A stretch of 64,000 nucleotides of DNA from Prevotella communis (GTDB lineage Bacteria > Bacteroidota > Bacteroidia > Bacteroidales > Bacteroidaceae): the NCBI RefSeq assembly GCF_022024175.1, contig NZ_CP091794.1:1488001-1552000 (forward strand). Reading direction: 5' to 3'. The position numbers and the translations under genes are program-made. The notes beneath the pieces were generated by a model, which ran no database searches, had not been told where the DNA came from, and worked only from the letters and a program-made list of their open reading frames with translations. This document shows, in pieces, positions 1 through 64,000 of the stretch. Numbering within the stretch: position 1 is the first letter of the stretch; each line of letters starts with the position of its first letter.

Positions 1-1866
1 TTTTCTGTTATAGATAGAAACTGTCTTCAGGAAATCCTCGACGCTGATGTTCTTGTCGATATTAAATACCTCAGAAACTGGGGTGAAATATTTTTCGCCC
101 TTCACGGTATTAATGAATGCTTCACCTGGGGTTACACCGAAGAACTTGTGCACTTCTTTCTTGCCTAAACGCTGTGTGTTCTGCAGACCTTTGATATCCA
201 ATTCGTCATTTGCACCGCAAGCAATCAGGGTGATTTCTATCTGCTCATCGTTGAGACGGATACCGCGGAGAACAACGTCATTCATGTCGTAGTCAGCTGT
301 CTCAGGCTCATCCTCGAAGCACATGACATATGAGGCAGCTTGTGGTTCGATAGGATCATAATTGAGTTCAACACCACTATTAATCTCAAGAATCATGTCG
401 CTGAAATTACAGTCAGAACCATCTTCGAAGCACAGGAAGGTTTTCTTGTTGGCACTGAAAATACCAATGCGGGGGCTTTCCCAGGTCATACCATCGGTTG
501 CAAGACCATAATAAGCCGAGGTTGATGTCTGCTCTTGGCCATTGTTAGTCCATACCTTAGTTGCCTGCTGACTTACAGTTTTATCGATAGCTGAGAAATA
601 GTGACCAATGAGGTGGTTGTTTTCCTTGTTCAGAGGACCGAAACCGTAGGTGCAACCATTGATTGCCAGGTTGATGGACTCGTCTTTTGCCTTTTGATTC
701 ATGAAACCAATCAGATGGCCCTTAGGGATACTAAGACTCTCGATAGCTTTATTGCCACCTTCAATGGCACCGTCTCCATAATAGGGAAGGAGGTACTCCT
801 TGTCATTATGATAGGCTCCGTTGTCACCTTTGTAACCATTAATAGCTTTGAACTTTGGCAATTTTTTGATAAACTCAGCCAACTGCTCGTCAGTCTTTCC
901 AACCAGTTCTTCTGGCTTGAAATAGTAATAATAGATGGCATTGTAGTGACCTTCTGTGGTGTTCATCTGGAGGGGAACAATTGTCAGAGGATTACCATCG
1001 CTGACGAAGTGGTTTTTATACTCTTTGAAATAGTTGGTTCCTTCAATAATACTCTTCCAGTTGTTGAGCTTATTATTGTTTGTGTCTTTTTTGGGGAGGT
1101 AATATCTAACCAGCCACTGGATGGTGGTCAGATCTTCTGGGTTGGTATTATTTCTGTAGATATTACCATCCTTAATGGTCCAACCGTTGCTTGTGGCTGC
1201 ATCAACAGGTGCCCAAAGATAATCGTTCAACCATGAGTCGTTGTTCCACTCTGTGTATTTCCAATTGTTGCCGCTATAATTATCCTTCTCATATGCTGTG
1301 AAGTAGCCGTTGTTTTCTTTTGATGCTTCTGCGCGAAGGGCATTGAATGATTTTTTGGGCTGTCCCAATATAATAGCACTGGCAGCGGGGAATCCGTTTG
1401 TAGCTTCACTTGCTCTGTTCATGCGTGCGTTAGCAGGTTCAGTAAAACTAACCTCACTATCGTTAACAGAGAATACCTTGACATAATAGGTTTTGTCTTT
1501 GCTAATGCATGCGGCAAACAATGTGTCATAAACGTTTGGTGCGTCGTAAACAAGTTTAACTTTCTGTCCCTTGCTGACGTTTGCCTCGTTTAATACAAAA
1601 GCATTGCTGTTGCTGAAAGGTGACTCAGTCAGGATCTGCACCTTCTCAATGTCTTTCAGATCAGCATCGGCTGTAACGATGATAGAACCCTGGGTAATTG
1701 AACTCCAGTCCTGGCTGGGGTCAATTTCACCAAATAACTCTTTCGCATTCTCAGAGACGGCATTCTTGTCAAGAGGAATGTTGACGTTCATGTCGTCATC
1801 ATGATTCATACAATTGACAAACAGCAAAGATGCGGCTGTCATTAGGACTAAATGTAGCTTTTTCAT
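1..1866 (-). CDS. LruC-domain-type surface lipoprotein, C-terminus cut by window edge
   Basis: The gene starts at ATG 1864-1866 and stays open to base 1, so the 3' end lies outside the window (about 620 residues visible). The N-terminus has a short hydrophobic signal ending in LLFVNC, a plausible lipobox, so this is probably an SPII lipoprotein. Around residues 490-530 it carries a motif of the form CFED-x-PETADYDMNDVVL, the hallmark of LruC/DUF4842-type domains in Bacteroidetes (usually written as ED-x-P-x-x-GDYDFNDVV). The function of these domains is not established; they occur in secreted proteins with Ca-binding-like Asp clusters. A TAnnTTTG element lies about 55 bases upstream. The antisense reading frames over this gene look non-coding. 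I am confident of the gene and fairly confident of the domain family. Confidence 0.85.
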   Translation of the reverse strand, partial: MKKLHLVLMTAASLLFVNCMNHDDDMNVNIPLDKNAVSENAKELFGEIDPSQDWSSITQGSIIVTADADLKDIEKVQILTESPFSNSNAFVLNEANVSKGQKVKLVYDAPNVYDTLFAACISKDKTYYVKVFSVNDSEVSFTEPANARMNRASEATNGFPAASAIILGQPKKSFNALRAEASKENNGYFTAYEKDNYSGNNWKYTEWNNDSWLNDYLWAPVDAATSNGWTIKDGNIYRNNTNPEDLTTIQWLVRYYLPKKDTNNNKLNNWKSIIEGTNYFKEYKNHFVSDGNPLTIVPLQMNTTEGHYNAIYYYYFKPEELVGKTDEQLAEFIKKLPKFKAINGYKGDNGAYHNDKEYLLPYYGDGAIEGGNKAIESLSIPKGHLIGFMNQKAKDESINLAINGCTYGFGPLNKENNHLIGHYFSAIDKTVSQQATKVWTNNGQEQTSTSAYYGLATDGMTWESPRIGIFSANKKTFLCFEDGSDCNFSDMILEINSGVELNYDPIEPQAASYVMCFEDEPETADYDMNDVVLRGIRLNDEQIEITLIACGANDELDIKGLQNTQRLGKKEVHKFFGVTPGEAFINTVKGEKYFTPVSEVFNIDKNISVEDFLKTVSIYNRK

Positions 1867-1920
1867 ATTGGTGTAAAATTATTTGCCGAATAAATCTATA
1901 TTTTTAATGATTATATGCTG

Positions 1921-1928
1921 CAAAGGTA
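1921..1928 (-). promoter_or_regulatory. Bacteroidetes -7 element (TACCTTTG) upstream of LruC-type gene
   Basis: On the minus strand TACCTTTG matches the Bacteroidetes sigma-ABfr -7 box TAnnTTTG and would give a leader of about 50 bases. A TTTG occurs only 13 bases upstream, which is too close for a canonical -33 box, so only the -7 part is supported. Confidence 0.5.
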
Positions 1929-1985
1929 GTAAATTGTTCGACAAACGGTGTGTTTTTGTGCTTAATTTATAAAAAATTAACAGTA

Positions 1986-4361
1986 TTAGAAGTTGACGAT
2001 GATTTTTCCGTTTATTTGTCTACCTGTTAAATAGTTAGGCACAGCCCATTGCCTATTGGTGACATCAGTTACCCAATAGTAGCTGTTAACGTTGGAAATG
2101 CCGAAGAGATTAAGGCAATCAATGCCTAACCAAATATTTTTTAAGAAGGATTTGTTTGTCGTGTTTTTGGAATCATAAGCCAGATAGCTCATACCAATAT
2201 CTGCACGCTTGTAGGCTGGCGCACGGAAGTTCTGACCCTCCAGTCCTCTGTGGGGTGCACCAAAGGGTAGGCCATCAGCATAGGCTAGCTTGAGCGTCAT
2301 TTTCCATCGCTCCGTGCCAGGGAAATAATCTGTGAAATGCAGGTTTAGTGCATAGCGTTGATCAGTAGGCATCGATATCCAATGCCCATTCATCTTCTGT
2401 TGGGTGCGCATCAATGAGAGTGATATCCAAGAGTCTGTACCTGGTACAAATTCACCGTAGAGCTTGAAGTCGAGACCTGCAGCATAGCCAGAACAGAGAT
2501 TCTCACCGTAATAGGTGATTTTTACGTTTTGTACGTTGTAGGGAATCAGGTTTGACAATGCCTTGTAATAGGCCTCTGCTGTGAACTTGAATGGACGCTC
2601 GTTCATGTGGAAACGGTAGTCCATGGCTGCAAAAAACTGTAGGGAGCGTTGGCTCTTGATATTTTTGTTGAGCTTGACAACTGTAATGCCTGCTGTGGTT
2701 GTCGTGTCGCGCATCTCTTTATAGAATGGAGCCTGATAGTAGAGGCCTGCAGCAAAACGATAAGTCAGGTCCTGATTGAAAGCCGGCACGATAGCCAGTG
2801 AGACTCGGGGGGATAACAGCGTCTCTTTATTGTAGGACCAATGGGTGAATCTGACACCATAGTTCAGCGTGTAATGCGTGTCATTACGATGCCAACGAAG
2901 GATGTCCTGAATATATCCCTCTGTACGGGTGGACTTGATATCGTTTTTTGATGAGAGCGTGTAAATCATATCCAGACGATTGGCGGTGTGAGGAATGGAA
3001 TACCCGCTGGAGTCGCGCATTTCGTATTCACGACTCTGCTCCTTGATATGTTCCCATTTGTATGTCAGACCAGCTTCCACGTCATGCTGACGGAAACGGC
3101 GGTTATATATCAACTTTAAGCTCTGCACGTTGGCTGTGAGGTAGTTACGTGCATGTTCAGCATAAGTGCCAACGCCAAGCTGATCGCTGCTCTGTGCATC
3201 GTTCAGCCAGTATTGTCCTTGGATATCATAGCATTCCTGTTCTTTGGTGTGAAATGCAGACCAAAGTAACTTGATATGTGTAGAATCACCCAGGTGGCGA
3301 GTGATACCTGCCGTACCGAAAATCGTGCGGAAGATATCTTTCTCCTGACCATCGAAATATACTTTGAATGATTTTACATCTTCCATTGTTCCGAAAGACG
3401 TCTCGCGGTCTTTAGGCTTGAAGTCGTAATGGTTTTCGGAGATATTTCCTAATAACTCCAATGTCCAACTGCGATTGGGGGTATAGGTGATATACGTCTG
3501 ATAATCAAGTTGGTTCGGACGATATTCTCCAGTGGTTTCCAAAGAGCCCAACAGGTATCGGTTGGTTTTGTAGCGCAGACCGTGGCTCATGGAAAATTTC
3601 TTGTTGCTCATACCCACATAGCCGCTTCCACCAAGTAGTGATGCCGTTGTCGAGGCCTCGAAAGCTTTAGGGCGTTTATAAGTGATATCGAGTGCGCTGG
3701 ACATCTTGTCGCCGTATTTTGCAGAAAAGCCACCACTTGAGAATCCAATCTTCTCAACCATATCGGGATTGATGACAGAAAGACCTTCCTGCTGCCCGCT
3801 CCGGATGAGTAGTGGACGGTATACTTCTACATTATTGATATAAACAGAGTTCTCATCAAATGAGCCACCGCGCACGTTGTATTGGCTAGATAATTCGTTA
3901 TGAGTAGATACGCCTGCCTGTTGTTGTATTAGTTCCTCTACAGCATTGCCTGTGGTTGATGGCATTGCCTGGATATCCTTGATGTCCAGTTGTTCCATCT
4001 GCTCTGTCTGTCGGCGTTTTTGTGTAATCACCACCTCGTTGAGTTCATCCAGTCCGTGCAGTTGTATGAGGAGTGTCTGCGTGGTTTTGGGGTTACGCAG
4101 GACGCGGATGCGAGGTTTATAGCCAATCATTGAGAATTTCACCACAACAGAATCGGCCGATTGTAATTTTACCTGGAATTCACCTTTCAGGTTCGTCATC
4201 GTCATCGTAGCTTGTTCTACACATGACACAGTTGCCAGCTCCAGGGCGTTTCCATCCTCGTCGGTTACTTTTCCCTTTAAGGTGAACGACTGGGCCATAG
4301 CACATAAGCCTGTCATGATGATGACAGACAAAAGCATGAATCGTTTGGTGAATTGTTTCAT
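1986..4361 (-). CDS. TonB-dependent receptor with carboxypeptidase-regulatory-like N-terminal domain
   Basis: This is an outer-membrane TonB-dependent receptor of about 791 residues. I place the start at ATG 4359-4361, because the protein then begins with a lysine-rich signal peptide (MKQFTKRFMLLSVII... ending CAMAQS); the longer open frame runs through upstream coding DNA. After the signal there is a CarboxypepD_reg-like domain (GKVTDEDGNALELATVS), then a plug domain (NVRGGSFDENSVYINNVEVY, GGFSAKYGDKMSSALDI), then a beta-barrel ending in the aromatic residue F. At under 800 residues it is shorter than SusC receptors, and no SusD gene is adjacent. The upstream gene, 37 bases away on the same strand, is a FemAB/BioF2-like acyltransferase. 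The substrate cannot be read from the sequence. Confidence 0.92.
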   Translation of the reverse strand: MKQFTKRFMLLSVIIMTGLCAMAQSFTLKGKVTDEDGNALELATVSCVEQATMTMTNLKGEFQVKLQSADSVVVKFSMIGYKPRIRVLRNPKTTQTLLIQLHGLDELNEVVITQKRRQTEQMEQLDIKDIQAMPSTTGNAVEELIQQQAGVSTHNELSSQYNVRGGSFDENSVYINNVEVYRPLLIRSGQQEGLSVINPDMVEKIGFSSGGFSAKYGDKMSSALDITYKRPKAFEASTTASLLGGSGYVGMSNKKFSMSHGLRYKTNRYLLGSLETTGEYRPNQLDYQTYITYTPNRSWTLELLGNISENHYDFKPKDRETSFGTMEDVKSFKVYFDGQEKDIFRTIFGTAGITRHLGDSTHIKLLWSAFHTKEQECYDIQGQYWLNDAQSSDQLGVGTYAEHARNYLTANVQSLKLIYNRRFRQHDVEAGLTYKWEHIKEQSREYEMRDSSGYSIPHTANRLDMIYTLSSKNDIKSTRTEGYIQDILRWHRNDTHYTLNYGVRFTHWSYNKETLLSPRVSLAIVPAFNQDLTYRFAAGLYYQAPFYKEMRDTTTTAGITVVKLNKNIKSQRSLQFFAAMDYRFHMNERPFKFTAEAYYKALSNLIPYNVQNVKITYYGENLCSGYAAGLDFKLYGEFVPGTDSWISLSLMRTQQKMNGHWISMPTDQRYALNLHFTDYFPGTERWKMTLKLAYADGLPFGAPHRGLEGQNFRAPAYKRADIGMSYLAYDSKNTTNKSFLKNIWLGIDCLNLFGISNVNSYYWVTDVTNRQWAVPNYLTGRQINGKIIVNF

Positions 4362-4398
4362 CAAAAATAATAACGCAGGAATTATGCTTTTATTATTT

Positions 4399-5382
4399 TT
4401 AGTCGCGATAAAACCATGAAAGCAGACTGTTAATCCACCCAATAGTGCAATGGAACCATCGGTAGCTGCTGGCGGGCTTTCCTCCGAAACGGAGCAGGAA
4501 TTCGCGAAAGGCATTCTTGCGGAAAGGCAGTCCTACATCCATGAAATAGATATGCTCATAGCCTTTGGAGTAGGAATCCTTGATGGCATGCCAGATGGTG
4601 ATGTCGGCAGGGTGAAGGAATGCAAAAGTCTTACGTCTGTAAGCCGCATACCATAGATAAGCCTGGTTCTCACTATAGACTAAAGCAGAACAACCGATAA
4701 TGTGTCCGTGATAACGGGTGACATACAAACATCCGTTTTCGCTTTCGTGTAATCCCCGGAAAAACTCATCGGCAGGGATATATCGCTTGGGCTTCAGTCT
4801 GTTATGTCGTCTCATGAGTTTCATGAATGAGATGAAATCCTCCTCAGATTTTACCTCGTCGGTGATGACACCTCGTTCATAGGAAGACTTGATATGACGC
4901 AGTAAGCGGTCGTTGATACGTTCCTCTGGCGTTCGTGAATGCAGGGAGTTGTGTATGCTGTTCCAGCGTACCGGGAAGAAATGGCGTTCGCGTAACTGTT
5001 TATAGGCAAACATCTTACTGCTCAGGTGGCTCACCTCAATATACAGCGTCCATCTGCCAATCTTAGCCGTGAGTTGTTCCAGCATCATACCAAAGAGTTC
5101 TGCTCGCTGTTCGGCATAGTCAGAATCGTATACCCCTTCACCAAGTATCATGCAGTGGCGATATAAATAAGGAGGAATCCATGAGGCACGATAGCGAATC
5201 AATGCTAACATCTGGGCAATAATCACATGATCCCCAGTCTCGACAGTTACCATGTAAGGCTTCAGCCGGGGTGTGTTCTTTGCCAACAGGAAATACTGTC
5301 TGCTATGAAAGATGTTTTCTTCATGCAGTCCCTTTGGCAGATGACTTGGGTTTGTGTAGATGTTAATGGTTAGCTCGCTCAT
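4399..5382 (-). CDS. FemAB/BioF2-like GNAT-family acyltransferase
   Basis: The protein has 327 residues, starting at ATG 5380-5382 (MSELTIN); a TTG nine bases upstream is less likely. The C-terminal half has the features of the FemAB/BioF2-like branch of the GNAT fold: a long helix with KSSYERG, then YVTRYHGHIIGCSALVYS, AYLWYAAYR and YFMDVGLPFRKN. Relatives transfer acyl or aminoacyl groups to peptidoglycan peptides or small amines. There is no signal peptide, so it should act in the cytoplasm. It is followed by the TonB receptor gene after 37 bases, which suggests co-transcription. The specific substrate is unknown; the family call is moderately firm. Confidence 0.7.
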   Translation of the reverse strand: MSELTINIYTNPSHLPKGLHEENIFHSRQYFLLAKNTPRLKPYMVTVETGDHVIIAQMLALIRYRASWIPPYLYRHCMILGEGVYDSDYAEQRAELFGMMLEQLTAKIGRWTLYIEVSHLSSKMFAYKQLRERHFFPVRWNSIHNSLHSRTPEERINDRLLRHIKSSYERGVITDEVKSEEDFISFMKLMRRHNRLKPKRYIPADEFFRGLHESENGCLYVTRYHGHIIGCSALVYSENQAYLWYAAYRRKTFAFLHPADITIWHAIKDSYSKGYEHIYFMDVGLPFRKNAFREFLLRFGGKPASSYRWFHCTIGWINSLLSWFYRD

Positions 5383-5438
5383 CGGGCGCAAAAATACAAA
5401 ATCTTTCTTAAAAAGCGTGCGTTTTTGTGGGAAATTAT

Positions 5439-5446
5439 TACCTTTG
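5439..5446 (+). promoter_or_regulatory. -7 element (TACCTTTG) of the nitroreductase-maf operon
   Basis: TACCTTTG lies 26 bases before the ATG of the nitroreductase gene and matches the Bacteroidetes -7 consensus. A T-rich stretch containing TTTG lies too close to be a standard -33 box. Confidence 0.55.
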
Positions 5447-5471
5447 CATGAAAAATATATAGAAATAGACT

Positions 5472-5999
5472 ATGACTGACTTTAAGACTCTGGCGCAGAT
5501 GCGCCGTTCGCATCGCAAGTTTACCGAACAGGAAATTGATGGCGATGACGTGAAATTGATTCTCCGTGCCGCCTTGATGTCGCCCACTTCAAAAGGACAG
5601 CGTGCCTGGCAATTTGTGGTAGTTGACAATAAGACTGACCTTGAAAAGCTGTCTGACGCTAAGGATATGGGTGGACAACTTATAAAAGGAGCCTCGCTGG
5701 CTATCGTTGTGCTGGGTGACCCTATGCAGAACGATTGTTGGGTAGAGGATGGTTCTATTGCAGCCATCTCTATGCAGTATCAGGCAGAGGAACTGGGACT
5801 TGGTTCTTGTTGGGTGCAGATGCGTGGTCGTGGACTGAGTGACGGCACAAGTGCAGATACCGTGATTCGTGGTATCCTTGATATTCCCGAGAATTATAAC
5901 GTATTGTGCGTCATAGCCTTTGGTCATAAGGCCGATGAGCGTCAGCCCCAGAATGAGGATAAACTGAAGTGGGAAAACGTACATATTGACAAGTTCTGA
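5472..5999 (+). CDS. Nitroreductase-family flavoprotein
   Basis: This is a 175-residue member of the FMN-dependent nitroreductase superfamily. Visible landmarks are the N-terminal RRSHRKFTEQEI (FMN phosphate-binding Arg cluster), AALMSPTSKGQRAWQFVVV, and the C-terminal GSCWVQMRGR and CVIAFGHKADE segments. Such enzymes reduce nitro compounds, quinones or flavins with NAD(P)H in the cytosol; the real substrate is not deducible. It is the first gene of a tight operon: its stop codon TGA overlaps the ATG of the next gene by one base. The length is in the normal range for the compact subgroup. Confidence 0.88.
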   Translation: MTDFKTLAQMRRSHRKFTEQEIDGDDVKLILRAALMSPTSKGQRAWQFVVVDNKTDLEKLSDAKDMGGQLIKGASLAIVVLGDPMQNDCWVEDGSIAAISMQYQAEELGLGSCWVQMRGRGLSDGTSADTVIRGILDIPENYNVLCVIAFGHKADERQPQNEDKLKWENVHIDKF

Positions 6000-6775
6000 T
6001 GGAAATCGTATTTGTAGGGGCTGGTCGTGTGGCAACACATCTTGCCAAGGCGTTGTATGCCGGTGGACACCGTATTACGGCTGTTTACAGTCGCACAATT
6101 ACCTCTGCAGAAGCATTGGCAGGCGAGGTTCATGCGACACCGTCGAATCGTATTGATGCCTTGCCTGAAAAGGCCGATGTCTTTATCCTGTCTGTGAAGG
6201 ATTCCGTCTTAAAGGATGTCATCTCTGAACTCAGGAAGGGTAGGGAACAGCAGGTTTTTCTTCATACAGCCGGTTCTATTCCCATGAGTGTCTTTGGTGA
6301 ACACCAGCATTGTGGCGTGTTTTATCCTATGCAGACATTCTCAAAGGAAAAGGCTGTCGATTTTTCGCGCGTACATATATTTATTGAAGGTCGTGATGCC
6401 GGTACATTGGATTTGGCCCGGAAAGTTGCCGAGACGCTGAGTGCCAATGTGCACGAACTTTCAAGTTCTGAGCGCCGCTATCTGCATCTGGCTGCAGTTT
6501 TCGCCTGCAATTTTGCCAATCATTGCTATGCCCTTTCCGCTCAGATCCTGGAGGCCCACGGACTTCCTTTCGAGTCTATGCTTCCGTTGATAAGAGAGAC
6601 TGCAGAGAAGGTGGAGACTGTTCACCCGCGTGAGGCTCAGACTGGACCAGCTGCGCGTCGTGATGAAAATGTGATGGACGCCCAGAAAGCCCTTCTTGCC
6701 GACAATCCTCAGATGCAGCAGATATATGATATCATGAGTAAAAGCATTATTGAAACATTGAATTCTAATGATTAA
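5999..6775 (+). CDS. Rossmann-fold DUF2520 family protein (6PGDH-like)
   Basis: This 258-residue protein begins with the NAD(P)-binding motif [14 protein letters not shown] (GxGxxG-like) and continues with [16 protein letters not shown] and LHTAGSIP, the pattern of the F420-binding/ketopantoate-reductase-like N-domain. The C-terminal helical part carries [13 protein letters not shown] and [14 protein letters not shown], characteristic of DUF2520. The family is widespread and uncharacterised, probably an NAD(P)-dependent dehydrogenase. It overlaps the upstream nitroreductase by one base and the downstream KdsC gene by 8 bases, so the three are very likely translationally coupled. Confidence 0.85.
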
Positions 6776-7286
6776 TTACGATTTAAAAAAGATACGTGCC
6801 GTGATATTTGATATTGACGGTGTGTTATCGGCAGAGACAATCACGTTGGGCGCCGATGGATGGCCGCTCCGTACGGTGAACATCAAGGATGGCTATGCCA
6901 TTCAGTTGGCTGCGAAGATGGGACTTCATATCGCCATTATGACTGGTGCCAATGTGGAGTCTGTGCGAGTGCGCTATGAGGCACTTGGCGTGCAGGATAT
7001 CTATGTGGGATGCTCTGTAAAGATCAAGACCTACGAGGCTTTCCTTGAGAAATACCATCTGAAGGAGGAAGAGGTGATGTATATGGGTGATGATATCCCC
7101 GATCTGGAAGTCATGCGCCGTGTAGGCTGCCCGGTTTGTCCTAAGGATGCCTGTACGGAGGTCAAGGATGTGAGCCTCTATGTGAGTCAGCGTGATGGAG
7201 GCTACGGTTGTGGCCGTGATGTGGTAGAGCAGGTGCTGCGTGCCCAGGGAAAATGGTTGAAGGACGAAAAAGCGTTTGGATGGTAA
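6768..7286 (+). CDS. kdsC: KdsC-like HAD phosphatase (3-deoxy-D-manno-octulosonate 8-phosphate phosphatase)
   Basis: This is a 172-residue C0-type HAD phosphatase. The DxDG nucleophile motif is [11 protein letters not shown], motif II is IAIMTGAN, and the late acidic motif is [12 protein letters not shown], all as in KdsC. KdsC hydrolyses KDO-8-phosphate in the cytosol for lipopolysaccharide inner-core synthesis. The length matches the family and the tetrameric form without a cap domain. It overlaps the DUF2520 gene by 8 bases and the maf gene by one base (TAATG). Confidence 0.9.
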
Positions 7287-7870
7287 TGTTTGAGAATCTG
7301 AAGAATTATCATATCATTCTGGCCAGTAATTCGCCACGTAGACGGGAGTTACTGGGAGGGTTGGGGATTCCTTTCGAAGTAAAGGTGCTGCCTGATATCG
7401 AAGAGTCTTATCCTGACGACCTGCCTGTTAGTCAGATAGCAGAGTATATCTCCACGGAGAAGGCCGCCGCTTATCGTGAGCTGATGGCTGATCACGATTT
7501 GATTATTACTGCCGATACCGTGGTCATCGCATGTGATGAAGTGATGGGAAAACCTGTGGATGCCGATGATGCCCGCAGGATGCTGAAGAAACTCAGTGGC
7601 GTCACGCATCAGGTGACAACGGGCGTCTGTCTGACCACCAAGACTCGTCAGCATCATTTCTCTGTGACTACCGATGTGACCTTTAAAACGCTTACTGACG
7701 AGGAAATCAACCATTATATTGAGGTGTATAAGCCCTATGATAAAGCCGGTGCCTATGGTATTCAGGAGTGGATAGGCTATGTGGGTGTTACCAGTATCCA
7801 CGGCAGTTATTTCAATGTGATGGGACTTCCCGTACAACGTATCTATAATGAATTAGCCACCTTCATTTGA
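7286..7870 (+). CDS. maf: Maf family nucleotide pyrophosphatase
   Basis: The N-terminal signature IILASNSPRRRELL and the central DTVV and GKPxD motifs (ITADTVVIACDEVMGKP) identify a Maf protein, which hydrolyses non-canonical or pyrimidine nucleoside triphosphates. I chose ATG 7286, which overlaps the kdsC stop as TAATG and gives [14 protein letters not shown], in register with other Maf N-termini; ATG 7280 or the longer frame from 7253 are possible. The product has about 194 residues, normal for the family. The stop codon lies inside the loop of the operon's terminator hairpin. Confidence 0.92.
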   Translation: MFENLKNYHIILASNSPRRRELLGGLGIPFEVKVLPDIEESYPDDLPVSQIAEYISTEKAAAYRELMADHDLIITADTVVIACDEVMGKPVDADDARRMLKKLSGVTHQVTTGVCLTTKTRQHHFSVTTDVTFKTLTDEEINHYIEVYKPYDKAGAYGIQEWIGYVGVTSIHGSYFNVMGLPVQRIYNELATFI

Positions 7871-7889
7871 AGATGGCTAATTTATTTTT
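7851..7889 (+). terminator. Rho-independent terminator overlapping the maf stop codon
   Basis: AATTAGCCA at 7851-7859 pairs with TGGCTAATT at 7874-7882, with an inner CTTC/GAAG stem, followed by TATTTTTC. The stem begins inside the last codons of maf and the TGA stop falls at the loop. Confidence 0.8.
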
Positions 7890-7908
7890 CTGCTTATTCT
7901 GTCAGGGA

Positions 7909-8718
7909 TTACTCGTCTCCGTAGTCAGACAAGTTCTCGGCTTCCTCATCAGGATCACCGCTTCCTAAGTCCATCATCGTTGAGTAGTTGTCCTCTGTGA
8001 TATCATCATCGTTGGGACCCTCAATCTCCACATCGTCCTCATCGGGCTTGTTGTAGTTGTCCTCAATGATTACATCTGCATCGTCGTCCTCATCCTCATC
8101 GCTGCTGAATGAGTTGAACTTCATGCGTGGCTTCTCGCTCTCGGGCTTCACCTTCGCAAAGATGGCCTCTATCCAGGAACCCTTTGCTACTTCCAGCACC
8201 TCAAAACCATCGGCTACCTTTTTCTCGTACAATCCGCCCTTCTTGTGCAGACGGTCTTTGGGCAGCGTGGTTGTAGAGATGTCAAAGCCACTCTCAATGA
8301 TGTCCTTGATGCTCTGTGACAGAGAATCCCATCCGCCACCGAAGTTACGGTCCAGCACCTCAATAAGCTTAGCAGCCGTGATATGACGGATATTCTCGTA
8401 GGTCAGGTCTGTGACGCGCATGATGGGGCGCTTCTTGATGGCCCATGTGATTTTCTGGTCACCATCCAGTTTTACCTGTGCTACCTTGTATCCCAGCTTC
8501 TCATATTTTGCCTGTATGAGTTTTGAGTCGCCAGGCACTTCCTCAATCATGAAGGCCGAGCGGATAATATCTACGAAATGACGATAGTTTTCCTTAACCT
8601 CTACATCCTTGTCGGCACCTTCCCACATACGGAAGATATCATTCTCCTGGATGTCCCACACTGTGCTTTTCGTTAGCGTCTTCAGTGTCAGCGCTTTCTT
8701 CTCTGCTTGCTGTTCCAT
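7909..8718 (-). CDS. Conserved hypothetical protein with highly acidic C-terminal tail
   Basis: I do not recognise the family of this 269-residue protein. There is no signal peptide or membrane segment, so it is likely cytosolic. The first ~195 residues are mixed-charge and look globular, with a central run rich in basic residues (AIKKRPIMR, LPKDRLHKKGG). The last ~75 residues are almost entirely Asp/Glu/Asn/Ser, with blocks such as SSDEDEDDDADV, which suggests a disordered acidic tail able to bind basic partners or metal. It is monocistronic, with its own promoter elements and rarA diverging upstream. The DNA antisense to the acidic tail gives a spurious Ser-rich frame. Confidence 0.75.
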   Translation of the reverse strand: MEQQAEKKALTLKTLTKSTVWDIQENDIFRMWEGADKDVEVKENYRHFVDIIRSAFMIEEVPGDSKLIQAKYEKLGYKVAQVKLDGDQKITWAIKKRPIMRVTDLTYENIRHITAAKLIEVLDRNFGGGWDSLSQSIKDIIESGFDISTTTLPKDRLHKKGGLYEKKVADGFEVLEVAKGSWIEAIFAKVKPESEKPRMKFNSFSSDEDEDDDADVIIEDNYNKPDEDDVEIEGPNDDDITEDNYSTMMDLGSGDPDEEAENLSDYGDE

Positions 8719-8754
8719 ACTTCTTTATTTTCTTGTTTTTCTAGTTTCACACCG

Positions 8755-8784
8755 CAAAGATACAATAAAAAATCGATATACAAG
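8755..8784 (-). promoter_or_regulatory. Promoter of the acidic-tailed protein gene
   Basis: On the minus strand TATCTTTG (8755-8762) is a good -7 box, with CTTG 18 bases upstream (8781-8784) as an imperfect -33 box. The predicted leader is about 30 bases. Confidence 0.55.
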
Positions 8785-8827
8785 GAATTTGTCGAAAAAA
8801 AAGTAAAAAATAAAAGCGTGATAATCC

Positions 8828-8858
8828 TTTGCGGTTCGCTCCTTTTTTCGTAATTTTG
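8828..8858 (+). promoter_or_regulatory. Promoter of rarA
   Basis: TTTG (8828-8831), a 19-base spacer and TAATTTTG (8851-8858) match the Bacteroidetes -33/-7 pattern. The leader before the rarA ATG would be very short (a few bases). Confidence 0.65.
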
Positions 8859-8868
8859 CAAACAGATT

Positions 8869-10140
8869 ATGTCAGAACCTTTAGCAGAAAGACTCAGGCC
8901 GCGCTCGCTGGATGACTATATTGGTCAGCAACACCTGGTAGGCGAGGGGGCTGTGCTCCGACGAATGATAGACTCGGGGCGCATCTCGTCATTTATCCTT
9001 TGGGGACCTCCGGGGGTAGGAAAGACGACGCTGGCCCAGATTATTGCAAATAAGTTAGAGACGCCCTTTTATACGCTCTCGGCCGTGACCAGTGGTGTGA
9101 AGGATGTGCGCGACGTGATAGAGAAGGCGCAAAAGGGACGTTTCTTCAACGAGGCGTCACCTATTTTATTTATAGACGAGATTCATCGTTTCTCAAAGTC
9201 GCAGCAGGATTCCCTGTTGGGCGCTGTGGAGCGGGGCATCGTGACGCTGATAGGCGCTACAACGGAGAACCCCTCGTTTGAGGTGATACGTCCGTTGCTG
9301 TCACGTTGCCAGCTGTATGTACTGAAGTCGCTGGAAAAGGATGACCTGCTTAAATTGCTGGAACGTGCCATCACGAAGGACCTCATCCTGAAGGAGCGCC
9401 ATATAGAACTGAAGGAGACCGATGCATTGCTGCGCTATAGTGGTGGTGATGCGCGTAAACTGCTGAACATCCTGGAGCTGGTGGTAGAGTCGGAGAGTGG
9501 TGATGTCGTTGTTACTGACGAACTCGTAGTGTCCCGCCTTCAACAGAATCCGCTGGCATACGACAAGGATGGTGAGATGCACTACGATATCATCTCTGCT
9601 TTTATCAAGAGTATCCGGGGTAGCGACCCCGATGCAGCCCTCTATTGGATGGCCCGTATGATAGAAGGTGGTGAGGATCCGCAGTTTATTGCACGGCGAA
9701 TGGTGATTTCGGCTTCCGAGGATATTGGTCTGGCTAACCCTAATGCCCTGCTGTTGGCTAATGCCGCTTTCGATACGGTGATGAAGATTGGATGGCCCGA
9801 GGCCCGGATTGCCCTGGCTGAGTGTGCTGTCTATCTGGCTACGTCGCCCAAGAGCAACTCGGCCTATCTGGGTATTGATGCTGCCCTGGCATTGGTGCGT
9901 GAGACGGGCAACCAACCTGTTCCCCTGCCTATCCGCAATGCGCCTACGCAGTTGATGAAAGAACTGGGCTATCACGATGGGTATAAGTATCCGCATGATT
10001 ATCCCGGACATTTTACCCCCCAGCAGTATATGCCTGACGAACTGGTTGATAAGCGTCTGTGGCACGGACAGCATAATCCTGCCGAGGAAAAGCTCTACCA
10101 GCGCATGGTGAACTATTGGGGTAAACGCTTTGAGGAATAA
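8869..10140 (+). CDS. rarA: Replication-associated recombination protein A (AAA+ ATPase)
   Basis: This is a 423-residue MgsA/RarA/WRNIP1-type ATPase. Visible parts are the N-terminal PLAERLRPRSLDDYIGQQHL, Walker A GPPGVGKTT, Walker B LFIDEIHRF, sensor 1 GATTENPSF, and the C-terminal tetramerisation region with MARMIEGGEDPQFIARRMV. RarA acts at stalled replication forks and single-strand gaps, interacting with SSB. The length is typical. It is transcribed alone and ends 14 bases from the convergent sensor kinase gene. Confidence 0.97.
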   Translation: MSEPLAERLRPRSLDDYIGQQHLVGEGAVLRRMIDSGRISSFILWGPPGVGKTTLAQIIANKLETPFYTLSAVTSGVKDVRDVIEKAQKGRFFNEASPILFIDEIHRFSKSQQDSLLGAVERGIVTLIGATTENPSFEVIRPLLSRCQLYVLKSLEKDDLLKLLERAITKDLILKERHIELKETDALLRYSGGDARKLLNILELVVESESGDVVVTDELVVSRLQQNPLAYDKDGEMHYDIISAFIKSIRGSDPDAALYWMARMIEGGEDPQFIARRMVISASEDIGLANPNALLLANAAFDTVMKIGWPEARIALAECAVYLATSPKSNSAYLGIDAALALVRETGNQPVPLPIRNAPTQLMKELGYHDGYKYPHDYPGHFTPQQYMPDELVDKRLWHGQHNPAEEKLYQRMVNYWGKRFEE

Positions 10141-10154
10141 CCCATAGCTTTTTC

Positions 10155-11816
10155 TTATTTCAAAGGCAGCGTGATGATGAAACGTGCACCCGTGGTGTAT
10201 GTTTCGTCTAACCGTATGTTGCCACCCATCTGTTCTACAGCCGTCTGGCAGAGCGTCAGACCAAGGCCCAGACCTTCTGAGAATTCATTGGGCTTGAAGA
10301 ATTTCGTGAATACTTTTGGCCTGTACTCTTCAGGGATACCTTGTCCCGTGTCCGTGACGCTGAAACAAACCGTTGCCTCATCCGGCTGATAGCAACCCAA
10401 TGTGATGCTGCCGCTTGGAGTGAACTGATCGGCGTTAGAGAGCAACTCATGCAGCACCTTCAGTATAACTATCTTATCGGTGAGGATGAGCAGCGAGTCG
10501 GGCACAGTTGTCTCCACGTCTACCTTTACCGTATCCTGGTGTGTGAAGCTGATCCTGCGAATCGCTTCACGGCAGAGGTTGTTGCACGATACAAAGTCTT
10601 GCTTCTCAATACTGTGTCGGCTCTCCTGGATAGAGAGGTCAATGAGTTTGGTGATGATAGCCGTGATGACGTCAGTATTCTTCATCATCTGTCCTACCAT
10701 CATCTTTATCTCGTCCTTTGGCAGCGTCTCATAGTCATTGTTGATAACCTGTGCAAATCCCGTCACGATATTGAGTGGTGTACGTATCTGGTGTGTCATA
10801 TTCTGGATGAATGCCGACTTCATACGGTCTGACTCTAGAGCTTTCTCACGTGCGATGACCAGTTCCTCGTTGCGTTGCTTCAATTCCTGGTTACCCTTCT
10901 CGAGCACGATGTTGGCCTTTTCCAACTGTTTGCGCGACATGCTGTAGATGACGTTGATGATGATCAGAGCCAGAATGGCAATGCCGCCCAACAGATACCA
11001 TACCCACGAAGGGATACGGATACCGCCAAAGGTAGACTTGATGGTATATACCTCATCCGTCACACCTTCCATCTCCATCTTCAGCAGTTCGCGGTCTATG
11101 AAGTGGATCAGTTGCTTGCTATGGCTCACGTAGCAATATTCGCGTGGAGGCAATGAGATGTCGTCAGTAAGCAGGTTGTCAAAATGATGAAGGTCTATGA
11201 GATAACGTGCCTGATAGCGGTAGCAGATAACCGCGTCATACTTACCCTTTACCAGGTCGCACATAGCCTGGTCCAGATTGGTCACGCTAAACTTCACCGC
11301 ACCCTCGCTGGTCAGCAGTTCACCTACGGGACGTGAGTTCATGTAGGCAATACGCTTTCCCTCCAGGTTGCGGAAGTCAAAACGCTCATCGTCACTTTTC
11401 TTCGGGTACACCACCTGATAATAGAGACGGAACACGGCACGTGAGTAGTTGGTGCTGTCCTTGCGATAGGGCGAGTAGATCATCATGCCGAGGTCTACAT
11501 TACCATGAATGATATCTGGTGCTACGTTCTTCCACGAATTGGGATGGTATGTAAAGGGAATGCCCAGACGCTTCATCAGCAAGCCCGTGAACTCTACGTC
11601 AAAACCTTGTGGCGTGCCGTTCTCGTCCACAAATTCCAGTGGGGCATAGTCGGCATCGATACTGAAGATAAGCGGATTCTGCCTGTCATAGCCCAAATGG
11701 GTAGCCAATGGTGACGGTTGCATCATCTCGTCATCATCGCTACTGCACGCCATGAGGAGTGTACATGTAATAAGGGCTAGCAGCCAGTAGTTTTTTAGTT
11801 TTAAACCTTGCTTCAT
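10155..11816 (-). CDS. Lipoprotein sensor histidine kinase with periplasmic solute-binding domain
   Basis: The start at ATG 11814-11816 gives 553 residues beginning with a lipoprotein signal (lipobox LLMAC, Cys24). Residues ~48-262 form a SBP_bac_3-like periplasmic domain (SIDADYAPLEF, GFDVEFTGLLMKRLG). A transmembrane helix follows at ~271-292, then a coiled coil, then HisKA with MTHQIRTPLN (phospho-acceptor His342) and a HATPase_c domain with HELLSNADQFT (N box), DTGQGIPEE (G1) and GLGLGL (G2). The layout is like BvgS/EvgS sensors but without receiver or HPt domains. No response regulator gene is adjacent, so it is an orphan kinase here. The ligand is unknown, probably a small polar molecule or amino acid. 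It is divergent from the TRIC gene. Confidence 0.9.
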   Translation of the reverse strand: MKQGLKLKNYWLLALITCTLLMACSSDDDEMMQPSPLATHLGYDRQNPLIFSIDADYAPLEFVDENGTPQGFDVEFTGLLMKRLGIPFTYHPNSWKNVAPDIIHGNVDLGMMIYSPYRKDSTNYSRAVFRLYYQVVYPKKSDDERFDFRNLEGKRIAYMNSRPVGELLTSEGAVKFSVTNLDQAMCDLVKGKYDAVICYRYQARYLIDLHHFDNLLTDDISLPPREYCYVSHSKQLIHFIDRELLKMEMEGVTDEVYTIKSTFGGIRIPSWVWYLLGGIAILALIIINVIYSMSRKQLEKANIVLEKGNQELKQRNEELVIAREKALESDRMKSAFIQNMTHQIRTPLNIVTGFAQVINNDYETLPKDEIKMMVGQMMKNTDVITAIITKLIDLSIQESRHSIEKQDFVSCNNLCREAIRRISFTHQDTVKVDVETTVPDSLLILTDKIVILKVLHELLSNADQFTPSGSITLGCYQPDEATVCFSVTDTGQGIPEEYRPKVFTKFFKPNEFSEGLGLGLTLCQTAVEQMGGNIRLDETYTTGARFIITLPLK

Positions 11817-11924
11817 AGAATAAAGGTCAGGTTTTTGTTCTGATTTTCGGTGCAAATATAATAAAAAAATAAAAATGAAGAAAAAAAATAGAGAAAAATT
11901 GTACCTTTGTAGTCAAATTTCAAT

Positions 11925-12560
11925 ATGATGAACCAGGATATCATTATAAAAGTCATTGAGTTACTGGGTACATTTGCCTTTGCTATCTCAGGAATTCGTC
12001 ATGCCGCAGCCAAGCACTTCGACTGGTTCGGTGGTTATGTGTGTGGTATTGCCGTTGCTATTGGTGGCGGTACGATACGTGATGTGATACTCGACGTACC
12101 CATCTTCTGGATGACCACACCTATTTATATGATATGTACGGCGGTGGCATTGCTCACCGTGGCTTTTTTGAGCAAGTGGATGGAACCGTTGAAGAATGCG
12201 TGGTTCGTGTTTGATACCTTTGGACTGGCCCTCTTCACGATAGCCGGTATCCAGCGTAGTCTTGATGCCGGACAGGCCTTCTGGGTGGCTATCATCATGG
12301 GTTGTATCACGGGTGCTGCCGGAGGTGTGATTCGTGATGTGCTACTGAACAATGAACCCGTCATCTTCCACAAGGAAATCTATGCGATGGCCTGCGTCGT
12401 CGGTGGCCTGGCCTATTGGGGCGGTATCGAACTAGGCGTGCCTGTGGGAATCACGGCTGTGGTGAGTTTCGTGGTGACGTGCCTGATACGTTTTCTTGCC
12501 GTGCGCTACCATATATCGCTACCCATACTGCAGGGCGAAGAAAAAAGCGACGGGGATTAA
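11925..12560 (+). CDS. TRIC cation channel family membrane protein (UPF0126)
   Basis: The 211-residue protein has about seven membrane segments formed by two internally similar halves, each with a glycine-rich GGGTIRDV / GGVIRDVLL motif, the signature of UPF0126/TRIC proteins. Prokaryotic TRIC homologues form trimeric K+-permeable channels in the cytoplasmic membrane; a glycine-transporter role has also been proposed for relatives. ATG 11925 or the adjacent ATG 11928 could start translation. A TACCTTTG -7 element lies at 11902-11909. The gene ends at a strong terminator shared with the convergent pectinase gene. Confidence 0.9.
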   Translation: MMNQDIIIKVIELLGTFAFAISGIRHAAAKHFDWFGGYVCGIAVAIGGGTIRDVILDVPIFWMTTPIYMICTAVALLTVAFLSKWMEPLKNAWFVFDTFGLALFTIAGIQRSLDAGQAFWVAIIMGCITGAAGGVIRDVLLNNEPVIFHKEIYAMACVVGGLAYWGGIELGVPVGITAVVSFVVTCLIRFLAVRYHISLPILQGEEKSDGD

Positions 12561-12579
12561 GTTTCCCCGTCGCTTTTTC
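12547..12579. terminator. Bidirectional terminator between TRIC and pectinase genes
   Basis: GCGACGGGGA (12547-12556) pairs with TCCCCGTCGC (12564-12573) across a 7-base loop. It is flanked by an A-run on the left and a T-run on the right, so it can act on both strands. It begins inside the last codons of the TRIC gene. Confidence 0.9.
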
Positions 12580-12610
12580 TTGTCTGTTTTTTTATCCCAT
12601 TCCTGGTATC

Positions 12611-15600
12611 TTACTGCATGCGCTGCAGGTTCTCCCAGCGTACATTCCATGTGCCGTCTTGCGGGAAACCTGGATTGAACGGGTTCTCGCATCCGTCCCA
12701 TCCGGCACACATCATGGCGACAGCCGAGAGCAGGGCACCGTTGCCAGGCAGGTAGAGACGTAGACGGTCTGCCGTCTGGAAGTTGTGCCCGTTCTTCAGG
12801 TATGTATTCTTCTGTGTATCGATGAGCAGCGCCTTCAGGGCCGTCTCGGGCTGACCTAGGCGGGCAGCAGTCATGGCCACCATACCGTAGTCCCATCCCC
12901 AGGTCGTAGCCCAGTTCCAGTTCTGCATCACGTCATCGAGTGTGGCTTTCATCACCTTCTCTGAATAGAGAGGATTAACGTCGGATACGGGCAACATGCC
13001 GCAGGCACCCAGCACGGCCGGATGGTCGTTGCGGCATTTCTCTGTGAAGGTCTCTGTGGCAACGGTTGGCTTGGCACCACTGGCCACCGCATCGAAGGGG
13101 TCGAAACTTGTCAGGTTATCCGTCTTGCCCTTGGGCAGGCCAGCCGTGTAGATACCTTTCTGAACGGGCAGGGCTGTCAGGCGCCTGATGATATCATCCC
13201 ATTGCTTGTTGCGCTCTATGCCCTGACGCTCACGCCACAGGTTGGCCACGCTGAGGCCGTACTGCCAATAAGCCAGTTCGAAGGGATGGTTATAGGAGAA
13301 ATCCTTCGACATGCTCTCCTGCATGGCCGTAGCCCCTTGCAGAAAGTACTTCCTGGTCTTGGCATCACGACTGACGAAATCGGCCATGAATGCAGCTGTT
13401 TCCTCCACCTGCTTGCTATATTTTATCAGCGTCTCCTGACTGGGATTGGCGCGATACATCTCCTCAGCCATATATATATAATGTGGCTGTTGCCAGATCA
13501 GGAACGACCCCGTGTTAGACGGTGCCTCACCAGCCCAGGGGTCGGTCATCTTCATCCATCGGATACCCTTGAATCCCTGACGCTCGGCAATCTTCTTGGC
13601 TACGGGATAGGCCGTAGTGTTGTACCATTTCAGTACGTTTTCCACCACCTCAGGCCGACTCCATAGCGAGAAGTCCACCATGTGCCACCACGTCATCTCC
13701 AGATGCGGACGTCCGAACCACGAGTTGTAGGTCAGCCCCGTCTCCTGAGGTGGCATATTGTTGGCACAGTTCACCTGCGTGAGATATTGCGAGAGCACCA
13801 CACGACGCTCCAGCTCCTTAGCACGAGGGTCGCTGCATTCCGAGAAATCCACGATAGCCCCCTCGTTCCACCAGCGGTTCCATGCCTTGATCACACTCTT
13901 GAGTTCTTGGTCATAGACGATGACGGGCTCTGGGATGTAATTCTCCGATTTGTCTTTCTTGGCTGTGATGTTGGCCAGATATTCCGCTTTGATTGTAAGC
14001 ACATCATCAGTTGTGGTCAGCGCATAGTCGTGTTCGGCCATACGTACGAGTTCACCCTTGCCAGCCCAGTTGAGCTTCAGGTAATAGCGCACAGAGTCGA
14101 GCGTGTGCTCAATGATGGCTGCATGAGCGTCGCTGAGGATGATGCGCGACTGGTGACGCTCTGGTTTTGTGAGGTCGGCAGCAGCATCGGCATGCTTGCC
14201 GGTGGGATAGGGCAGACGGATACGGATCCTGGCACGCCCGTCTTTCAGCATGGCCGACTTGATGCGGTAAATCACGGCATCCTTGTCCTGCAGGGCAGCT
14301 GTGGTCACCTCCACGGGCTCATTGCCGGCGCGGAAAGCCGACTCTATGACACCATCGTAGAGCTTCAGCTCCTGGCGGATGTCCGACAGATCGTTTAGCG
14401 AAATCTCCTTGCCGTTGCCGTCCTTCATGTCGAGGCCGATGATGCCCAGGTTCAGACGATGAGGGTTCACGCGGAAATACTCGGTGGCCTGCTTGTGGCG
14501 ACCATCCTCTGCCTTCTTGTATTCTACGGCATAGACCTCCTTGTGACTATGCCCCAAATCGAATTCTTTCTCGCTATCTGAGGGCTTCAGGAGGCTGGTG
14601 TTAGGAAAAGAGTGCCATCCCCAGTCGGACATGGCCGTCAGGGGCACACCAGCCTCATAATCAAAAGGGAAACTCTGCAGACCCGTCACGTCCACCGTTG
14701 TGGCAAAATGTCCGTTGCCCACGGTGAGCGATGCCAGGGGGTCGGCCTTGGTAATCACGGGGTTGTTACGTCCCGTCACGGCCTGACGATTGATAGGTTT
14801 CATCACGTTATCGGTCGTGAATCCCATCTGCTCCATTTCCAGACTGGCCCAGATAAACGGCCCCAGTCCTTTGGCGTCGTTGTCGCGAATCTGCTCAGAG
14901 AGATAGTAGTTGTACGACCCGTCGCGACGTTTGTTTTCCTTAGCACTTGCCTTGGGGTTGATGCGCTTCAAGGCAGCCTCCACCTCTGCGCTGATGCCAG
15001 GACCCAGTCCTGCCACCGAACAGCAGTTGGTCAGCGAGATTGTCTCGTCGTCGTTGACCTTGATAAAGTTATTGATGATGCCGCGATAGGCCTTGATGCC
15101 CGCATCGCGATATTTGGTGCCTACGTAGCCCTTGCGATAAGCCTTCAGGAGGGCGTAGGTAAACATAGCCGAGCAGGTGCTCTCCAGATAGTTACCCTCA
15201 CGGGCAGGCGCATCCATTACCTGATACCACACGCCCGATTTCTTGTCCTGCCATTTCAGGATGGCATCAAAATCCTTCTGCAGCAGTTCAATGATCTCGC
15301 CGCGGCGCTGATAGTTGGCCGGCACGGCATCCAGCACCTCGATGAGTGCCATCGTGTACCATCCCTGCGCGCGTCCCCAGCAATGCTGACTCAGCCCCGT
15401 TTCCTTGTCGGCCCAGAACATGTTTCTGTTCTCATCATAGGCATGACGGTTCAGACCGGTCTTGGGGTCGAGTGTGCGGTTATATGTGATGATAAGCTGG
15501 TCCACAGCATCGTCATAGATGCTCGTCACAGTCTTGGCATTTTTTTCCGTGATGGGAGCCGTGAGACAGCGGTAGGGCAGTCCCATGAAGATACCGTCGA

Positions 15601-17440
15601 GCCACACCTGATAGGCGTAGATAGCCTTGTGCCAGTACACCTTGTCGACCACCGTACGGGGCTGCTCCTGCAACTGCTTCATCAGCGTCTGCATGGCCAG
15701 AAGGTTTTTCTTCTCGGGCTGTTGCTGGTACATGCGCGTCACGAAGTGACCTGTGCGGATGTTGTCCAGGTTATAGTCCTTGATGTTGTATCCGCGAATC
15801 TCGCCCTTTTCGTTGATCATCGTGTCGGTGTAGAGCTTGCAGTAGTCAAAGATGTCCTGACCGCCGTAGCGCAGGTAGGTGTCGAGCATACTCTCCAGCT
15901 CGATGCCCATCACGTAGCTCCATTTCGGGCGGGTGGAGAAATCTAGCAGGTACGACTTCGGATAGCGCTTCATCTCCGAGCGCGTCATCCATTCCGAGTA
16001 GTGCTCGTAGGGCATCTTGTTGAGCGCCAGACTGCCGTTCACGTAGAGCTTGTCGAAGGTGATGTTGCGCGTCTTGCCGGTGATAGTATTTCCCTGTTGC
16101 ACGCCGTTGAACTGACAGTTTCTGACGGTGATATCGTTGACAAACGTGTCCTCATTCAGTCCGATAATCTGTACACCGTAGCGCGACTTCTCGCAGGTGA
16201 CATTCTCCATCAACACATTGCGCACCGTGGGATAGTTGCCGCGGCAGCAAATCTCGTTGTGCTCGTAGTCCAGATTGATTTTCAGCACACTCTCGCCACA
16301 TTGGCCCACCTTCACGTCTTTCACGAAGATATCCTCGATGATGCCGCCTCTGCACGAGTTGGTCTTGATTCGCAGCACGCGGTCCAGGTTGGGCGAGTCC
16401 ATCACGCAGTCGTGGGCAAAGATATTCTTCGCGCCGCCGCTGATCTCCGAACCGACAACCACGCCGCCGTGTCCGTTCTTCATCTCACAGTTGCGGATGA
16501 TGATATTCTGTGAAGGCATGGCGCGCTCACGTCCGTCGCGGTTGCGTCCGCTCTTGATGGCTATACAGTCATCGCCCGTGTTGAAGAAGCAGTTCTCTAT
16601 CATCACGCGGTCGCATGACTCAGGGTCGCATCCGTCGCCGTTAGGACCGTCGTTGTTGATATGTACGCCACGCACGGTGATATCCTGCGATTTCAAAGGG
16701 TGAATCACCCAGAAAGGCGAGTCGAGCAGGGTGACGTCCTCGATGAGGATGCGCTGACACTGGGTGAAGTTGACCAGCTGTGGGCGCAGACCGTCCTTCG
16801 GTCCGAAGGTGCGCTCCTTCGTGCGCTTACCCTTCTCGTCGGTCATCGGCACGCCATCCTCACCATTCTTCAGCAGTCGTGGACGGGCCTCGTTCTTCTG
16901 CGCAATCATGCCGGGCTTCCATCCGAAGCGCTCAGCACCGCACCAGGGCCACCAGGTCTGCTTCGAACCGCCACCGTCAATGGTACCCTTGCCCGTGATG
17001 GCAATGTCGGTCTGCTGGAAGGCATAGATACAGGGCGACAGGTTGTAGCAGTCCAGTCCCTCCCACGAGGTCTCCACGATGGGGTAGAGTTCGGGCTGGA
17101 AGACGAACTTCAGCACGGCACCTTCCTCGATAACCAGGTTCACGTGACTCTTCAGGTGTATGGCACCCGTCTGGAACGTCATGCCTGCGGGAACGACGAC
17201 GCGTCCGCCACCTTTCTTCGAGCATTTGTCAATGGCCTTCTGGATAGCCTTCTGGTTGTCGGCAGCGCTGTTGCCAGGCTTGGCGCCATTCTTGGTAATC
17301 AGCACCGTGGCCTTGCCAATCTGTGGCTGCTGGATGCTCTTCTCAATCTCCCGGTACTTCTGCTCGTCCCATCCGATGGCCATACACATAGCGGGCATCA
17401 GCAGGCAGAGCAGCGTGATGATTAATTGTTTTCTGTTCAT
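12611..17440 (-). CDS. Trimodular secreted pectinase: GH28 - GH105 - third (alpha/alpha)-barrel-like module
   Basis: A single open frame encodes 1609 residues from ATG 17438-17440. This start sits about 20 bases after the predicted transcription start; the in-frame ATG at 17458 would be almost leaderless. A signal peptide ends near MCMA. Residues ~45-475 are a GH28 polygalacturonase beta-helix with INNDGPNGDGCD, NTGDDCIAI (Asp290/291), NGHGG (His324) and RIK (357-359). Residues ~495-875 are a GH105 unsaturated uronyl hydrolase (WLDGIFMGLPY, CWGRAQGWY). Residues ~895-1609 form a third module (ASLTVGNGHFATTVD, DWGWHSFPN, TTWGWDYGMVAMTAARLG) that resembles six-hairpin glycosidases of the GH65/GH95 type, but I cannot name the family. 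Such activities normally reside in separate proteins. The role is probably periplasmic breakdown of (rhamno)galacturonan fragments. Confidence 0.88.
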   Translation of the reverse strand: MNRKQLIITLLCLLMPAMCMAIGWDEQKYREIEKSIQQPQIGKATVLITKNGAKPGNSAADNQKAIQKAIDKCSKKGGGRVVVPAGMTFQTGAIHLKSHVNLVIEEGAVLKFVFQPELYPIVETSWEGLDCYNLSPCIYAFQQTDIAITGKGTIDGGGSKQTWWPWCGAERFGWKPGMIAQKNEARPRLLKNGEDGVPMTDEKGKRTKERTFGPKDGLRPQLVNFTQCQRILIEDVTLLDSPFWVIHPLKSQDITVRGVHINNDGPNGDGCDPESCDRVMIENCFFNTGDDCIAIKSGRNRDGRERAMPSQNIIIRNCEMKNGHGGVVVGSEISGGAKNIFAHDCVMDSPNLDRVLRIKTNSCRGGIIEDIFVKDVKVGQCGESVLKINLDYEHNEICCRGNYPTVRNVLMENVTCEKSRYGVQIIGLNEDTFVNDITVRNCQFNGVQQGNTITGKTRNITFDKLYVNGSLALNKMPYEHYSEWMTRSEMKRYPKSYLLDFSTRPKWSYVMGIELESMLDTYLRYGGQDIFDYCKLYTDTMINEKGEIRGYNIKDYNLDNIRTGHFVTRMYQQQPEKKNLLAMQTLMKQLQEQPRTVVDKVYWHKAIYAYQVWLDGIFMGLPYRCLTAPITEKNAKTVTSIYDDAVDQLIITYNRTLDPKTGLNRHAYDENRNMFWADKETGLSQHCWGRAQGWYTMALIEVLDAVPANYQRRGEIIELLQKDFDAILKWQDKKSGVWYQVMDAPAREGNYLESTCSAMFTYALLKAYRKGYVGTKYRDAGIKAYRGIINNFIKVNDDETISLTNCCSVAGLGPGISAEVEAALKRINPKASAKENKRRDGSYNYYLSEQIRDNDAKGLGPFIWASLEMEQMGFTTDNVMKPINRQAVTGRNNPVITKADPLASLTVGNGHFATTVDVTGLQSFPFDYEAGVPLTAMSDWGWHSFPNTSLLKPSDSEKEFDLGHSHKEVYAVEYKKAEDGRHKQATEYFRVNPHRLNLGIIGLDMKDGNGKEISLNDLSDIRQELKLYDGVIESAFRAGNEPVEVTTAALQDKDAVIYRIKSAMLKDGRARIRIRLPYPTGKHADAAADLTKPERHQSRIILSDAHAAIIEHTLDSVRYYLKLNWAGKGELVRMAEHDYALTTTDDVLTIKAEYLANITAKKDKSENYIPEPVIVYDQELKSVIKAWNRWWNEGAIVDFSECSDPRAKELERRVVLSQYLTQVNCANNMPPQETGLTYNSWFGRPHLEMTWWHMVDFSLWSRPEVVENVLKWYNTTAYPVAKKIAERQGFKGIRWMKMTDPWAGEAPSNTGSFLIWQQPHYIYMAEEMYRANPSQETLIKYSKQVEETAAFMADFVSRDAKTRKYFLQGATAMQESMSKDFSYNHPFELAYWQYGLSVANLWRERQGIERNKQWDDIIRRLTALPVQKGIYTAGLPKGKTDNLTSFDPFDAVASGAKPTVATETFTEKCRNDHPAVLGACGMLPVSDVNPLYSEKVMKATLDDVMQNWNWATTWGWDYGMVAMTAARLGQPETALKALLIDTQKNTYLKNGHNFQTADRLRLYLPGNGALLSAVAMMCAGWDGCENPFNPGFPQDGTWNVRWENLQRMQ

Positions 17441-17466
17441 TTTAATAGATAGTTTCATACTGTGTG

Positions 17467-17498
17467 CAAAGGTACGAAATAAAACTGATATCTCCAAA
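17467..17498 (-). promoter_or_regulatory. Promoter of the trimodular pectinase gene
   Basis: On the minus strand TTTG (17495-17498), a 20-base spacer and TACCTTTG (17467-17474) are a near-perfect Bacteroidetes promoter. The predicted start of transcription near 17463 decides for ATG 17440 as the translation start. Confidence 0.75.
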
Positions 17499-17522
17499 TT
17501 CACGGTATAAAGTTTGATAATC

Positions 17523-17557
17523 GAAAAGAATCCGAACCACCATGAGTGGTCCGGATT
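17523..17557 (-). terminator. Terminator of the HExxH lipoprotein gene
   Basis: AATCCG-ACCAC (17529-17540) pairs with GTGGT-CGGATT (17546-17557) with one mismatch; on the minus strand the stem is followed by CTTTTCGATT. It separates this gene from the pectinase gene. Confidence 0.75.
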
Positions 17558-17581
17558 GAAAGATATTGTTTGTGTTTTGCG

Positions 17582-20251
17582 TTATTTGTGGAATTTGACT
17601 ACTATCGAGTAATCGTCGCTGGATATCGCTGTGTATTTGTAGTCCGTCCATCCTCTCTTTTCGTCTCGTGTCAGACTGTTAATCACGGTACCTGTCCATT
17701 GATCGCCCATTGCCTTGCCATCTTTGTCGGGCAGTGGAATATTGGAAGCCGTCAAACTCTCAAAATTGTGAGATTTCTCTACATTACCACCGAGACTTTC
17801 AGCTGCGCGACTATAATAATCCCAATCACACTTGACTGTGATGTTAGTAATCTTGCCAGACACCACATCGTCGATGTCGATAGTAACCAGATAGTCTCTT
17901 GAAAGGGTCCATGTGTTCATCCAGCTTTCACCATTTTCATCAGTCTTGCATACGCACATAATTTTTACACCGTTCCCTACAGCTGAGACATCAGGCTTGT
18001 TTGAGAACTCTTCAAGATAACCTTCTGTGATGTTGAAATTGTCAGGGAATTTAGTGACAACAAACACGTCGTTCTGGCTACCATCCCATACACCCGTATA
18101 GTGCACCTTGCTATTCACCTCGATGGTTACGTACTTTAAATCTGTGAAGTCGTAGGCGCCTTTTCCTCGCTCTTCCTGCGTCACCTTCATCTCGTATGTG
18201 CCCACTTCCTTGTTCTCGTCGTCCAAAACCGTCACGCTCACAGATCCGGTACGGGCATCGCCACTATTCGCGCTGGCAGTAACCTTGAACGTGAGGTTGC
18301 CCTCCTTCTTCACTTCCAGCCAGTCGTTGTTGGCCTTAACCTTGAAGTTTGGCTGATTAGTCACTACCGTCACCTCCTTAGTACCACCCTTCGCTTCGAA
18401 ACTCAAGGTTTTTGGATCTGTGGAAATATCTGGCTCCTCCAGCGATGCGTTAATGTCAAAGGCCTCTTGCTGGCGGGCGTTAGAGATTTGCTCTACGACA
18501 ACGGTCAAATTTGTTCGCACATCTTTTCTGCGCAATGCCTTCAGTATGGTCTCATCTGCAATCTGCATGGGTTTGCCGGCAAACACTGTGCCCATGAATG
18601 TTGATTGGCCGGAACTGCTTTCCGTCAGCCATACCTTTGCCTGAATATTACTCTCATTATGAGATATTTTCAGAATCAGATTATTTAAGTCGTAGTTTTG
18701 CTGTTCTCTGTCAAGGTGAATCAGGAGTGTTTTAGTACCATAACGATACACAATACTCCTTCGATACTCCTGGCTGTTTTTCGTGAGACTAAACTCCAGG
18801 GCGCCGTCTTTCTCGAAATCATTGACGGTAAACTTTGCTCTTTTTGCTCTCATAGATCCTGCATGAGAAGTCCAGTCAATACCGGCATTCAGATTACCTT
18901 CGGCCAACGTGGTGATATAGTCGCTGAACTTACTGAAGAATTCTACGTTGCAGGCTTTCTCACACTCCTTAAGCCAAGCTTCGAAGGGATTGGTCTTCTT
19001 GTCGCGCCAGGTTTCGTACATCTTGACAATTTGTTTTTCCCCTTTTTTCAGTTCAAACCAGTCGAGCACAAATGCGGAAGCATATCCCCAATCAGAAAAT
19101 GCTCCTTCTGCACTAGGATATCCAAGACCTTCGTCAAGATAGCCTCTTAGGCCTAAGACGAAATAGTCTCCCCACACACCGTCGTACATGCCATCTTCAT
19201 CAACCAGCTTCTCTATCCATACGCCACCGGCTTCCATGATGCGTTTGCGCTGATCGTCGTCTTTGGCACTGCACTTATCCCATGCTGTTCCTGAAGGGTC
19301 GTAAGCCGACTGGAAATAATGGAACAGCTCGTGTATGATGGTGCGTCTTAATTTGATTAGTTGATAATCACTTCCCGCCAACATGTCTCGGTTCAGAAGT
19401 ATGACACTTCTTTCGTCACTTATACAGCTCTGCTTGTGTTGGCCGAACTCTCCCACTGCTAGTCCAGAGATCTTGCCTGGGGTGGTTACGTTTATGGGGA
19501 TTTTGCGATCACCCTTTACTTTGAATCCCAGGTCCTTAATAGCTTTTACTGCCTCTTCCATTGCGGCATTGATATCAGTCTCCAACCTGACGACGGTTGC
19601 CCAGTTATAGGGATTCAGGCCCCACAGTCCCCAGCTGATGTCCCAGCTGATGGTGCCGTCGTCTGCCGAACGAGTGCTTCCTGCTCTGTTGTCTGCCTGG
19701 GCCTTGCTGATATACGATTTTGCCAAGCCAAACGAGAGGCTAAGATTCTCCCTGACACCGGCATTGTCGGCTGCGTCAATTGTCGCAGTATATGCTCCAT
19801 TGTTGTAGGTGGCAGGTATATAGACATCAGCATAGGTCACCGTATTATTCGTGGCATGTGTGGCCACTACGGGCTCGTGGAATACCAGGTAAGTGTCCTC
19901 GTCCTTCTTGTCGCTCTTGATGCTGACGGTGAACCCTTCTTTAAAGTCGGCAGGCACCGTCAGTGTGTAGAATGCGGATTCTTCTGCCTCACCTAGAATA
20001 TCTCCACTCTTTTCCTCTTTGATACCCACTTCTGGTGCTCCGCTGAAAGTACCGCTGGGAAAGGTGACAGACGCGTCTTCACACGAGATGCTGCCGCCTG
20101 CGGTGGGTATGACTTCTGTGACAGCAGGATTACTGGGATTGTCAGGGGGCGGTGGATTATCCTTGTCGTCTCCACTACTTGAACAGCTGGCAAAAATCAT
20201 CGGTATAGCCATTATGACTAACAGCTGAAGGATTAATAGGTTCTTCTTCAT
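17582..20251 (-). CDS. Large lipoprotein with HExxH metallopeptidase-like domain and BACON domain
   Basis: The start at ATG 20249-20251 gives 889 residues with a lipoprotein signal (IFASC). A Pro-rich linker is followed by a beta domain opening GGSISCEDASVTFPSG, similar in style to ZU5-like folds. Residues ~300-350 contain RTIIHELFHYFQSAYD, with HELFH as the zinc-binding HExxH and Glu in MEAGGVWIEK as a likely third ligand, a gluzincin-like arrangement. Residues ~609-693 form a BACON domain (DPKTLSFEAKGGTKEVTV, NDWLEV, GSVSVTV). The last ~170 residues are an unrecognised beta-rich region. It is probably surface-exposed. Its native promoter appears to lie beyond the IS element inserted just upstream (IS left end at 20288). 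Exact peptidase activity is unproven. Confidence 0.82.
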   Translation of the reverse strand: MKKNLLILQLLVIMAIPMIFASCSSSGDDKDNPPPPDNPSNPAVTEVIPTAGGSISCEDASVTFPSGTFSGAPEVGIKEEKSGDILGEAEESAFYTLTVPADFKEGFTVSIKSDKKDEDTYLVFHEPVVATHATNNTVTYADVYIPATYNNGAYTATIDAADNAGVRENLSLSFGLAKSYISKAQADNRAGSTRSADDGTISWDISWGLWGLNPYNWATVVRLETDINAAMEEAVKAIKDLGFKVKGDRKIPINVTTPGKISGLAVGEFGQHKQSCISDERSVILLNRDMLAGSDYQLIKLRRTIIHELFHYFQSAYDPSGTAWDKCSAKDDDQRKRIMEAGGVWIEKLVDEDGMYDGVWGDYFVLGLRGYLDEGLGYPSAEGAFSDWGYASAFVLDWFELKKGEKQIVKMYETWRDKKTNPFEAWLKECEKACNVEFFSKFSDYITTLAEGNLNAGIDWTSHAGSMRAKRAKFTVNDFEKDGALEFSLTKNSQEYRRSIVYRYGTKTLLIHLDREQQNYDLNNLILKISHNESNIQAKVWLTESSSGQSTFMGTVFAGKPMQIADETILKALRRKDVRTNLTVVVEQISNARQQEAFDINASLEEPDISTDPKTLSFEAKGGTKEVTVVTNQPNFKVKANNDWLEVKKEGNLTFKVTASANSGDARTGSVSVTVLDDENKEVGTYEMKVTQEERGKGAYDFTDLKYVTIEVNSKVHYTGVWDGSQNDVFVVTKFPDNFNITEGYLEEFSNKPDVSAVGNGVKIMCVCKTDENGESWMNTWTLSRDYLVTIDIDDVVSGKITNITVKCDWDYYSRAAESLGGNVEKSHNFESLTASNIPLPDKDGKAMGDQWTGTVINSLTRDEKRGWTDYKYTAISSDDYSIVVKFHK

Positions 20252-20275
20252 AGTCGTAATAAATTTTATAGGTTT

Positions 20276-20287
20276 TTTAGTTAAGTA
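20276..20287. repeat. Target-site duplication, left copy
   Basis: TTTAGTTAAGTA here recurs at 21882-21893. If the element ends are the aligned inverted repeats, the duplication proper is the 7 bases TTAAGTA (20281-20287 and 21887-21893); the further five matching bases TTTAG would be chance or a target preference. Confidence 0.75.
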
Positions 20288-20305
20288 CTGAACTTTCGCA
20301 AGTGA
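20288..20305 (+). repeat. IS4 element terminal inverted repeat, left
   Basis: CTGAACTTTCGCAAGTGA matches the reverse complement of 21869-21886 at 16 of 18 positions. Confidence 0.9.
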
Positions 20306-20316
20306 ATATTCATTCA

Positions 20317-21750
20317 TCAAGCGACTAATTTATACATTTGATATAGCTTATGGAACTTAGGATTGGCATCAATAACCGCAGAAAGCAGTTCACTGACATC
20401 GGCAGAGATCATCTCTGCGATTTCCAGGATGGTGTCCAATATAAGTTCCCATATCCTGTCCGAAGCGGACAGCTCGAGAGTGTTGCCAGTGGTATCACGG
20501 AAGAGCGCCCCGACGGTTTCGTAGGCCTCAAACCGCTTTACCGTGCAAAGTATGTTGTACTGCATCATGATCAGCGTAAAGCTGGCAATCTGTGCAGAGA
20601 AGTGTACGCTCTGACATCTGCCGAAGTCGAGCAGTTGCTTCTGGTCGTGATAAGCCACCTCGGTAGTCCAGCGGATAGCGTACGTCCTGTATGCTTTGAG
20701 AAAACTAAGCGAGAGGTCCGTAGTGAGCAATCCATTCCAAAGCCCATTCCTGCCTCGTTTCGAGAAGAACAAACGCACGGTGGTACCTGCAAACTTCACA
20801 TCGATGGTGCAGTAGGTACATCTGAGTGTCCTGTTATGTTTGGTGAGGCCCTGCTTCTGGAGCTTCTTGATAATCTGCTTAGCAGTCAAATCACCCCACT
20901 GGGTGTGGTATTTGGTTTTTCCAATCTTTATCATACCAATCAAATGACACTTGATGTGGCGGCTGGTAATCAGGCGAACGAAGTCTGCACTGGTAAACCA
21001 ACTGTCAACCAGCAGATAGTCGAAACGTATTCCACGCTTGATAGCGTACTTCACCATCTCGATTGCCTTGTCAGTCTTCTTCATGGTGTATTCTTTTATG
21101 CGCTCCTCAACACATTGCCCCGTATAGTCGGCAGAGAAACGCTCACTGCGTTGCTTGTCCGTCAACCCTTGCTTCTTGTCAGGATTACTGCCTTCTTCAC
21201 CATGAAGCGAGAAATCGAGAAACAATTGGCTCATGCCATCGCACAGAAGCAGCGTCAGACATTTGTAGCCGAGGATGCTCTTATGTTGGATATGAGAGAA
21301 AACCTTGCCGATAAGTTCACTCTTGCGACCACTCTTTGGAGCGTCTGTGTCATCGATAATCAGGCAGACAGGCTTGTCATGCTCAGCCTCGGTGCTACGG
21401 CTGATCTTACACAGCAGCTGGAGGTTCATCGCATACAGCAGTTTGCGCCACTTGATATCACCATCATTCATAAAACGATAGAACATGTCCTTCTCACAAC
21501 AGAACAAGCGGCTTAATGAAGAGCCAGAGTACCGGTATGCATTCCTGACGACGAAGAAAGGGAACAGCATCAAAAGATTAAGGACCTGCACGTTCGTGAA
21601 CTTGCAGTTCTCTTTCTTCTCTGTCCCTATCTGCTCCGGACGTATGTTTATGCACTCCATCACTCTCATAATCGCATTAATTGCACGGTTATTCTCATTT
21701 TCTGAGAAAAAGCTTCTCAAATCTGAAATAATTGTTGTACCTTTGCTCAC
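20317..21750 (-). CDS. IS4-family DDE transposase
   Basis: The protein has 477 residues, with GTG at 21748-21750 as the likely start (MSKGTTIISDL). The catalytic core is visible: first Asp in LIIDDTDAPKSGRK, second Asp in YLLVDSWFTSADF, and the Glu within YAIRWTTEVAYHDQK, an exact match to the IS4 signature Y-x2-R-x3-E-x6-K. The frame is intact. It reads in the same direction as the lipoprotein gene 66 bases downstream, so read-through could express that gene. The nearest complete host promoter (21903-21934) points into the element. Confidence 0.95.
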   Translation of the reverse strand: MSKGTTIISDLRSFFSENENNRAINAIMRVMECINIRPEQIGTEKKENCKFTNVQVLNLLMLFPFFVVRNAYRYSGSSLSRLFCCEKDMFYRFMNDGDIKWRKLLYAMNLQLLCKISRSTEAEHDKPVCLIIDDTDAPKSGRKSELIGKVFSHIQHKSILGYKCLTLLLCDGMSQLFLDFSLHGEEGSNPDKKQGLTDKQRSERFSADYTGQCVEERIKEYTMKKTDKAIEMVKYAIKRGIRFDYLLVDSWFTSADFVRLITSRHIKCHLIGMIKIGKTKYHTQWGDLTAKQIIKKLQKQGLTKHNRTLRCTYCTIDVKFAGTTVRLFFSKRGRNGLWNGLLTTDLSLSFLKAYRTYAIRWTTEVAYHDQKQLLDFGRCQSVHFSAQIASFTLIMMQYNILCTVKRFEAYETVGALFRDTTGNTLELSASDRIWELILDTILEIAEMISADVSELLSAVIDANPKFHKLYQMYKLVA

Positions 21751-21868
21751 GGCTTCTAAGTTTGAACTTTATTGTTTGGCGACTATAAAGTTACTCATTT
21801 TCAGTGAGTTGAGCAAACTTCGAAGCCATTTTTATTCCTATTTTATGTTAAATTATACAGGTGCGCCA

Positions 21869-21886
21869 TCACTTGCGAAACTTTAG
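21869..21886 (-). repeat. IS4 element terminal inverted repeat, right
   Basis: TCACTTGCGAAACTTTAG is the inverted partner of 20288-20305 (two mismatches). Confidence 0.9.
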
Positions 21887-21893
21887 TTAAGTA
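21882..21893. repeat. Target-site duplication, right copy
   Basis: TTTAGTTAAGTA repeats the left flank at 20276-20287; the unambiguous 7-base duplication is 21887-21893. Confidence 0.75.
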
Positions 21894-21902
21894 TATTCTC
21901 GG

Positions 21903-21934
21903 CAAATATATAACAAAAAAACGGAACTTTCAAA
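21903..21934 (-). promoter_or_regulatory. Displaced promoter of the HExxH lipoprotein gene
   Basis: On the minus strand TTTG (21931-21934), a 20-base spacer and TATATTTG (21903-21910) match the Bacteroidetes promoter closely. Removing the IS and one 7-base duplication would place its start point about 40 bases before the lipoprotein ATG, so this is probably that gene's own promoter, now reading into the IS. Confidence 0.65.
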
Positions 21935-21981
21935 CAATCCCGAGTTTTTTTCTGTGTCAAGAGGGGGATATAAAAGATAAT

Positions 21982-22010
21982 GGCCCCCGAAGCATTCCGC
22001 CTCAGGAGCC
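21982..22010 (-). terminator. Possible terminator after the smalltalk gene
   Basis: On the minus strand GGCTCC (22005-22010) can pair with GGGGCC (21982-21987), including one G-U pair, followed by ATTATCTTTTA. The tail is only moderately U-rich. Confidence 0.45.
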
Positions 22011-22061
22011 GTTTTTGTTGTTTCATGCATCACATTTTCCCTGTCATGCGAATACTTCTAT

Positions 22062-22160
22062 TCACGCCATGCAGCTGGTCACGCCCAGTGCAGTTGCGAT
22101 GGCCGACAGCACACTAATGGCTGTTTGAATCGCGAATTTCCAAAATGTCTTGTTCTTCAT
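22062..22160 (-). CDS. Smalltalk family small protein
   Basis: This 32-residue frame begins MKNKTFWKFAIQTAIS and ends with TALGVTSCMA. It matches the pattern of the Bacteroidales 'smalltalk' proteins: a short basic N-terminus, one hydrophobic helix and a C-terminal ALGVTSC. The function is unknown; members are typically encoded between a HU-like DNA-binding protein and an N-acetylmuramoyl-L-alanine amidase. Here the HU-like gene is upstream as expected, but no amidase gene follows. The gene is too short for usual ORF cut-offs. The cysteine might be lipidated or in a terminal motif; that is speculation. Confidence 0.85.
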   Translation of the reverse strand: MKNKTFWKFAIQTAISVLSAIATALGVTSCMA

Positions 22161-22170
22161 GGTTCAGAAT

Positions 22171-22198
22171 TTTAATGTTTAATGTTTAATCTTTAAGG
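22171..22198 (-). repeat. Tandem heptanucleotide repeat at HU-like/smalltalk junction
   Basis: Four 7-base units of the form TTTAAnn (plus strand) span the gap, and the TAA stop codon of the HU-like gene lies inside the outermost unit. This belongs to the class of heptad junction repeats described in the findings. Confidence 0.8.
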
Positions 22199-22696
22199 AT
22201 TTACGGGTCCGCTTTCTCCGTTGTTCCCTGACTCCGTGTTTCCGCTCTCCGGGTCTTCCACCTCACCCGATGTTGAGGTAACTCGCTTCACCTCCTTACC
22301 GTCTCGGTCGAAGCAGGTGATCTGGATGGCGGTCTTTGCCAGCTCCTCCTTCAGGTCAGTGTCGGGCGTGAAGATGATGCGGCGACTGGTGATCAGCTCT
22401 GCCTTTACCTCGTTCACCGTCTCTACGCTCTTGGCACGCAGACCGAAGCGCATGGTACCCAGTCCAGGCAGTGCCACCGAGTGACCTTCCGTTGCCCATG
22501 CCTTGATCACCTCGCCGGCTGCATCCCAGCATGCCTGCATCACGCCTCGGCTCACACCACTGCGAAGGGCAGCCTCCTTAATTACCTTGTCCTGTGTGAG
22601 GGCGGTGTACAACTCAGGCATCATCACGTAGCGATACTTACCAGCGTAGGTGCCTACCTTCTGCAACTGTTCTTTTGCTTTTACTCTCATTGACAT
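22193..22696 (-). CDS. HU-like DNA-binding domain protein (HU-HIG type)
   Basis: The 167-residue protein has the HU/IHF fold in the Bacteroidales-specific variant: VSRGVMQACWDAAGEVIKAWATEGHSVALPGLGTMRFG corresponds to the helical body and the GxxxLxGxG-like turn of HU (the quoted region spans roughly residues 48-86). A beta region (SRRIIFTPDTDLKEEL) and a Ser/Gly/Glu-rich tail follow. Such proteins are found with smalltalk genes and are thought to bind DNA; targets are unknown. ATG 22694-22696 or the ATG two codons later could be the start. It is the first gene of a two-gene unit with smalltalk. Confidence 0.85.
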   Translation of the reverse strand: MSMRVKAKEQLQKVGTYAGKYRYVMMPELYTALTQDKVIKEAALRSGVSRGVMQACWDAAGEVIKAWATEGHSVALPGLGTMRFGLRAKSVETVNEVKAELITSRRIIFTPDTDLKEELAKTAIQITCFDRDGKEVKRVTSTSGEVEDPESGNTESGNNGESGPVNP

Positions 22697-22983
22697 AATC
22701 TAAATGTGTTTTAAATGGTTATCAAATGTTTAATGTTTTTACTTTCGTCAATTTCCGGTTCAAAATCGCCTTCGTGCTTCCAAACTTCCTCGTGCACTAG
22801 GAAAAATTTACTCGCTAGTTAGAGCGTTATTTTTCTCCTTCGTATTGACAATGCAAAGGTACGAAAAATATCTGAGACTGTCAAGAAAATATCCCAAAAA
22901 CAGCCATTTTTGAGGGGTATTTTTCGGGCTAAAAATGCAGAAAAATAATAGGGAATCTAAATAGCATTTTGAAAACACTACGA

Positions 22984-23138
22984 AATGGACGAATGGACGT
23001 GGACGAATGGACGTTTTGGCGTTTTCAAAAATGAAAGGACAATAAACATATTATACAATTATCGATTTTATCTATTCTTCCCTTCTTACAAATAAAATAT
23101 TGGGAAAACGTCCATTCGTCCACGTCCATATGTCCATT
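22984..23138. repeat. 34-base inverted repeat with nested 14-base direct repeats
   Basis: The arms are 22984-23017 and 23105-23138, 32 of 34 positions matching, separated by 87 bases. The left arm contains TGGACGAATGGACG twice in tandem, so the structure is both a tandem and an inverted repeat. It may be a REP-like element or a protein-binding region for the neighbouring HU-like gene. Confidence 0.85.
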
Positions 23139-23224
23139 CTTAATAAAATGCGAAGCAAATATTTGGTTATGTTAGATTTTATGGTTATCTGTGCATCACA
23201 TAAACACTAAAGACCAACAGTATC

Positions 23225-23281
23225 ATGGGGACAGGTGTTCGATTCCTCTCATTTGACTAGAAATCAAACACCTGTTCCCAT
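23225..23281. repeat. REP-like hairpin beside the RAYT gene
   Basis: The arms 23225-23244 and 23262-23281 are 20 bases with two mismatches (core ACAGGTGTT / AACACCTGT) and a 17-base loop. It ends 4 bases from the RAYT stop codon. It lacks a U-tract, so it is not a simple terminator. Confidence 0.8.
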
Positions 23282-23285
23282 AATC

Positions 23286-24437
23286 TTAGGCATGCGGATT
23301 CTGAATTGAGATAGGGGTCTCATGACTGATGTTGCAGATGGCTTCGGCCAGGTGGTTCAGGTAGTGAAAGCGCTCGTAGTCGCTCTTGAAAACGGGCATA
23401 TCCTCGGCCCATGGTGCCAGGATGAGCAGGGTGCCGGCAGCACAGGCCTCGAAACGGCTGCGCTCCGGCTTCCAGTAGTCGGTGATGGGGTCTGTCTGAA
23501 CGTGTATCAGGCGCAGATGTTCGTCTAAGGCGATATGCTTCATGCGCTTCTCGCATTCAGAGATGCCGGGTGTCACCAGCACGCAGCCGCCCTTGGCATC
23601 AGCCGTCAGTTGCCGGCGGCCCTCTTCCCAGACGGGGGTATTTTCTGTTGGTATGCCGTTAGTGCGGCGATGGAAGTGCACTTGCTTCTTGTCGGGCTGG
23701 CGTAGCAGGAGCATATTGCCGAAGGCGCTGTAGCGCACGCCGTCGATCTTGATGCAGAGGGCACGCTGAAACAGCCCCGGATATTCGCGGCGCATCAGCA
23801 GGCGGCGGGGATTATCGCTGAGATAATGACGCCAGTTGTCCAGCTGTCCTCGGCGCAGCAGCAGTTTATCATTGAAGCCGCGGGCAAAGAGCAGGCCATG
23901 GGTGCGGTCCTCTTTCGGGCGCTGCCCCTGTTGGGTTTGTCGCGACTGAGTCGCAACATACGGGACGGCAGGGACGGCAGGGACGGCAGGGACAGCGGGA
24001 ACAGCGGGGACGGCAGGAACAGCGGCATCTGGAAATAGCTCGCGGTAACTGCGGCCGCAGCCGGTCTTAAAGCCACGGATAATCCTGCTGAGGTCTTTCT
24101 CCATCTTCTCCTTGATGAAGATGATGCCATGCATATGGTCGGGCATCATCTGCAGGGCAATGATTTCTACCTGGGGGTAGTACCTGGGGATGCCCCACCA
24201 TTCATCGCTCACCCTCTGGCCCAGGGGGCTGAGCTCTATCCTTGGTGCATCCTTGCTACCGGCAGGCGCGTCGCAGCGCCCTACAATCCTTCCAAAGAGC
24301 GGGCGTCGCCCCTCGGTGGTCATCGTGATCATATACATCATGCGGTCTGTATAGTCGTGATCTACACAGCGCCTTAACATCGATGGCTTCTTCTCGCCGG
24401 CAAATGCTTTCTGTCTTTCAAAGACTTCTCGTTTCAC
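23286..24437 (-). CDS. REP-associated tyrosine transposase (RAYT) with extra C-terminal domain
   Basis: The protein has about 383 residues if started at GTG 24435-24437, which keeps the protein-like KREVFERQKAFAGEKKP; ATG 24380 is the alternative. It is a Y1 HUH transposase of the IS200/RAYT type: MPDHMHGIIFI supplies the His-x-His metal site (residues ~101-103) and HYLSDNPRR the likely catalytic Tyr (~205). A repeat of Ala-Val-Pro units interrupts the domain at ~139-159. The C-terminal ~130 residues hold a further conserved-looking segment (CVLVTPGISECEKRM, WKPERSRFEACAAG, LLILAPW) that resembles a DprA/LOG-type Rossmann fold by eye. RAYTs are single-copy, domesticated enzymes acting on REP hairpins. 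A TAATTTTG -7 box at 24443-24450 would make the GTG start leaderless. Confidence 0.8.
   Translation of the reverse strand: MKREVFERQKAFAGEKKPSMLRRCVDHDYTDRMMYMITMTTEGRRPLFGRIVGRCDAPAGSKDAPRIELSPLGQRVSDEWWGIPRYYPQVEIIALQMMPDHMHGIIFIKEKMEKDLSRIIRGFKTGCGRSYRELFPDAAVPAVPAVPAVPAVPAVPAVPYVATQSRQTQQGQRPKEDRTHGLLFARGFNDKLLLRRGQLDNWRHYLSDNPRRLLMRREYPGLFQRALCIKIDGVRYSAFGNMLLLRQPDKKQVHFHRRTNGIPTENTPVWEEGRRQLTADAKGGCVLVTPGISECEKRMKHIALDEHLRLIHVQTDPITDYWKPERSRFEACAAGTLLILAPWAEDMPVFKSDYERFHYLNHLAEAICNISHETPISIQNPHA
23962..24024 (-). repeat. 9-base microsatellite inside the RAYT gene
   Basis: There are seven tandem copies of a 9-base unit (GGGACGGCA or GGAACAGCG variants on the plus strand) encoding Ala-Val-Pro repeats. 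Copy-number change keeps the reading frame. Confidence 0.9.
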
Positions 24438-24546
24438 GACTGCAAAATTACTGCTTTTTCCCCGGAAATCCTTGCAGATGTCGGAATTTATTCGTAATTT
24501 AGCCGCCGAATAATATTTACCATATAAAACTATAAATAAGGGAACT

Positions 24547-25059
24547 ATGAAAAAAATGATGAACTGGGTGATGATTGTCACCTTGATTTGTGGTTCGGCA
24601 GCGCTGATGAACGCCTGCAAGAAAAGTAGTACGCCGGACTGCTGTCAGCAGGCTACGGAACAGACGGAACAGGCTGAGGCTGAGGACAGCGTGAAGCAGG
24701 TGGTGAGTACGGAACTGATACGTACCAGTCAGAGCTGGGACGGCGTGGAGCTGCCCGATTATTTTGAGGGACGTCCGGAACTGGTGGCGGTGAAGTATGT
24801 ATTCCCTGCCGGCAAGAAGCTGGGATGGCACCACCACGTGGCTATGAACTATGGTGTGCTGGTGCAGGGCGAACTGACGATTATCGGTCAGGACGGCAAG
24901 ACGAAGGTGGTGCACGAGGGTGAGCCGGTAGTAGAGATGGTGGGCACGATTCACCACGGCGAGAACCGCGGCACGAAGGACTGTATCCTCTATATGTTCT
25001 ACTTGTCGCAGAAAGACCTGCCGCTGGCTGTGCAGCATCCGGAGATACCGCTGGAGTAG
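24547..25059 (+). CDS. Cupin-domain lipoprotein
   Basis: The 170-residue protein has a lipoprotein signal with lipobox LMNAC and a Cys/Gln/Glu-rich linker. The cupin barrel is marked by GWHHHVAMNYGVLVQGELTI (His-rich motif 1) and EMVGTIHHGENRG (motif 2), giving a probable metal site of several His. It should sit in the periplasm or outer membrane. Single-domain cupins bind small molecules or act as dioxygenases or isomerases; the function here is not deducible. It is monocistronic, with a weak -7 box (TAATTTAG) about 50 bases upstream and a strong terminator after it. Confidence 0.88.
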   Translation: MKKMMNWVMIVTLICGSAALMNACKKSSTPDCCQQATEQTEQAEAEDSVKQVVSTELIRTSQSWDGVELPDYFEGRPELVAVKYVFPAGKKLGWHHHVAMNYGVLVQGELTIIGQDGKTKVVHEGEPVVEMVGTIHHGENRGTKDCILYMFYLSQKDLPLAVQHPEIPLE

Positions 25060-25063
25060 GGGT

Positions 25064-25077
25064 ATGGAGAATGGAGA
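25064..25077 (+). repeat. Two-copy heptanucleotide repeat after the cupin gene
   Basis: ATGGAGA occurs twice in tandem starting 5 bases after the stop codon; a short member of the heptad junction class. Confidence 0.55.
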
Positions 25078-25082
25078 AAGAA

Positions 25083-25120
25083 AAATGGACGAAACAACGG
25101 TTGCTTCGTCCATTTATTTT
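25083..25120. terminator. Terminator between cupin gene and galE
   Basis: AAATGGACGAA (25083-25093) pairs perfectly with TTCGTCCATTT (25105-25115), with an inner CAAC/GTTG pairing, followed by ATTTTTAT on the plus strand. The A-rich left flank allows termination of galE as well. Confidence 0.85.
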
Positions 25121-25142
25121 TATGCCAGTTGCTTGACAGGCA

Positions 25143-26183
25143 TTACTGGATACCGTCCTCGCGCAACTTCTGTTGCCAGCGCCATGCGGTCTTGAGCACT
25201 TCCTCTGTAGGAGTCTCGGCCTTCCAGCCCAGCACCTTGTTGGCCTTGTCTACATTGCCCCAAACCTGCTCAATATCGCCTTCGCGACGGGGAGCGTAGG
25301 TCCAGTTGACCTTGACGCCAGTGGCTTTCTCGAAGCCCTCTACAACCTCGAGGGTTGACAGACCCTTACCAGTACCGATGTTGAAGATCTCAACAGCCTC
25401 GCACTCGGGAATGTCGAGCACGCGCTCCATAGCCTTGACGTGGGCCTTAGCCAGGTCTACGACATAGATATAGTCGCGGATACAGGTCTTGTCGGGTGTG
25501 TTGTAGTCGTTACCGAAGATCTTCAGCTGCTGGCGGATGCCCATGGCTGTCTGAGTGACGAAGGGGATGAGGTTCATGGGCACACCGTTAGGCAGTTCGC
25601 CGATGAGGGCAGAGGGGTGTGCGCCAATGGGGTTGAAATAGCGCAGGATGATGCTCTTGATCTTGGCACCACTGTGGATATAGTCCTGGATAATCTCCTC
25701 GTTGATCTGCTTGGTGTTGCCATAAGGCGACATAGCCTTCTGGATAGGTGCATTCTCCGTGACGGGCAGATTCTCCTGTGAGGGCTGACCATAGACGGTG
25801 CAGCTTGAAGAGAAGATGATACCCTTCACGTCGTACTTGGGCATGAGTTCCAGGAGGTTGATGAGCGAGGTGAGGTTGTTACGATAATAGAGCAGGGGTT
25901 TCTCTACGCTCTCGCCAACGGCCTTAGAGGCGGCGAAATGGATGATACCCTCAATCTTAGGATATTTCTTGAATACGTTCTCGAGGGCTTCGAAATCACA
26001 GCAGTCCACCTTCTCGAAAGCGGGGCGGATGCCGGTGATCTTCTCGATACCGTCGATAACATTGGCGTTAGAGTTGGACAAATTGTCGATAATTACTACT
26101 TCGTAGCCTGCCTGCTGCAGTTCTACGGTTGTGTGGCTTCCAATAAAACCTGTACCACCAGTCACTAGGATCGTCTGTTTCAT
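25143..26183 (-). CDS. galE: UDP-glucose 4-epimerase
   Basis: This is a 346-residue extended short-chain dehydrogenase. It has the NAD motif VTGGTGFIGSHT, the IDNLSNS loop, the catalytic Ser/Thr segment FSSSCTVYGQP and the YxxxK pair in SPYGNTK, all as in GalE. It interconverts UDP-glucose and UDP-galactose in the cytosol, feeding the Leloir pathway and surface polysaccharide synthesis. A TACCTTTG -7 element lies on the minus strand at 26210-26217. The rnf terminator separates it from rnfA. Confidence 0.96.
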   Translation of the reverse strand: MKQTILVTGGTGFIGSHTTVELQQAGYEVVIIDNLSNSNANVIDGIEKITGIRPAFEKVDCCDFEALENVFKKYPKIEGIIHFAASKAVGESVEKPLLYYRNNLTSLINLLELMPKYDVKGIIFSSSCTVYGQPSQENLPVTENAPIQKAMSPYGNTKQINEEIIQDYIHSGAKIKSIILRYFNPIGAHPSALIGELPNGVPMNLIPFVTQTAMGIRQQLKIFGNDYNTPDKTCIRDYIYVVDLAKAHVKAMERVLDIPECEAVEIFNIGTGKGLSTLEVVEGFEKATGVKVNWTYAPRREGDIEQVWGNVDKANKVLGWKAETPTEEVLKTAWRWQQKLREDGIQ

Positions 26184-26236
26184 AACAATAGTTTTGCGAT
26201 TTTGAGTTGCAAAGGTAAGAATAAAATATGAAAAGT

Positions 26237-26298
26237 GAAGAGTGAAAAGGGGAAAAATTTGCTACTGCAGCGAAATTTTTTCCGACTTTTCACGCTTC
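26237..26298 (-). terminator. Terminator of the rnf operon
   Basis: GAAG-GTGAAAAG (26237-26249) pairs with CTTTTCAC-CTTC (26286-26298) with one mismatch, with further A/T pairing towards the loop. It lies directly after rnfA on the minus strand. Confidence 0.75.
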
Positions 26299-26305
26299 AG
26301 TACAA

Positions 26306-26908
26306 TCAATTCAGTCCAAAGAGGGCACGCAGACCGTTGTCAACGCCCGAGAATCCCATGAAGGCGAGGCTCAGCAGACCGGCAGAAACCAGCACGATAG
26401 CCATGCCGCGCATGCCCTTGGGCACATTGGTGAGCTCCAGCTGTTCGCGCATGCCAGCAAAGACGGTGAGGGCAAGTCCGAAGCCGATAGCCGTAGAGAG
26501 GGCATAGACGACCGATTGCCCCAGGTTCATCTCTTTCTGGATGACGAGGATAGCCACACCCAGCACGGCACAGTTGGTGGTGATGAGCGGGAGGAAGATG
26601 CCCAGCGCCTGATAGAGGGCGGGTGATACCTTTTTGAGGATAATCTCGACCATCTGGACGAGTGAGGCGATAACCAGGATGAAGGCTATGGTCTGCAGAT
26701 ACTCCAGTCCGGCAGGTACGAGGACGTAGGTCTGGACGAGCCAGGTGACGAGCGTGGCCAGCACCATGACGAAGGCTACGGCAGCCGACATGCCCAGCGA
26801 GGTGTCAATCTTTTTTGATACGCCGAGGAAGGGACAGATACCCAGGAACTGCGCCAACACGATATTGTTGACGAAGATGGCGCTGATGAAAATCAATATA
26901 TATTCCAT
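26306..26908 (-). CDS. rnfA: Rnf complex integral membrane subunit A
   Basis: The 200-residue protein has six membrane segments, with the conserved NNIVLAQFLGICPFLGVS in the first and ITTNCAVLGVAIL with its conserved Cys in the fourth. RnfA and RnfE are homologous with opposite topology; together they bind an intramembrane [2Fe-2S] centre through such cysteines. It is the last gene of the operon, followed by a terminator. Confidence 0.96.
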   Translation of the reverse strand: MEYILIFISAIFVNNIVLAQFLGICPFLGVSKKIDTSLGMSAAVAFVMVLATLVTWLVQTYVLVPAGLEYLQTIAFILVIASLVQMVEIILKKVSPALYQALGIFLPLITTNCAVLGVAILVIQKEMNLGQSVVYALSTAIGFGLALTVFAGMREQLELTNVPKGMRGMAIVLVSAGLLSLAFMGFSGVDNGLRALFGLN

Positions 26909-26927
26909 AATCTAATGTCTTAACTTC

Positions 26928-27509
26928 TTAACTCCTGAATTTGTTCACAATCGCAATGAGATAACCCAGCGTGATAAAGGCTCCGGGAGCCAGTACGAAG
27001 AGCAGGATGTTGTAGTTCTCGGGGATGAAGGCGAAGCCGAAGATGGCGCCAGAACCCAGAATCTCGCGGACGATACCCAGCAGGGTGAGACCGAGGGTGA
27101 AGCCAAGTCCGATGCCGATGCCGTCGAAGAGAGAGGCAAGGGGCGAGTTCTTGGCAGCAAAAGCCTCTGCACGTCCCAGGATGATACAGTTGACCACAAT
27201 CAGCGGGATGAAGAGTCCCAGCGACTTGTCGATATCAGGCAGATAGGCCTTGATGAGCATCTGGAGCAGGGTGACGAAGGCTGCGATAACCACGATGAAC
27301 ACGGGGATGCGCACCTTGTCTGGCGTGATACTCTTGATGCATGAAATCACTACATTGGTGCAGATGAGCACTGCCATCGTGGCCAGTCCCATTGCCAGTC
27401 CGTTGGAGGCCGATGTGGTGGTGGCCAGCGTAGGACACATACCAAGCATCAGGACAAACGTGGGGTTGTCCTTGATGATGCCGTTTTTGATGATATTTAT
27501 ATAGTTCAT
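26928..27509 (-). CDS. rnfE: Rnf complex integral membrane subunit E
   Basis: The start at ATG 27507-27509 gives 193 residues. The N-terminal KNGIIKDNPTFVLMLGMCPTLA and VVNCIILGRAEAFA are the RnfE hallmarks, each carrying a conserved Cys. There are six membrane segments. It is a subunit of the ferredoxin:NAD+ oxidoreductase that pumps Na+ or H+. The ATG is immediately preceded by five heptanucleotide repeats that overlap the end of rnfG. Confidence 0.96.
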   Translation of the reverse strand: MNYINIIKNGIIKDNPTFVLMLGMCPTLATTTSASNGLAMGLATMAVLICTNVVISCIKSITPDKVRIPVFIVVIAAFVTLLQMLIKAYLPDIDKSLGLFIPLIVVNCIILGRAEAFAAKNSPLASLFDGIGIGLGFTLGLTLLGIVREILGSGAIFGFAFIPENYNILLFVLAPGAFITLGYLIAIVNKFRS

Positions 27510-27510
27510 A

Positions 27511-27545
27511 ATTCTCAATTGTCAATTGTCAATTATCAATTCTCA
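27511..27545 (-). repeat. Five tandem heptanucleotide repeats at rnfG/rnfE junction
   Basis: Five ATTNTCA units (plus strand) fill the junction; the rnfG stop codon lies inside the fourth and the rnfE ATG directly abuts the first. Because the period is 7, TGA triplets fall in all three frames. Confidence 0.9.
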
Positions 27546-28159
27546 ATTTGCTCCGTAGCTCCTGTTTCGCCGTCGGCCTGTGGCTTCATATAGGCATTAT
27601 AGGCATTGTTGACAGCCTTCAGAAAGGCACGACTGGTAATGGTAGAGGCGGTAATGGCATCTACCTGTCCGCCATCCTTGGATACCACGAGGGGCTCGGC
27701 AGGTGTCAGACCTATGATGCTGCCCTTGCCGTCGGCCTGAAACCATTTGTCGGCCTTGGCACCCAGTCCTGGCGTCTCAGCATGCTCCAAGAGGGTATAA
27801 CCCAGAATCATGCCGTCGGGATTGAATCCTACGAGGACGCGCAACTTGCCGCCGAAGCCGTCGGTAGTGCTCTCAACGGCAGCACCGAGGTTCTGCTTGT
27901 CGGCATTCTGGGTGTGATAGACGACGAAAGTCAGTTCCTTGCCTTTATTATCTGGTTGCTTCACGGTGTCGGTGCTGGTGACGGTTAACTCATCACATTG
28001 CATCACGGCCTTGATACCGTCGGCCAGCGCTTTCTCCTTCTGGTCGGCAATAGGACCGCTGGTCGCGCTATTGACCCATGCGAGGATGGCACCCATGATG
28101 ACGGCCACGCCGGTGAGTACCAGCACCATATTCAGTAATGATGATTCAAGCTTCTTCAT
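27536..28159 (-). CDS. rnfG: Rnf complex FMN-binding subunit G
   Basis: The start at ATG 28157-28159 gives 207 residues: one N-terminal membrane anchor, then a periplasmic FMN-binding domain. The motif VDAITASTITSRAF matches the covalent flavinylation site in which a Thr after the acidic residue carries FMN. RnfG relays electrons between RnfD and the rest of the complex. It overlaps the heptad repeat at its 3' end. Confidence 0.93.
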   Translation of the reverse strand: MKKLESSLLNMVLVLTGVAVIMGAILAWVNSATSGPIADQKEKALADGIKAVMQCDELTVTSTDTVKQPDNKGKELTFVVYHTQNADKQNLGAAVESTTDGFGGKLRVLVGFNPDGMILGYTLLEHAETPGLGAKADKWFQADGKGSIIGLTPAEPLVVSKDGGQVDAITASTITSRAFLKAVNNAYNAYMKPQADGETGATEQIEN

Positions 28160-28172
28160 AATCTTTACCTTT

Positions 28173-29177
28173 TTACTTTTTGGCCGGCTCTTCACCGAAG
28201 CGCTTGGGTTTCACATAATTATTGATGAGCGGTGTGAACGCGTTCATAATCAGGATAGCGAACGACATACCCTCAGGATAAGCACCCCAGTTGCGGATGA
28301 TGATGGTGAGCAGACCAATGCATACACCGTAGATAATCTGACCTTTGGGTGTCATGGGCGAGGTGACATAGTCGGTAGCCATGAAGATGGCACCCAACAG
28401 CAGACCGCCGCTCAGAATCACCGTGGTAGGATCGGCATAGATGGGGTTGATGAGGTGCATGATGGCGCTGAACACAAACACGGTGCCGATGATGCTCACG
28501 GGGATATGCCAGGTGATAATCTTACGCCAGAGCATGAAGAGGAGTCCGGCAATCAGGGCCAGACCGCAGATCTCACCAATAGTACCTGCACCACCACCAA
28601 TGGAATAGTCGCCCAGCAGCAGGCTGAACGCATCAGGCAGCTGGTTGAGCACGTTGGCATCACCATTCTGGATAGCCTGCTTCATCACAGCCAGCGGCGT
28701 GGCACCTGTAGCGGCGTCGGTATATTCCAGCAGATGGCCGGGCTTGGGCCAACTGGTCATCTGGGCAGGGAAGGCCACCAGCAGCACGCAGCGCCCCACC
28801 AATGCGGGATTGAAGATATTGTTGCCCAGTCCGCCAAAGGTCATCTTGCCCACGCCGATAGCGAAGAGGGCACCGATGACGATGATCCAGATGGGGAGGT
28901 TTGAGGGCAGATTCATGCCCAGAAGAAGACCCGTGAGGGCAGCCGAGCCGTCGAGGATGGTATTCTCCTGGCGGCCGAGGATAAACTTATTGATAGCCCA
29001 CTCGAAGAGCACACAGGCCAATACGCTTGTGAGGCACACGATGGCTGAGCCGATGCCGAAATAGAAGAACGAGACGAGCAGCGCAGGAATCAGGGCAATG
29101 ATAACCCCGTACATGTTGCGCTCTACAGAGTCCGTTCCGTGGGCATGTGGCGAAAGTGATACAATTAACTTTGACAT
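28173..29177 (-). CDS. rnfD: Rnf complex membrane subunit D
   Basis: The 334-residue protein has about ten membrane segments. The LEYTDAATGATPLAVM segment contains the TGATPL flavinylation motif of RnfD/NqrB, and NNIFNPALVGR and GGLLLGAIFMATDYVTSP are conserved. It carries covalent FMN and riboflavin and belongs to the ion-translocating core. Its ATG forms part of a heptanucleotide repeat array that fills the rnfC-rnfD gap. Confidence 0.96.
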   Translation of the reverse strand: MSKLIVSLSPHAHGTDSVERNMYGVIIALIPALLVSFFYFGIGSAIVCLTSVLACVLFEWAINKFILGRQENTILDGSAALTGLLLGMNLPSNLPIWIIVIGALFAIGVGKMTFGGLGNNIFNPALVGRCVLLVAFPAQMTSWPKPGHLLEYTDAATGATPLAVMKQAIQNGDANVLNQLPDAFSLLLGDYSIGGGAGTIGEICGLALIAGLLFMLWRKIITWHIPVSIIGTVFVFSAIMHLINPIYADPTTVILSGGLLLGAIFMATDYVTSPMTPKGQIIYGVCIGLLTIIIRNWGAYPEGMSFAILIMNAFTPLINNYVKPKRFGEEPAKK

Positions 29178-29202
29178 TAAACGTTAAACATTAAAGATTA
29201 AA
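29175..29202 (-). repeat. Four tandem heptanucleotide repeats containing the rnfD start codon
   Basis: Four units of the form nnTTAAA (plus strand) run from the rnfD ATG (29175-29177) to just before the rnfC stop codon (29208-29210). Confidence 0.85.
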
Positions 29203-29207
29203 CATTT

Positions 29208-30575
29208 TTATTTCTTTGCAGCACGACTGCGGATGATGCCCATCACGGTCTGCTTGCCCTGACGGATATTGTCGAGCAGCGGACGGTGGGCAGGACAGGT
29301 GAACTGACACGAGCCACACTCGATACAACTGGTGATGTCCTCGCTCTCGGCGCGCTCCCAGTTCTTGAAGGCTGAGAGCTTGGCCAGCAGATAAGGCTCC
29401 AGGCCCATAGGACAGGCGCCCACGCACTTGGCACAGCGGATACAGGGCTGAGGCTCCTTGCGACGGGCATCATCGCCAGAGAGAATTGTCACGGAGTTGG
29501 TACCCTTGCAGATGGGTACTTCGGTAGAGGTGAGGGCCTTGCCCATCATAGGACCGCCGGCGAGGAGCTTGTTGTCGCCCTCGGGCATGCCGCCACAGAG
29601 GTCTATCAGCGTCTGCATGGGGGTACCCATACGAACGAGGTAGTTGCCTGGATTCTGGAGGCGCTTACCGGTAACGGTGGTATAGCGTTCGAAGAGAGGC
29701 TTATGTTTCATAACTGCCTGATAAACAGCGAAGGCAGTACCTACATTCTGAACTATTGCTCCAACGTTGACAGGGATGGCTGGAGGAGCCGGAACCTGAC
29801 GGTTGATAACGGCATCGACCAGTTGCTTCTCACCGCCCTGAGGGTAGCGCTGGGCCAGGGGAACCACCTCAACCTGGTATTCCGAGGTGGCGAACGCTTC
29901 GGCACACTTTTTGGTGAGGAGGTCGATGGCGGCAGGCTTATTGGTCTCGATGCCGATATAGCCCTTTGTCACCTTCGCACCCTTCATCAGCAGTTCCAGA
30001 CCCACGAGAATCTCGTCGGCATGTTCCATCATCAGACGGTAGTCGGCTGTGATATAGGGCTCGCACTCTACGGCGTTGATAATCACGCACTCAGCCTTGG
30101 CCGTAGGGGGAGGGGTCAGTTTGATGAACGTGGGGAAACAGGCACCGCCCATACCGACGACACCAGCCGTCTTGATGCGTGTCACAATCTCCTCGGGCGT
30201 CAGTTCGGGATGATCCTTCACCAGTTCCAGCGTCTCGCTGCGGTCGATGCTCTCTTCCCATTCGTCGCCTTCCACATCAATGATAATCACGGGTTTGCGA
30301 TAGCCGGTAGCGTCGATAGCGGTATCAATCTTGGCCACTGTACCACTCACGGACGAGTGGATGGGTGCTGATACAAAGCCGCCGGCCTCGGCCAGCAGGG
30401 TGCCCACCTTGACCTTGTCGCCCTTCTGGACCACAGGCGTAGCAGGTGCACCGATATGCTGTGAGAGTGGGAAAATGGCCTGTTTGGGCAGCGGAGCCAC
30501 CTGTGTGGCCACCTCGTGGGTCAACTTGTTTTCCTCGGGGTGAATACCACCTATGCTAAATGTCTTAATCTTCAT
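29208..30575 (-). CDS. rnfC: Rnf complex NADH-binding iron-sulfur subunit C
   Basis: The 455-residue peripheral subunit has an N-terminal barrel, the NADH/FMN domain (GVVGMGGACFPTFIKL) and two C-terminal [4Fe-4S] motifs, CIRCAKCVGACP and CIECGSCQFTCP. It oxidises or reduces NAD(H) on the cytosolic face. Its ATG overlaps the rnfB stop by four bases (ATGA), so translation is probably coupled. Confidence 0.96.
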   Translation of the reverse strand: MKIKTFSIGGIHPEENKLTHEVATQVAPLPKQAIFPLSQHIGAPATPVVQKGDKVKVGTLLAEAGGFVSAPIHSSVSGTVAKIDTAIDATGYRKPVIIIDVEGDEWEESIDRSETLELVKDHPELTPEEIVTRIKTAGVVGMGGACFPTFIKLTPPPTAKAECVIINAVECEPYITADYRLMMEHADEILVGLELLMKGAKVTKGYIGIETNKPAAIDLLTKKCAEAFATSEYQVEVVPLAQRYPQGGEKQLVDAVINRQVPAPPAIPVNVGAIVQNVGTAFAVYQAVMKHKPLFERYTTVTGKRLQNPGNYLVRMGTPMQTLIDLCGGMPEGDNKLLAGGPMMGKALTSTEVPICKGTNSVTILSGDDARRKEPQPCIRCAKCVGACPMGLEPYLLAKLSAFKNWERAESEDITSCIECGSCQFTCPAHRPLLDNIRQGKQTVMGIIRSRAAKK

Positions 30576-31444
30576 GCTTGAGCCTCCTTTTCTTCTTTAA
30601 CATTTTCTACGGGTTTAGGAGCGGGGAAGTTGACAGCGTGGATGGCCTGCTTCGGACAAACGGCGACGCACTTCCTGCAAAGACGACATTTGCTGAAGTC
30701 GATATAGGCCAGGTTGTTGGCCACGGTGATAGCGCCAAACGGACACTCCTTCTCACACTTGCCGCAACCGATACAAGCGGCCTTACAAGCCTTCATGGCC
30801 ACGGCACCCTTGTCCTTGTTGACACACGACACAAACACGCGACGGCCCTTGATGCCCTTCTTGCGGAGCTCGATGATGCCGCGCGGACAAGCCTTCGTAC
30901 AGGCACCGCAGGCGGTACACTTATCCTCGTCAACCTCGGGCAGACCCGTCTCGGGATTCAGGTGGATGGCGTCAAACTGACAAGCAGCGACACAGTCGCC
31001 ACATCCCAGACAACCAAAGCCGCAGGCCGTCTCGCCGGCACCGCAGGCATTCATGGCCGCACAGGTGCGCAGACCGGCATATTCGGCTATTTTGGGACGA
31101 TTCTCGCAGGTGCCGTTACATCTGACAACGGCTACCTTTGGCTCGCCATTCGCAATGGCCATACCAAGAAGGTCGGCCACCTGACCCATCACGTCGGCAC
31201 CACCAACAGGACAGTTCAGTCCGTCGATGCTCCCGCTGTCGGCACCTTTTACCAAGGCGTCGGCCATTCCGCCACAACCGGCGAAACCACATCCGCCGCA
31301 GTTGGCACCAGGCAACACCTCGTTGACCTGCGCAATGCGGGGATCATCGAAGACAGCAAACTTCTTGGAACAGACGAACAGCACGATGGCTGCGATGAGT
31401 CCGATGCTTCCAAGTACAATGACTGCAATCAAGATAAAATCCAT
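30572..31444 (-). CDS. rnfB: Rnf complex ferredoxin-like subunit B
   Basis: The 290-residue protein has an N-terminal membrane anchor, the CGGCGFAGCGG cluster of the RnfB/ArsA-type Fe-S domain, and several CxxCxxCxxxCP motifs (CLGCGDCVAACQ, CTACGACTKACP, CIGCGKCEKECP, CRLCRKCVAVCP). It receives electrons from reduced ferredoxin. The C-terminus ends in a charged Lys/Glu tail. It lies after rseC in the operon and overlaps rnfC. Confidence 0.97.
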   Translation of the reverse strand: MDFILIAVIVLGSIGLIAAIVLFVCSKKFAVFDDPRIAQVNEVLPGANCGGCGFAGCGGMADALVKGADSGSIDGLNCPVGGADVMGQVADLLGMAIANGEPKVAVVRCNGTCENRPKIAEYAGLRTCAAMNACGAGETACGFGCLGCGDCVAACQFDAIHLNPETGLPEVDEDKCTACGACTKACPRGIIELRKKGIKGRRVFVSCVNKDKGAVAMKACKAACIGCGKCEKECPFGAITVANNLAYIDFSKCRLCRKCVAVCPKQAIHAVNFPAPKPVENVKEEKEAQA

Positions 31445-31505
31445 AATAGTTATTTGTTTTATTTTGTTTTGTTAGTTTGTCTATTGTAGTAGGGGAATAT
31501 CTGTC

Positions 31506-31922
31506 TCAGACATCCTCGATGAAGAACGCAATGTTGTCGGCGATACGTTGTCGGAAGATCCATAGTCCTATATAATAAGGTATGAGTGCCCCAAGGGCTG
31601 CCAATGCCGTGATGCCTTCGTTGACACCGGCTGCAAACAGGACTCCTGTCACCAGCAGAAGCAGTAATAGCGGTAAGCCGAATCCGAGTAAAAGTGCTTT
31701 TCCTACCGAATGGCTTGAAGTGCCTACTATCACAGCGTCACCGACCTTGAGATGATGTTGCCTGTAATGAAATACATCAACAATCTTCTCCTTCGATTCC
31801 GAGGCGCTACAGTGAGATGCTACCTTGCAAGCGCTGCATGCAGAATGCTGTAGGATTCTGACGCGAATATGCTCGCCATCGACTGATTCTACTGTGCCTT
31901 CATGACGTATTGAGTTCTCCAT
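31506..31922 (-). CDS. rseC: RseC/MucC family (SoxR-reducing system) membrane protein
   Basis: The start at ATG 31920-31922 gives 138 residues. The N-terminus carries HSACSACKVASHCSAS, the Cys cluster of RseC/MucC proteins, followed by two membrane segments (LLLGFGLPLLLLLLVTGVLF and the ALGALIPYYIGLWIF region). In E. coli RseC works with the Rsx (Rnf) complex to reduce SoxR; in Bacteroidales it is a regular first gene of the rnf operon. A good promoter ends only a few bases before the ATG, so the transcript is nearly leaderless. Confidence 0.88.
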   Translation of the reverse strand: MENSIRHEGTVESVDGEHIRVRILQHSACSACKVASHCSASESKEKIVDVFHYRQHHLKVGDAVIVGTSSHSVGKALLLGFGLPLLLLLLVTGVLFAAGVNEGITALAALGALIPYYIGLWIFRQRIADNIAFFIEDV

Positions 31923-31929
31923 TTGCGTG

Positions 31930-31959
31930 CAAAGATACGAATATTTTGCGAAATCCAAA
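31930..31959 (-). promoter_or_regulatory. Promoter of the rseC-rnfBCDGEA operon
   Basis: On the minus strand TTTG (31956-31959), an 18-base spacer and TATCTTTG (31930-31937) match the Bacteroidetes consensus. The predicted transcript start lies roughly 4 bases before the rseC ATG. Confidence 0.7.
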
Positions 31960-32054
31960 TTAAGAATATCTATTTATTTTTCAAAAAAAATCACATTCGC
32001 TTGCAAATACCAATCTTTTTTGATACTTTTGCAGTATAATTTGAGAAAGTGCAT

Positions 32055-32495
32055 ATGAATTTTAAAGAGCAGACACAGCAGCAACTTGAGCGCGCATTGC
32101 GCAAATTGGCAGAAAAGTTTCCTGCAGAACAGGAAGCTACAATGCTTTCGGATATTCATTTCCGAGTGAGTCAGGATACTGGCGAGGTAACGATCCTTGA
32201 TGATGACGACCGTGAACTGACGCGCTGCGTGGTAGAGGAGTGGATAGACAATAAGGATGACGAGTTCTACGAGTCGATAACACCCGTGATCCGTCACTGC
32301 CTGTCAACTCATTCTCAGTTGGCCGACAACCTGTCTATCCTGAAACCCTATGCTTTCGTGCTGGAGGACGACGACCGTGAAGCCGTTGCGGAACTCTATG
32401 TCGTGGATGGCGATACGGTAATCGTGGATCCTGACCTCATGGAGGGCCTGGACAAAGACTTGGACGACTTTTTGGAGAATCTTCTGAAATCCTAG
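32055..32495 (+). CDS. Conserved hypothetical acidic protein
   Basis: The 146-residue protein starts at ATG 32055 (MNFKEQT); an in-frame ATG two codons earlier is possible. It has a basic amphipathic N-terminal helix (LERALRKLAEKF), a middle domain with DTGEVTILDDDDREL and VVEEWID, and a C-terminus rich in Asp/Leu (LDKDLDDFLENLLKS). No signal or membrane segment is present. I do not recognise a characterised family. TACTTTTG at 32024-32031 with CTTG 20 bases upstream is a plausible promoter. The ClC gene begins 8 bases after its stop, so the two are likely co-transcribed. Confidence 0.75.
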   Translation: MNFKEQTQQQLERALRKLAEKFPAEQEATMLSDIHFRVSQDTGEVTILDDDDRELTRCVVEEWIDNKDDEFYESITPVIRHCLSTHSQLADNLSILKPYAFVLEDDDREAVAELYVVDGDTVIVDPDLMEGLDKDLDDFLENLLKS

Positions 32496-32502
32496 GAGAA
32501 GG

Positions 32503-34311
32503 ATGGCGGATACAACCATAGATTCTTCCTCGGCAAGTTGGTTGACGCGTCTGCATGAGTGGCGCGAGGAGCATATCAGCGACCGTATGTTCGTGCTGGT
32601 ATTGGCTTTCTTCGTGGGCTTTTTCTCTGCTGTGGCAGCCGCGGTGCTGCACTGGCTCATTAATCAGATTGTACAATTGCTGACCAGTTCGTTTGATGCT
32701 TCTTCATCAAACTGGCTGTACCTGGTCTATCCTGTTGTGGGTATCTATATCACGTCGCTGTTTGTGCGCTACGTGGTGAAGGATAATATCTCGCACGGTA
32801 TCACGCGTATCCTCTATGCCATCAGTCAGAACCGTTCACGACTGAAGCCGCACAACACGTGGTCGAGCGTCATCTCGTCGGCCATCACCATCGGTTTTGG
32901 TGGTAGTGTGGGTGCCGAGGCGCCTATCGTGCTGACGGGTTCGGCTATCGGCAGTAACCTGGGAAAACTGTTCAAGATGGACAGTAAAACGCTGATGCTG
33001 CTGATAGGCTGTGGTGCCGCAGGCGCTATTGCCGGTATCTTCAAGGCGCCGATAGCAGGACTGGTGTTTACGATTGAGGTATTGATGATTGACCTGACGA
33101 TGGCGTCGCTGATGCCTATCCTGGTGAGCTGTGTCACGGCGACCTGTTTTACCTATATCTTCAGTGGCGACGCGGCGCTGTTCTCATTCCATCTGGACAA
33201 CCCCTGGTCCGTGGAGCGTGTTCCTGCCTGTATCGGCCTGGGCGTGTTCTGTGGCCTGGTGAGCCTGTATTTCATCAGGACGATGGGCTTCTGTGAGGAT
33301 ATCTTCGCACGTTTCAAGGACAAGCCCTACGTCAAACTGGCCATCGGCGGCGTGATGCTGAGCCTGTTGATCTACCTGTTCCCTTCGCTCTATGGAGAGG
33401 GATATGGGCCTATCAACCTCCTTCTGAATGGCACATCGGATGACGACTGGCGCCGTATCATGGATAACTCGCTGTTCTCCGGACAGATAGAGATGCTGAT
33501 ACCATATATCGCCCTGGTACTGCTGACGAAGGTGTTTGCCACCTCGGCCACGAATGGTGGCGGCGGATGCGGCGGTACGTTTGCCCCCTCCCTGTTTATC
33601 GGCTGTTTTAGCGGCTTCCTGTTCTCACGCCTTTGGAACATCAACCAGATTGGCGTCTATGTGCCTGAGAAGAACTTTGCCCTGATGGGTATGGCGGGCG
33701 TGATGTCGGGTGTGATGCATGCACCGCTGACGGGTATCTTCCTGATTGCCGAACTGACGGGTGGCTATAACCTGTTCCTGCCGCTGATGATCGTGTCTAT
33801 CAGTTCGTACCTGACGATAATCCTGTTTGAGCCGCACAGCATCTACAGTTCGCGACTGGCCAAGCAGGGCAAACTGATTACGCACCATACAGACCATGCT
33901 GTGCTGACGCTGATGCAGATGGACAGCTATATAGAGCGCGACGTGCTGGCCGTGGGTCCTGATACCGAACTGTCTGATATCGTCAGGAAAATCAGTCGTT
34001 CGCGCAACAGCGTGATTCCTGTACTCGATGCCGCAGGGTCTTTGTTGGGCGAGATAGATATTGCCAAGAACAGGAATGTGGTGTTCCGTACGGAGCTATA
34101 CCATCATTTCACGGCCAGCCAACTGATGCAGAAGCCGTCGGCCACGCTGAGCGACCAGGCATCCATGAGTGTGGTGATGAAGACCTTCGACCAGACGCAT
34201 GCCAACTGGTTGCCCGTGCTTGACAAGGACGGACACCTGAAGGGTTACCTATCGCGCGAACGTATTTATACGCAGTACCGCAAGATGGTGGCCGATATGT
34301 CGGAAGATTAA
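32503..34311 (+). CDS. ClC-family chloride channel with C-terminal CBS domains
   Basis: The 602-residue protein has the ClC membrane domain (residues ~30-440) and two C-terminal CBS domains (~450-595). The gating-glutamate segment is GGSVGAEAPIVLTGS (Glu139), and the third selectivity segment is GGGGCGGTFAPSLFIG. The position aligned with the internal proton glutamate of CLC-ec1 (the second Glu of FIIEEM) is Val193 in FTIEVLM, as in true channels such as ClC-0/ClC-1, so this may be a channel rather than a 2Cl-/H+ exchanger. CBS domains suggest regulation by adenine nucleotides. It follows the small acidic gene and precedes the aldo/keto reductase gene by 33 bases. Confidence 0.93.
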   Translation: MADTTIDSSSASWLTRLHEWREEHISDRMFVLVLAFFVGFFSAVAAAVLHWLINQIVQLLTSSFDASSSNWLYLVYPVVGIYITSLFVRYVVKDNISHGITRILYAISQNRSRLKPHNTWSSVISSAITIGFGGSVGAEAPIVLTGSAIGSNLGKLFKMDSKTLMLLIGCGAAGAIAGIFKAPIAGLVFTIEVLMIDLTMASLMPILVSCVTATCFTYIFSGDAALFSFHLDNPWSVERVPACIGLGVFCGLVSLYFIRTMGFCEDIFARFKDKPYVKLAIGGVMLSLLIYLFPSLYGEGYGPINLLLNGTSDDDWRRIMDNSLFSGQIEMLIPYIALVLLTKVFATSATNGGGGCGGTFAPSLFIGCFSGFLFSRLWNINQIGVYVPEKNFALMGMAGVMSGVMHAPLTGIFLIAELTGGYNLFLPLMIVSISSYLTIILFEPHSIYSSRLAKQGKLITHHTDHAVLTLMQMDSYIERDVLAVGPDTELSDIVRKISRSRNSVIPVLDAAGSLLGEIDIAKNRNVVFRTELYHHFTASQLMQKPSATLSDQASMSVVMKTFDQTHANWLPVLDKDGHLKGYLSRERIYTQYRKMVADMSED

Positions 34312-34344
34312 TTAACAAAAAAATAACCAGTAATTAAAAGCAAA

Positions 34345-35292
34345 ATGAGGTACACAGAGTTAGGACGTACAGGGATGAAGATTTCCCACCTGAGTTTCGG
34401 CGCTTCTTCTTTAGGTAGCGTGTTTCGTGAGACGAACGAAAGCGAGAGTTTTAAAGCCGTAGAAACTGCCATTGAAGGGGGAATCAATTTCATCGACGTG
34501 AGTCCTTATTACGGACATTATAAGGCTGAAACGGTATTGGGTAAGGCCCTGCGAAATATACCCCGTGATAAATATTTCCTGAGTACGAAGGTAGGCCGCT
34601 ATGGTAAGGACGGCGTGAATACCTGGGACTATTCTGCCAAGCGCGTGACGGATAGTGTCTATGAGAGCATGGAACGTCTGGGTATCGACTTCATCGACCT
34701 GATCAACGTGCATGATATCGAGTTCCAGGCTGCATTGCCCGGCGGCTTGCAGAAGGTTGTTGACGAGACATTGCCCGCCCTGGTAGAACTCAAGAAGAAG
34801 GGCGTGGTAGGTCATGTGGGTATTACCGACCTGCAGCTGGAGAACCTGAAGTGGGTTATCGAACATAGTGAGGCTGGTACGGTAGAGAGTATCCTGAACT
34901 TCTGTCACCACACCCTTAACGACGATGCCATCGTGGATTATCTGGATTTCTTTGAGCAGCATGGCATCGGTATCGTGAATGCGTCGCCCCTCTCCATGGG
35001 ACTGCTGTCACAGCGTGGCGTTCCTGTCTGGCATCCGGCTCCCAAGGCTTTGGTAGAGGTTTGTCAGAAGGCTGCCCAGTATTGTAACGAGAAGAATTAT
35101 CCTATCGAGAAACTGGCTGTACAGTTCTCTGTAAGTAATCCTCGCATCGCTTCGACGCTGTTCTCTTCGGCTAATCCTGAGAATGTGCGCCGTAATATCG
35201 AGTGGGCCAACGAAGAGCCCGACTGGGACTTGGTTCGTGAGGTGAAGGAGATTATCGGTAACCAGCAGCGCGTCACATGGGCAAACTCATAA
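34345..35292 (+). CDS. Aldo/keto reductase, L-galactose/L-fucose 1-dehydrogenase-like
   Basis: This is a 315-residue AKR with the catalytic tetrad visible: Asp51 and Tyr55/56 in FIDVSPYYG, Lys82 in STKVGRY, His123 in NVHDIEF. Its sequence style is strikingly that of plant L-galactose dehydrogenase: an N-terminus ELGRTGMKISHLSFGASSLG followed by SVF, INVHDIEF-like text, and ASPLSMGLLSQRGVPVWHPA. That enzyme oxidises L-galactose to L-galactono-1,4-lactone with NAD+; bacterial relatives also use L-fucose or D-arabinose. It is the first of three genes, followed by an amidohydrolase (overlap 16 bases) and a zinc dehydrogenase, which fits dehydrogenase-lactonase-dehydrogenase order. The substrate is inferred. 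Confidence 0.87.
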   Translation: MRYTELGRTGMKISHLSFGASSLGSVFRETNESESFKAVETAIEGGINFIDVSPYYGHYKAETVLGKALRNIPRDKYFLSTKVGRYGKDGVNTWDYSAKRVTDSVYESMERLGIDFIDLINVHDIEFQAALPGGLQKVVDETLPALVELKKKGVVGHVGITDLQLENLKWVIEHSEAGTVESILNFCHHTLNDDAIVDYLDFFEQHGIGIVNASPLSMGLLSQRGVPVWHPAPKALVEVCQKAAQYCNEKNYPIEKLAVQFSVSNPRIASTLFSSANPENVRRNIEWANEEPDWDLVREVKEIIGNQQRVTWANS

Positions 35293-36167
35293 TCGATGCC
35301 CACAGTCATCTGTGGCTGAAACAGGATACCACCGTCGACGGGAAGCGTATCTTGTCGTTGAAGAACGGCCGGAGTATTTTCATGGACGAGGAGGTGCAGA
35401 TGTTGCCGCCGTTTATGATTGACGGACAGAACACGGCTGAGGTGTTCCTGTCGAACATGAACTATGCGCAGGTGGGAGCCGCTGTCGTGGTACAGGAGGT
35501 GATAGATGGTTGTCAGAACGCCTACCTGACGAAGGTGCAACAGCAATATCCCGACCGCTTTTTCTGTATGGGCATGGCCTGGAATACGGACGAGGCACAG
35601 GCTGTCATCGACGCCGGACTGAAGGGTATCGCCTTCCCTGGTCATCGTATCCACGAGTCGTTGCTCACGTTGATGCCTGTCTTCAAACTCATGGAGAGCA
35701 AGGAGATGGTGCTGTCCATGTGTCTGGCTGATGATGAAGAGCAGATAGGGCAGATGGCGGAGGTAATCCAGGAATGTCCTGACCTCAAGGTAGCCATCGG
35801 TCATTTCGGAATGCCCAGCACGGCATCGTTCCGCAGTCAGGTGCTGCTGGCTCGTCAGGGACAGAACGTGATGGTGGAGTCGGGTGGTATCACGTGGCTC
35901 TATAACTCTGAGTTCTATCCGTTCCCCACGGCCATCCGCCGTATTCGCGAGGCGGCCGACCTGGTAGGCATGGAGCGTTTGATGTGGGGCTCCGACTATC
36001 CTCGCACCATTACGGCTATCACGTATCGTATGTCGTATGATTTCGTGGAGAAATCGTCGGAACTGACGGATAGCGAGAAGGCGATGTTCCTGGGTGGTAA
36101 CGCGAAGTCGTTCTATGGCTTTGAGAACCTGCCGGAACTGCCTTATATCAAGAATATGTCTGAGTGA
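35277..36167 (+). CDS. Amidohydrolase-family sugar lactonase (COG3618-like)
   Basis: The 296-residue TIM-barrel hydrolase has the metal-binding DAHSHLW (His9, His11), a later IGHFGMP His, and the C-terminal MWGSDYPRT Asp. This is the pattern of the COG3618 family, which contains L-fuconolactonase, L-rhamnono-lactonase and 2-pyrone-4,6-dicarboxylate lactonase. Next to a L-galactose dehydrogenase-like AKR it most likely opens the L-galactono- or L-fuconolactone ring. It overlaps the AKR gene by 16 bases. A two-copy GGTGAAA heptad follows directly after its stop codon. Confidence 0.87.
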   Translation: MGKLIIDAHSHLWLKQDTTVDGKRILSLKNGRSIFMDEEVQMLPPFMIDGQNTAEVFLSNMNYAQVGAAVVVQEVIDGCQNAYLTKVQQQYPDRFFCMGMAWNTDEAQAVIDAGLKGIAFPGHRIHESLLTLMPVFKLMESKEMVLSMCLADDEEQIGQMAEVIQECPDLKVAIGHFGMPSTASFRSQVLLARQGQNVMVESGGITWLYNSEFYPFPTAIRRIREAADLVGMERLMWGSDYPRTITAITYRMSYDFVEKSSELTDSEKAMFLGGNAKSFYGFENLPELPYIKNMSE

Positions 36168-36181
36168 GGTGAAAGGTGAAA
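36168..36181 (+). repeat. Two-copy heptanucleotide repeat after the lactonase stop codon
   Basis: GGTGAAA occurs twice, starting at the first base after the TGA stop, followed by GAGAATC; member of the heptad junction class. Confidence 0.6.
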
Positions 36182-36232
36182 GAGAATCATTAATAGTTAA
36201 ATGAGTTAAGCTAATAAGTAATCAGTAGTATA

Positions 36233-37252
36233 ATGAAAGCAATTCAAATTACGCATTCGCAAGAATTAAACATCGTAGAGCTGCCACAACCAGCGCAGCC
36301 TGGCGAGGGTGAAGTGCTGCTTCGCCTCAGTTATGTAGGCTTCTGTGGCTCAGATATCAATACCTTCATGGGGCGCAACACGATGGCGCTCAATCCCGTG
36401 ATTCCCGGTCACGAGGTAGGTGCCGTTATTGAGGCCGTTGGTGCTGGCGTACCCGAGACGCTGAAACCGGGCATGGTGGTTACGTGTAATCCTTATACCA
36501 ACTGTGGCAAGTGTGCCTCATGTCGCAACCAGCGCGTCAACGCATGTCAGCACAACGAGACGCTGGGCGTGCAGCGCAATGGTGCTATGAAGGAGTTTAT
36601 CGTCCTGCCCTGGGAGAAGATTATCCCTGCTGGTTCGCTCACGCCGAAGGTGACAGCCCTGGTAGAGCCGATGAGTGTTGGCTTCCATGCCGTGAGTCGT
36701 GCGCAGGTTACTGATATCGACGTGGTGATGGTGATTGGCTGTGGTATGGTAGGTATGGGTGCCATCGTTCGCAGTGTGATGCGTGGTGCAACCGTTATCG
36801 CTGCCGATATCGATGATGAGAAGTTGGCCCTGGCCAAGAAGATGGGTGCAACCTATACGCTGAATACCAAGACCGAGGATGCGCACCAGCGTCTGTCGGA
36901 GATGACAAACGGGTTTGGCCCTGACGTGGTGATTGAGGCCGTGGGTAGTGTGCCTACCTATCAGATGGCTATCAATGAGGTGGCTTTCACGGGTCGTGTG
37001 GCTTGTATCGGCTATGCCAAGTCTGAGGTGTCGTTCCAGACGAAATACTTCGTACAGAAGGAGTTGGATATCCGTGGCTCCCGTAATGCGCAGCCTTCCG
37101 ACTTCCGTGCCGTTATCCGTTATCTGGAGCGTGGCACCTGTCCGGTCGATGCCCTTATCACCAAGGTCATCAAGCCCGAGGAGGCACTTGAGACGATGCG
37201 TTGGTGGAGTGAGAACCCTGGCAAGGTGTTCAGAATCCTCGTGGAATTCTAA
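36233..37252 (+). CDS. Zinc-dependent dehydrogenase, L-galactonate 5-dehydrogenase-like
   Basis: This is a 339-residue medium-chain dehydrogenase. The catalytic zinc ligands are Cys38 (GFCGSD) and His60-Glu61 (IPGHEVG); the structural zinc site is CGKCASCRNQRVNAC (Cys91, 94, 97, 105). The Rossmann motif reads VIGCGMVGMGA. Segments VEPMSVGFHAVSRA and IRGSRNAQPSDF closely parallel E. coli LgoD (YjjN), which oxidises L-galactonate to D-tagaturonate. With the AKR and lactonase upstream this gives a coherent L-galactose to tagaturonate route. Sorbitol or threonine dehydrogenase-like roles are alternatives. Confidence 0.87.
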   Translation: MKAIQITHSQELNIVELPQPAQPGEGEVLLRLSYVGFCGSDINTFMGRNTMALNPVIPGHEVGAVIEAVGAGVPETLKPGMVVTCNPYTNCGKCASCRNQRVNACQHNETLGVQRNGAMKEFIVLPWEKIIPAGSLTPKVTALVEPMSVGFHAVSRAQVTDIDVVMVIGCGMVGMGAIVRSVMRGATVIAADIDDEKLALAKKMGATYTLNTKTEDAHQRLSEMTNGFGPDVVIEAVGSVPTYQMAINEVAFTGRVACIGYAKSEVSFQTKYFVQKELDIRGSRNAQPSDFRAVIRYLERGTCPVDALITKVIKPEEALETMRWWSENPGKVFRILVEF

Positions 37253-37265
37253 TCATCAACGTGGA

Positions 37266-37937
37266 TTAGAACAGTTGGAAATCCTGGATATGTTGAATCT
37301 CGGGTGCCTGGCAACCTAAATCGCCTACGACGGTGATGACATCAAAACGCCAGGGGTTGTCTATCTGACGGTATTTGATGTAGTGGTTGATGGCAAGGCG
37401 CAGATTCTTCAGTTTCTGATAGTTGACAGCAGATTCAGGCTCGGCAAACAGACGGTTTTGCCGGGCCTTTACTTCTACAAATACCGTACAGTCGTTATCT
37501 TGTGCGATGATGTCTATGTCACGATGGCTGGAATGCCAGTCGCGCTCCAGGATCACATAGCCTTTCTCACGCAGGTAGGCTACTGCTATTTCTTCTCCGC
37601 GGATACCCAACTGGATATGTTTGGGAGCTTTCTCGTAGAGCTGCTTGCGGGAGGAAGCCTTCTCAAGGAGTTTCTTGCAGCTCACAAACTGCCTCTCCAT
37701 CAGTTGCTCTGGTATCTCGACGTGTGTCAAAAGACGCTCTAGGGCCAGAAGGATTTTCCGCGCTTCGTCGGTTCGTCCTGCCTGGATGCGAAGCTTCAGG
37801 ATATCGGTAGCCGTCCAGAACATGGCCGAAAGGGCGTGCCTTCCCTTGTCGACGGCATAGAGCTTACGTGCTTCTTCGTAAGCCTCCTCTATATGTCCCG
37901 TCATTCGGAGTGAAAAGATTTCCTGTACTGTCATCAT
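37266..37937 (-). CDS. YraN/UPF0102 nuclease-like protein with N-terminal helical extension
   Basis: The C-terminal ~115 residues are a YraN domain: IRGEEIAVAYLREKGY, then RDIDIIAQDNDCTVFVEVKAR (the D...ExK restriction-endonuclease-like site) and DNPWRFDVI. YraN proteins are usually ~120 residues; this one has 223. The extra N-terminal ~105 residues are helical, with TPR-like spacing (HIEEAYEEARKLYAVDK, AGRTDEARKILLALE). The role of YraN is unsettled, possibly DNA processing. The gene is convergent with the zinc dehydrogenase gene, 13 bases away. Confidence 0.85.
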   Translation of the reverse strand: MMTVQEIFSLRMTGHIEEAYEEARKLYAVDKGRHALSAMFWTATDILKLRIQAGRTDEARKILLALERLLTHVEIPEQLMERQFVSCKKLLEKASSRKQLYEKAPKHIQLGIRGEEIAVAYLREKGYVILERDWHSSHRDIDIIAQDNDCTVFVEVKARQNRLFAEPESAVNYQKLKNLRLAINHYIKYRQIDNPWRFDVITVVGDLGCQAPEIQHIQDFQLF

Positions 37938-37960
37938 CCTGTTTAAGGTCTTTATGATAA

Positions 37961-37993
37961 AAAGAATGGGGCTGTAAGTTACAGCCCCATTCT
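37961..37993 (-). terminator. Terminator of the MFS transporter gene
   Basis: AGAATGGGGCTG (37963-37974) pairs perfectly with CAGCCCCATTCT (37982-37993); on the minus strand it is followed by TTTTTATC. Confidence 0.85.
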
Positions 37994-38000
37994 GAACAGA

Positions 38001-39623
38001 CTATTCTTTGATGTTTGGTTCTTCGAGTCCAAGGCCCTTCTTCTTGTCAACCACTTTCAGCAGCAGACCAAGAATCAAGGCTGCTACACCGAGTGAGGCC
38101 AGCATGATGAGAGGCCAGGTGTAGTCGTACTGTGTGGGGTCTGTAACACCAGGATTGGTCTTGTCGAGCACCTTACCAATCAACAGAGGGAACAGCCACA
38201 GACCGATGTTCTGAATCCAGAAAATCAGCGCGTAGGCAGAACCGATAATCTTTGCGTCAACAAGCTTGGGAACGCTGGGCCACAATGATGCGGGCACCAG
38301 AGAGAATGATGAACCCAGGACGAGGATGGTGGCATAGGCCACGATGACACCGCCAACGGTGCTGCCATTGAACATAGGCAGGATGAAGGCGAAGGTGAGG
38401 TGGCAGGCAATCAGCAGCAATGAGCCCAGAACGAGCATTGAGGCTGCCTTACCCTTATGGTCAACATAGCTGCCCAGGATAGGAGTGATAAGCACAGCCA
38501 GCAGGGGGAACACGGCGAAGATTGACTCGGCCGACTGGCGCATGTAACCCATATAGCAATAGGTGATGAGCGACAGGATAGAGAGTCCCAGGAGGATGTA
38601 CTTGCGGTTGGCCTGCTTCTGGAAGTTGCTGGCAAAACCGAAACCTGCTACGAGCAGCATGATGATATACTGTACGATGGTCACATCTGGCTGTGCCCAG
38701 AAGGTATCTGCTGCAGGAGCTTCAAGGGTGAGGTTGCATTGCAGCATGTTGACGGCGTACTTCTGGAATGGGAAGATAGCGCTGTAGTAGAGCACGCAGA
38801 GCAGGGCAACGAGCCAGAAACCGCTTGAGGTGAGGATCTGGCCGAGGTCTGAAACCTTGAAGGGATCATCCTTCTCCTCAGCCTCACCAGTCTGGGCATC
38901 CAGTTTCTTGTCCATCACGAAATAGACGATGGTCATGATGAGGGCGATACACAGCAGAACAACACCGAAAGCCACAGAACGGCTCACGCTGATGCTTCCA
39001 CCCAGACGGGCGAAGAAGGGTGAGAAAATCATACAGGTGGCAACACCCAGACGGGCCAAGGCCATCTCAGAACCCATGGCCAGCGCCATCTCGCGACCCT
39101 TGAACCACTTCACGATACCACGGCTGACGGTGATACCTGCCATCTCACAGCCACAACCGAAAATCATGAAACCGCAGGCTGCGAACTTAGCAGAAGCGGG
39201 CATACCCTCGTAGAAAGGTGAAACACCCAGTTCGTCGAATACGGGAATATAATTCAGGTTATTGGTGAACCATGTTTCCAGACCTGTGCCAATGAATGCG
39301 TCTGTAACGGCATACCATTTGATGACAGCACCTACCAGCATGACTACGGCAGAGAGAACGGCGGTGAAACGCACGCCCATCTTGTCGAGGATGATACCTG
39401 CGAAAATCAGGAAGAAGGCAAAGACATTGAGGAATACCTCAGAGCCCTGCATGGTTCCGAATGCGCTTGAGTCCCATCCGCGCTCAGAGAGCATCAGGTC
39501 CTTGATAGGTGAGAGAATGTCCATGAAGATGTAGCTGCAGAACATGGCGAGAGCCAGGAGCAGCAAGGCGGTCCAGCGCATGGCGGCGCTGTCACGCAGA
39601 GTTTTTTGAATTGTTTGTGTCAT
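38001..39623 (-). CDS. Major facilitator superfamily transporter
   Basis: The 540-residue protein has about twelve membrane segments, a cytosolic loop rich in Glu/Lys/Asp in the middle (AQTGEAEEKDDPFK), and an MFS-type loop after helix 2 (AGIILDKMGVRF). The arrangement, including GSEMALARLG, looks like the MFSD1-related branch common in Bacteroidales, whose substrates are mostly unknown. Candidates include dipeptides, sugars or sugar acids. It is transcribed alone from the opposite strand to the L-galactose-type operon, with a strong terminator after it. Confidence 0.88.
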   Translation of the reverse strand: MTQTIQKTLRDSAAMRWTALLLLALAMFCSYIFMDILSPIKDLMLSERGWDSSAFGTMQGSEVFLNVFAFFLIFAGIILDKMGVRFTAVLSAVVMLVGAVIKWYAVTDAFIGTGLETWFTNNLNYIPVFDELGVSPFYEGMPASAKFAACGFMIFGCGCEMAGITVSRGIVKWFKGREMALAMGSEMALARLGVATCMIFSPFFARLGGSISVSRSVAFGVVLLCIALIMTIVYFVMDKKLDAQTGEAEEKDDPFKVSDLGQILTSSGFWLVALLCVLYYSAIFPFQKYAVNMLQCNLTLEAPAADTFWAQPDVTIVQYIIMLLVAGFGFASNFQKQANRKYILLGLSILSLITYCYMGYMRQSAESIFAVFPLLAVLITPILGSYVDHKGKAASMLVLGSLLLIACHLTFAFILPMFNGSTVGGVIVAYATILVLGSSFSLVPASLWPSVPKLVDAKIIGSAYALIFWIQNIGLWLFPLLIGKVLDKTNPGVTDPTQYDYTWPLIMLASLGVAALILGLLLKVVDKKKGLGLEEPNIKE

Positions 39624-39632
39624 TTCTTAATA

Positions 39633-41009
39633 TTATTGTGTTTTAATAATTTCGTTTTTAAAGTGACTGTCGATATCCTGAAGTTCCTTCTCGTATACTT
39701 TATCCATCTGCTGTTTCATGAAGTGGTCCTCCAGATTTGTCAGATAGGCAAGGTCCTGAACGGCTCGTGCACCTGTGACGAGGAGTCCGCCGATATCCAG
39801 TTTCTGCCATTGTTCTGCGGCAATGGTAAACGTGAGGTTGCTGCCTGACGCAAAGAGGTTTGACAGCAACAGGATCTTGCGGGTGCGGGCGTCATAGAAC
39901 TCGCGTGGCCCGTCTTTCTCCGGGTTATACAGCAGTCCGTGAAGCAGACTGACAGCCATATTGACCATCAGGGGGAAGGCAGCTTGTCTGCCTATCAGCG
40001 TCAGGTCTGTCATCGATGCCAGCTGTTGGGCCTGCATCTGGAACAGTTCGCTCTCCATGCCGGGCTGAAGGGCTTCCGTCACGGGTTTCAGCACATCAAC
40101 AGGGTCGCCTTCTGCTGCTTTCTCCTGTGCATATTGCGAATAGACGGCAGCGGTGAGTCGTCTGGGATCTTCCTTGATATTGCGTAATGCTTCTGCCAGC
40201 ATGCCAGGCGTGCTCACATCCTCGCCCGTAACGGCATCTGTAGAGGTGAAATTGCTGCCAGTACGTGTGCCCGTTATCTTATTGACAATGCCGAAGAGCC
40301 AGTTCATGGAGTCGTTGTCGAAAGCTTTGTCGGGCATCTCGTCGCGTTGCTCCAGAATCTCCTCCCAGGACTTAGGTCCTTCGTGGATCTCCCCGGCTTC
40401 CTCTATGAATTCCTGATTGGTCTCGTCTATGAGGGTCAGTTCCTTGGTATCTGGCTTTTGCTCCAGCATCGCCATGGCCGAGGGAGACAGGGCTGCAATG
40501 ATCCGGCCTGATTTTCCCAGTTGTCCGGCAATCTTGGGTGTCATAGCCCAACGGGCGGACTGGATGCTGGTGGCAATGACGAGGAAAGTCAGGTCGCTGC
40601 GCGTGAGACCAGTACGACTGGCAAACTCTTCGTTGATGCGATTCACTTCACTCAGGGCATAGGTTATCTCCTTGCCTGTGAGCAGATCCTCGATGACGAT
40701 ATCGTGGGGGATGCCTGTCTCGTCGGCACGCTCCTCAATCGACTGCCATGAAGGGATGGCGTCAACGGCCATCTTCTCTTTCTGATGGGTTGGGGTAGTG
40801 GTGAGATGACGCTCTTCCGGCAGTTCTATGCCTTCTTCCTGTGCGATGGCTGATGCACGACGCTTCAGTTCTGATAATCTGTCGTCCATCTGCGAGAGTT
40901 GCTGTGTGTGACTGTCCGTCTGTTCCTGCAGACGTGACAAATCGCCCTCCTGCATCTTCAGCACGCGAAGGGTACGCTTCTCGTCATCTGTATATTCCCT
41001 GTCAGCCAT
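39633..41009 (-). CDS. Uncharacterised 458-residue protein, third gene of an orphan operon
   Basis: I do not recognise a characterised family. The first ~75 residues are charged and helical (coiled-coil-like: QEGDLSRLQEQTDSHTQQ). The middle is mixed. The C-terminal third contains hydrophobic stretches (FPLMVNMAVSLLHGLLY, ILLLSNLFASGSN, KLDIGGLLVTGAR) that may be short membrane-associated or buried helices. No signal peptide. It lies 11 bases after a coiled-coil protein gene and follows a secreted-protein gene in the same operon. Co-occurrence suggests a joint, possibly membrane-linked function, but none can be assigned. Confidence 0.75.
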   Translation of the reverse strand: MADREYTDDEKRTLRVLKMQEGDLSRLQEQTDSHTQQLSQMDDRLSELKRRASAIAQEEGIELPEERHLTTTPTHQKEKMAVDAIPSWQSIEERADETGIPHDIVIEDLLTGKEITYALSEVNRINEEFASRTGLTRSDLTFLVIATSIQSARWAMTPKIAGQLGKSGRIIAALSPSAMAMLEQKPDTKELTLIDETNQEFIEEAGEIHEGPKSWEEILEQRDEMPDKAFDNDSMNWLFGIVNKITGTRTGSNFTSTDAVTGEDVSTPGMLAEALRNIKEDPRRLTAAVYSQYAQEKAAEGDPVDVLKPVTEALQPGMESELFQMQAQQLASMTDLTLIGRQAAFPLMVNMAVSLLHGLLYNPEKDGPREFYDARTRKILLLSNLFASGSNLTFTIAAEQWQKLDIGGLLVTGARAVQDLAYLTNLEDHFMKQQMDKVYEKELQDIDSHFKNEIIKTQ

Positions 41010-41020
41010 TCGTCAGTTCC

Positions 41021-41422
41021 TTACTTATCCTTCTTTCCCTCTTCAATACGTTTCAATGCCTCCTCGAGGAACTCGATGGTCTCCTGAAGATTCTTGCGCT
41101 GCTCCTCATTCTGGAGGTTTTCCTCCTCCATCTTCTTGATGATAGCCTGCTGCTTGGCAATGATTGTACGTTTCATCATCTCAGCTTCCTGAGCCTGACG
41201 TTTCTTGGTCTGCGTGTATCTATAGAGTACACGCGCGCCCAATGAAACAGGATTGGCAAGACAGATGATATTCCAAGGGTCTGTCAGAAACCCCTTAATA
41301 CCGTTATGGTAGCCCAACTGGTTCTTCAGAACCTCATTCACGCTGTTCTGAGGGTCCTTCAAAACCTGGTCAGCTACTTTAACGGCTGTGGTATAATACT
41401 CCTTGATATTTGTCTTACCCAT
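41021..41422 (-). CDS. Small coiled-coil protein, second gene of the orphan operon
   Basis: I start this at ATG 41420-41422 (MGKTNIKEYY); an ATG two codons upstream is also possible, but AGGGG is then too close. About 133 residues. The N-terminal half has short helical segments and a hydrophobic stretch (NIICLANPVSLGARVLYRY). The C-terminal half, from KKRQAQEAEMMKRT to the end, is an almost continuous Glu/Lys/Gln coiled coil. There is no recognised family. Tight spacing to both neighbours indicates one transcript. Confidence 0.72.
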   Translation of the reverse strand: MGKTNIKEYYTTAVKVADQVLKDPQNSVNEVLKNQLGYHNGIKGFLTDPWNIICLANPVSLGARVLYRYTQTKKRQAQEAEMMKRTIIAKQQAIIKKMEEENLQNEEQRKNLQETIEFLEEALKRIEEGKKDK

Positions 41423-41433
41423 AAGCATCCCCT

Positions 41434-42090
41434 TTATTGTTCTCCTTCCTTCACGGTAATGGCTTTCAACAGTTTCATAAGACTGTTGTCGCTATTCCAG
41501 CTGAAGTCGTCCATACCGATGATGGTACGGTATTTGCGTTTCAAGTCCTTGTCTTTTGGCAGGACACGTGAGATATCGCGCTCGTGCACCTTCACAAACT
41601 CTCCGTTATAAAAGAAGTAGTAGTGTGAGAAGATAGGGAGCTTATAGTCGTCCTCGCTGTTCAGGTCCATGGATGTAGTGGTGATAGCTCCACTCTCAAA
41701 TCCCATGTTCGAGATGTTGATGTTGTTGCGGAGATTCTGATTATACGCATTCAGGTCCAGCAAATCTATACGATAGAGGATGTTTGAACCTACAGAGTCC
41801 ACCATATAAGCCAACTGGTTTTTGATATTGATAAACTTCCTGTCATCAAACTCCACAGCGGCAATGGTCTCCATGTTGGCTTCCATCGTATATTCACCAT
41901 TCAGGTAAACGAGTGAGCCATTCTTCAGGAAGACGTTGGTATGTGACTGGTTAATGGTGCGACCGGTTTTTAAGGTAATAACCGATGGCTTGAATTGTTT
42001 GTAAAGTGTGGCCTGAGTTGTGCGCTGTTGGGCTGTACAAACGAGTGCAGCCATTACAAACATTGTCAAAAGAATTGTTTTCTTAATCAT
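41434..42090 (-). CDS. Secreted protein of unknown function, first gene of the orphan operon
   Basis: The 218-residue protein has a clear signal peptide (MIKKTILLTMFVMAALVCTAQ) cleaved near CTAQ, so it is exported. The mature part is beta-rich with repeated short hydrophobic strands (FKPSVITLKTGRTINQSHT, VFLKNGSLVYLNGEYTME) and resembles small periplasmic beta proteins, but I do not recognise a family. It precedes two non-secreted helical proteins by 11 bases, which is an unusual combination. Upstream is the terminator of the tRNA-Asp genes. Confidence 0.78.
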   Translation of the reverse strand: MIKKTILLTMFVMAALVCTAQQRTTQATLYKQFKPSVITLKTGRTINQSHTNVFLKNGSLVYLNGEYTMEANMETIAAVEFDDRKFINIKNQLAYMVDSVGSNILYRIDLLDLNAYNQNLRNNINISNMGFESGAITTTSMDLNSEDDYKLPIFSHYYFFYNGEFVKVHERDISRVLPKDKDLKRKYRTIIGMDDFSWNSDNSLMKLLKAITVKEGEQ

Positions 42091-42121
42091 AGTCTTGCTT
42101 GTTACTTTTTGGTTGATAATT

Positions 42122-42155
42122 TAAAAGCCCATCGATTCCTGAAAATCAATGAGCC
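42122..42155 (-). terminator. Terminator of the tRNA-Asp pair
   Basis: GCCCATCGATT (42127-42137) pairs with AATCAATGAGC (42144-42154) with two G-U pairs in RNA and a 6-base loop; on the minus strand TTTTAA follows. Confidence 0.75.
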
Positions 42156-42167
42156 TTATTCTTTTTG

Positions 42168-42241
42168 CGGTGCGTACGAGATTCGAACTCGTGACCTCCT
42201 GCGTGACAGGCAGGCATTCTAACCTACTGAACTAACGCACC
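42168..42241 (-). tRNA. tRNA-Asp (GTC)
   Basis: The acceptor stem GGTGCGT/ACGCACC, the anticodon stem CCTGC/GCAGG with loop CTGTCAC (anticodon GTC) and the T-arm GTTCGAATC are all intact. The discriminator is G, and CCA is not encoded. It is the downstream copy of an identical tandem pair. Confidence 0.97.
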
Positions 42242-42280
42242 AATCCGTAATGTTTGCTTTGCTCACCAGTTTTAGAGAAG

Positions 42281-42354
42281 CGGTGCGTACGAGATTCGAA
42301 CTCGTGACCTCCTGCGTGACAGGCAGGCATTCTAACCTACTGAACTAACGCACC
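42281..42354 (-). tRNA. tRNA-Asp (GTC), upstream copy
   Basis: This copy is identical to the other at every base that can be compared, with anticodon GTC and no encoded CCA. The two are separated by 39 bases and should be cut from one precursor. TACCTTTG at 42385-42392 on the minus strand is the likely -7 box. Confidence 0.97.
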
Positions 42355-42384
42355 ATTGTAGGTCTCTTTGCTGTTTTGCGGGTG

Positions 42385-42392
42385 CAAAGGTA
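42385..42392 (-). promoter_or_regulatory. -7 element of the tRNA-Asp transcript
   Basis: Minus-strand TACCTTTG lies about 30 bases upstream of the first tRNA. No clear TTTG at -33 is visible. Confidence 0.5.
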
Positions 42393-42503
42393 TGACTTTT
42401 TCTTGAATAAAAAAAACATTTCGAAGGAATTTTTTTAGAGATAACATCCTTTAACAATTTTAGGGCCATTTTGCTGATTGAATTGTTGTTTTTGTGGAAA
42501 AAA

Positions 42504-42535
42504 TTTGCTCAGTTTATGGGAAATGTGTAATTTTG
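42504..42535 (+). promoter_or_regulatory. Promoter of the VTC-DUF4956 operon
   Basis: TTTG (42504-42507), a 20-base spacer and TAATTTTG (42528-42535) fit the consensus, with a leader near 25 bases before ATG 42565. Confidence 0.7.
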
Positions 42536-42564
42536 CCAACAAATCGATAACTAAAGCCGTTTTA

Positions 42565-43311
42565 ATGGAAGAATTATTATTTTCCTTTGCTCCCATCACA
42601 CTTGATGAGATGAGCGGTGTGAAACTGATGAATCGCACGGATACAAAATTCGTGACCAGTATGCCTATGCTCATCCGGTTGCTGGAGATGGCTCAGGGAG
42701 ACTATTACGCGCAAGAAATAGATGGTGAACGCAACATGCTTTATGATACCACCTATTTTGATACGCGCGACTATGATATGTATAAGGAACATCAGCATGG
42801 TCATGCCAACAGACAGAAGATCCGTTTCCGTACCTATGTGAGCAGTCATCTGCAGTTCATGGAGGTGAAGACCAAGAATAATCACGGTAGGACGAAGAAG
42901 AAACGTATCGAGGTGGAGGATATGAACCTTGACGACCAGCAGAAGCGTGAGTTCCTGGCAAAGACGCTCAGGTTTGATGCAGATACCCTGATACCTCATA
43001 TGCATAATTATTTCCGCAGGATTACGTTGGTCAATAAAGCCAAGACGGAAAGGCTTACCATAGATACTGCGTTACAGTTTAATAATGTGCAGACCCATAC
43101 GAACAAGGATATGGGACCGCTGGTCATTATAGAACTGAAGCGTGACGGAATGGCTTTCTCGCCTGTGCTGGAGATGTTGCGCACGCTCCACATACACCCA
43201 CATGGATTCAGCAAATACTGTATGGGAGCAGCTATGACCAATAGCCATTTACCCATCAACCGCTTTAAGCAGAAACTGAGGGATGTGGAACTTATATTAA
43301 ATAAGGAATAA
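42565..43311 (+). CDS. VTC-domain polyphosphate polymerase-like protein
   Basis: The start at ATG 42565 gives 248 residues (MEELLFSFAP); the longer frame begins before the promoter. The fold is the VTC/CYTH-type triphosphate tunnel: LMNRTDTKFV, LYDTTYFDT, RQKIRFRTY, FMEVKTKNNHGRTKKKRI and IIELKRDG supply the alternating basic and acidic residues of the tunnel. In yeast Vtc4 this domain makes polyphosphate from ATP. Here it is followed 32 bases later by a DUF4956 membrane protein, a conserved pairing in bacteria that probably forms a membrane-linked complex. Confidence 0.88.
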   Translation: MEELLFSFAPITLDEMSGVKLMNRTDTKFVTSMPMLIRLLEMAQGDYYAQEIDGERNMLYDTTYFDTRDYDMYKEHQHGHANRQKIRFRTYVSSHLQFMEVKTKNNHGRTKKKRIEVEDMNLDDQQKREFLAKTLRFDADTLIPHMHNYFRRITLVNKAKTERLTIDTALQFNNVQTHTNKDMGPLVIIELKRDGMAFSPVLEMLRTLHIHPHGFSKYCMGAAMTNSHLPINRFKQKLRDVELILNKE

Positions 43312-43343
43312 AAATAAATAAGGTAAAAATAAGGTAAAAAACG

Positions 43344-44015
43344 ATGGATTACATTTTGAATTTCTTTTCAGGTGACTTCGGATTGGCACTTCTGCGTTTT
43401 GTAGTGTGCATGTTTGTAAACTGGGTGATTATTGACCGCCTGTATTACAAAAAGTCACGTCGTCGCGATTTCTATTTCACGTTCATGCTTATCTCCGTGG
43501 CCATTTTCTTCCTGGTTTACTTCATGATGGGTATGGATCGCGGTAAGGCCACAATGGGCGTAGGTCTCGGCTTGTTTGGTATCTTCAGTATCATGCGTTA
43601 TCGTACCGACACGATGCCTGTGCGCGAGATGACTTACCTCTTTATTATCATATGTCTCTCTGTGGTTCATGCGATGGTGGATGTAGAGTCGACCCCTGAT
43701 GTCCTGGCAGACTTCCTGAAGTTGGGTGTCATCGATGTCATCGTACTCGTTGCTATCAGCATGTGTGAGCGCCGTCTGAAGATATTGAGTAATAAGCTCA
43801 TTCAGTATGACCGCCCGGAACTCTGTAAGCCGGAAAACAAGGAGAAGCTGATTGCTGACCTGGAGGAACGTACCGGTCTTAAGATTATCAAGGTAGAGGT
43901 CGGCGGTATCGATTTCCTCAAGGATTCTGTGGTGCTGCGCGTCACCTACGACAGTAAGCCTAATGAAGTAGATAATCAATTCACGGTAAGAAAATCACAA
44001 TGGAGAAACGTCTGA
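43344..44015 (+). CDS. DUF4956 membrane protein
   Basis: The 223-residue protein has three or four N-terminal membrane helices (LALLRFVVCMFVNWVIID, FTFMLISVAIFFLVYFM, GVGLGLFGIFSIMRYRTDT) and a cytosolic C-terminal alpha/beta domain (residues ~150-223). The FGIFSIMRYRTD segment is typical of DUF4956. Partners are commonly a VTC-domain protein and a CotH-type kinase. The gene overlaps the downstream DUF2490 gene by 16 bases. Function: unknown, probably anchoring or coupling polyphosphate synthesis. Confidence 0.87.
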   Translation: MDYILNFFSGDFGLALLRFVVCMFVNWVIIDRLYYKKSRRRDFYFTFMLISVAIFFLVYFMMGMDRGKATMGVGLGLFGIFSIMRYRTDTMPVREMTYLFIIICLSVVHAMVDVESTPDVLADFLKLGVIDVIVLVAISMCERRLKILSNKLIQYDRPELCKPENKEKLIADLEERTGLKIIKVEVGGIDFLKDSVVLRVTYDSKPNEVDNQFTVRKSQWRNV

Positions 44016-44758
44016 TTATTTTGTTGCTGGCCGTAGTCGCAGCGCTGCCCCGGCTGTATGCCCAGAGTGAGTCAGGTATGATTCTAGGACTGGAGGTAGA
44101 GAAGAAAATCAATAAGCAGTTGGGTGTCAGCTTGGAGGCCGACTACCGTAGTCGTAATGACTTCAAGACCTCCGACCGCTGGAGCGTGGGGCTGAATGCC
44201 GACTATAAGTTGGCCAAGTGGCTGAAGGCCGACGCTGGCTATACTTATCTGAATACTCATTTCGGAGAGAAGATCACGAAGGGGGCATCGAAGACGAAAT
44301 GGCGTCCCAGCTACTGGGGACCGCGTCATCGCTTTCATGCCTCTTTGGGGGCTGACTACAAAGTGTGGAGCAATCTTCGCGTGTCACTTCGTGAGCGTTG
44401 GCAGTATACCTATCGCCCCGAGAAGAGTGTAGAACGCTGGAAGATTGATGAAACCCTGAAGACGAAATCGCTGGATAGTGATTATATCCGTGAGTCAAAA
44501 GGCAAGCATCAGCTCCGCACCCGACTGCAGGTGGAATGGGACCAGAAGCGTGCTATGTTCACTCCCTACGCTAATGTGGAGTTCTATAACAGTATGGCTA
44601 TCGAGAAAATCCGCTATACCGTTGGCACGGATATCAAAATCACCAAACAGCATTCTTTCGGCCTCTACTATCGCTTCCAGGATATGCGAAACTCGGATGC
44701 CGAGGATGCCGATCCTGATATGCATTATTTCGGCGTAGGCTATAAACTAAAACTCTAA
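44000..44758 (+). CDS. DUF2490 outer-membrane beta-barrel protein
   Basis: The 252-residue protein has a signal peptide (ending RLYAQ) and alternating hydrophobic/polar strands throughout (VSLEADYRSRNDFK, WLKADAGYTYLNTHFG, YWGPRHRFHASLGADY, ending YFGVGYKLKL), the layout of DUF2490. Members are small outer-membrane barrels of unknown function, sometimes found with polyphosphate or cell-surface operons. It overlaps DUF4956 by 16 bases, so expression is coupled. Confidence 0.87.
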   Translation: MEKRLIILLLAVVAALPRLYAQSESGMILGLEVEKKINKQLGVSLEADYRSRNDFKTSDRWSVGLNADYKLAKWLKADAGYTYLNTHFGEKITKGASKTKWRPSYWGPRHRFHASLGADYKVWSNLRVSLRERWQYTYRPEKSVERWKIDETLKTKSLDSDYIRESKGKHQLRTRLQVEWDQKRAMFTPYANVEFYNSMAIEKIRYTVGTDIKITKQHSFGLYYRFQDMRNSDAEDADPDMHYFGVGYKLKL

Positions 44759-44769
44759 AACAAGTAAAG

Positions 44770-45948
44770 ATGATGAAAAAGTATTTTCTTGCCGTCTTCC
44801 TGATGGCGCTAACTGGTGGCATGATGACATCGTGTGGCGATGACGATACCAGCGAATATGATGGATATAAGACCGTGACGGATGATGAAAAGGAGAATGA
44901 CAGCGATACTACGGTCGTTGTACGTGACACCCTTGCCGTGAATATCGTATGGGATGGTACCACCGTCCAACTGACAGGTGATGTTGACTCTGTCTCCTAT
45001 ACGCAAACGGGTGGCGATGTGGTGATTACCTCCAATATCGACAGATTCCTGGAACTGACCCTTAGTGGTTCAACCTCTGATGGTTCTCTCCTGGTCTACA
45101 GTCTGAAGAAGTATGGCATCATCCTGAATGGTGTCAGTATTACCAATCCGGATGGAGCCGCAATCAATAACCAGTGTGGCAAAAGTCTGTTCCTGACCTT
45201 GGCGGATGGTACGGTGAATACCTTGACGGATGGTGAAAATTATGCCGAACGGACATTCGACCAGAAGGGTACTTTGTTCAGCGAGGGACAGATTTACTTT
45301 GGCGGAACTGGTTCACTCACAATCAATGGCAACGGAAAGAATGGCATTGCCTGCGATGACTATATCGTTATGAATGGCGGCACCATCAAGATTGATGTGG
45401 AAGATACGGGTTCTAACGGCATCAAAGTAAACGATGGCTTCACGATTAACGATGGTGTGCTGACCATTGACGTGAAAGCTGATGCGGCTCGCGGTATCCG
45501 TTGTGAGGCCCGTACCACGATAGCTGGTGGTACTACGACCATCACGACATCTGGCGACTGTGAGACTGAAACTGTCGAAGGGGTAGAGGATGCCTCTTCT
45601 GCAGCGGGTATCAAGTGTGACAGCCTGTTCCTGATGACAGCCGGAACCCTGACTATCACCAGTAAGGGTGATGGCGGCAAGGGTATCAACTGCGCCGATA
45701 GCGTGAAGTTCTGTGGCGGAACGCTGTATGCCGAGACAAAAGGTGGTAATGACGAAGGAAAGCCCAAGGCTGTGAAGGGCGATAAGGGTATTGTTGTCAG
45801 TGGCGGCTCGTTCACGGCTAAATGTGTGAAGAGCTGGGCGCTCGACAATGGTGTTGATACAGAAGACCCCAAACAGCGTGTCACCATCCTGGGTGCGCCC
45901 ACGACGAACACCGTTCAGAAACGCAACGTCGTTATCAAATATGAATAA
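44770..45948 (+). CDS. Cthe_2159-type beta-helix carbohydrate-binding lipoprotein
   Basis: The 392-residue lipoprotein has a lipobox (MMTSC, from ATG 44770 or the ATG one codon later), an acidic linker, and a repetitive beta-helix region from ~residue 80 on: GVSITNPDGAAI, LTINGNGKNGIACDDYIVM, GGTIKIDVEDTGSNGIKVND, DAARGIRCEARTTI, GGKGINCADSV. This is the pattern of Cthe_2159 (DUF4353), which binds cellulose and acidic polysaccharides such as polygalacturonate in Clostridium thermocellum. It is the fourth gene of the VTC operon, in the place where a CotH kinase is often found. Surface attachment or matrix binding is a reasonable guess. Confidence 0.85.
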   Translation: MMKKYFLAVFLMALTGGMMTSCGDDDTSEYDGYKTVTDDEKENDSDTTVVVRDTLAVNIVWDGTTVQLTGDVDSVSYTQTGGDVVITSNIDRFLELTLSGSTSDGSLLVYSLKKYGIILNGVSITNPDGAAINNQCGKSLFLTLADGTVNTLTDGENYAERTFDQKGTLFSEGQIYFGGTGSLTINGNGKNGIACDDYIVMNGGTIKIDVEDTGSNGIKVNDGFTINDGVLTIDVKADAARGIRCEARTTIAGGTTTITTSGDCETETVEGVEDASSAAGIKCDSLFLMTAGTLTITSKGDGGKGINCADSVKFCGGTLYAETKGGNDEGKPKAVKGDKGIVVSGGSFTAKCVKSWALDNGVDTEDPKQRVTILGAPTTNTVQKRNVVIKYE

Positions 45949-45963
45949 AATCTGCCATAACTT

Positions 45964-45994
45964 TTTGTTATTCGGCAAAGATTTCATACCTTTG
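45964..45994 (+). promoter_or_regulatory. Promoter of the LacI-uxaA operon
   Basis: TTTG (45964-45967), a 19-base spacer and TACCTTTG (45987-45994) match the consensus; the leader would be about 12 bases. Confidence 0.7.
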
Positions 45995-46013
45995 CACGAA
46001 ATATCAGAAAGTT

Positions 46014-47084
46014 ATGGCAACTGAAAAGATTAGAATTAAGGATATCGCAGAGCGGGCGGGAGTGTCAGTGGGCACTGTCGACCGCGTTTTGCATGAAAGG
46101 CCTAACGTGTCTCCTGCAGCACGGGAGAAGGTAGAGAAGGCCTTGGCAGAAATGGATTATCAGCCTAATGTATATGCTTCAGCATTGGCTTATAATAAGG
46201 ATTATTTGTTTTGTTGCGTCATTCCGATGCACGAAAGTGAAGCCTATTGGGACGAGATTGAAGAAGGCGTGAAGGCATGTACCGCCCTCAGGCGTGATTT
46301 CCATATCTCCCTGAAGATTTTGTATTACGAGCGCTTCAACTCGGCTTCTTTTGAGAATATTGCCAAGGAATGTCTAGATGCTAATCCTGATGGTGTCATC
46401 GTAGTGCCAGCCCGACTGGATATCACTCGCGATTTCACGGAACAGTTGTCCGACCGTAATATTCCTTTCATCTTGCTTGATTCCTATCTGCCGGATTTGA
46501 AGCCATTGGCTTTCTATGGTCAGGACTCTTTCCAGAGTGGCTATTTTGCAGCCCGTATGATGATGCTGATTGCATCTAAGGAACAGGAGATTATGATGAT
46601 GAAGCAGCTCAACAACGGACATGTCGGTTCTAAGCAGCAGTCCAACCGTGAGACTGGCTTCCGTCATTATATGCGTGACCACTTCCCTGAAATTTCAATT
46701 ATTGACGTTGATCTCCCTCTTGGTGGTACGAAGGCACAATACGATAAGATCCTGGAGGACTTCTTCAAGGAGCATCCTCATGTGCACCATTGTATCACCT
46801 TCAATTCCAAGGCCCACCTCGTTGGCGAGTTCCTGTTGCGTACCAATCGTCGTAACGTGCAGATTATGGGTTACGATATGGTGCCAAAGAATGCCGAATG
46901 TGTGCGCCAGGGCAGTATCTCGTTCCTGATTGCCCAGCATGCCTATATGCAGGGCTATGCCTGCGTGGAGACCCTTTTCCAGGCTATCGTACTGAAGAAG
47001 GAGGTGAATCCCGTGAACTACATGCCTATTGAACTGCTGGTCAAGGAAAACATTGAATTCTATCGCCGAACGAATGTCGGATAA
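46014..47084 (+). CDS. LacI-family transcriptional regulator
   Basis: The 356-residue regulator has an N-terminal LacI helix-turn-helix (IRIKDIAERAGVSVGTVDR) with the hinge PNVSPAAREKVEKA, and a periplasmic-binding-type effector domain with AYWDEIEEGVKAC, DGVIVVPARLD and YMPIELLVKENIEF. It precedes the altronate dehydratase gene by 17 bases in the same direction, so it probably controls hexuronate (galacturonate/altronate) use, possibly autoregulated. The effector could be galacturonate, tagaturonate or altronate; this is inferred from context. Confidence 0.93.
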   Translation: MATEKIRIKDIAERAGVSVGTVDRVLHERPNVSPAAREKVEKALAEMDYQPNVYASALAYNKDYLFCCVIPMHESEAYWDEIEEGVKACTALRRDFHISLKILYYERFNSASFENIAKECLDANPDGVIVVPARLDITRDFTEQLSDRNIPFILLDSYLPDLKPLAFYGQDSFQSGYFAARMMMLIASKEQEIMMMKQLNNGHVGSKQQSNRETGFRHYMRDHFPEISIIDVDLPLGGTKAQYDKILEDFFKEHPHVHHCITFNSKAHLVGEFLLRTNRRNVQIMGYDMVPKNAECVRQGSISFLIAQHAYMQGYACVETLFQAIVLKKEVNPVNYMPIELLVKENIEFYRRTNVG

Positions 47085-47101
47085 AAAACAAACTATTATT
47101 T

Positions 47102-48598
47102 ATGGAACTTAAAACTTATCTCAAAATCAATCCTGCAGACTCTGTCGTTGTCTGTTTGGTAGAAAAGAAAAAAGGCGACGTCATCGAAGCTGGTGGCGAA
47201 CGTGTGGTGCTGGCCGAGGATGTACCTGCTGGTCATAAGGTGCTGTTGCGCGATGTGAAGCAGGGTGAGAACATCATCAAATACGGCTATCCTATTGGTC
47301 ATGCTCTTAAGGATTTGAAAGCTGGCGAATGGGTGAATGAGAATAATCTGAAGACGAATCTGTCTGGTACGCTTGAATATACATATTCTCCTGTTAACGA
47401 GGTACTTAATATCAAGAAGGAGAACAGGACCTTTAAGGGTTATGTTCGTAAGAATGGCGATGTGGGCGTACGTAATGAGATATGGATTGTGCCTACTGTG
47501 GGCTGTGTCAACGGTATTGCCGAGCGCCTCGCAAAACAGTTGCGTGAGGAGACCGGTTGCAAGGATATCGATTCTATCTATACCTGGCATCACAACTACG
47601 GTTGTTCGCAGCTGAGCGGTGACCACGAGAATACCCGCAAGGTGCTTCGCGACATTGTGCTTCATCCTAATGCCGGAGCAGTATTGGTACTGGGCCTGGG
47701 ATGTGAGAACAACCAGCCTGATGACTTCATGAAGCTCTTGGGCGATTACGACAAAGACCGCATCCGCTTGCTCGTTACTCAGAAGGTTGATGGCGACGAG
47801 GTTGAGGCTGGCATGCAGATTTTGCGTGAGCTCTACGCTATTGCCAGCAAAGACCGCCGTGAGGATGTGCCTGTCAGTAAACTGCGTGTAGGCTTGAAGT
47901 GTGGTGGCTCTGACGGATTCAGCGGTATCACCGCCAATCCCCTTGTTGGTGAGTTCAGCGACTGGCTCGTGGCACAGGGTGGTACGAGCGTATTGACCGA
48001 GGTGCCTGAGATGTTTGGTGCTGAAACGATTCTGATGAACCGTTGCGAGACGCCTCAGCTCTTTGAGAAGACTGTTTCGATGATTAATAATTTCAAGGAG
48101 TATTTCCTGAGCCACGGCGAACCCGTAGGCGAGAACCCCAGTCCTGGTAACAAGGCAGGTGGTATCTCTACCCTCGAGGATAAGGCCCTTGGTTGTACGC
48201 AGAAATGTGGTCGTGCCCCTGTGAGCGGTGTGATGGAATACGGAGACCGCCTGTCGGCTACAGGCCTGAATCTCCTCTCTGCTCCTGGTAATGATCTCGT
48301 GGCTTCTACCGCTCTGGCTTCTTGCGGTTGTCACCTGGTATTGTTTACCACTGGCCGTGGTACGCCCTTCGGCACCTTTGTTCCTACGATGAAGATTGCC
48401 ACCAATCCTACATTGGCCGAGCGTAAGCCCAACTGGGTGGATTTCTCTGCCGGACAACTCATTCAGGGTCGTACGATGGAGGAACTCGTGCCCGAGTTTA
48501 TCGATAAGGTGCTGGCTGTTGCCTCTGGCGAGAAAGCCCGTAATGAGGAAAACGACTACCGCGAGATTTCAATATTCAAGAACGGCGTAACGCTATAG
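47102..48598 (+). CDS. uxaA: Altronate dehydratase
   Basis: The 498-residue UxaA protein has an N-terminal SAF domain (~1-75, VLAEDVPAGHKVLL) and the C-terminal dehydratase core (~100-498) with VGVRNEIWIVPTVGCVN, GLKCGGSDGFSGITANP and CTQKCGRAPVSGVMEYGD. It converts D-altronate to 2-keto-3-deoxy-D-gluconate in the galacturonate pathway. It is coupled to the upstream LacI gene. UxaB and UxaC are not in the window. Five heptanucleotide repeats begin directly after its TAG stop. Confidence 0.95.
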   Translation: MELKTYLKINPADSVVVCLVEKKKGDVIEAGGERVVLAEDVPAGHKVLLRDVKQGENIIKYGYPIGHALKDLKAGEWVNENNLKTNLSGTLEYTYSPVNEVLNIKKENRTFKGYVRKNGDVGVRNEIWIVPTVGCVNGIAERLAKQLREETGCKDIDSIYTWHHNYGCSQLSGDHENTRKVLRDIVLHPNAGAVLVLGLGCENNQPDDFMKLLGDYDKDRIRLLVTQKVDGDEVEAGMQILRELYAIASKDRREDVPVSKLRVGLKCGGSDGFSGITANPLVGEFSDWLVAQGGTSVLTEVPEMFGAETILMNRCETPQLFEKTVSMINNFKEYFLSHGEPVGENPSPGNKAGGISTLEDKALGCTQKCGRAPVSGVMEYGDRLSATGLNLLSAPGNDLVASTALASCGCHLVLFTTGRGTPFGTFVPTMKIATNPTLAERKPNWVDFSAGQLIQGRTMEELVPEFIDKVLAVASGEKARNEENDYREISIFKNGVTL

Positions 48599-48633
48599 GT
48601 TTGAGGTTTGAGATTTAAGGTTTGAAATTTGAG
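48599..48633 (+). repeat. Five tandem heptanucleotide repeats after the uxaA stop codon
   Basis: Starting at the first base after TAG, five units of GTTTGAG-type heptamers (GTTTGAG, GTTTGAG, ATTTAAG, GTTTGAA, ATTTGAG) are followed by an 8-base variant. Member of the heptad junction class. Confidence 0.85.
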
Positions 48634-48653
48634 GATTTGAGCATTAAAATAGA

Positions 48654-49442
48654 ATGGATGTAACAACACGAAATTTCTTTCGCCTTTTGCGTGCAGGCGT
48701 GTTCGGTCAACAGGAAAAGGTCGAACCGATGTCGGCATGCAAATGGCGGAAGACGATGTTGTTTGCCCAGGCTCATGGTGTCGAGGCCGAGACCTATGCC
48801 GGACTGGAGGTGCTCAATGAACAGTATTTCATTCAGATTATCTCCCCTGACGTGGTCAAAGAGTGGGCTTCACTATTTTCCTCCCGCCGCGCTCGTCCTG
48901 AGTATGACCTCTCCTTACTGTCTCCCCGTTTGAAGAAAGGGCTTGCGGCTATTGCTGAGAAGACCGATACTGCCTCTGCCGACTATCAGTTGCTGGATGC
49001 CTTTGTTCATTTGGCTTATGCTCTGCTGCGTGATGACCAGTGGGTGAGACAGATGTTGGTTACCGGCGAGCTGATTCGCGAGCGTGGCACTCAGGTGGAC
49101 AGGGAGCAGATGAAAACGTGGTTTAAGAAGCTGCATCTTCATAAGATGATACAGTTGGAAGGTGCCCTCCTCGTAGAACTGCTGGGCCTGCAACAGGAAG
49201 AGTTGCCTTTTGAGGTCCTTCCTTCCAACTTTGATATCGACCGCTTTGCATCGGCCATCCCGCATAGTCAGGAGCAGATGCGCTTCTCTCAGGGAAAAGA
49301 TATCTTTGTTCATACAAGTAATAAGTCGGCCATGGTGTGGAACGCACGTCGCTCCGCCCGCTTTTTCCGATATAATCCAGCAGAGAGCATCGCAAACCTC
49401 TTTTCGTCGTTTGCCAGGTCGCTCACAAATATTGAGGAGTAG
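48654..49442 (+). CDS. Uncharacterised Bacteroidales protein (possible nucleotidyltransferase-family relative)
   Basis: The 262-residue cytosolic protein begins MDVTTRNFFRLLRAGVFGQQE; this opening with FFRLLRAG and a following PMSxxKWR segment resembles Bacteroidales proteins annotated as nucleotidyltransferase-family, but I see no nucleotidyltransferase GSxxxRD/FDxD core, so it is either a divergent or a truncated-core relative. The rest is helical (HLHKMIQLEGALLVELLG). It follows uxaA by 55 bases, with heptad repeats between, and may share its transcript. No function is assigned. Confidence 0.7.
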   Translation: MDVTTRNFFRLLRAGVFGQQEKVEPMSACKWRKTMLFAQAHGVEAETYAGLEVLNEQYFIQIISPDVVKEWASLFSSRRARPEYDLSLLSPRLKKGLAAIAEKTDTASADYQLLDAFVHLAYALLRDDQWVRQMLVTGELIRERGTQVDREQMKTWFKKLHLHKMIQLEGALLVELLGLQQEELPFEVLPSNFDIDRFASAIPHSQEQMRFSQGKDIFVHTSNKSAMVWNARRSARFFRYNPAESIANLFSSFARSLTNIEE

Positions 49443-49564
49443 TTCAGGTAAAATACTGTGATATACTCCTTATTTATAGGTATTATTTTATAAAAACAAA
49501 CTGTATTGCTGGCTTTTCCGCAAAAAGTTTGTAACTTTGCATGTCAAAGAAGCGTTATTAAAAC

Positions 49565-51877
49565 ATGAAACTTTCTGAATTGAAAAATGGAGAGCAGGGT
49601 GTTATCGTGAAGGTGTTGGGTCACGGTGGCTTCCGCAAGCGTATCATAGAGATGGGATTTATCAAGGGACAGACCGTAGAGGTGCTGCAGAATGCGCCCC
49701 TTCAGGATCCCGTGAAATACCGTATAATGGGCTATGAGGTGTCACTTCGTCGTCAGGAGGCCGAGCAGGTGGTGGTGGTTTCTGTCTCTGAAGCACACGA
49801 GATGGAATCGCAGGTAGTGCTGCAAGGGCACGAGGAGGACTACCTACAGCACCGGGCCTTGCAGCAGCGCCGTACGATACATGTGGCACTGGTGGGCAAT
49901 CCCAACTGTGGTAAGACCTCGCTATTTAATTTCGCTTCTGGTGCCCATGCTCATGTGGGCAACTATAGTGGTGTCACCGTGGATGCCGCCGAGGCCCACG
50001 CACAGATGTTCGGTTATGAGTTTCTGCTTACCGACCTGCCCGGTACTTATTCCCTCTCGTGCTATAGTCCTGAGGAACTTTATGTCAGAAAACATCTCTC
50101 GGAACAGATGCCCGACGTGGTGATTAATGTGGTGGATGCCTCTAATCTGGAGCGCAACCTGTATCTCACCACCCAGTTGGTGGATATGAATGTGCGTATG
50201 GTGTGCGCCCTGAATATGTATGACGAGTTTGAACGTCGTGGCGACAAACTGGATATCCTTACGCTCTCGTCTCTTTTTGGCATGCCCATGATTCCTACGT
50301 CGTTTAAGACGGGTAGGGGACTCAAGGAACTTTTCCGTGCCGTGATTCAGGTCTATGAGGGCAAACAGGGTACCTCGCGACATCTGCATATCAACTATGG
50401 TCACGAGATAGAACAGGGTATCAGTCATATCCAGCAGTACCTGAAGGCTGATGAACATATCCGTCAGCGTTATTCTACCCGTTATCTGGCTATCAAGCTC
50501 CTGGAGCACGATAGTGATGTGCTGCAGTATATTGGACAGCATCTTGCCGAGGAACATCGTCCTGAGGATCGTAAGCAGCTCCTTCAGGCACGAGATGTGG
50601 CTGCTGCACGTGTGCAGGAGGAAACAGGTTCTGATTCCGAGACCGCCATCATGGATGCCAAGTATGGCTTTATCAATGGTGCGCTGAAGGAAGCCGGTTA
50701 TGTGACGGGAACCAAGGAGGATACCTATCGCACGACCCACCGCATAGACCATATACTGTCGCATAAGGTATGGGGCTTCCCCGTTTTTTTCGCCATTCTC
50801 TTCATCATGTTCCAGACCACCTTCATGCTGGGCCAGTATCCTATGGACTGGATAGATGCCGGTGTAGAGTGGTTGGGCGAGTGGATAGGTACTACGATGG
50901 AGGACGGTCCGCTTCGTTCGATGCTTGTCGACGGTGTCATTGGCGGTGTTGGCAGCGTTATTGTGTTCCTTCCCCAGATTCTTATCCTCTATTGCTTTAT
51001 CTCCATCATGGAGGACTCTGGCTATATGGCCCGTGCTGCTTTCATCATGGACAAATTGATGCATAAGATGGGACTTCACGGCAAGTCATTCATCCCTCTT
51101 GTCATGGGCTTTGGCTGTAATGTGCCAGCCGTGATGGCTACCCGTACCATTGAGAGCCGTCGCTCACGTCTCATCACGATGATGATACTCCCCTTGATGT
51201 CGTGCTCTGCACGCCTACCTATTTATATCATGATTATCGGTACCTTCTTCGCCGTAGAGTATCAGTCGTGGATTATGATATCCCTCTATGCCATTGGTAT
51301 CCTGCTTTCGGTGGTGGTAAGTAAGGTATTCTCTTCCTTTATCATCAAGGGTGACGATACTCCGTTTGTGATGGAACTGCCGCCTTATCGTTTCCCCACA
51401 CTGAAGGCTGTGGTGCGCCATACATGGGAGAAAGGTAAGGAGTATCTGAAGAAGATGGGAGGTATCATCCTGGTTGCCAGTATCCTGGTGTGGGCTATGG
51501 GCTATTTCAGTTTTACGGGAGTGGCAGAGTCGATGGAGACCAGTATCATTGGCCGCATGGGACAGGCCGTTGCACCAGTCTTTGCCCCTCAGGGCTTCAA
51601 CTGGCAGTTGGATGTATCGCTTATCACCGGTGTTGGCGCTAAGGAGATTGTTGCATCATCTATTGGTGTGCTGGGCGGACTGGAGTCGCTCACGCCTCTG
51701 CAGGCCTATTGCTACCTGCTCTTTGTGCTGATTTATTTCCCCTGTATAGCTACTGTCGTTGCTATTAAGAACGAGACCGGCTCCTGGCGTTGGGCTTGCG
51801 TGTCTGCCGTTTACACCACTTGTCTTGCCTGGGTGGTCTCTGCTGTGGTCTATCAGATAGGCTCTTTGCTCTGCTAG
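49565..51877 (+). CDS. feoB: Ferrous iron transporter, FeoA-FeoB fusion
   Basis: The 770-residue protein joins a FeoA SH3-like domain (residues ~1-75, FRKRIIEMGFIKGQTVEVL) to FeoB. The G-domain has G1 GNPNCGKTS (111-119), G3 DLPGT and NMYDE in place of NKxD-like G4. The membrane half carries FIPLVMGFGCNVPAVMATRTIE and SCSARLPIYIMI, the two conserved gate motifs. It imports Fe2+ across the cytoplasmic membrane. The FeoA-FeoB fusion is common in Bacteroidetes. A TAACTTTG -7 box is at 49532-49539. Confidence 0.96.
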   Translation: MKLSELKNGEQGVIVKVLGHGGFRKRIIEMGFIKGQTVEVLQNAPLQDPVKYRIMGYEVSLRRQEAEQVVVVSVSEAHEMESQVVLQGHEEDYLQHRALQQRRTIHVALVGNPNCGKTSLFNFASGAHAHVGNYSGVTVDAAEAHAQMFGYEFLLTDLPGTYSLSCYSPEELYVRKHLSEQMPDVVINVVDASNLERNLYLTTQLVDMNVRMVCALNMYDEFERRGDKLDILTLSSLFGMPMIPTSFKTGRGLKELFRAVIQVYEGKQGTSRHLHINYGHEIEQGISHIQQYLKADEHIRQRYSTRYLAIKLLEHDSDVLQYIGQHLAEEHRPEDRKQLLQARDVAAARVQEETGSDSETAIMDAKYGFINGALKEAGYVTGTKEDTYRTTHRIDHILSHKVWGFPVFFAILFIMFQTTFMLGQYPMDWIDAGVEWLGEWIGTTMEDGPLRSMLVDGVIGGVGSVIVFLPQILILYCFISIMEDSGYMARAAFIMDKLMHKMGLHGKSFIPLVMGFGCNVPAVMATRTIESRRSRLITMMILPLMSCSARLPIYIMIIGTFFAVEYQSWIMISLYAIGILLSVVVSKVFSSFIIKGDDTPFVMELPPYRFPTLKAVVRHTWEKGKEYLKKMGGIILVASILVWAMGYFSFTGVAESMETSIIGRMGQAVAPVFAPQGFNWQLDVSLITGVGAKEIVASSIGVLGGLESLTPLQAYCYLLFVLIYFPCIATVVAIKNETGSWRWACVSAVYTTCLAWVVSAVVYQIGSLLC

Positions 51878-51892
51878 GATTATTGATACAAT

Positions 51893-51930
51893 AAAAGACC
51901 GATACCCGCGAAGGATATCGGTCTTTTTTC
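51893..51930 (+). terminator. Terminator of feoAB
   Basis: AAAAGACCGATA (51893-51904) pairs with TATCGGTCTTTT (51916-51927) followed by T residues. The A-run on the left means it could also serve the convergent proS. Confidence 0.9.
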
Positions 51931-51957
51931 TATTCTGTTGTAATTTGGTTCCGGAAC

Positions 51958-53439
51958 TTAGTAGCTGCGGGCAATGATAACACGAGCCTTGGAAGGCTTG
52001 CCGCTTACCATATCGACACCAGGTGTCTGCTCTACGCCGAATGGCACGCAGCGGATAGTTGCCTGAGTCTCTTCCTTGATCTTTGCCTCGGTCTCGGCTG
52101 TACCGTCCCAGTGGCAGAGGAAGAAACCACCGTCCTTGATGCGCTCCTTGAACTCCTCGTAGTTGTCGCACTCGTAGATATGTGCATCACGATAAGTCTT
52201 GGCCTTCTCGAAGATGTTCTTCTGGATATCCTCGAGCAATTGCTCAACATATTCTGCGATACCCTCGATAGAGCGAGTCTCTTTCTCCAGAGTGTCACGA
52301 CGCATCACCTCGATGGTGCCATTCTCAAGATCGCGGGCACCCAGTACCAGACGTACGGGAACACCCTTCAATTCGTAGTCGGCAAACTTGAATCCAGGAC
52401 GCTTATTGTCTGAGTCGTCGAACTTCACTGTGATGCCAGCTTTGCGAAGCTTCTCGATGATAGGCTGAACCTCCTTGTTGACCAGTTCCATCTGCTCGGG
52501 CTTGGTGGCGATAGGAATAATCACTACCTGGATAGGAGCCAGACGTGGAGGCAATACCAGACCGTTATCGTCAGAGTGTGTCATGATGAGTGCACCAATC
52601 AGACGGGTAGAAACGCCCCATGATGTAGCCCATACATATTCAGGCTTATTCTCCTTATTGAGATATGTAACCTCGAAAGCCTTGGCGAAGTTCTGACCCA
52701 GGAAGTGAGAGGTTCCGCTCTGTAGGGCCTTACCGTCCTGCATCATAGCCTCGATGGTGTAGGTATCCAGTGCACCGGCGAAACGCTCGGTCTCACTCTT
52801 AACACCCTGGACAACGGGTACGGCCATCCACTCCTCAGCGAACTTGGCATAGACCTTCAGCATCTTCTGTGCCTCCTGCTCAGCCTCTTCGCGAGTGGCA
52901 TGAGCGGTGTGACCTTCCTGCCACAGGAACTCGCTGGTGCGAAGGAAAGGACGGGTGCGCATCTCCCAGCGCATCACGTTACACCACTGGTTGCACATCA
53001 GGGGCAGATCGCGCCAAGAGTGAATCCAGTTCTTATAGGTGTTCCAGATAATTGTTTCTGAAGTAGGACGGACAATGAGTTCCTCTTCGAGTTTGGCAGA
53101 GGGGTCAACCTCAACACCACTCTTGTCTTCCTTGGCGCGCAGACGATAGTGAGTCACCACGGCGCACTCCTTGGCGAAGCCCTCTACGTGCTCGGCCTCA
53201 CGGCTGAGGAATGACTTTGGTATCAGCAGGGGGAAATAAGCGTTCTGAGCGCCAGTCTCCTTGAACATACGGTCAAGCTCGTGCTGCATCTTCTCCCAGA
53301 TGGCATATCCATAGGGCTTGATAACCATACAGCCACGTACAGCCGACTGTTCAGCGAGGTCGGCCTTGACAACAAGGTCGTTGAACCACTGGCTGTAATT
53401 ATCGGCTCTTTTTGTTAAATCTTTTAATTCTTTTGCCAT
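51958..53439 (-). CDS. proS: Prolyl-tRNA synthetase (archaeal/eukaryotic-like short form)
   Basis: The start at ATG 53437-53439 gives 493 residues ([19 protein letters not shown]). Class II motifs are visible: motif 2 [16 protein letters not shown], motif 3 region and the [18 protein letters not shown] segment. It lacks the INS editing domain between motifs 2 and 3 and has the zinc-binding-like C-terminus ending in Tyr, as in the archaeal/eukaryotic-type ProRS used by Bacteroidetes. TACCTTTG at 53470-53477 (minus strand) is its -7 box. Confidence 0.97.
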
Positions 53440-53579
53440 GTTTTGTTCAATATCTTTAAAAATTTTGTGCAAAGGTACAAAATAATTGAGAATTGTAGAT
53501 TGCGAATTGAGTTTTTTTTCTATCTTTGCACGTTGAAAAGAGCATGTTTAACATTTTTATAAATAAAAACTAAAACGTT

Positions 53580-54248
53580 ATGAAGAAAATGAAGACAATC
53601 ATCCTGACACTCTGTGCAGGAATCGTCATGGCAGGTTGTAGCAATCTGGCCAAGGGAACAACAATCGGTGCAGCCGGCGGTGCAGTGCTTGGCGCTATCG
53701 TTGGTAAGGTAGCTGGTAATACAGCAGTAGGTGCTGCTATCGGTACTGCTGTTGGTGCTGGTACTGGTGCTCTGATTGGTAAGCACATGGATAAGGTGAA
53801 GGCTGAGGCTGAGGCTGTGAAGAACGCTCAGGTTGAGACCGTTACTGATGCCAATGGCCTGCAGGGTGTGAAGGTTACTTTTGATAGCGGTATCCTCTTT
53901 GCTACCAACTCATCTACATTGAACGCTTCTTCTCAGAACACCATCAAGCAGATTGCTGATGTGCTGAAGAACAACAGCGATGTAGACGTAGCTATCTTTG
54001 GTCACACAGACAGCACAGGTACCGATGCTATCAACAATCCTCTTTCAGAGAAGCGTGCAAAGGCTGTTGAGAGCCAGCTGAAGAAACTTGGTGTTTCTAA
54101 CATCAAGCGTGTAGAGGGTCAGGGCTCAAAGAATCCTGTTGCTGATAACTCTACAGCAGAGGGCAAGAAGCAGAACCGTCGCGTAGAAGTATATATGTAT
54201 GCTTCTGAGGCTATGGTCAAGGCTGCTGAGGCTGGCACATTGAAGTAA
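53580..54248 (+). CDS. OmpA-family lipoprotein with glycine-zipper segment
   Basis: The 222-residue lipoprotein has a lipobox (VMAGC), a glycine-zipper region with repeated GAxxG (TIGAAGGAVLGAIVGKVAG), and a C-terminal OmpA domain (VTFDSGILFATNSSTLN, IFGHTDSTGTDAINNPLSEKRA, GKKQNRRVEV) that binds peptidoglycan. It anchors the outer membrane to the wall. TATCTTTG at 53521-53528 is a good -7 box. It is followed by mtgA with heptad repeats between, so an operon is likely. Confidence 0.93.
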   Translation: MKKMKTIILTLCAGIVMAGCSNLAKGTTIGAAGGAVLGAIVGKVAGNTAVGAAIGTAVGAGTGALIGKHMDKVKAEAEAVKNAQVETVTDANGLQGVKVTFDSGILFATNSSTLNASSQNTIKQIADVLKNNSDVDVAIFGHTDSTGTDAINNPLSEKRAKAVESQLKKLGVSNIKRVEGQGSKNPVADNSTAEGKKQNRRVEVYMYASEAMVKAAEAGTLK

Positions 54249-54253
54249 ACGGC

Positions 54254-54288
54254 AATTGAGAATTGATAATTGACAATTAACAATTGAA
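54254..54288 (+). repeat. Five tandem heptanucleotide repeats containing the mtgA start codon
   Basis: Five AATTGAn/AATTAAC units fill the gap after the OmpA-lipoprotein stop; the mtgA TTG start (54284-54286) lies in the last unit. The array is nearly identical in sequence to the one at rnfG/rnfE on the opposite strand. Confidence 0.9.
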
Positions 54289-54967
54289 AGCAATTCTTCA
54301 ACGCATTAGAAAAATAGCCCAATGGGGCTTGGCATTATTCTTCGGCACTACCATTCTTTCTGTGGTAGTGCTGAAGTTTTTACCAGTCTATTACACACCG
54401 CTGATGTTTATCCGTCTCTTCCAGTTGGACGAGATGAAGCTGAGTCATACGTGGGTGACACTAGACGAGATGTCGCCATCCATGCCACTTGCTGTGATGG
54501 CCAGTGAGGATGCAAAATTCCCTGATCACTGGGGCTTCGACTTCGAAGCTATCCAGTATGCAGCCAAGCGTAATAAAGAGCATCCTGAGAAAAACAGATT
54601 GGGCGCTTCGACAATCAGTCAGCAGACAGCCAAGAATGTATTTTTGTGGCCCGGTCGTTCCTGGGTACGTAAGGGATTGGAAGCCTACTTTACTGTCTTG
54701 ATAGAGGTGTTCTGGTCAAAGGAACGTATCATGGAAGTCTATCTCAATTCCATCGAGATGGGACCTGGTATCTATGGCGTGCAGGCTGTAGCCGAAGAGC
54801 ATTTTGGATGTGATGCCAAGGACCTGACGCCCAATCAGTGTGCCCTTATTGCTGCCACGCTACCCAATCCACGTCGGTTTAGCAGTAAGGAACCTAGTCG
54901 CTATATGAAAAAACGTCAGAGGCAGATACGTGCCAACATGCGCTACGTAAAGCCTTTGGAAAAATAA
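54284..54967 (+). CDS. mtgA: Monofunctional peptidoglycan glycosyltransferase
   Basis: The 227-residue protein has an N-terminal membrane anchor and a GT51 domain with [17 protein letters not shown] (catalytic Glu in the ASED motif), [19 protein letters not shown] and [20 protein letters not shown]. It polymerises lipid II glycan strands in the periplasm. The start is TTG at 54284; the next ATG (residue 41) would remove the anchor, so TTG is preferred. It lies downstream of an OmpA-family lipoprotein gene, both acting at the cell wall. Confidence 0.95.
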
Positions 54968-55014
54968 AACCTCTCTTTTTCTTTGTTATTTGGGAAAAGT
55001 TTATTAACTTTGCC

Positions 55015-55022
55015 CCTCAGAT
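55015..55022 (+). promoter_or_regulatory. -7 element of the phosphohexomutase gene
   Basis: TAACTTTG with a TTTG 22 bases upstream (54989-54992) fits the promoter pattern with a slightly long spacer; leader about 20 bases. Confidence 0.5.
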
Positions 55023-55047
55023 GAATTATTAACTTAAAAGACATAAA

Positions 55048-56793
55048 ATGGAAAACAACGCTCAACTCATTGCCCAGTGCGAGGCACGGGCAAAGGTGTG
55101 GCTCTCTCCTGCTTTCGACGAGGAGACCCGCAAGGAAGTTCAGGCTATGCTTGACGCAGAGGATAAAAGTGCACTTATCGACGCTTTCTATCAGAATCTG
55201 GAATTCGGTACGGGTGGTTTGCGTGGCATTATGGGTGCTGGCACCAACCGCATGAATAAGTATATCGTAGGTATGGCTACTCAGGGTTTTGCCAACTACA
55301 TCAACAAGGCATTCCCCAACATGCAGCCTGCAGTGGTTGTAGGACACGACTGTCGTAACAATGGCCGTATGTTTGCCGAGACCGTAGCTGATATCTTCTC
55401 AGCCAACGGCATCAAGGTTTATCTCTTTGAGAGCCTCCGTCCTACACCGGAGATTTCTTTCGCTATCCGTCAGTTGAAGTGTCAGGCTGGTGTCAATGTC
55501 ACCGCTTCTCACAACCCCCGCGAGTATAATGGTTACAAGGCTTACTGGGACGATGGTGCTCAGGTATTGGCTCCCCATGACAAGGGTATCATTGACGAGG
55601 TGAATAAGGTTAAGATTGAGGATGTGAAGTTCCAGGGCAACAAAGACCTGATCATTCCTATTGGTGGTGAGATGGACTGGGACTATATCGCAGCAGTGAA
55701 GGAGGCTATGGTCGATCAGGATGTTATCCTGCGTCAGAAAGACCTCAATATCGTATACTCACCTATGCACGGTACTGGTCGTGTGATTGTTCCTATGGCT
55801 CTGCGTTCTTGGGGCTTCCAGAATATTCACGTAGTGCCCGAGCAGATGGTTATCGATGGAAACTTCCCCACAGTCGTTTCTCCTAACCCCGAGAATGCCG
55901 AGGCTATGACACTGGGTATGAAACTGGGTACGAAGCTCAATGCTGACCTGGTGATTGCCTCTGACCCCGATGCCGACCGTTTGGCTATTGTTTGCCGCAA
56001 TGCCAAGGGGGAGTGGGAAATCCTGAATGGTAACCAGACCTGTATGATGTTCTGCTGGTACATCATTGCCAACAAGAAGAAACTTGGTCAGTTGAAGGGT
56101 AATGAGTTCCTCGTGAAGACTATCGTGACTACCGAGGTTATTGCCGAGATTGCCAAGAAGAATGGCGTAGAACTGATGGACTGCTACACTGGCTTCAAAT
56201 GGATTGCTAACGAGATACGTGTCAACGAAGGCAAGAAGAAGTATATCGGTGGCGGTGAGGAAAGCTTTGGCTTCCTGCCATTTGATAAGGTGCGCGATAA
56301 GGATTCTCCCGCTTCTATCTGCCTGATCTGTGAGATTGCTTCATGGGCTCGCGATAATGGTATGACGCTCTATGACCTGCTTATGAATATCTATAAGGAG
56401 TATGGCTTCTCTAAGGAGTACACCATCAACGTGGTTCGTCCAGGTAAGACTGGTGCCGATGAGATTAAGCAGATGATGACCGACTTCCGTAATAATCCTC
56501 CTCAGACATTGGGTGGCTCAAAGGTTGTCTTGGTGAAAGACTACAAGACCCTTGAGGCTAAGGATGCTCAGGGCAATGTTACCAAGTTGGATATGCCTGA
56601 CACCTCTAATGTTCTGCAGTGGTTCTGCGAGGATGGCACAAAGGTTTCTGTTCGTCCTTCCGGTACCGAACCAAAGATAAAGTTCTACACTGAGGTTAAG
56701 GATGCAAGCTTCTCTGGTGCAGCAGATTATGAGCGTTGCTCAAAGGCTGCTGAAGCTAAGATTGAACTCCTGAAGAAAGATTTGAAACTCTAA
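55048..56793 (+). CDS. Phospho-sugar mutase (phosphoglucomutase/phosphomannomutase)
   Basis: The 581-residue alpha-D-phosphohexomutase has the active-site serine loop TASHNPREYNGYKAYW, the metal-binding loop ASDPDADRLAI, the sugar-binding GGGEESFGFLPFDKVRDKDS and the phosphate-binding loop RPSGTEPKIKFY. It interconverts hexose-1- and -6-phosphates; the length fits the PgmB/ManB-like group of Bacteroidetes. It is monocistronic with a terminator at its 3' end. Confidence 0.96.
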   Translation: MENNAQLIAQCEARAKVWLSPAFDEETRKEVQAMLDAEDKSALIDAFYQNLEFGTGGLRGIMGAGTNRMNKYIVGMATQGFANYINKAFPNMQPAVVVGHDCRNNGRMFAETVADIFSANGIKVYLFESLRPTPEISFAIRQLKCQAGVNVTASHNPREYNGYKAYWDDGAQVLAPHDKGIIDEVNKVKIEDVKFQGNKDLIIPIGGEMDWDYIAAVKEAMVDQDVILRQKDLNIVYSPMHGTGRVIVPMALRSWGFQNIHVVPEQMVIDGNFPTVVSPNPENAEAMTLGMKLGTKLNADLVIASDPDADRLAIVCRNAKGEWEILNGNQTCMMFCWYIIANKKKLGQLKGNEFLVKTIVTTEVIAEIAKKNGVELMDCYTGFKWIANEIRVNEGKKKYIGGGEESFGFLPFDKVRDKDSPASICLICEIASWARDNGMTLYDLLMNIYKEYGFSKEYTINVVRPGKTGADEIKQMMTDFRNNPPQTLGGSKVVLVKDYKTLEAKDAQGNVTKLDMPDTSNVLQWFCEDGTKVSVRPSGTEPKIKFYTEVKDASFSGAADYERCSKAAEAKIELLKKDLKL

Positions 56794-56802
56794 TATTCTT
56801 AT

Positions 56803-56834
56803 GGGCTCCCGAAGTAATTCGAGAGCCCTTCTTC
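56803..56834 (+). terminator. Terminator after the phosphohexomutase gene
   Basis: GGGCTC (56803-56808) pairs with GAGCCC (56823-56828) and CGAA with TTCG inside, one mismatch; a TTCTTCT tract follows. Confidence 0.75.
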
Positions 56835-56845
56835 TCTTTGCAGAA

Positions 56846-57763
56846 ATGATCAAGAAAACATATCTCGTTGCGTTTTATACATTTTGTCTTTCCTCTGTAG
56901 CGAGTGCCCAGTCTGTCTGGAATGCCCGTTACCAGAACTATATCAACCAGTATAAGGATTGTGCTATTGAGCAGATGCTGAAATGGAAGATTCCTGCCAG
57001 CATCACCTTGGCTCAGGGTTTGCTGGAGAGTGGGGCTGGTGACAGCGACTTGGCCCGTAAGGCCAACAACCACTTTGGTATTAAGTGCCACGGGTGGACG
57101 GGTCGTACTATCTATAAGGATGATGATGCGCGCAACGAGTGTTTCCGTTCCTATAATTCTGCTTACGAGTCGTATGAAGACCACTCTCGTTTCCTGGCTT
57201 CCGGTCAGCGCTATCGTGGACTCTTCGGTTTGAAGATTACCGACTATAAAGGTTGGGCCCGTGGCTTGAAAGCTGCCGGTTATGCTACCAACCCCAAGTA
57301 TGCCGATCGCCTGATAGACATCATCCAGTTGTACCATCTTTATGAGTACGACAAGGCGCGCTCGTACGATAAGACTTTGGAAGCCCATACGAAGGACCAC
57401 ATGCAGAATGGTCAGCCCCTTCATCCCATGGGTAAGTATAACAAGAACTACTTTATCTATGCGCGCAGGGGAGACACGTTCCGTTCTATTGGCGAAGAGA
57501 TAGGTATCTCATACAAGAAGATTGCCCGCTATAATGAGCGCGACCGCGACGACCGCTTGCAGGAAGGTGAAGTTATCTGGCTGAAGAAAAAACAGAAGCG
57601 TGCGCCCAAGGAATACAAGGACAGACTGCACTATATCCGTGAAGGTGAGTCCATGTATACTATTGCCCAGAAATACGGCATCCGTCTGGAGTCGCTGTAT
57701 AAGATGAATCACCTGAGTCCCGATTACCAGATCAGGGTAGGGGATGCGTTAAAGCTGAGGTAA
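56846..57763 (+). CDS. Glucosaminidase-domain peptidoglycan hydrolase with two LysM repeats
   Basis: The start at ATG 56846 gives 305 residues (signal peptide ending SVASAQ); the longer frame begins in the terminator. Residues ~20-165 are a GH73 glucosaminidase domain: AIEQMLKWKIPASITLAQGLLESG has the catalytic Glu of the LESG motif, followed by ANNHFGIKCHGWTG. Two LysM motifs close the protein (YFIYARRGDTFRSIGEEIG and HYIREGESMYTIAQKYG). It trims the cell wall. Its stop lies 15 bases inside the 3' end of the convergent folK gene. Confidence 0.93.
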   Translation: MIKKTYLVAFYTFCLSSVASAQSVWNARYQNYINQYKDCAIEQMLKWKIPASITLAQGLLESGAGDSDLARKANNHFGIKCHGWTGRTIYKDDDARNECFRSYNSAYESYEDHSRFLASGQRYRGLFGLKITDYKGWARGLKAAGYATNPKYADRLIDIIQLYHLYEYDKARSYDKTLEAHTKDHMQNGQPLHPMGKYNKNYFIYARRGDTFRSIGEEIGISYKKIARYNERDRDDRLQEGEVIWLKKKQKRAPKEYKDRLHYIREGESMYTIAQKYGIRLESLYKMNHLSPDYQIRVGDALKLR

Positions 57764-58114
57764 GAGGTCTTTTACGTAAGGACGTTCCCAGTCGCGTTGG
57801 TGATGATGTACGCCGTCAAACTCTAAGACGTCAATATCTATACGTACAATACCCTGTTCGCGCTCTTCCGGCGTGCGTCCGTGCCGAATCTCTATCTCCT
57901 TGATAGCCTTTATCAAAGCCTCGAAATCAAGTTCTGTCTGTGCTTTGACCAGTTGATTCAGATAAAGATCCGTTCGTTTACTGGCTATCGGTTCTGTCCA
58001 GATAGCATCCGTATAATGTGGTGAAAAGAGTATCTGCCCGAGGCTTTTTTGTGCTTCGGGCAGATTCTTTCCCGCTTGATAGTTGGCACCGAGTGAAAGA
58101 ATTACTTGATGCAT
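57749..58114 (-). CDS. folK: HPPK-like folate pathway enzyme, short form
   Basis: About 121 residues from ATG 58112-58114 (MHQVILSLGANYQ). The N-terminal SLGAN(x)G-like start, the RTDLYLNQLVKA segment and the IEIRHGRTPEEREQGIVRID-IDVLEFDG stretch match 6-hydroxymethyl-7,8-dihydropterin pyrophosphokinase. At ~121 residues it is shorter than the usual 140-160, mostly at the C-terminus, yet it ends naturally. It makes the pterin pyrophosphate for folate synthesis. The gene sits convergent to the glucosaminidase gene with overlapping ends and 12 bases before maeB's 3' end on the same strand. Annotation as FolK is probable, not certain. Confidence 0.68.
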   Translation of the reverse strand: MHQVILSLGANYQAGKNLPEAQKSLGQILFSPHYTDAIWTEPIASKRTDLYLNQLVKAQTELDFEALIKAIKEIEIRHGRTPEEREQGIVRIDIDVLEFDGVHHHQRDWERPYVKDLLPQL

Positions 58115-58126
58115 CACCATAAGTTC

Positions 58127-60424
58127 TTATCGTTTATTGATTCTTGTCTTGATCTTATCCACATAGGCATCGATCACAGCCACAGCCACGATGTTGACCA
58201 CGTCGCGAACTGAAGCACCGAAGTCGATGAAGTGGATGGGCTTGTTCAGTCCCATCTGAATCGGGCCGATGATTTCCACGTCGGCATCCAGCATCTGCAG
58301 CATCTTGTAGCTTGAACGTGCTGAGGTGAGGTTGGGGAATACCAGTGTGTTCACATCCTTACCCTTCAGACGAGTGAATGGATACTGCTCGTCGCGTAAC
58401 TCCTTGTTGAGTGCGAAACTGATCTGCATCTCACCATCTATTGCCAGGTCGGGGTAGTCCTTCTGCATCTGCTCTACAGCAGCACGCACCTTGCCGGCAC
58501 CGTCGCTCTGGGAAGAACCGAAGTTTGAGTGGGAAATCATGGAGATGACAGGCTTCTCGTTAAAGAAGCGTACAGCCGTTGCCGATAGTTTTGCAATATC
58601 AACCAGTGTCTCTGTATCAGGGTTCTCGTTCACCAGTGTGTCGCCTACATACAGCGTACCCTTGGGAGAGTTGATGATATGCATCGTGCCGAAGTGCTTG
58701 TACTCAGGACGGATTCCAATCACCTCGTTTACTACCTTGATTGTATTAGAGTATTTGGTGTACAGACCTGTGATGAAAGCATCAGCATCGCCCGTCTCTA
58801 CCATCATCATACCGAAGTAGTTGCGCTCAAACATCTTATCGTTAGCCTCCTGGAAAGTATAGCCGTCGCGCTGACGCTTCTCTGCCAGTACGCGGGCATA
58901 ACGTTCGCGGCGCTCCTGCTCATTGGGATGACGCAGGTTCACAATCTCGATGCCATCCAGATTCAGATCCAGTTCCTTGGCCATCTTCTCAATCACCTCG
59001 TCGTTACCCAGCAGGATGGGCTGACAGATACCCTCGCTCTTAGCCTGAACAGCAGCTTTCAGCATGGTGGGATGTACAGCCTCAGCGAAGACTACGCGCT
59101 GGGGATGAGCAGCAGCGGTAGCATAGAGCTTCTGGGTCAGTTTGGTCTCCTGTCCGAGGAGTACTGACAATGAAGCCTTGTACTGTCCCCAGTTCTCAAT
59201 CTTCTTACGGGCCACGCCACTCTTGATAGCAGCCTTTGCCACAGCGGCACTCACCTCAGAGATGAGTCGTGGGTCAACAGGTTTTGGAATGAAGTAGTCA
59301 CGTCCGAACTTCAGGTTGTTCACCTTGTACACATCGTTCACCACGTCGGGCACGGGCTTCTTGGCCAGGTCGGCGATAGCGTGAACGGCAGCCATCTTCA
59401 TCTCCTCGTTGATAGCCGTAGCGTGTACGTCGAGCGCACCACGGAAGATATAGGGGAAACCGATAACGTTGTTAATCTGGTTGGGATAGTCCGTACGACC
59501 TGTTGACATCAGTACGTCGGGACGAGCGGCCATTGCATCCTCGTATGAAATCTCGGGCACAGGGTTAGCCAGTGCGAAGATCACGGGGTCCTTCGCCATT
59601 GAGCGAACCATATCCTGTGAGAGAACATTTCCTTTTGACAGGCCTACGAATACGTCGGCATCCTTCACGGCCTCGGCCAGTGTGTGGATATCCGTGCGGG
59701 TAGTAGCAAAGAATTTCTTCTGCTCGTTTAGGTCTGTACGACTGGTGCTGATCACACCCTTTGAGTCGAGCATCACGATATTCTCTTTCTGTGCACCCAG
59801 TGCCATGTAGAGCTTTGTGCAAGAGATGGCAGCTGCACCAGCGCCATTCACCACGATGCGCACCTGCTTGATGTCCTTCTTGGCAACCTCCAGCGCATTC
59901 TTCAAACCGGCAGCACTGATGATAGCAGTACCATGCTGGTCGTCGTGCATCACGGGGATGTCGAGGGTCTTCTTCAGACGCTCCTCGATGTAGAAGCACT
60001 CAGGAGCCTTGATGTCTTCCAGGTTGATACCACCAAAAGTGGGGGCGATACGCTCCACAGCCTCACAGAATTTCTCAGGGTCTTTTTCGTTGACTTCGAT
60101 ATCAAACACGTCAATACCGCCGTAAATCTTGAAGAGCAGTCCCTTACCTTCCATCACGGGTTTTCCGCTCAGGGCACCGATATCGCCTAGTCCGAGGACG
60201 GCGGTACCATTCGAGATAACTGCTACCAGATTACCTTTGTCGGTGTACTTGTAAGCATCATCTGGGTTATCCTGAATTTCCAGACATGGATAAGCTACTC
60301 CAGGAGAATATGCCAAGCTTAGATCTGTTTGTGTTCTGTAAGCCTTCGTGGGCTTTACTTCAATTTTTCCTGGGCGACCGCTTTGGTGATATTCCAAAGC
60401 TGCCTCTTTAGAAATTTTTACCAT
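58127..60424 (-). CDS. maeB: NADP-dependent malic enzyme with phosphotransacetylase-like domain
   Basis: The start at ATG 60422-60424 gives 765 residues. Residues ~1-415 are a malic enzyme ([65 protein letters not shown]); residues ~430-760 are a PTA-like domain ([16 protein letters not shown] start, [32 protein letters not shown]). Such fusions oxidise malate to pyruvate with NADP+; the PTA domain is thought to be regulatory and usually catalytically silent. It is downstream of a divergent tetR promoter region. Confidence 0.95.
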
Positions 60425-60463
60425 ACGTGTAATAGATAATTGAGTCAAATTAAAAATGGTATG

Positions 60464-60495
60464 CAAAAGTACAAAAAATCGACGAAAAATACAAG
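60464..60495 (-). promoter_or_regulatory. Promoter of maeB
   Basis: On the minus strand TACTTTTG (60464-60471) with CTTG (60492-60495) 20 bases upstream; the leader would be about 35 bases. Confidence 0.55.
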
Positions 60496-60541
60496 TGTTT
60501 TTTAATCTTTTTAGTAACTTTGCAGCGTAAAACTAATACTT

Positions 60542-61171
60542 ATGCAAGAATTAAAGAGTTTATCGGCATATCGGCAGGGGTTGAAAGGAAAAATCCTGGA
60601 TACTGCGATGACATTATTTGCTAAAAAAGGCATTAAGGCCGTTAAGATGGACGACATTGCCCGCACGCTGAATATATCCAAGCGTACGATGTACGAGTTG
60701 TACGACAATAAGGAGGTTTTGCTCTTTGAAGGTATCAAGAGCTACAATCAGCGACGCGAGAAAGAAATGTCCGAGTTTGTAAAGGGTAACACGAATGTGA
60801 TGGATATTATCTTGAATGTCTACAAGGTAAAGGTGGAAGAGTTTCGTTTCACCAGTCCCTCGTTCTATGATGACATAGAGAAATATCCCAAGGTGATGGC
60901 ATACTTGGAGAAGAGCCGTGAGGAAAACAGAAAGGAGTTGGCTGCTTTTTTGGATAAGGGTGTCAAGGAGGGCTATTTCCGTGAAGACATCCACCATGAC
61001 CTGGTGACCATTCTGTTTGACTCTATTGGTCAGCTCTTCCTTCAGAAGCGTCTGTATGCACATTTCTCTATTGAGAGTGTCCTGAATAATATCATGTTTA
61101 TCTCTCTTCGAGGCATCTGTACGATAAAAGGTATCGAGGTGCTCGATAAATTCCTGAAAGCCCAGGCTTAA
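60542..61171 (+). CDS. TetR/AcrR-family transcriptional regulator
   Basis: The 209-residue protein has an N-terminal TetR helix-turn-helix (ILDTAMTLFAKKGIKAVKMD, then DIARTLNISKRTMYELYDNKEVL) and a ligand-binding helical domain. TAACTTTG at 60515-60522 is its -7 box. It overlaps the next gene by one base (TAATG), so it is the first gene of an SGNH-MBOAT operon and probably controls it; the effector is unknown. Confidence 0.93.
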   Translation: MQELKSLSAYRQGLKGKILDTAMTLFAKKGIKAVKMDDIARTLNISKRTMYELYDNKEVLLFEGIKSYNQRREKEMSEFVKGNTNVMDIILNVYKVKVEEFRFTSPSFYDDIEKYPKVMAYLEKSREENRKELAAFLDKGVKEGYFREDIHHDLVTILFDSIGQLFLQKRLYAHFSIESVLNNIMFISLRGICTIKGIEVLDKFLKAQA

Positions 61172-62592
61172 TGAACCAAGCAGCACGTACCTTCATATTA
61201 GTAGGGCTGGTTGTGGTGATTCTTTTTGCGATGCGTTTTCTCCCGACAATCTATCTGGGAGATAATGAGTTGCGCCAAGTGAATATACTCAGCGACCTGT
61301 TGCCCGAAACACTTTCAGGGACAGACAGCACAGAGGTGCTTGACATTCCCGAGCCCCCATCTGTTGTGGCGTCGGTTCCCGATACCGTCGTGGTGTACGA
61401 TTCCATTGACGGTGTTGATACCGTCATCCCCCGAATGATACAGCCCCAGACCACGCCGGAAGGTGTTACGATGATTGCCGATTATGGTCAGGGGCAATCT
61501 GGCGGCATGCACCATTTCTATCAGCAGTTGGCACGTGTCAAGGAGTTGAACCGCCCTGTGCGTATCGCCTATTTCGGCGACTCTTTCGTTGAGGGCGATA
61601 TCCTGTCGTGCGACCTCCGTGAACAGCTACAGACGCAGTTTGGCGGCAATGGCGTGGGGTGGGTCGATTGTGCCAGTCAGATCTATGGCTTCCGTCAGAC
61701 CGTCCGTCATTCCTTCGAGGGCTTGCGAGAATACGAAGTGGTGAAGCGCCCGTTCAATGCGCAGGTGCAGAGCATCGCCCAGCGCTATTTCACCATCGAC
61801 GGCAACAGAGCCACGTTTGTCTATCAAGGCTCTAAGTCGCGCAAGCACCTGAACAACTGGCAGAAAGCCACCTTCTTCTTTAGGACGGAAGATACTATCA
61901 CCGTGGCAACAAAGATGAATAGCGACACACTTGTCAGTGACGTTATTGGTGGCGATGGACAGCTCCAGACCTTCACCAAGCATCATCCCTCCATGCATAA
62001 AATCATCTATTCCGTCTCTGCTGCCTCGCCCAAGACTTACCTTTATGGCGTTGCTTTGGAGAGTAATCAGGGCATCATTGTGGACAATTTTAGTATGCGT
62101 GGCTCGTCGGGTGTCACCTTGGGTTCTATTCCCTCTGCCGTACTGCGCGAGTTTGCCGCCCAACGTCCTTACGACCTCATCATCTTCCACTTCGGATTGA
62201 ATGTGGCCAATGAGAATGTACGCAACTATTCTTCATATATCCATCAGATGGGAAGCGTTATCCGCCATTTCAAGGCAGCCTATCCCCATACCAGCATCCT
62301 CGTTGTCAGTATGACCGACCGCGACCAGCGTTCTATGGAGGGTATCCACACCATGGCGGGCGTTGAGTCGTTCGTTGGTTATCAGCAGATCATGGCAGCC
62401 AATGAGCAGGTAGCTTTCTTCAACCTCTTCCAGGCCATGGGCGGACGCGAGAGTATGAAGACGCTGGTGGACAAGGGCTATGCCAACAAGGACTATACCC
62501 ATATCTCCCATGCCGGTGGGCGCCGACTGGCCACCCATCTGGTAAAGAGTCTTTTAGCAGGATTCGATATTTATAAACAGCAACAGCCATGA
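61171..62592 (+). CDS. Membrane-anchored SGNH/GDSL hydrolase-like acyltransferase
   Basis: The 473-residue protein has one N-terminal membrane helix, a Pro/Thr/Val-rich linker and a periplasmic SGNH domain at ~130-473: block I YFGDSFVEGDI (Ser nucleophile), the block III Asn in HFGLNVANENVR, and block V DYTHISHAGGRRL (Asp-x-x-His). It resembles the partner of MBOAT proteins in polysaccharide O-acetylation (as AlgJ/AlgX or PatB types). It overlaps tetR by one base and the MBOAT gene by four bases (ATGA). Confidence 0.9.
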   Translation: MNQAARTFILVGLVVVILFAMRFLPTIYLGDNELRQVNILSDLLPETLSGTDSTEVLDIPEPPSVVASVPDTVVVYDSIDGVDTVIPRMIQPQTTPEGVTMIADYGQGQSGGMHHFYQQLARVKELNRPVRIAYFGDSFVEGDILSCDLREQLQTQFGGNGVGWVDCASQIYGFRQTVRHSFEGLREYEVVKRPFNAQVQSIAQRYFTIDGNRATFVYQGSKSRKHLNNWQKATFFFRTEDTITVATKMNSDTLVSDVIGGDGQLQTFTKHHPSMHKIIYSVSAASPKTYLYGVALESNQGIIVDNFSMRGSSGVTLGSIPSAVLREFAAQRPYDLIIFHFGLNVANENVRNYSSYIHQMGSVIRHFKAAYPHTSILVVSMTDRDQRSMEGIHTMAGVESFVGYQQIMAANEQVAFFNLFQAMGGRESMKTLVDKGYANKDYTHISHAGGRRLATHLVKSLLAGFDIYKQQQP

Positions 62593-64000
62593 GTGAACGT
62601 CTTTTGCATCTTCTGACCTACCATTCAGACGAACCCATGATATTCTCCTCGGGCTTGTTTCTGATGGTGTTCCTGTGTTTTACCTTTATATATATGCTCC
62701 TTCAGCGTACGCTCACCCTGCGTCTGCTGTTTGTGACCGCCTTCTCCTATTATTTCTATTATAAGTCCAGCGGCCTCTATTTCGGTCTGTTGGCTGTGGT
62801 CACGCTGAGCGATTATATCATAGCACGCGTCCTGTCTGTTCATCGGTCTAAATGGCTTGTGGCTTTGTCGTTATTTATCGACCTGGGTCTTCTTGGCTAT
62901 TTCAAATACACCAATTTCTTCGCCGGCATGTGGGCGCAGATGGTGGGCAGCAATTTCCAGCCTTGGGACATCTTCCTGCCAGTGGGAATTTCGTTCTTCA
63001 CGTTCCAGTCTATGTCGTATGTCATCGACGTGTATCGTGGTGATCTGAAACCCTTGCCTTCGTTGCTCGACTACGCCTTCTATGTGTCGTTCTTTCCCCA
63101 GTTGGTGGCAGGACCTATAGTCCGTGCGCGCGACTTCGCCCCACAGATTCGCAAGCCTCTTGAGATTACCTCGCAGATGTTTGCCCAGGGCTGCTATTTC
63201 ATCGCTATCGGTCTGTTCAAAAAGGCCGTTATCAGCGATTATATCTCCCTGAATTTCGTGGACCGCATCTTCGATAATCCCTCGCTCTATAGTGGTGTGG
63301 AGAATCTCTTGGGTGTCTATGGCTATACCCTTCAGATCTATTGCGACTTCTCCGGTTATAGTGATATGGCTATCGGTATTGCCCTGCTGCTGGGCTTCCG
63401 CTTTCCCATGAACTTCAACGCCCCTTACCGTTCTGAGAGTATCACCGATTTCTGGCGTCGCTGGCATATCTCGCTGTCGTCGTGGATTCGTGACTATATC
63501 TATATCTCACTGGGTGGCAACCGTAAGGGTAGGGTGCGCCAGTATGTCAACCTCATTATCACGATGCTGCTGGGAGGCTTGTGGCATGGTGCCAGTCTCA
63601 ATTTCGTAGCGTGGGGAGGTATGCATGGTGTGGCGCTGGCCCTTCATAAGTGGCTGCGCGAACATGTGTTCCATCACGATAAGCACTATCACAGCACGGG
63701 TCTGCGCTGGTTGCTGTCTGTGCTCCTGACATTCCATTTCGTGGCTTTCTGCTGGATATTCTTCCGCAATCACACCTTCGAGGCTTCGTGGGTGATGATC
63801 ACGCAGATTGCCACCAATTTCCATCCTGAGCTCTTCGAGCAGGTTGTCACCGGCTATTGGATTGTCTTCGCCATGATGCTGTTTGGCTATGTCACCCATT
63901 TCGTGCCCGATACCTTCCAGGCGCGTTGCGTGCGTGTGTTGGAGTGGGGCGGTGTAGTGCTGTGTGCCCTCCTCATCACTGCTGTCATCTATCTGGTCAT
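62589..64000 (+). CDS. MBOAT-family O-acyltransferase (AlgI/DltB-like), C-terminus beyond window
   Basis: The frame is open from ATG 62589-62591 to the window edge (at least 470 residues), so it is partial at the 3' end. Many membrane helices and the MBOAT hallmarks are present: FLPVGISFFTFQSMSYVIDV, SFFPQLVAGPIVR, IYCDFSGYSDMAIG, NFNAPYRS, DFWRRWHISLSSWIRDY and the catalytic His in GGLWHGASLNF. It moves acetyl groups across the cytoplasmic membrane to the SGNH partner upstream for acylation of a cell-surface glycan. The product that is acetylated is unknown. Confidence 0.95.
   Translation, partial: MSERLLHLLTYHSDEPMIFSSGLFLMVFLCFTFIYMLLQRTLTLRLLFVTAFSYYFYYKSSGLYFGLLAVVTLSDYIIARVLSVHRSKWLVALSLFIDLGLLGYFKYTNFFAGMWAQMVGSNFQPWDIFLPVGISFFTFQSMSYVIDVYRGDLKPLPSLLDYAFYVSFFPQLVAGPIVRARDFAPQIRKPLEITSQMFAQGCYFIAIGLFKKAVISDYISLNFVDRIFDNPSLYSGVENLLGVYGYTLQIYCDFSGYSDMAIGIALLLGFRFPMNFNAPYRSESITDFWRRWHISLSSWIRDYIYISLGGNRKGRVRQYVNLIITMLLGGLWHGASLNFVAWGGMHGVALALHKWLREHVFHHDKHYHSTGLRWLLSVLLTFHFVAFCWIFFRNHTFEASWVMITQIATNFHPELFEQVVTGYWIVFAMMLFGYVTHFVPDTFQARCVRVLEWGGVVLCALLITAVIYLV

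Follow-up and report, generated by a model that had tools for sequence, protein, structure and literature searches.

The window, the whole stretch of 64,000 nucleotides of Prevotella communis DNA that we analyzed, contains three adjacent genes encoding an aldo/keto reductase (AKR; Pfam Aldo_ket_red, 163 bits), a putative lactonase (Amidohydro_2, 128 bits), and a zinc-type MDR dehydrogenase (ADH_N and ADH_zinc_N). The original prediction had placed a three-gene cluster at 34345..37252, and we found all three open reading frames intact at those positions (Table 1). The lactonase gene starts inside the AKR gene, and the two overlap by 16 nt. The gene order is that of the Bacteroides vulgatus type with the permease missing. 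We also considered a chloride channel gene, located 33 bp upstream of the AKR gene, as a member of the module and rejected it: when a match over half the query at an E value of ≤1e-10 was required, only one locus (L003) matched among the 80 related loci compared (L003-L082).

Table 1. Features of the window and the roles predicted for them
Feature	Position	Strand	Description
Aldo/keto reductase (AKR) gene	34345..35292	+	315 aa; predicted L-galactose 1-dehydrogenase, step 1
Amidohydro_2 gene	35277..36167	+	296 aa; predicted L-galactono-lactonase, step 2
Zinc-type MDR dehydrogenase gene	36233..37252	+	339 aa; predicted L-galactonate 5-dehydrogenase, step 3
C91, C94, C97, C105 stretch of the zinc enzyme	36503..36547	+	Structural-zinc positions by family knowledge
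GSRNA segment of the zinc enzyme, residues 282-286	37076..37090	+	Common to LgoD and the Catenovulum enzyme; ASRNA in Paenibacillus
LacI-family regulator gene	46014..47084	+	Followed, after 17 bp, by the UxaA-family gene
UxaA-family (altronate/galactarate dehydratase) gene	47102..48598	+	Candidate downstream step

The AKR had been predicted to resemble L-galactose dehydrogenase, and this was borne out. We found that it is 70% identical (217/310) to PDB 7lh6, which is titled L-galactose dehydrogenase, and 44% identical (133/304) to PDB 7ezi. All five PDB sequences that match it at an E value of ≤1e-60 carry that title; a literature search for structure 7LH6 found no paper. We take D51, Y56, K82, and H123 to be the AKR tetrad from knowledge of the family. 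A Burkholderia multivorans region, taken for comparison with L-fucose dehydrogenase, gave no match to the window AKR.

In the lactonase, H9, H11, H176, and D240 are invariant across nine aligned lactonases. Against the curated L-fucono-1,5-lactonase model NF052480, the protein scored 28.4 bits, over residues 223 to 282 only, and did not reach the cutoff of 400. We therefore rejected it as an L-fuconolactonase, and on this detail the original prediction did not hold, the protein being far from that curated model. Among the close relatives listed for the lactonase and the zinc enzyme, some are unnamed and others are called only "amidohydrolase family protein" or "threonine dehydrogenase-like," labels that are generic.

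The zinc enzyme had been described as having the GSRNA segment and metal sites of the L-galactonate 5-dehydrogenase LgoD. Both are present: the zinc-ligand positions are filled by C38, H60, and E61 and by C91, C94, C97, and C105, whose roles as ligands we assume from family knowledge. The window enzyme thus shares these residues, the GSRNA segment, and its predicted reaction with Escherichia coli LgoD. In contrast, the two proteins are only 29 to 30% identical and fall in different clades. In a tree of 28 rows, E. coli LgoD groups with enzymes of Catenovulum and Paenibacillus, and the window enzyme lies in a separate Bacteroidales clade. The branch splitting the 19 Bacteroidales rows from the three LgoD-like rows has values of 99/97 when six further rows are left out of account, and the fork holding all 19 Bacteroidales rows has values of 94/89, with long outgroup branches. 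Because of the low identity and the separate clade, we rejected the zinc enzyme as an LgoD orthologue, and its proposed identity as LgoD fails. The original prediction had named a place among sorbitol or threonine dehydrogenases, rather than with LgoD, as evidence against it. Only half of this was borne out: in a tree that covered threonine, galactitol-phosphate, and idonate dehydrogenases, the enzyme lay outside LgoD but grouped with none of these three.

An L-galactose pathway has already been described in Bacteroides (Phocaeicola) vulgatus (Hobbs et al. 2014, doi 10.1021/bi500656m, as cited in PMC12632266). BVU_0219 and BVU_0222 are reported there as L-galactose and L-galactonate dehydrogenases, with tagaturonate as an intermediate (PMC12632266), and a legend gives the order of BVU_0219-0222 as AKR-lactonase-FucP-ZnDH (PMC4555090). 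We found the order AKR-lactonase-FucP-ZnDH in an operon of B. finegoldii, whose AKR, lactonase, and zinc dehydrogenase are 75, 62, and 70% identical to those of the window. BVU_0220 is presumably the lactonase of the B. vulgatus pathway. The window proteins are probable orthologues of the BVU proteins, judging by the B. finegoldii relatives and the gene order. The window trio and the B. vulgatus pathway share the enzyme classes, their order, and D-tagaturonate as the intermediate (predicted in the window), but a permease lies between the lactonase and the zinc enzyme in B. vulgatus and none is present in the window cluster. The B. finegoldii operon also differs in having an adjacent LacI regulator, which is absent beside the window trio. 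The original prediction had regarded a clustered L-galactose module in Bacteroidales as new. This claim must be corrected, since according to these sources (PMC12632266, PMC4555090) the pathway, with its genes in the same order, has already been published from B. vulgatus, and the window trio is most likely one more example of a system already known.

Another related system is lguABCDEF of Luteolibacter sp. LG18. As described in PMC12632266, it carries downstream genes, has no lactonase named in the cluster, and also takes L-glucose, via an epimerase; its LguD is said to be distantly related to BVU_0222. LguA and LguD act on L-glucose and L-gluconate as well as on L-galactose and L-galactonate, which would fit a module devoted to another hexose and its acid (L-glucose/L-gluconate or L-gulose/L-gulonate), with L-galactose as a side activity. 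However, the same paper reports a kcat/Km of LguA 40-fold higher for L-galactose than for L-glucose and very inefficient use of L-glucose and L-gluconate by the B. vulgatus enzymes. We consider such a module very unlikely.

Clusters containing an AKR, an amidohydrolase, and a zinc dehydrogenase also occur, in other gene orders, in Catenovulum adriaticum (L084) and Paenibacillus cellulositrophicus (L085), the latter with an annotated GH95 gene nearby. Their AKRs are 47% and 51% identical to that of the window. In contrast, their lactonases share ~22% identity with that of the window and resemble fuconolactonases (286 and 234 bits, versus 28 for the window's, all under the cutoff of 400), and their zinc enzymes are LgoD-like (45% and 42% identical to LgoD). 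Because two enzyme sets apparently serve one pathway, similarity to LgoD is unsuitable for finding the L-galactose pathway in Bacteroidales.

A search for the same trio in other genomes had also been proposed. We used 80 related loci, the best 80 of 333, a sample that consequently leans toward close relatives. Enough flanking DNA was available in 52 of the 80, and in 46 of these 52 the AKR and zinc dehydrogenase genes are encoded on the same strand, no more than 5 kb from the lactonase gene. The exact 16-nt overlap between the AKR and lactonase genes was found in 40 of the 75 loci in which it could be measured. All three proteins belong to large generic families, as would be expected of unrelated dehydrogenase and hydrolase genes that are neighbors by accident. 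Because the trio is kept in 46 of 52 loci, its adjacency is not due to chance; the retained overlap and the differently ordered clusters of Catenovulum and Paenibacillus likewise argue against an accident, to which we give almost no credence.

We found no FucP-type permease gene in the window cluster. A relative, 74% identical to the B. finegoldii operon permease, is encoded elsewhere in the genome (C1:836485-837729); it adjoins a GH29 gene, which would fit L-fucose too. Among the 68 related loci having both AKR and zinc dehydrogenase genes (from the best 80 of 333), 52 have a permease gene within 6 kb, whereas 16 have none at that distance, and we therefore treated the permease as a varying part of the module. 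According to published work, L-galactose can be transported by E. coli FucP, though not as well as L-fucose.

A UxaA gene had been predicted 10 kb away. We found a UxaA-family gene 9.85 kb from the trio, but its product passes no altronate-specific model and scores 304 bits against the galactarate model (cutoff, 731). The LacI-family regulator gene upstream of it is a possible controller of hexuronate genes. We rejected the idea that this regulator corresponds to the LacI gene next to the operon of B. finegoldii, as there was no match over half the query at an E value of ≤1e-10. The tagaturonate reductase UxaB, for which a search nearby had been proposed, is encoded in the genome (628 bits; cutoff, 359) but elsewhere. 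UxaC is also encoded. UxaB, the UxaA-family dehydratase, and an aldolase of the KDPG type, components of a downstream tagaturonate route, were all found in the genome.

We monitored co-occurrence in 251 genomes of the family, with the lactonase alone (E value, ≤1e-60) standing in for the trio and a GH95 threshold of ≤1e-220, both fixed before the result; one lactonase match (G396) was partial. With shared ancestry ignored, GH95 was found in 88 of 121 genomes with the lactonase and 24 of 130 without it (odds ratio, 11.8). The same held, again with shared ancestry ignored, for good genomes (completeness of at least 90; n = 152), in which the counts were 54/68 and 15/84, and for the genus of the organism (7/7 and 2/10). 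GH95 was absent from 14 of the 68 good genomes with the lactonase. In contrast, fucose isomerase (FucI) was found in 41 of 121 genomes with the lactonase and 44 of 130 without it (odds ratio, 1.00, shared ancestry ignored). Matches as low as 45% identity and 735 bits were counted as GH95, so the set is not pure; for this reason, and because a Xanthomonas GH95, 43% identical to 4UFC, is reported to be a fucosidase, the class is an imperfect proxy. We did not take GH95 Thr370 as an indicator of specificity, since a later paper found it not decisive.

Two GH95 proteins of the genome match PDB 4ufc best (1,026 and 948 bits, against 610 and 586 for the runner-up) and are closest to the characterized B. 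ovatus alpha-L-galactosidase. Their genes neighbor GH115, GH10, GH31, and GH43 genes. The 4UFC enzyme is reported to have released only L-galactose from corn xylan. Since the lactonase tracks the L-galactosidase-related GH95 and not FucI, these data point to L-galactose from grass xylan.

The same data bear on L-fucose as the main substrate, which would be converted to fuconolactone, fuconate, and a 5-keto-6-deoxy acid. Genes counted anywhere in a locus (GH29, RhaM, FucI, UxaA, UxaB, and GH95) include GH29 in 34 of the 80 related loci and FucI in 6 (best 80 of 333). These fucosidases, the FucI genes inserted in those 6 loci, and the FucP-type permeases accompanying the module in relatives would suit L-fucose, as would the genome itself, in which searches gave three GH29 genes and no FucI. 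Another bacterial AKR is reported to accept D-arabinose, L-fucose, and L-galactose. However, a review gives the affinity of plant L-galactose dehydrogenase as 56 mM for L-fucose versus 0.1 to 0.4 mM for L-galactose, and PMC12632266 reports no activity of Luteolibacter LguA on L-fucose. Moreover, tagaturonate could not be formed from L-fuconate by the zinc enzyme, since L-fuconate has no hydroxyl at C6. Together with the independence of the lactonase from FucI and its tie to GH95, this makes L-fucose a disfavored and improbable main substrate.

We concluded that the trio is very probably a compact module for the known Bacteroides L-galactose pathway, every catalytic step being predicted from sequence. 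L-Galactose would enter through the FucP-type permease encoded elsewhere and be oxidized by the AKR to L-galactono-lactone, which the lactonase would hydrolyze to L-galactonate; the zinc enzyme would oxidize this at C5 to D-tagaturonate. UxaB would then reduce tagaturonate, and dehydration by the UxaA-family enzyme, phosphorylation, and cleavage by the KDPG-type aldolase would follow. The original reading of a route from L-galactose to D-tagaturonate is thus very likely right, given the 70% identity of the AKR to 7lh6 and the downstream enzymes in the genome. The main source of the sugar may be cereal glucuronoarabinoxylan, via the two GH95 enzymes.

A common Prevotella cluster, hidden under generic names, is now placed in a published pathway. 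The co-occurrence with GH95, and not with FucI, ties a rare-sugar pathway to cereal fiber and opens the choice of substrate to direct testing. We regard as evenly balanced the broader proposal that, in about half of the Bacteroidaceae, the breakdown of grass-xylan side chains leads to a sink devoted to L-galactose. The GH95 alpha-L-galactosidases of complex xylan loci would feed the module, L-galactose from cereal glucuronoarabinoxylan would serve Prevotella of the rumen and gut as a regular nutrient, and the same pathway would have been put together at least twice, from Bacteroidales-type enzymes in one case and from LgoD/fuconolactonase-type enzymes in another.

The window occupies C1:1488001-1552000 of a genome that consists of one 3.55-Mb contig (C1). 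Among 120 lactonase relatives listed, the two with a named organism (98-99% identity) are from Prevotella, which suggests a Prevotella-type host. The original prediction read three of its genes as an L-galactose oxidation trio, and in substance this reading is most likely correct. All five PDB sequences that matched the aldo/keto reductase (AKR) at E ≤ 1e-60 are named L-galactose dehydrogenase. The AKR is identical to 7lh6 at 217 of 310 positions and to 7ezi at 133 of 304. By alignment, we found D51, Y56, K82, and H123 in the AKR, which from family knowledge of their roles we take to be the AKR tetrad.

Features discussed in the text (positions in the window unless a contig or region of the same genome is named)
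Feature	Position	Strand	Remarks
AKR	34345-35292	+	intact gene
Amidohydro_2 protein (lactonase candidate)	35277-36167	+	intact; 16-nt overlap with AKR gene
Zinc-type dehydrogenase	36233-37252	+	intact gene
Putative Rnf/Rsx electron-transport operon	26306-31444	-	assigned by eye
UxaB	C1:1892495-1893937
Putative Nqr operon	L096:10010-15766		downstream of UxaB; assigned by eye
KDPG-type aldolase	C1:2032817
UxaC	C1:2186308
Second FucP-family permease and adjoining fucokinase gene	L095:8739-12913
Both 4UFC-like GH95 neighborhoods (L097, L098)	C1:981000-1026000		GH43-CBM6 among the genes

The lactonase candidate shares 62% identity with its positional counterpart in the Bacteroides finegoldii operon. 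BVU_0220 is presumably the lactonase of the B. vulgatus L-galactose pathway. Residues H9, H11, H176, and D240 are invariant across nine aligned lactonases, including the distant Catenovulum and Paenibacillus proteins. The window lactonase failed the curated L-fuconolactonase model (28 bits, residues 223-282 only; cut-off, 400). The Catenovulum and Paenibacillus lactonases matched this model over their full length, both below the cut-off (286 and 234 bits).

The zinc dehydrogenase contains the zinc-ligand residues and the GSRNA segment. It had been labeled LgoD, the E. coli L-galactonate oxidoreductase, and this label is mistaken. Its identity to LgoD is 29-30%, no higher than that to YdjJ, GatD, RspB, Tdh, IdnD, and Ahr (21-31%). 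In a 28-row tree, 19 Bacteroidales proteins were separated from the branch of LgoD and the Catenovulum and Paenibacillus enzymes with support of 99/97, six other rows being uncounted. The fork containing the 19 proteins had support of 94/89, and long branches leave the positions of the other E. coli proteins uncertain.

The pathway had been thought undescribed, but it is already in print. A 2025 J Bacteriol article (PMC12632266, citing Hobbs et al. 2014) reports that BVU_0219 and BVU_0222 act as L-galactose and L-galactonate dehydrogenases, with D-tagaturonate as an intermediate. The link from the trio to the BVU genes runs through the B. finegoldii operon, whose gene order is that given for the B. 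vulgatus genes. We concluded that the trio is most likely a further member of this known L-galactose pathway.

AKR, amidohydrolase, and zinc dehydrogenase genes are also clustered, in different orders, in Catenovulum adriaticum (Gammaproteobacteria; L084) and Paenibacillus cellulositrophicus (Bacillota; L085). Identity to the window AKR is 47% and 51% for the respective AKRs; the two lactonases are fuconolactonase-like (about 22% identity to the window lactonase), and the two zinc enzymes are LgoD-like (45% and 42% identity to LgoD). The Catenovulum trio has nearby genes annotated as encoding members of the mannitol dehydrogenase and altronate dehydratase families, and a gene annotated as GH95 lies near the Paenibacillus trio. 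The likeliest reading is a single pathway with two enzyme sets.

We scanned genome contigs, found 333 lactonase relatives, and kept the best 80. Both partners were near the lactonase in 68 of these 80 loci and in 46 of the 52 with enough flank (exceptions: L021, L024, L043, L051, L054, and L063). At E ≤ 1e-40, 16 of the 295 genomes sampled from the order encoded the lactonase; at E ≤ 1e-60, 121 of 251 genomes from the family did. The window lactonase is 73-96% identical to those of the best 80 of 333 loci, up to 88% identical to those of other-genus genomes, and only 62-70% identical to those seen in six other same-genus genomes. This pattern suggests that it was transferred within the family.

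Of the 68 loci having both partners, 52 carried a FucP-type gene no more than 6 kb away. Anywhere in the best 80 of 333 loci, we found GH29 in 34, a RhaM-type mutarotase in 29, fucose isomerase in 6, UxaA and UxaB in 3 each, and GH95 in 2. The GH29 neighbors, the FucP-type permeases that accompany the trio in relatives, and the inserted fucose isomerases would fit a role for the trio in L-fucose use. We consider this role very unlikely, however, as tagaturonate cannot arise from L-fuconate. In addition, a review (PMC11066809) gives the affinity of a plant L-galactose dehydrogenase as 56 mM for L-fucose versus 0.1-0.4 mM for L-galactose, and according to PMC12632266 LguA of Luteolibacter sp. 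LG18 showed no activity on L-fucose. In L022, L047, L072, L076, L080, and L081, the L-fucose isomerase gene sits between the lactonase and the FucP-type permease, so the use of both sugars may be under common regulation in those six loci.

UxaB is encoded elsewhere in the genome (628 bits against the model for tagaturonate reductase, whose cut-off is 359), as are UxaC and a KDPG-type aldolase. The UxaA-family gene inside the window has the family Pfam domains; its protein passed no cut-off among curated NCBIfam models. Two FucP-family permeases scored above the cut-off. The first is 74% identical to the B. finegoldii operon permease, and a GH29 gene starts 6 bp downstream. The second adjoins a bifunctional fucokinase/fucose-1-phosphate guanylyltransferase gene, a pair that likely serves fucose salvage. 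We found no fucose isomerase in this genome by a search that was positive in three control genomes, E. coli among them.

The genome has three GH95 genes. Two have 4ufc as their best PDB match (1026 and 948 bits; next best, 610 and 586), and the third has 2rdy (536 bits), with 4ufc lower (435 bits). According to PMC4491172, 4UFC is BACOVA_03438, which freed exclusively L-Gal from corn xylan and had only trace activity on fucosylated oligosaccharides. One 4ufc-like gene neighbors GH115, GH10 with an esterase, and a hybrid two-component regulator; the other neighbors GH31, GH43, and two GH2 genes. The stretch holding both likely comprises complex-xylan loci.

Among the 251 family genomes, kinship ignored, a 4UFC-related GH95 was present in 88 of the 121 that carry the lactonase and 24 of the 130 that lack it (odds ratio, 11.8). 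The counts were 54/68 versus 15/84 in genomes of completeness ≥90 and 7/7 versus 2/10 in the genus; this GH95 was missing from 14 of the 68. The counted set is not purely L-galactosidase, because it includes matches of as little as 45% identity, and a GH95 from Xanthomonas that shares about 43% identity with 4UFC is a fucosidase. Co-occurrence also argues against L-fucose: the lactonase is tied to this GH95, not to fucose isomerase (found in 41 of the 121 genomes having the lactonase versus 44 of the 130 lacking it; no link). Titles and abstract openings revealed no Prevotella link between the module and GH95, a weak negative with subscription literature mostly outside the search. The 4ufc-best GH95 genes and their glycoside hydrolase neighbors suggest that complex xylan is the source of the L-galactose.
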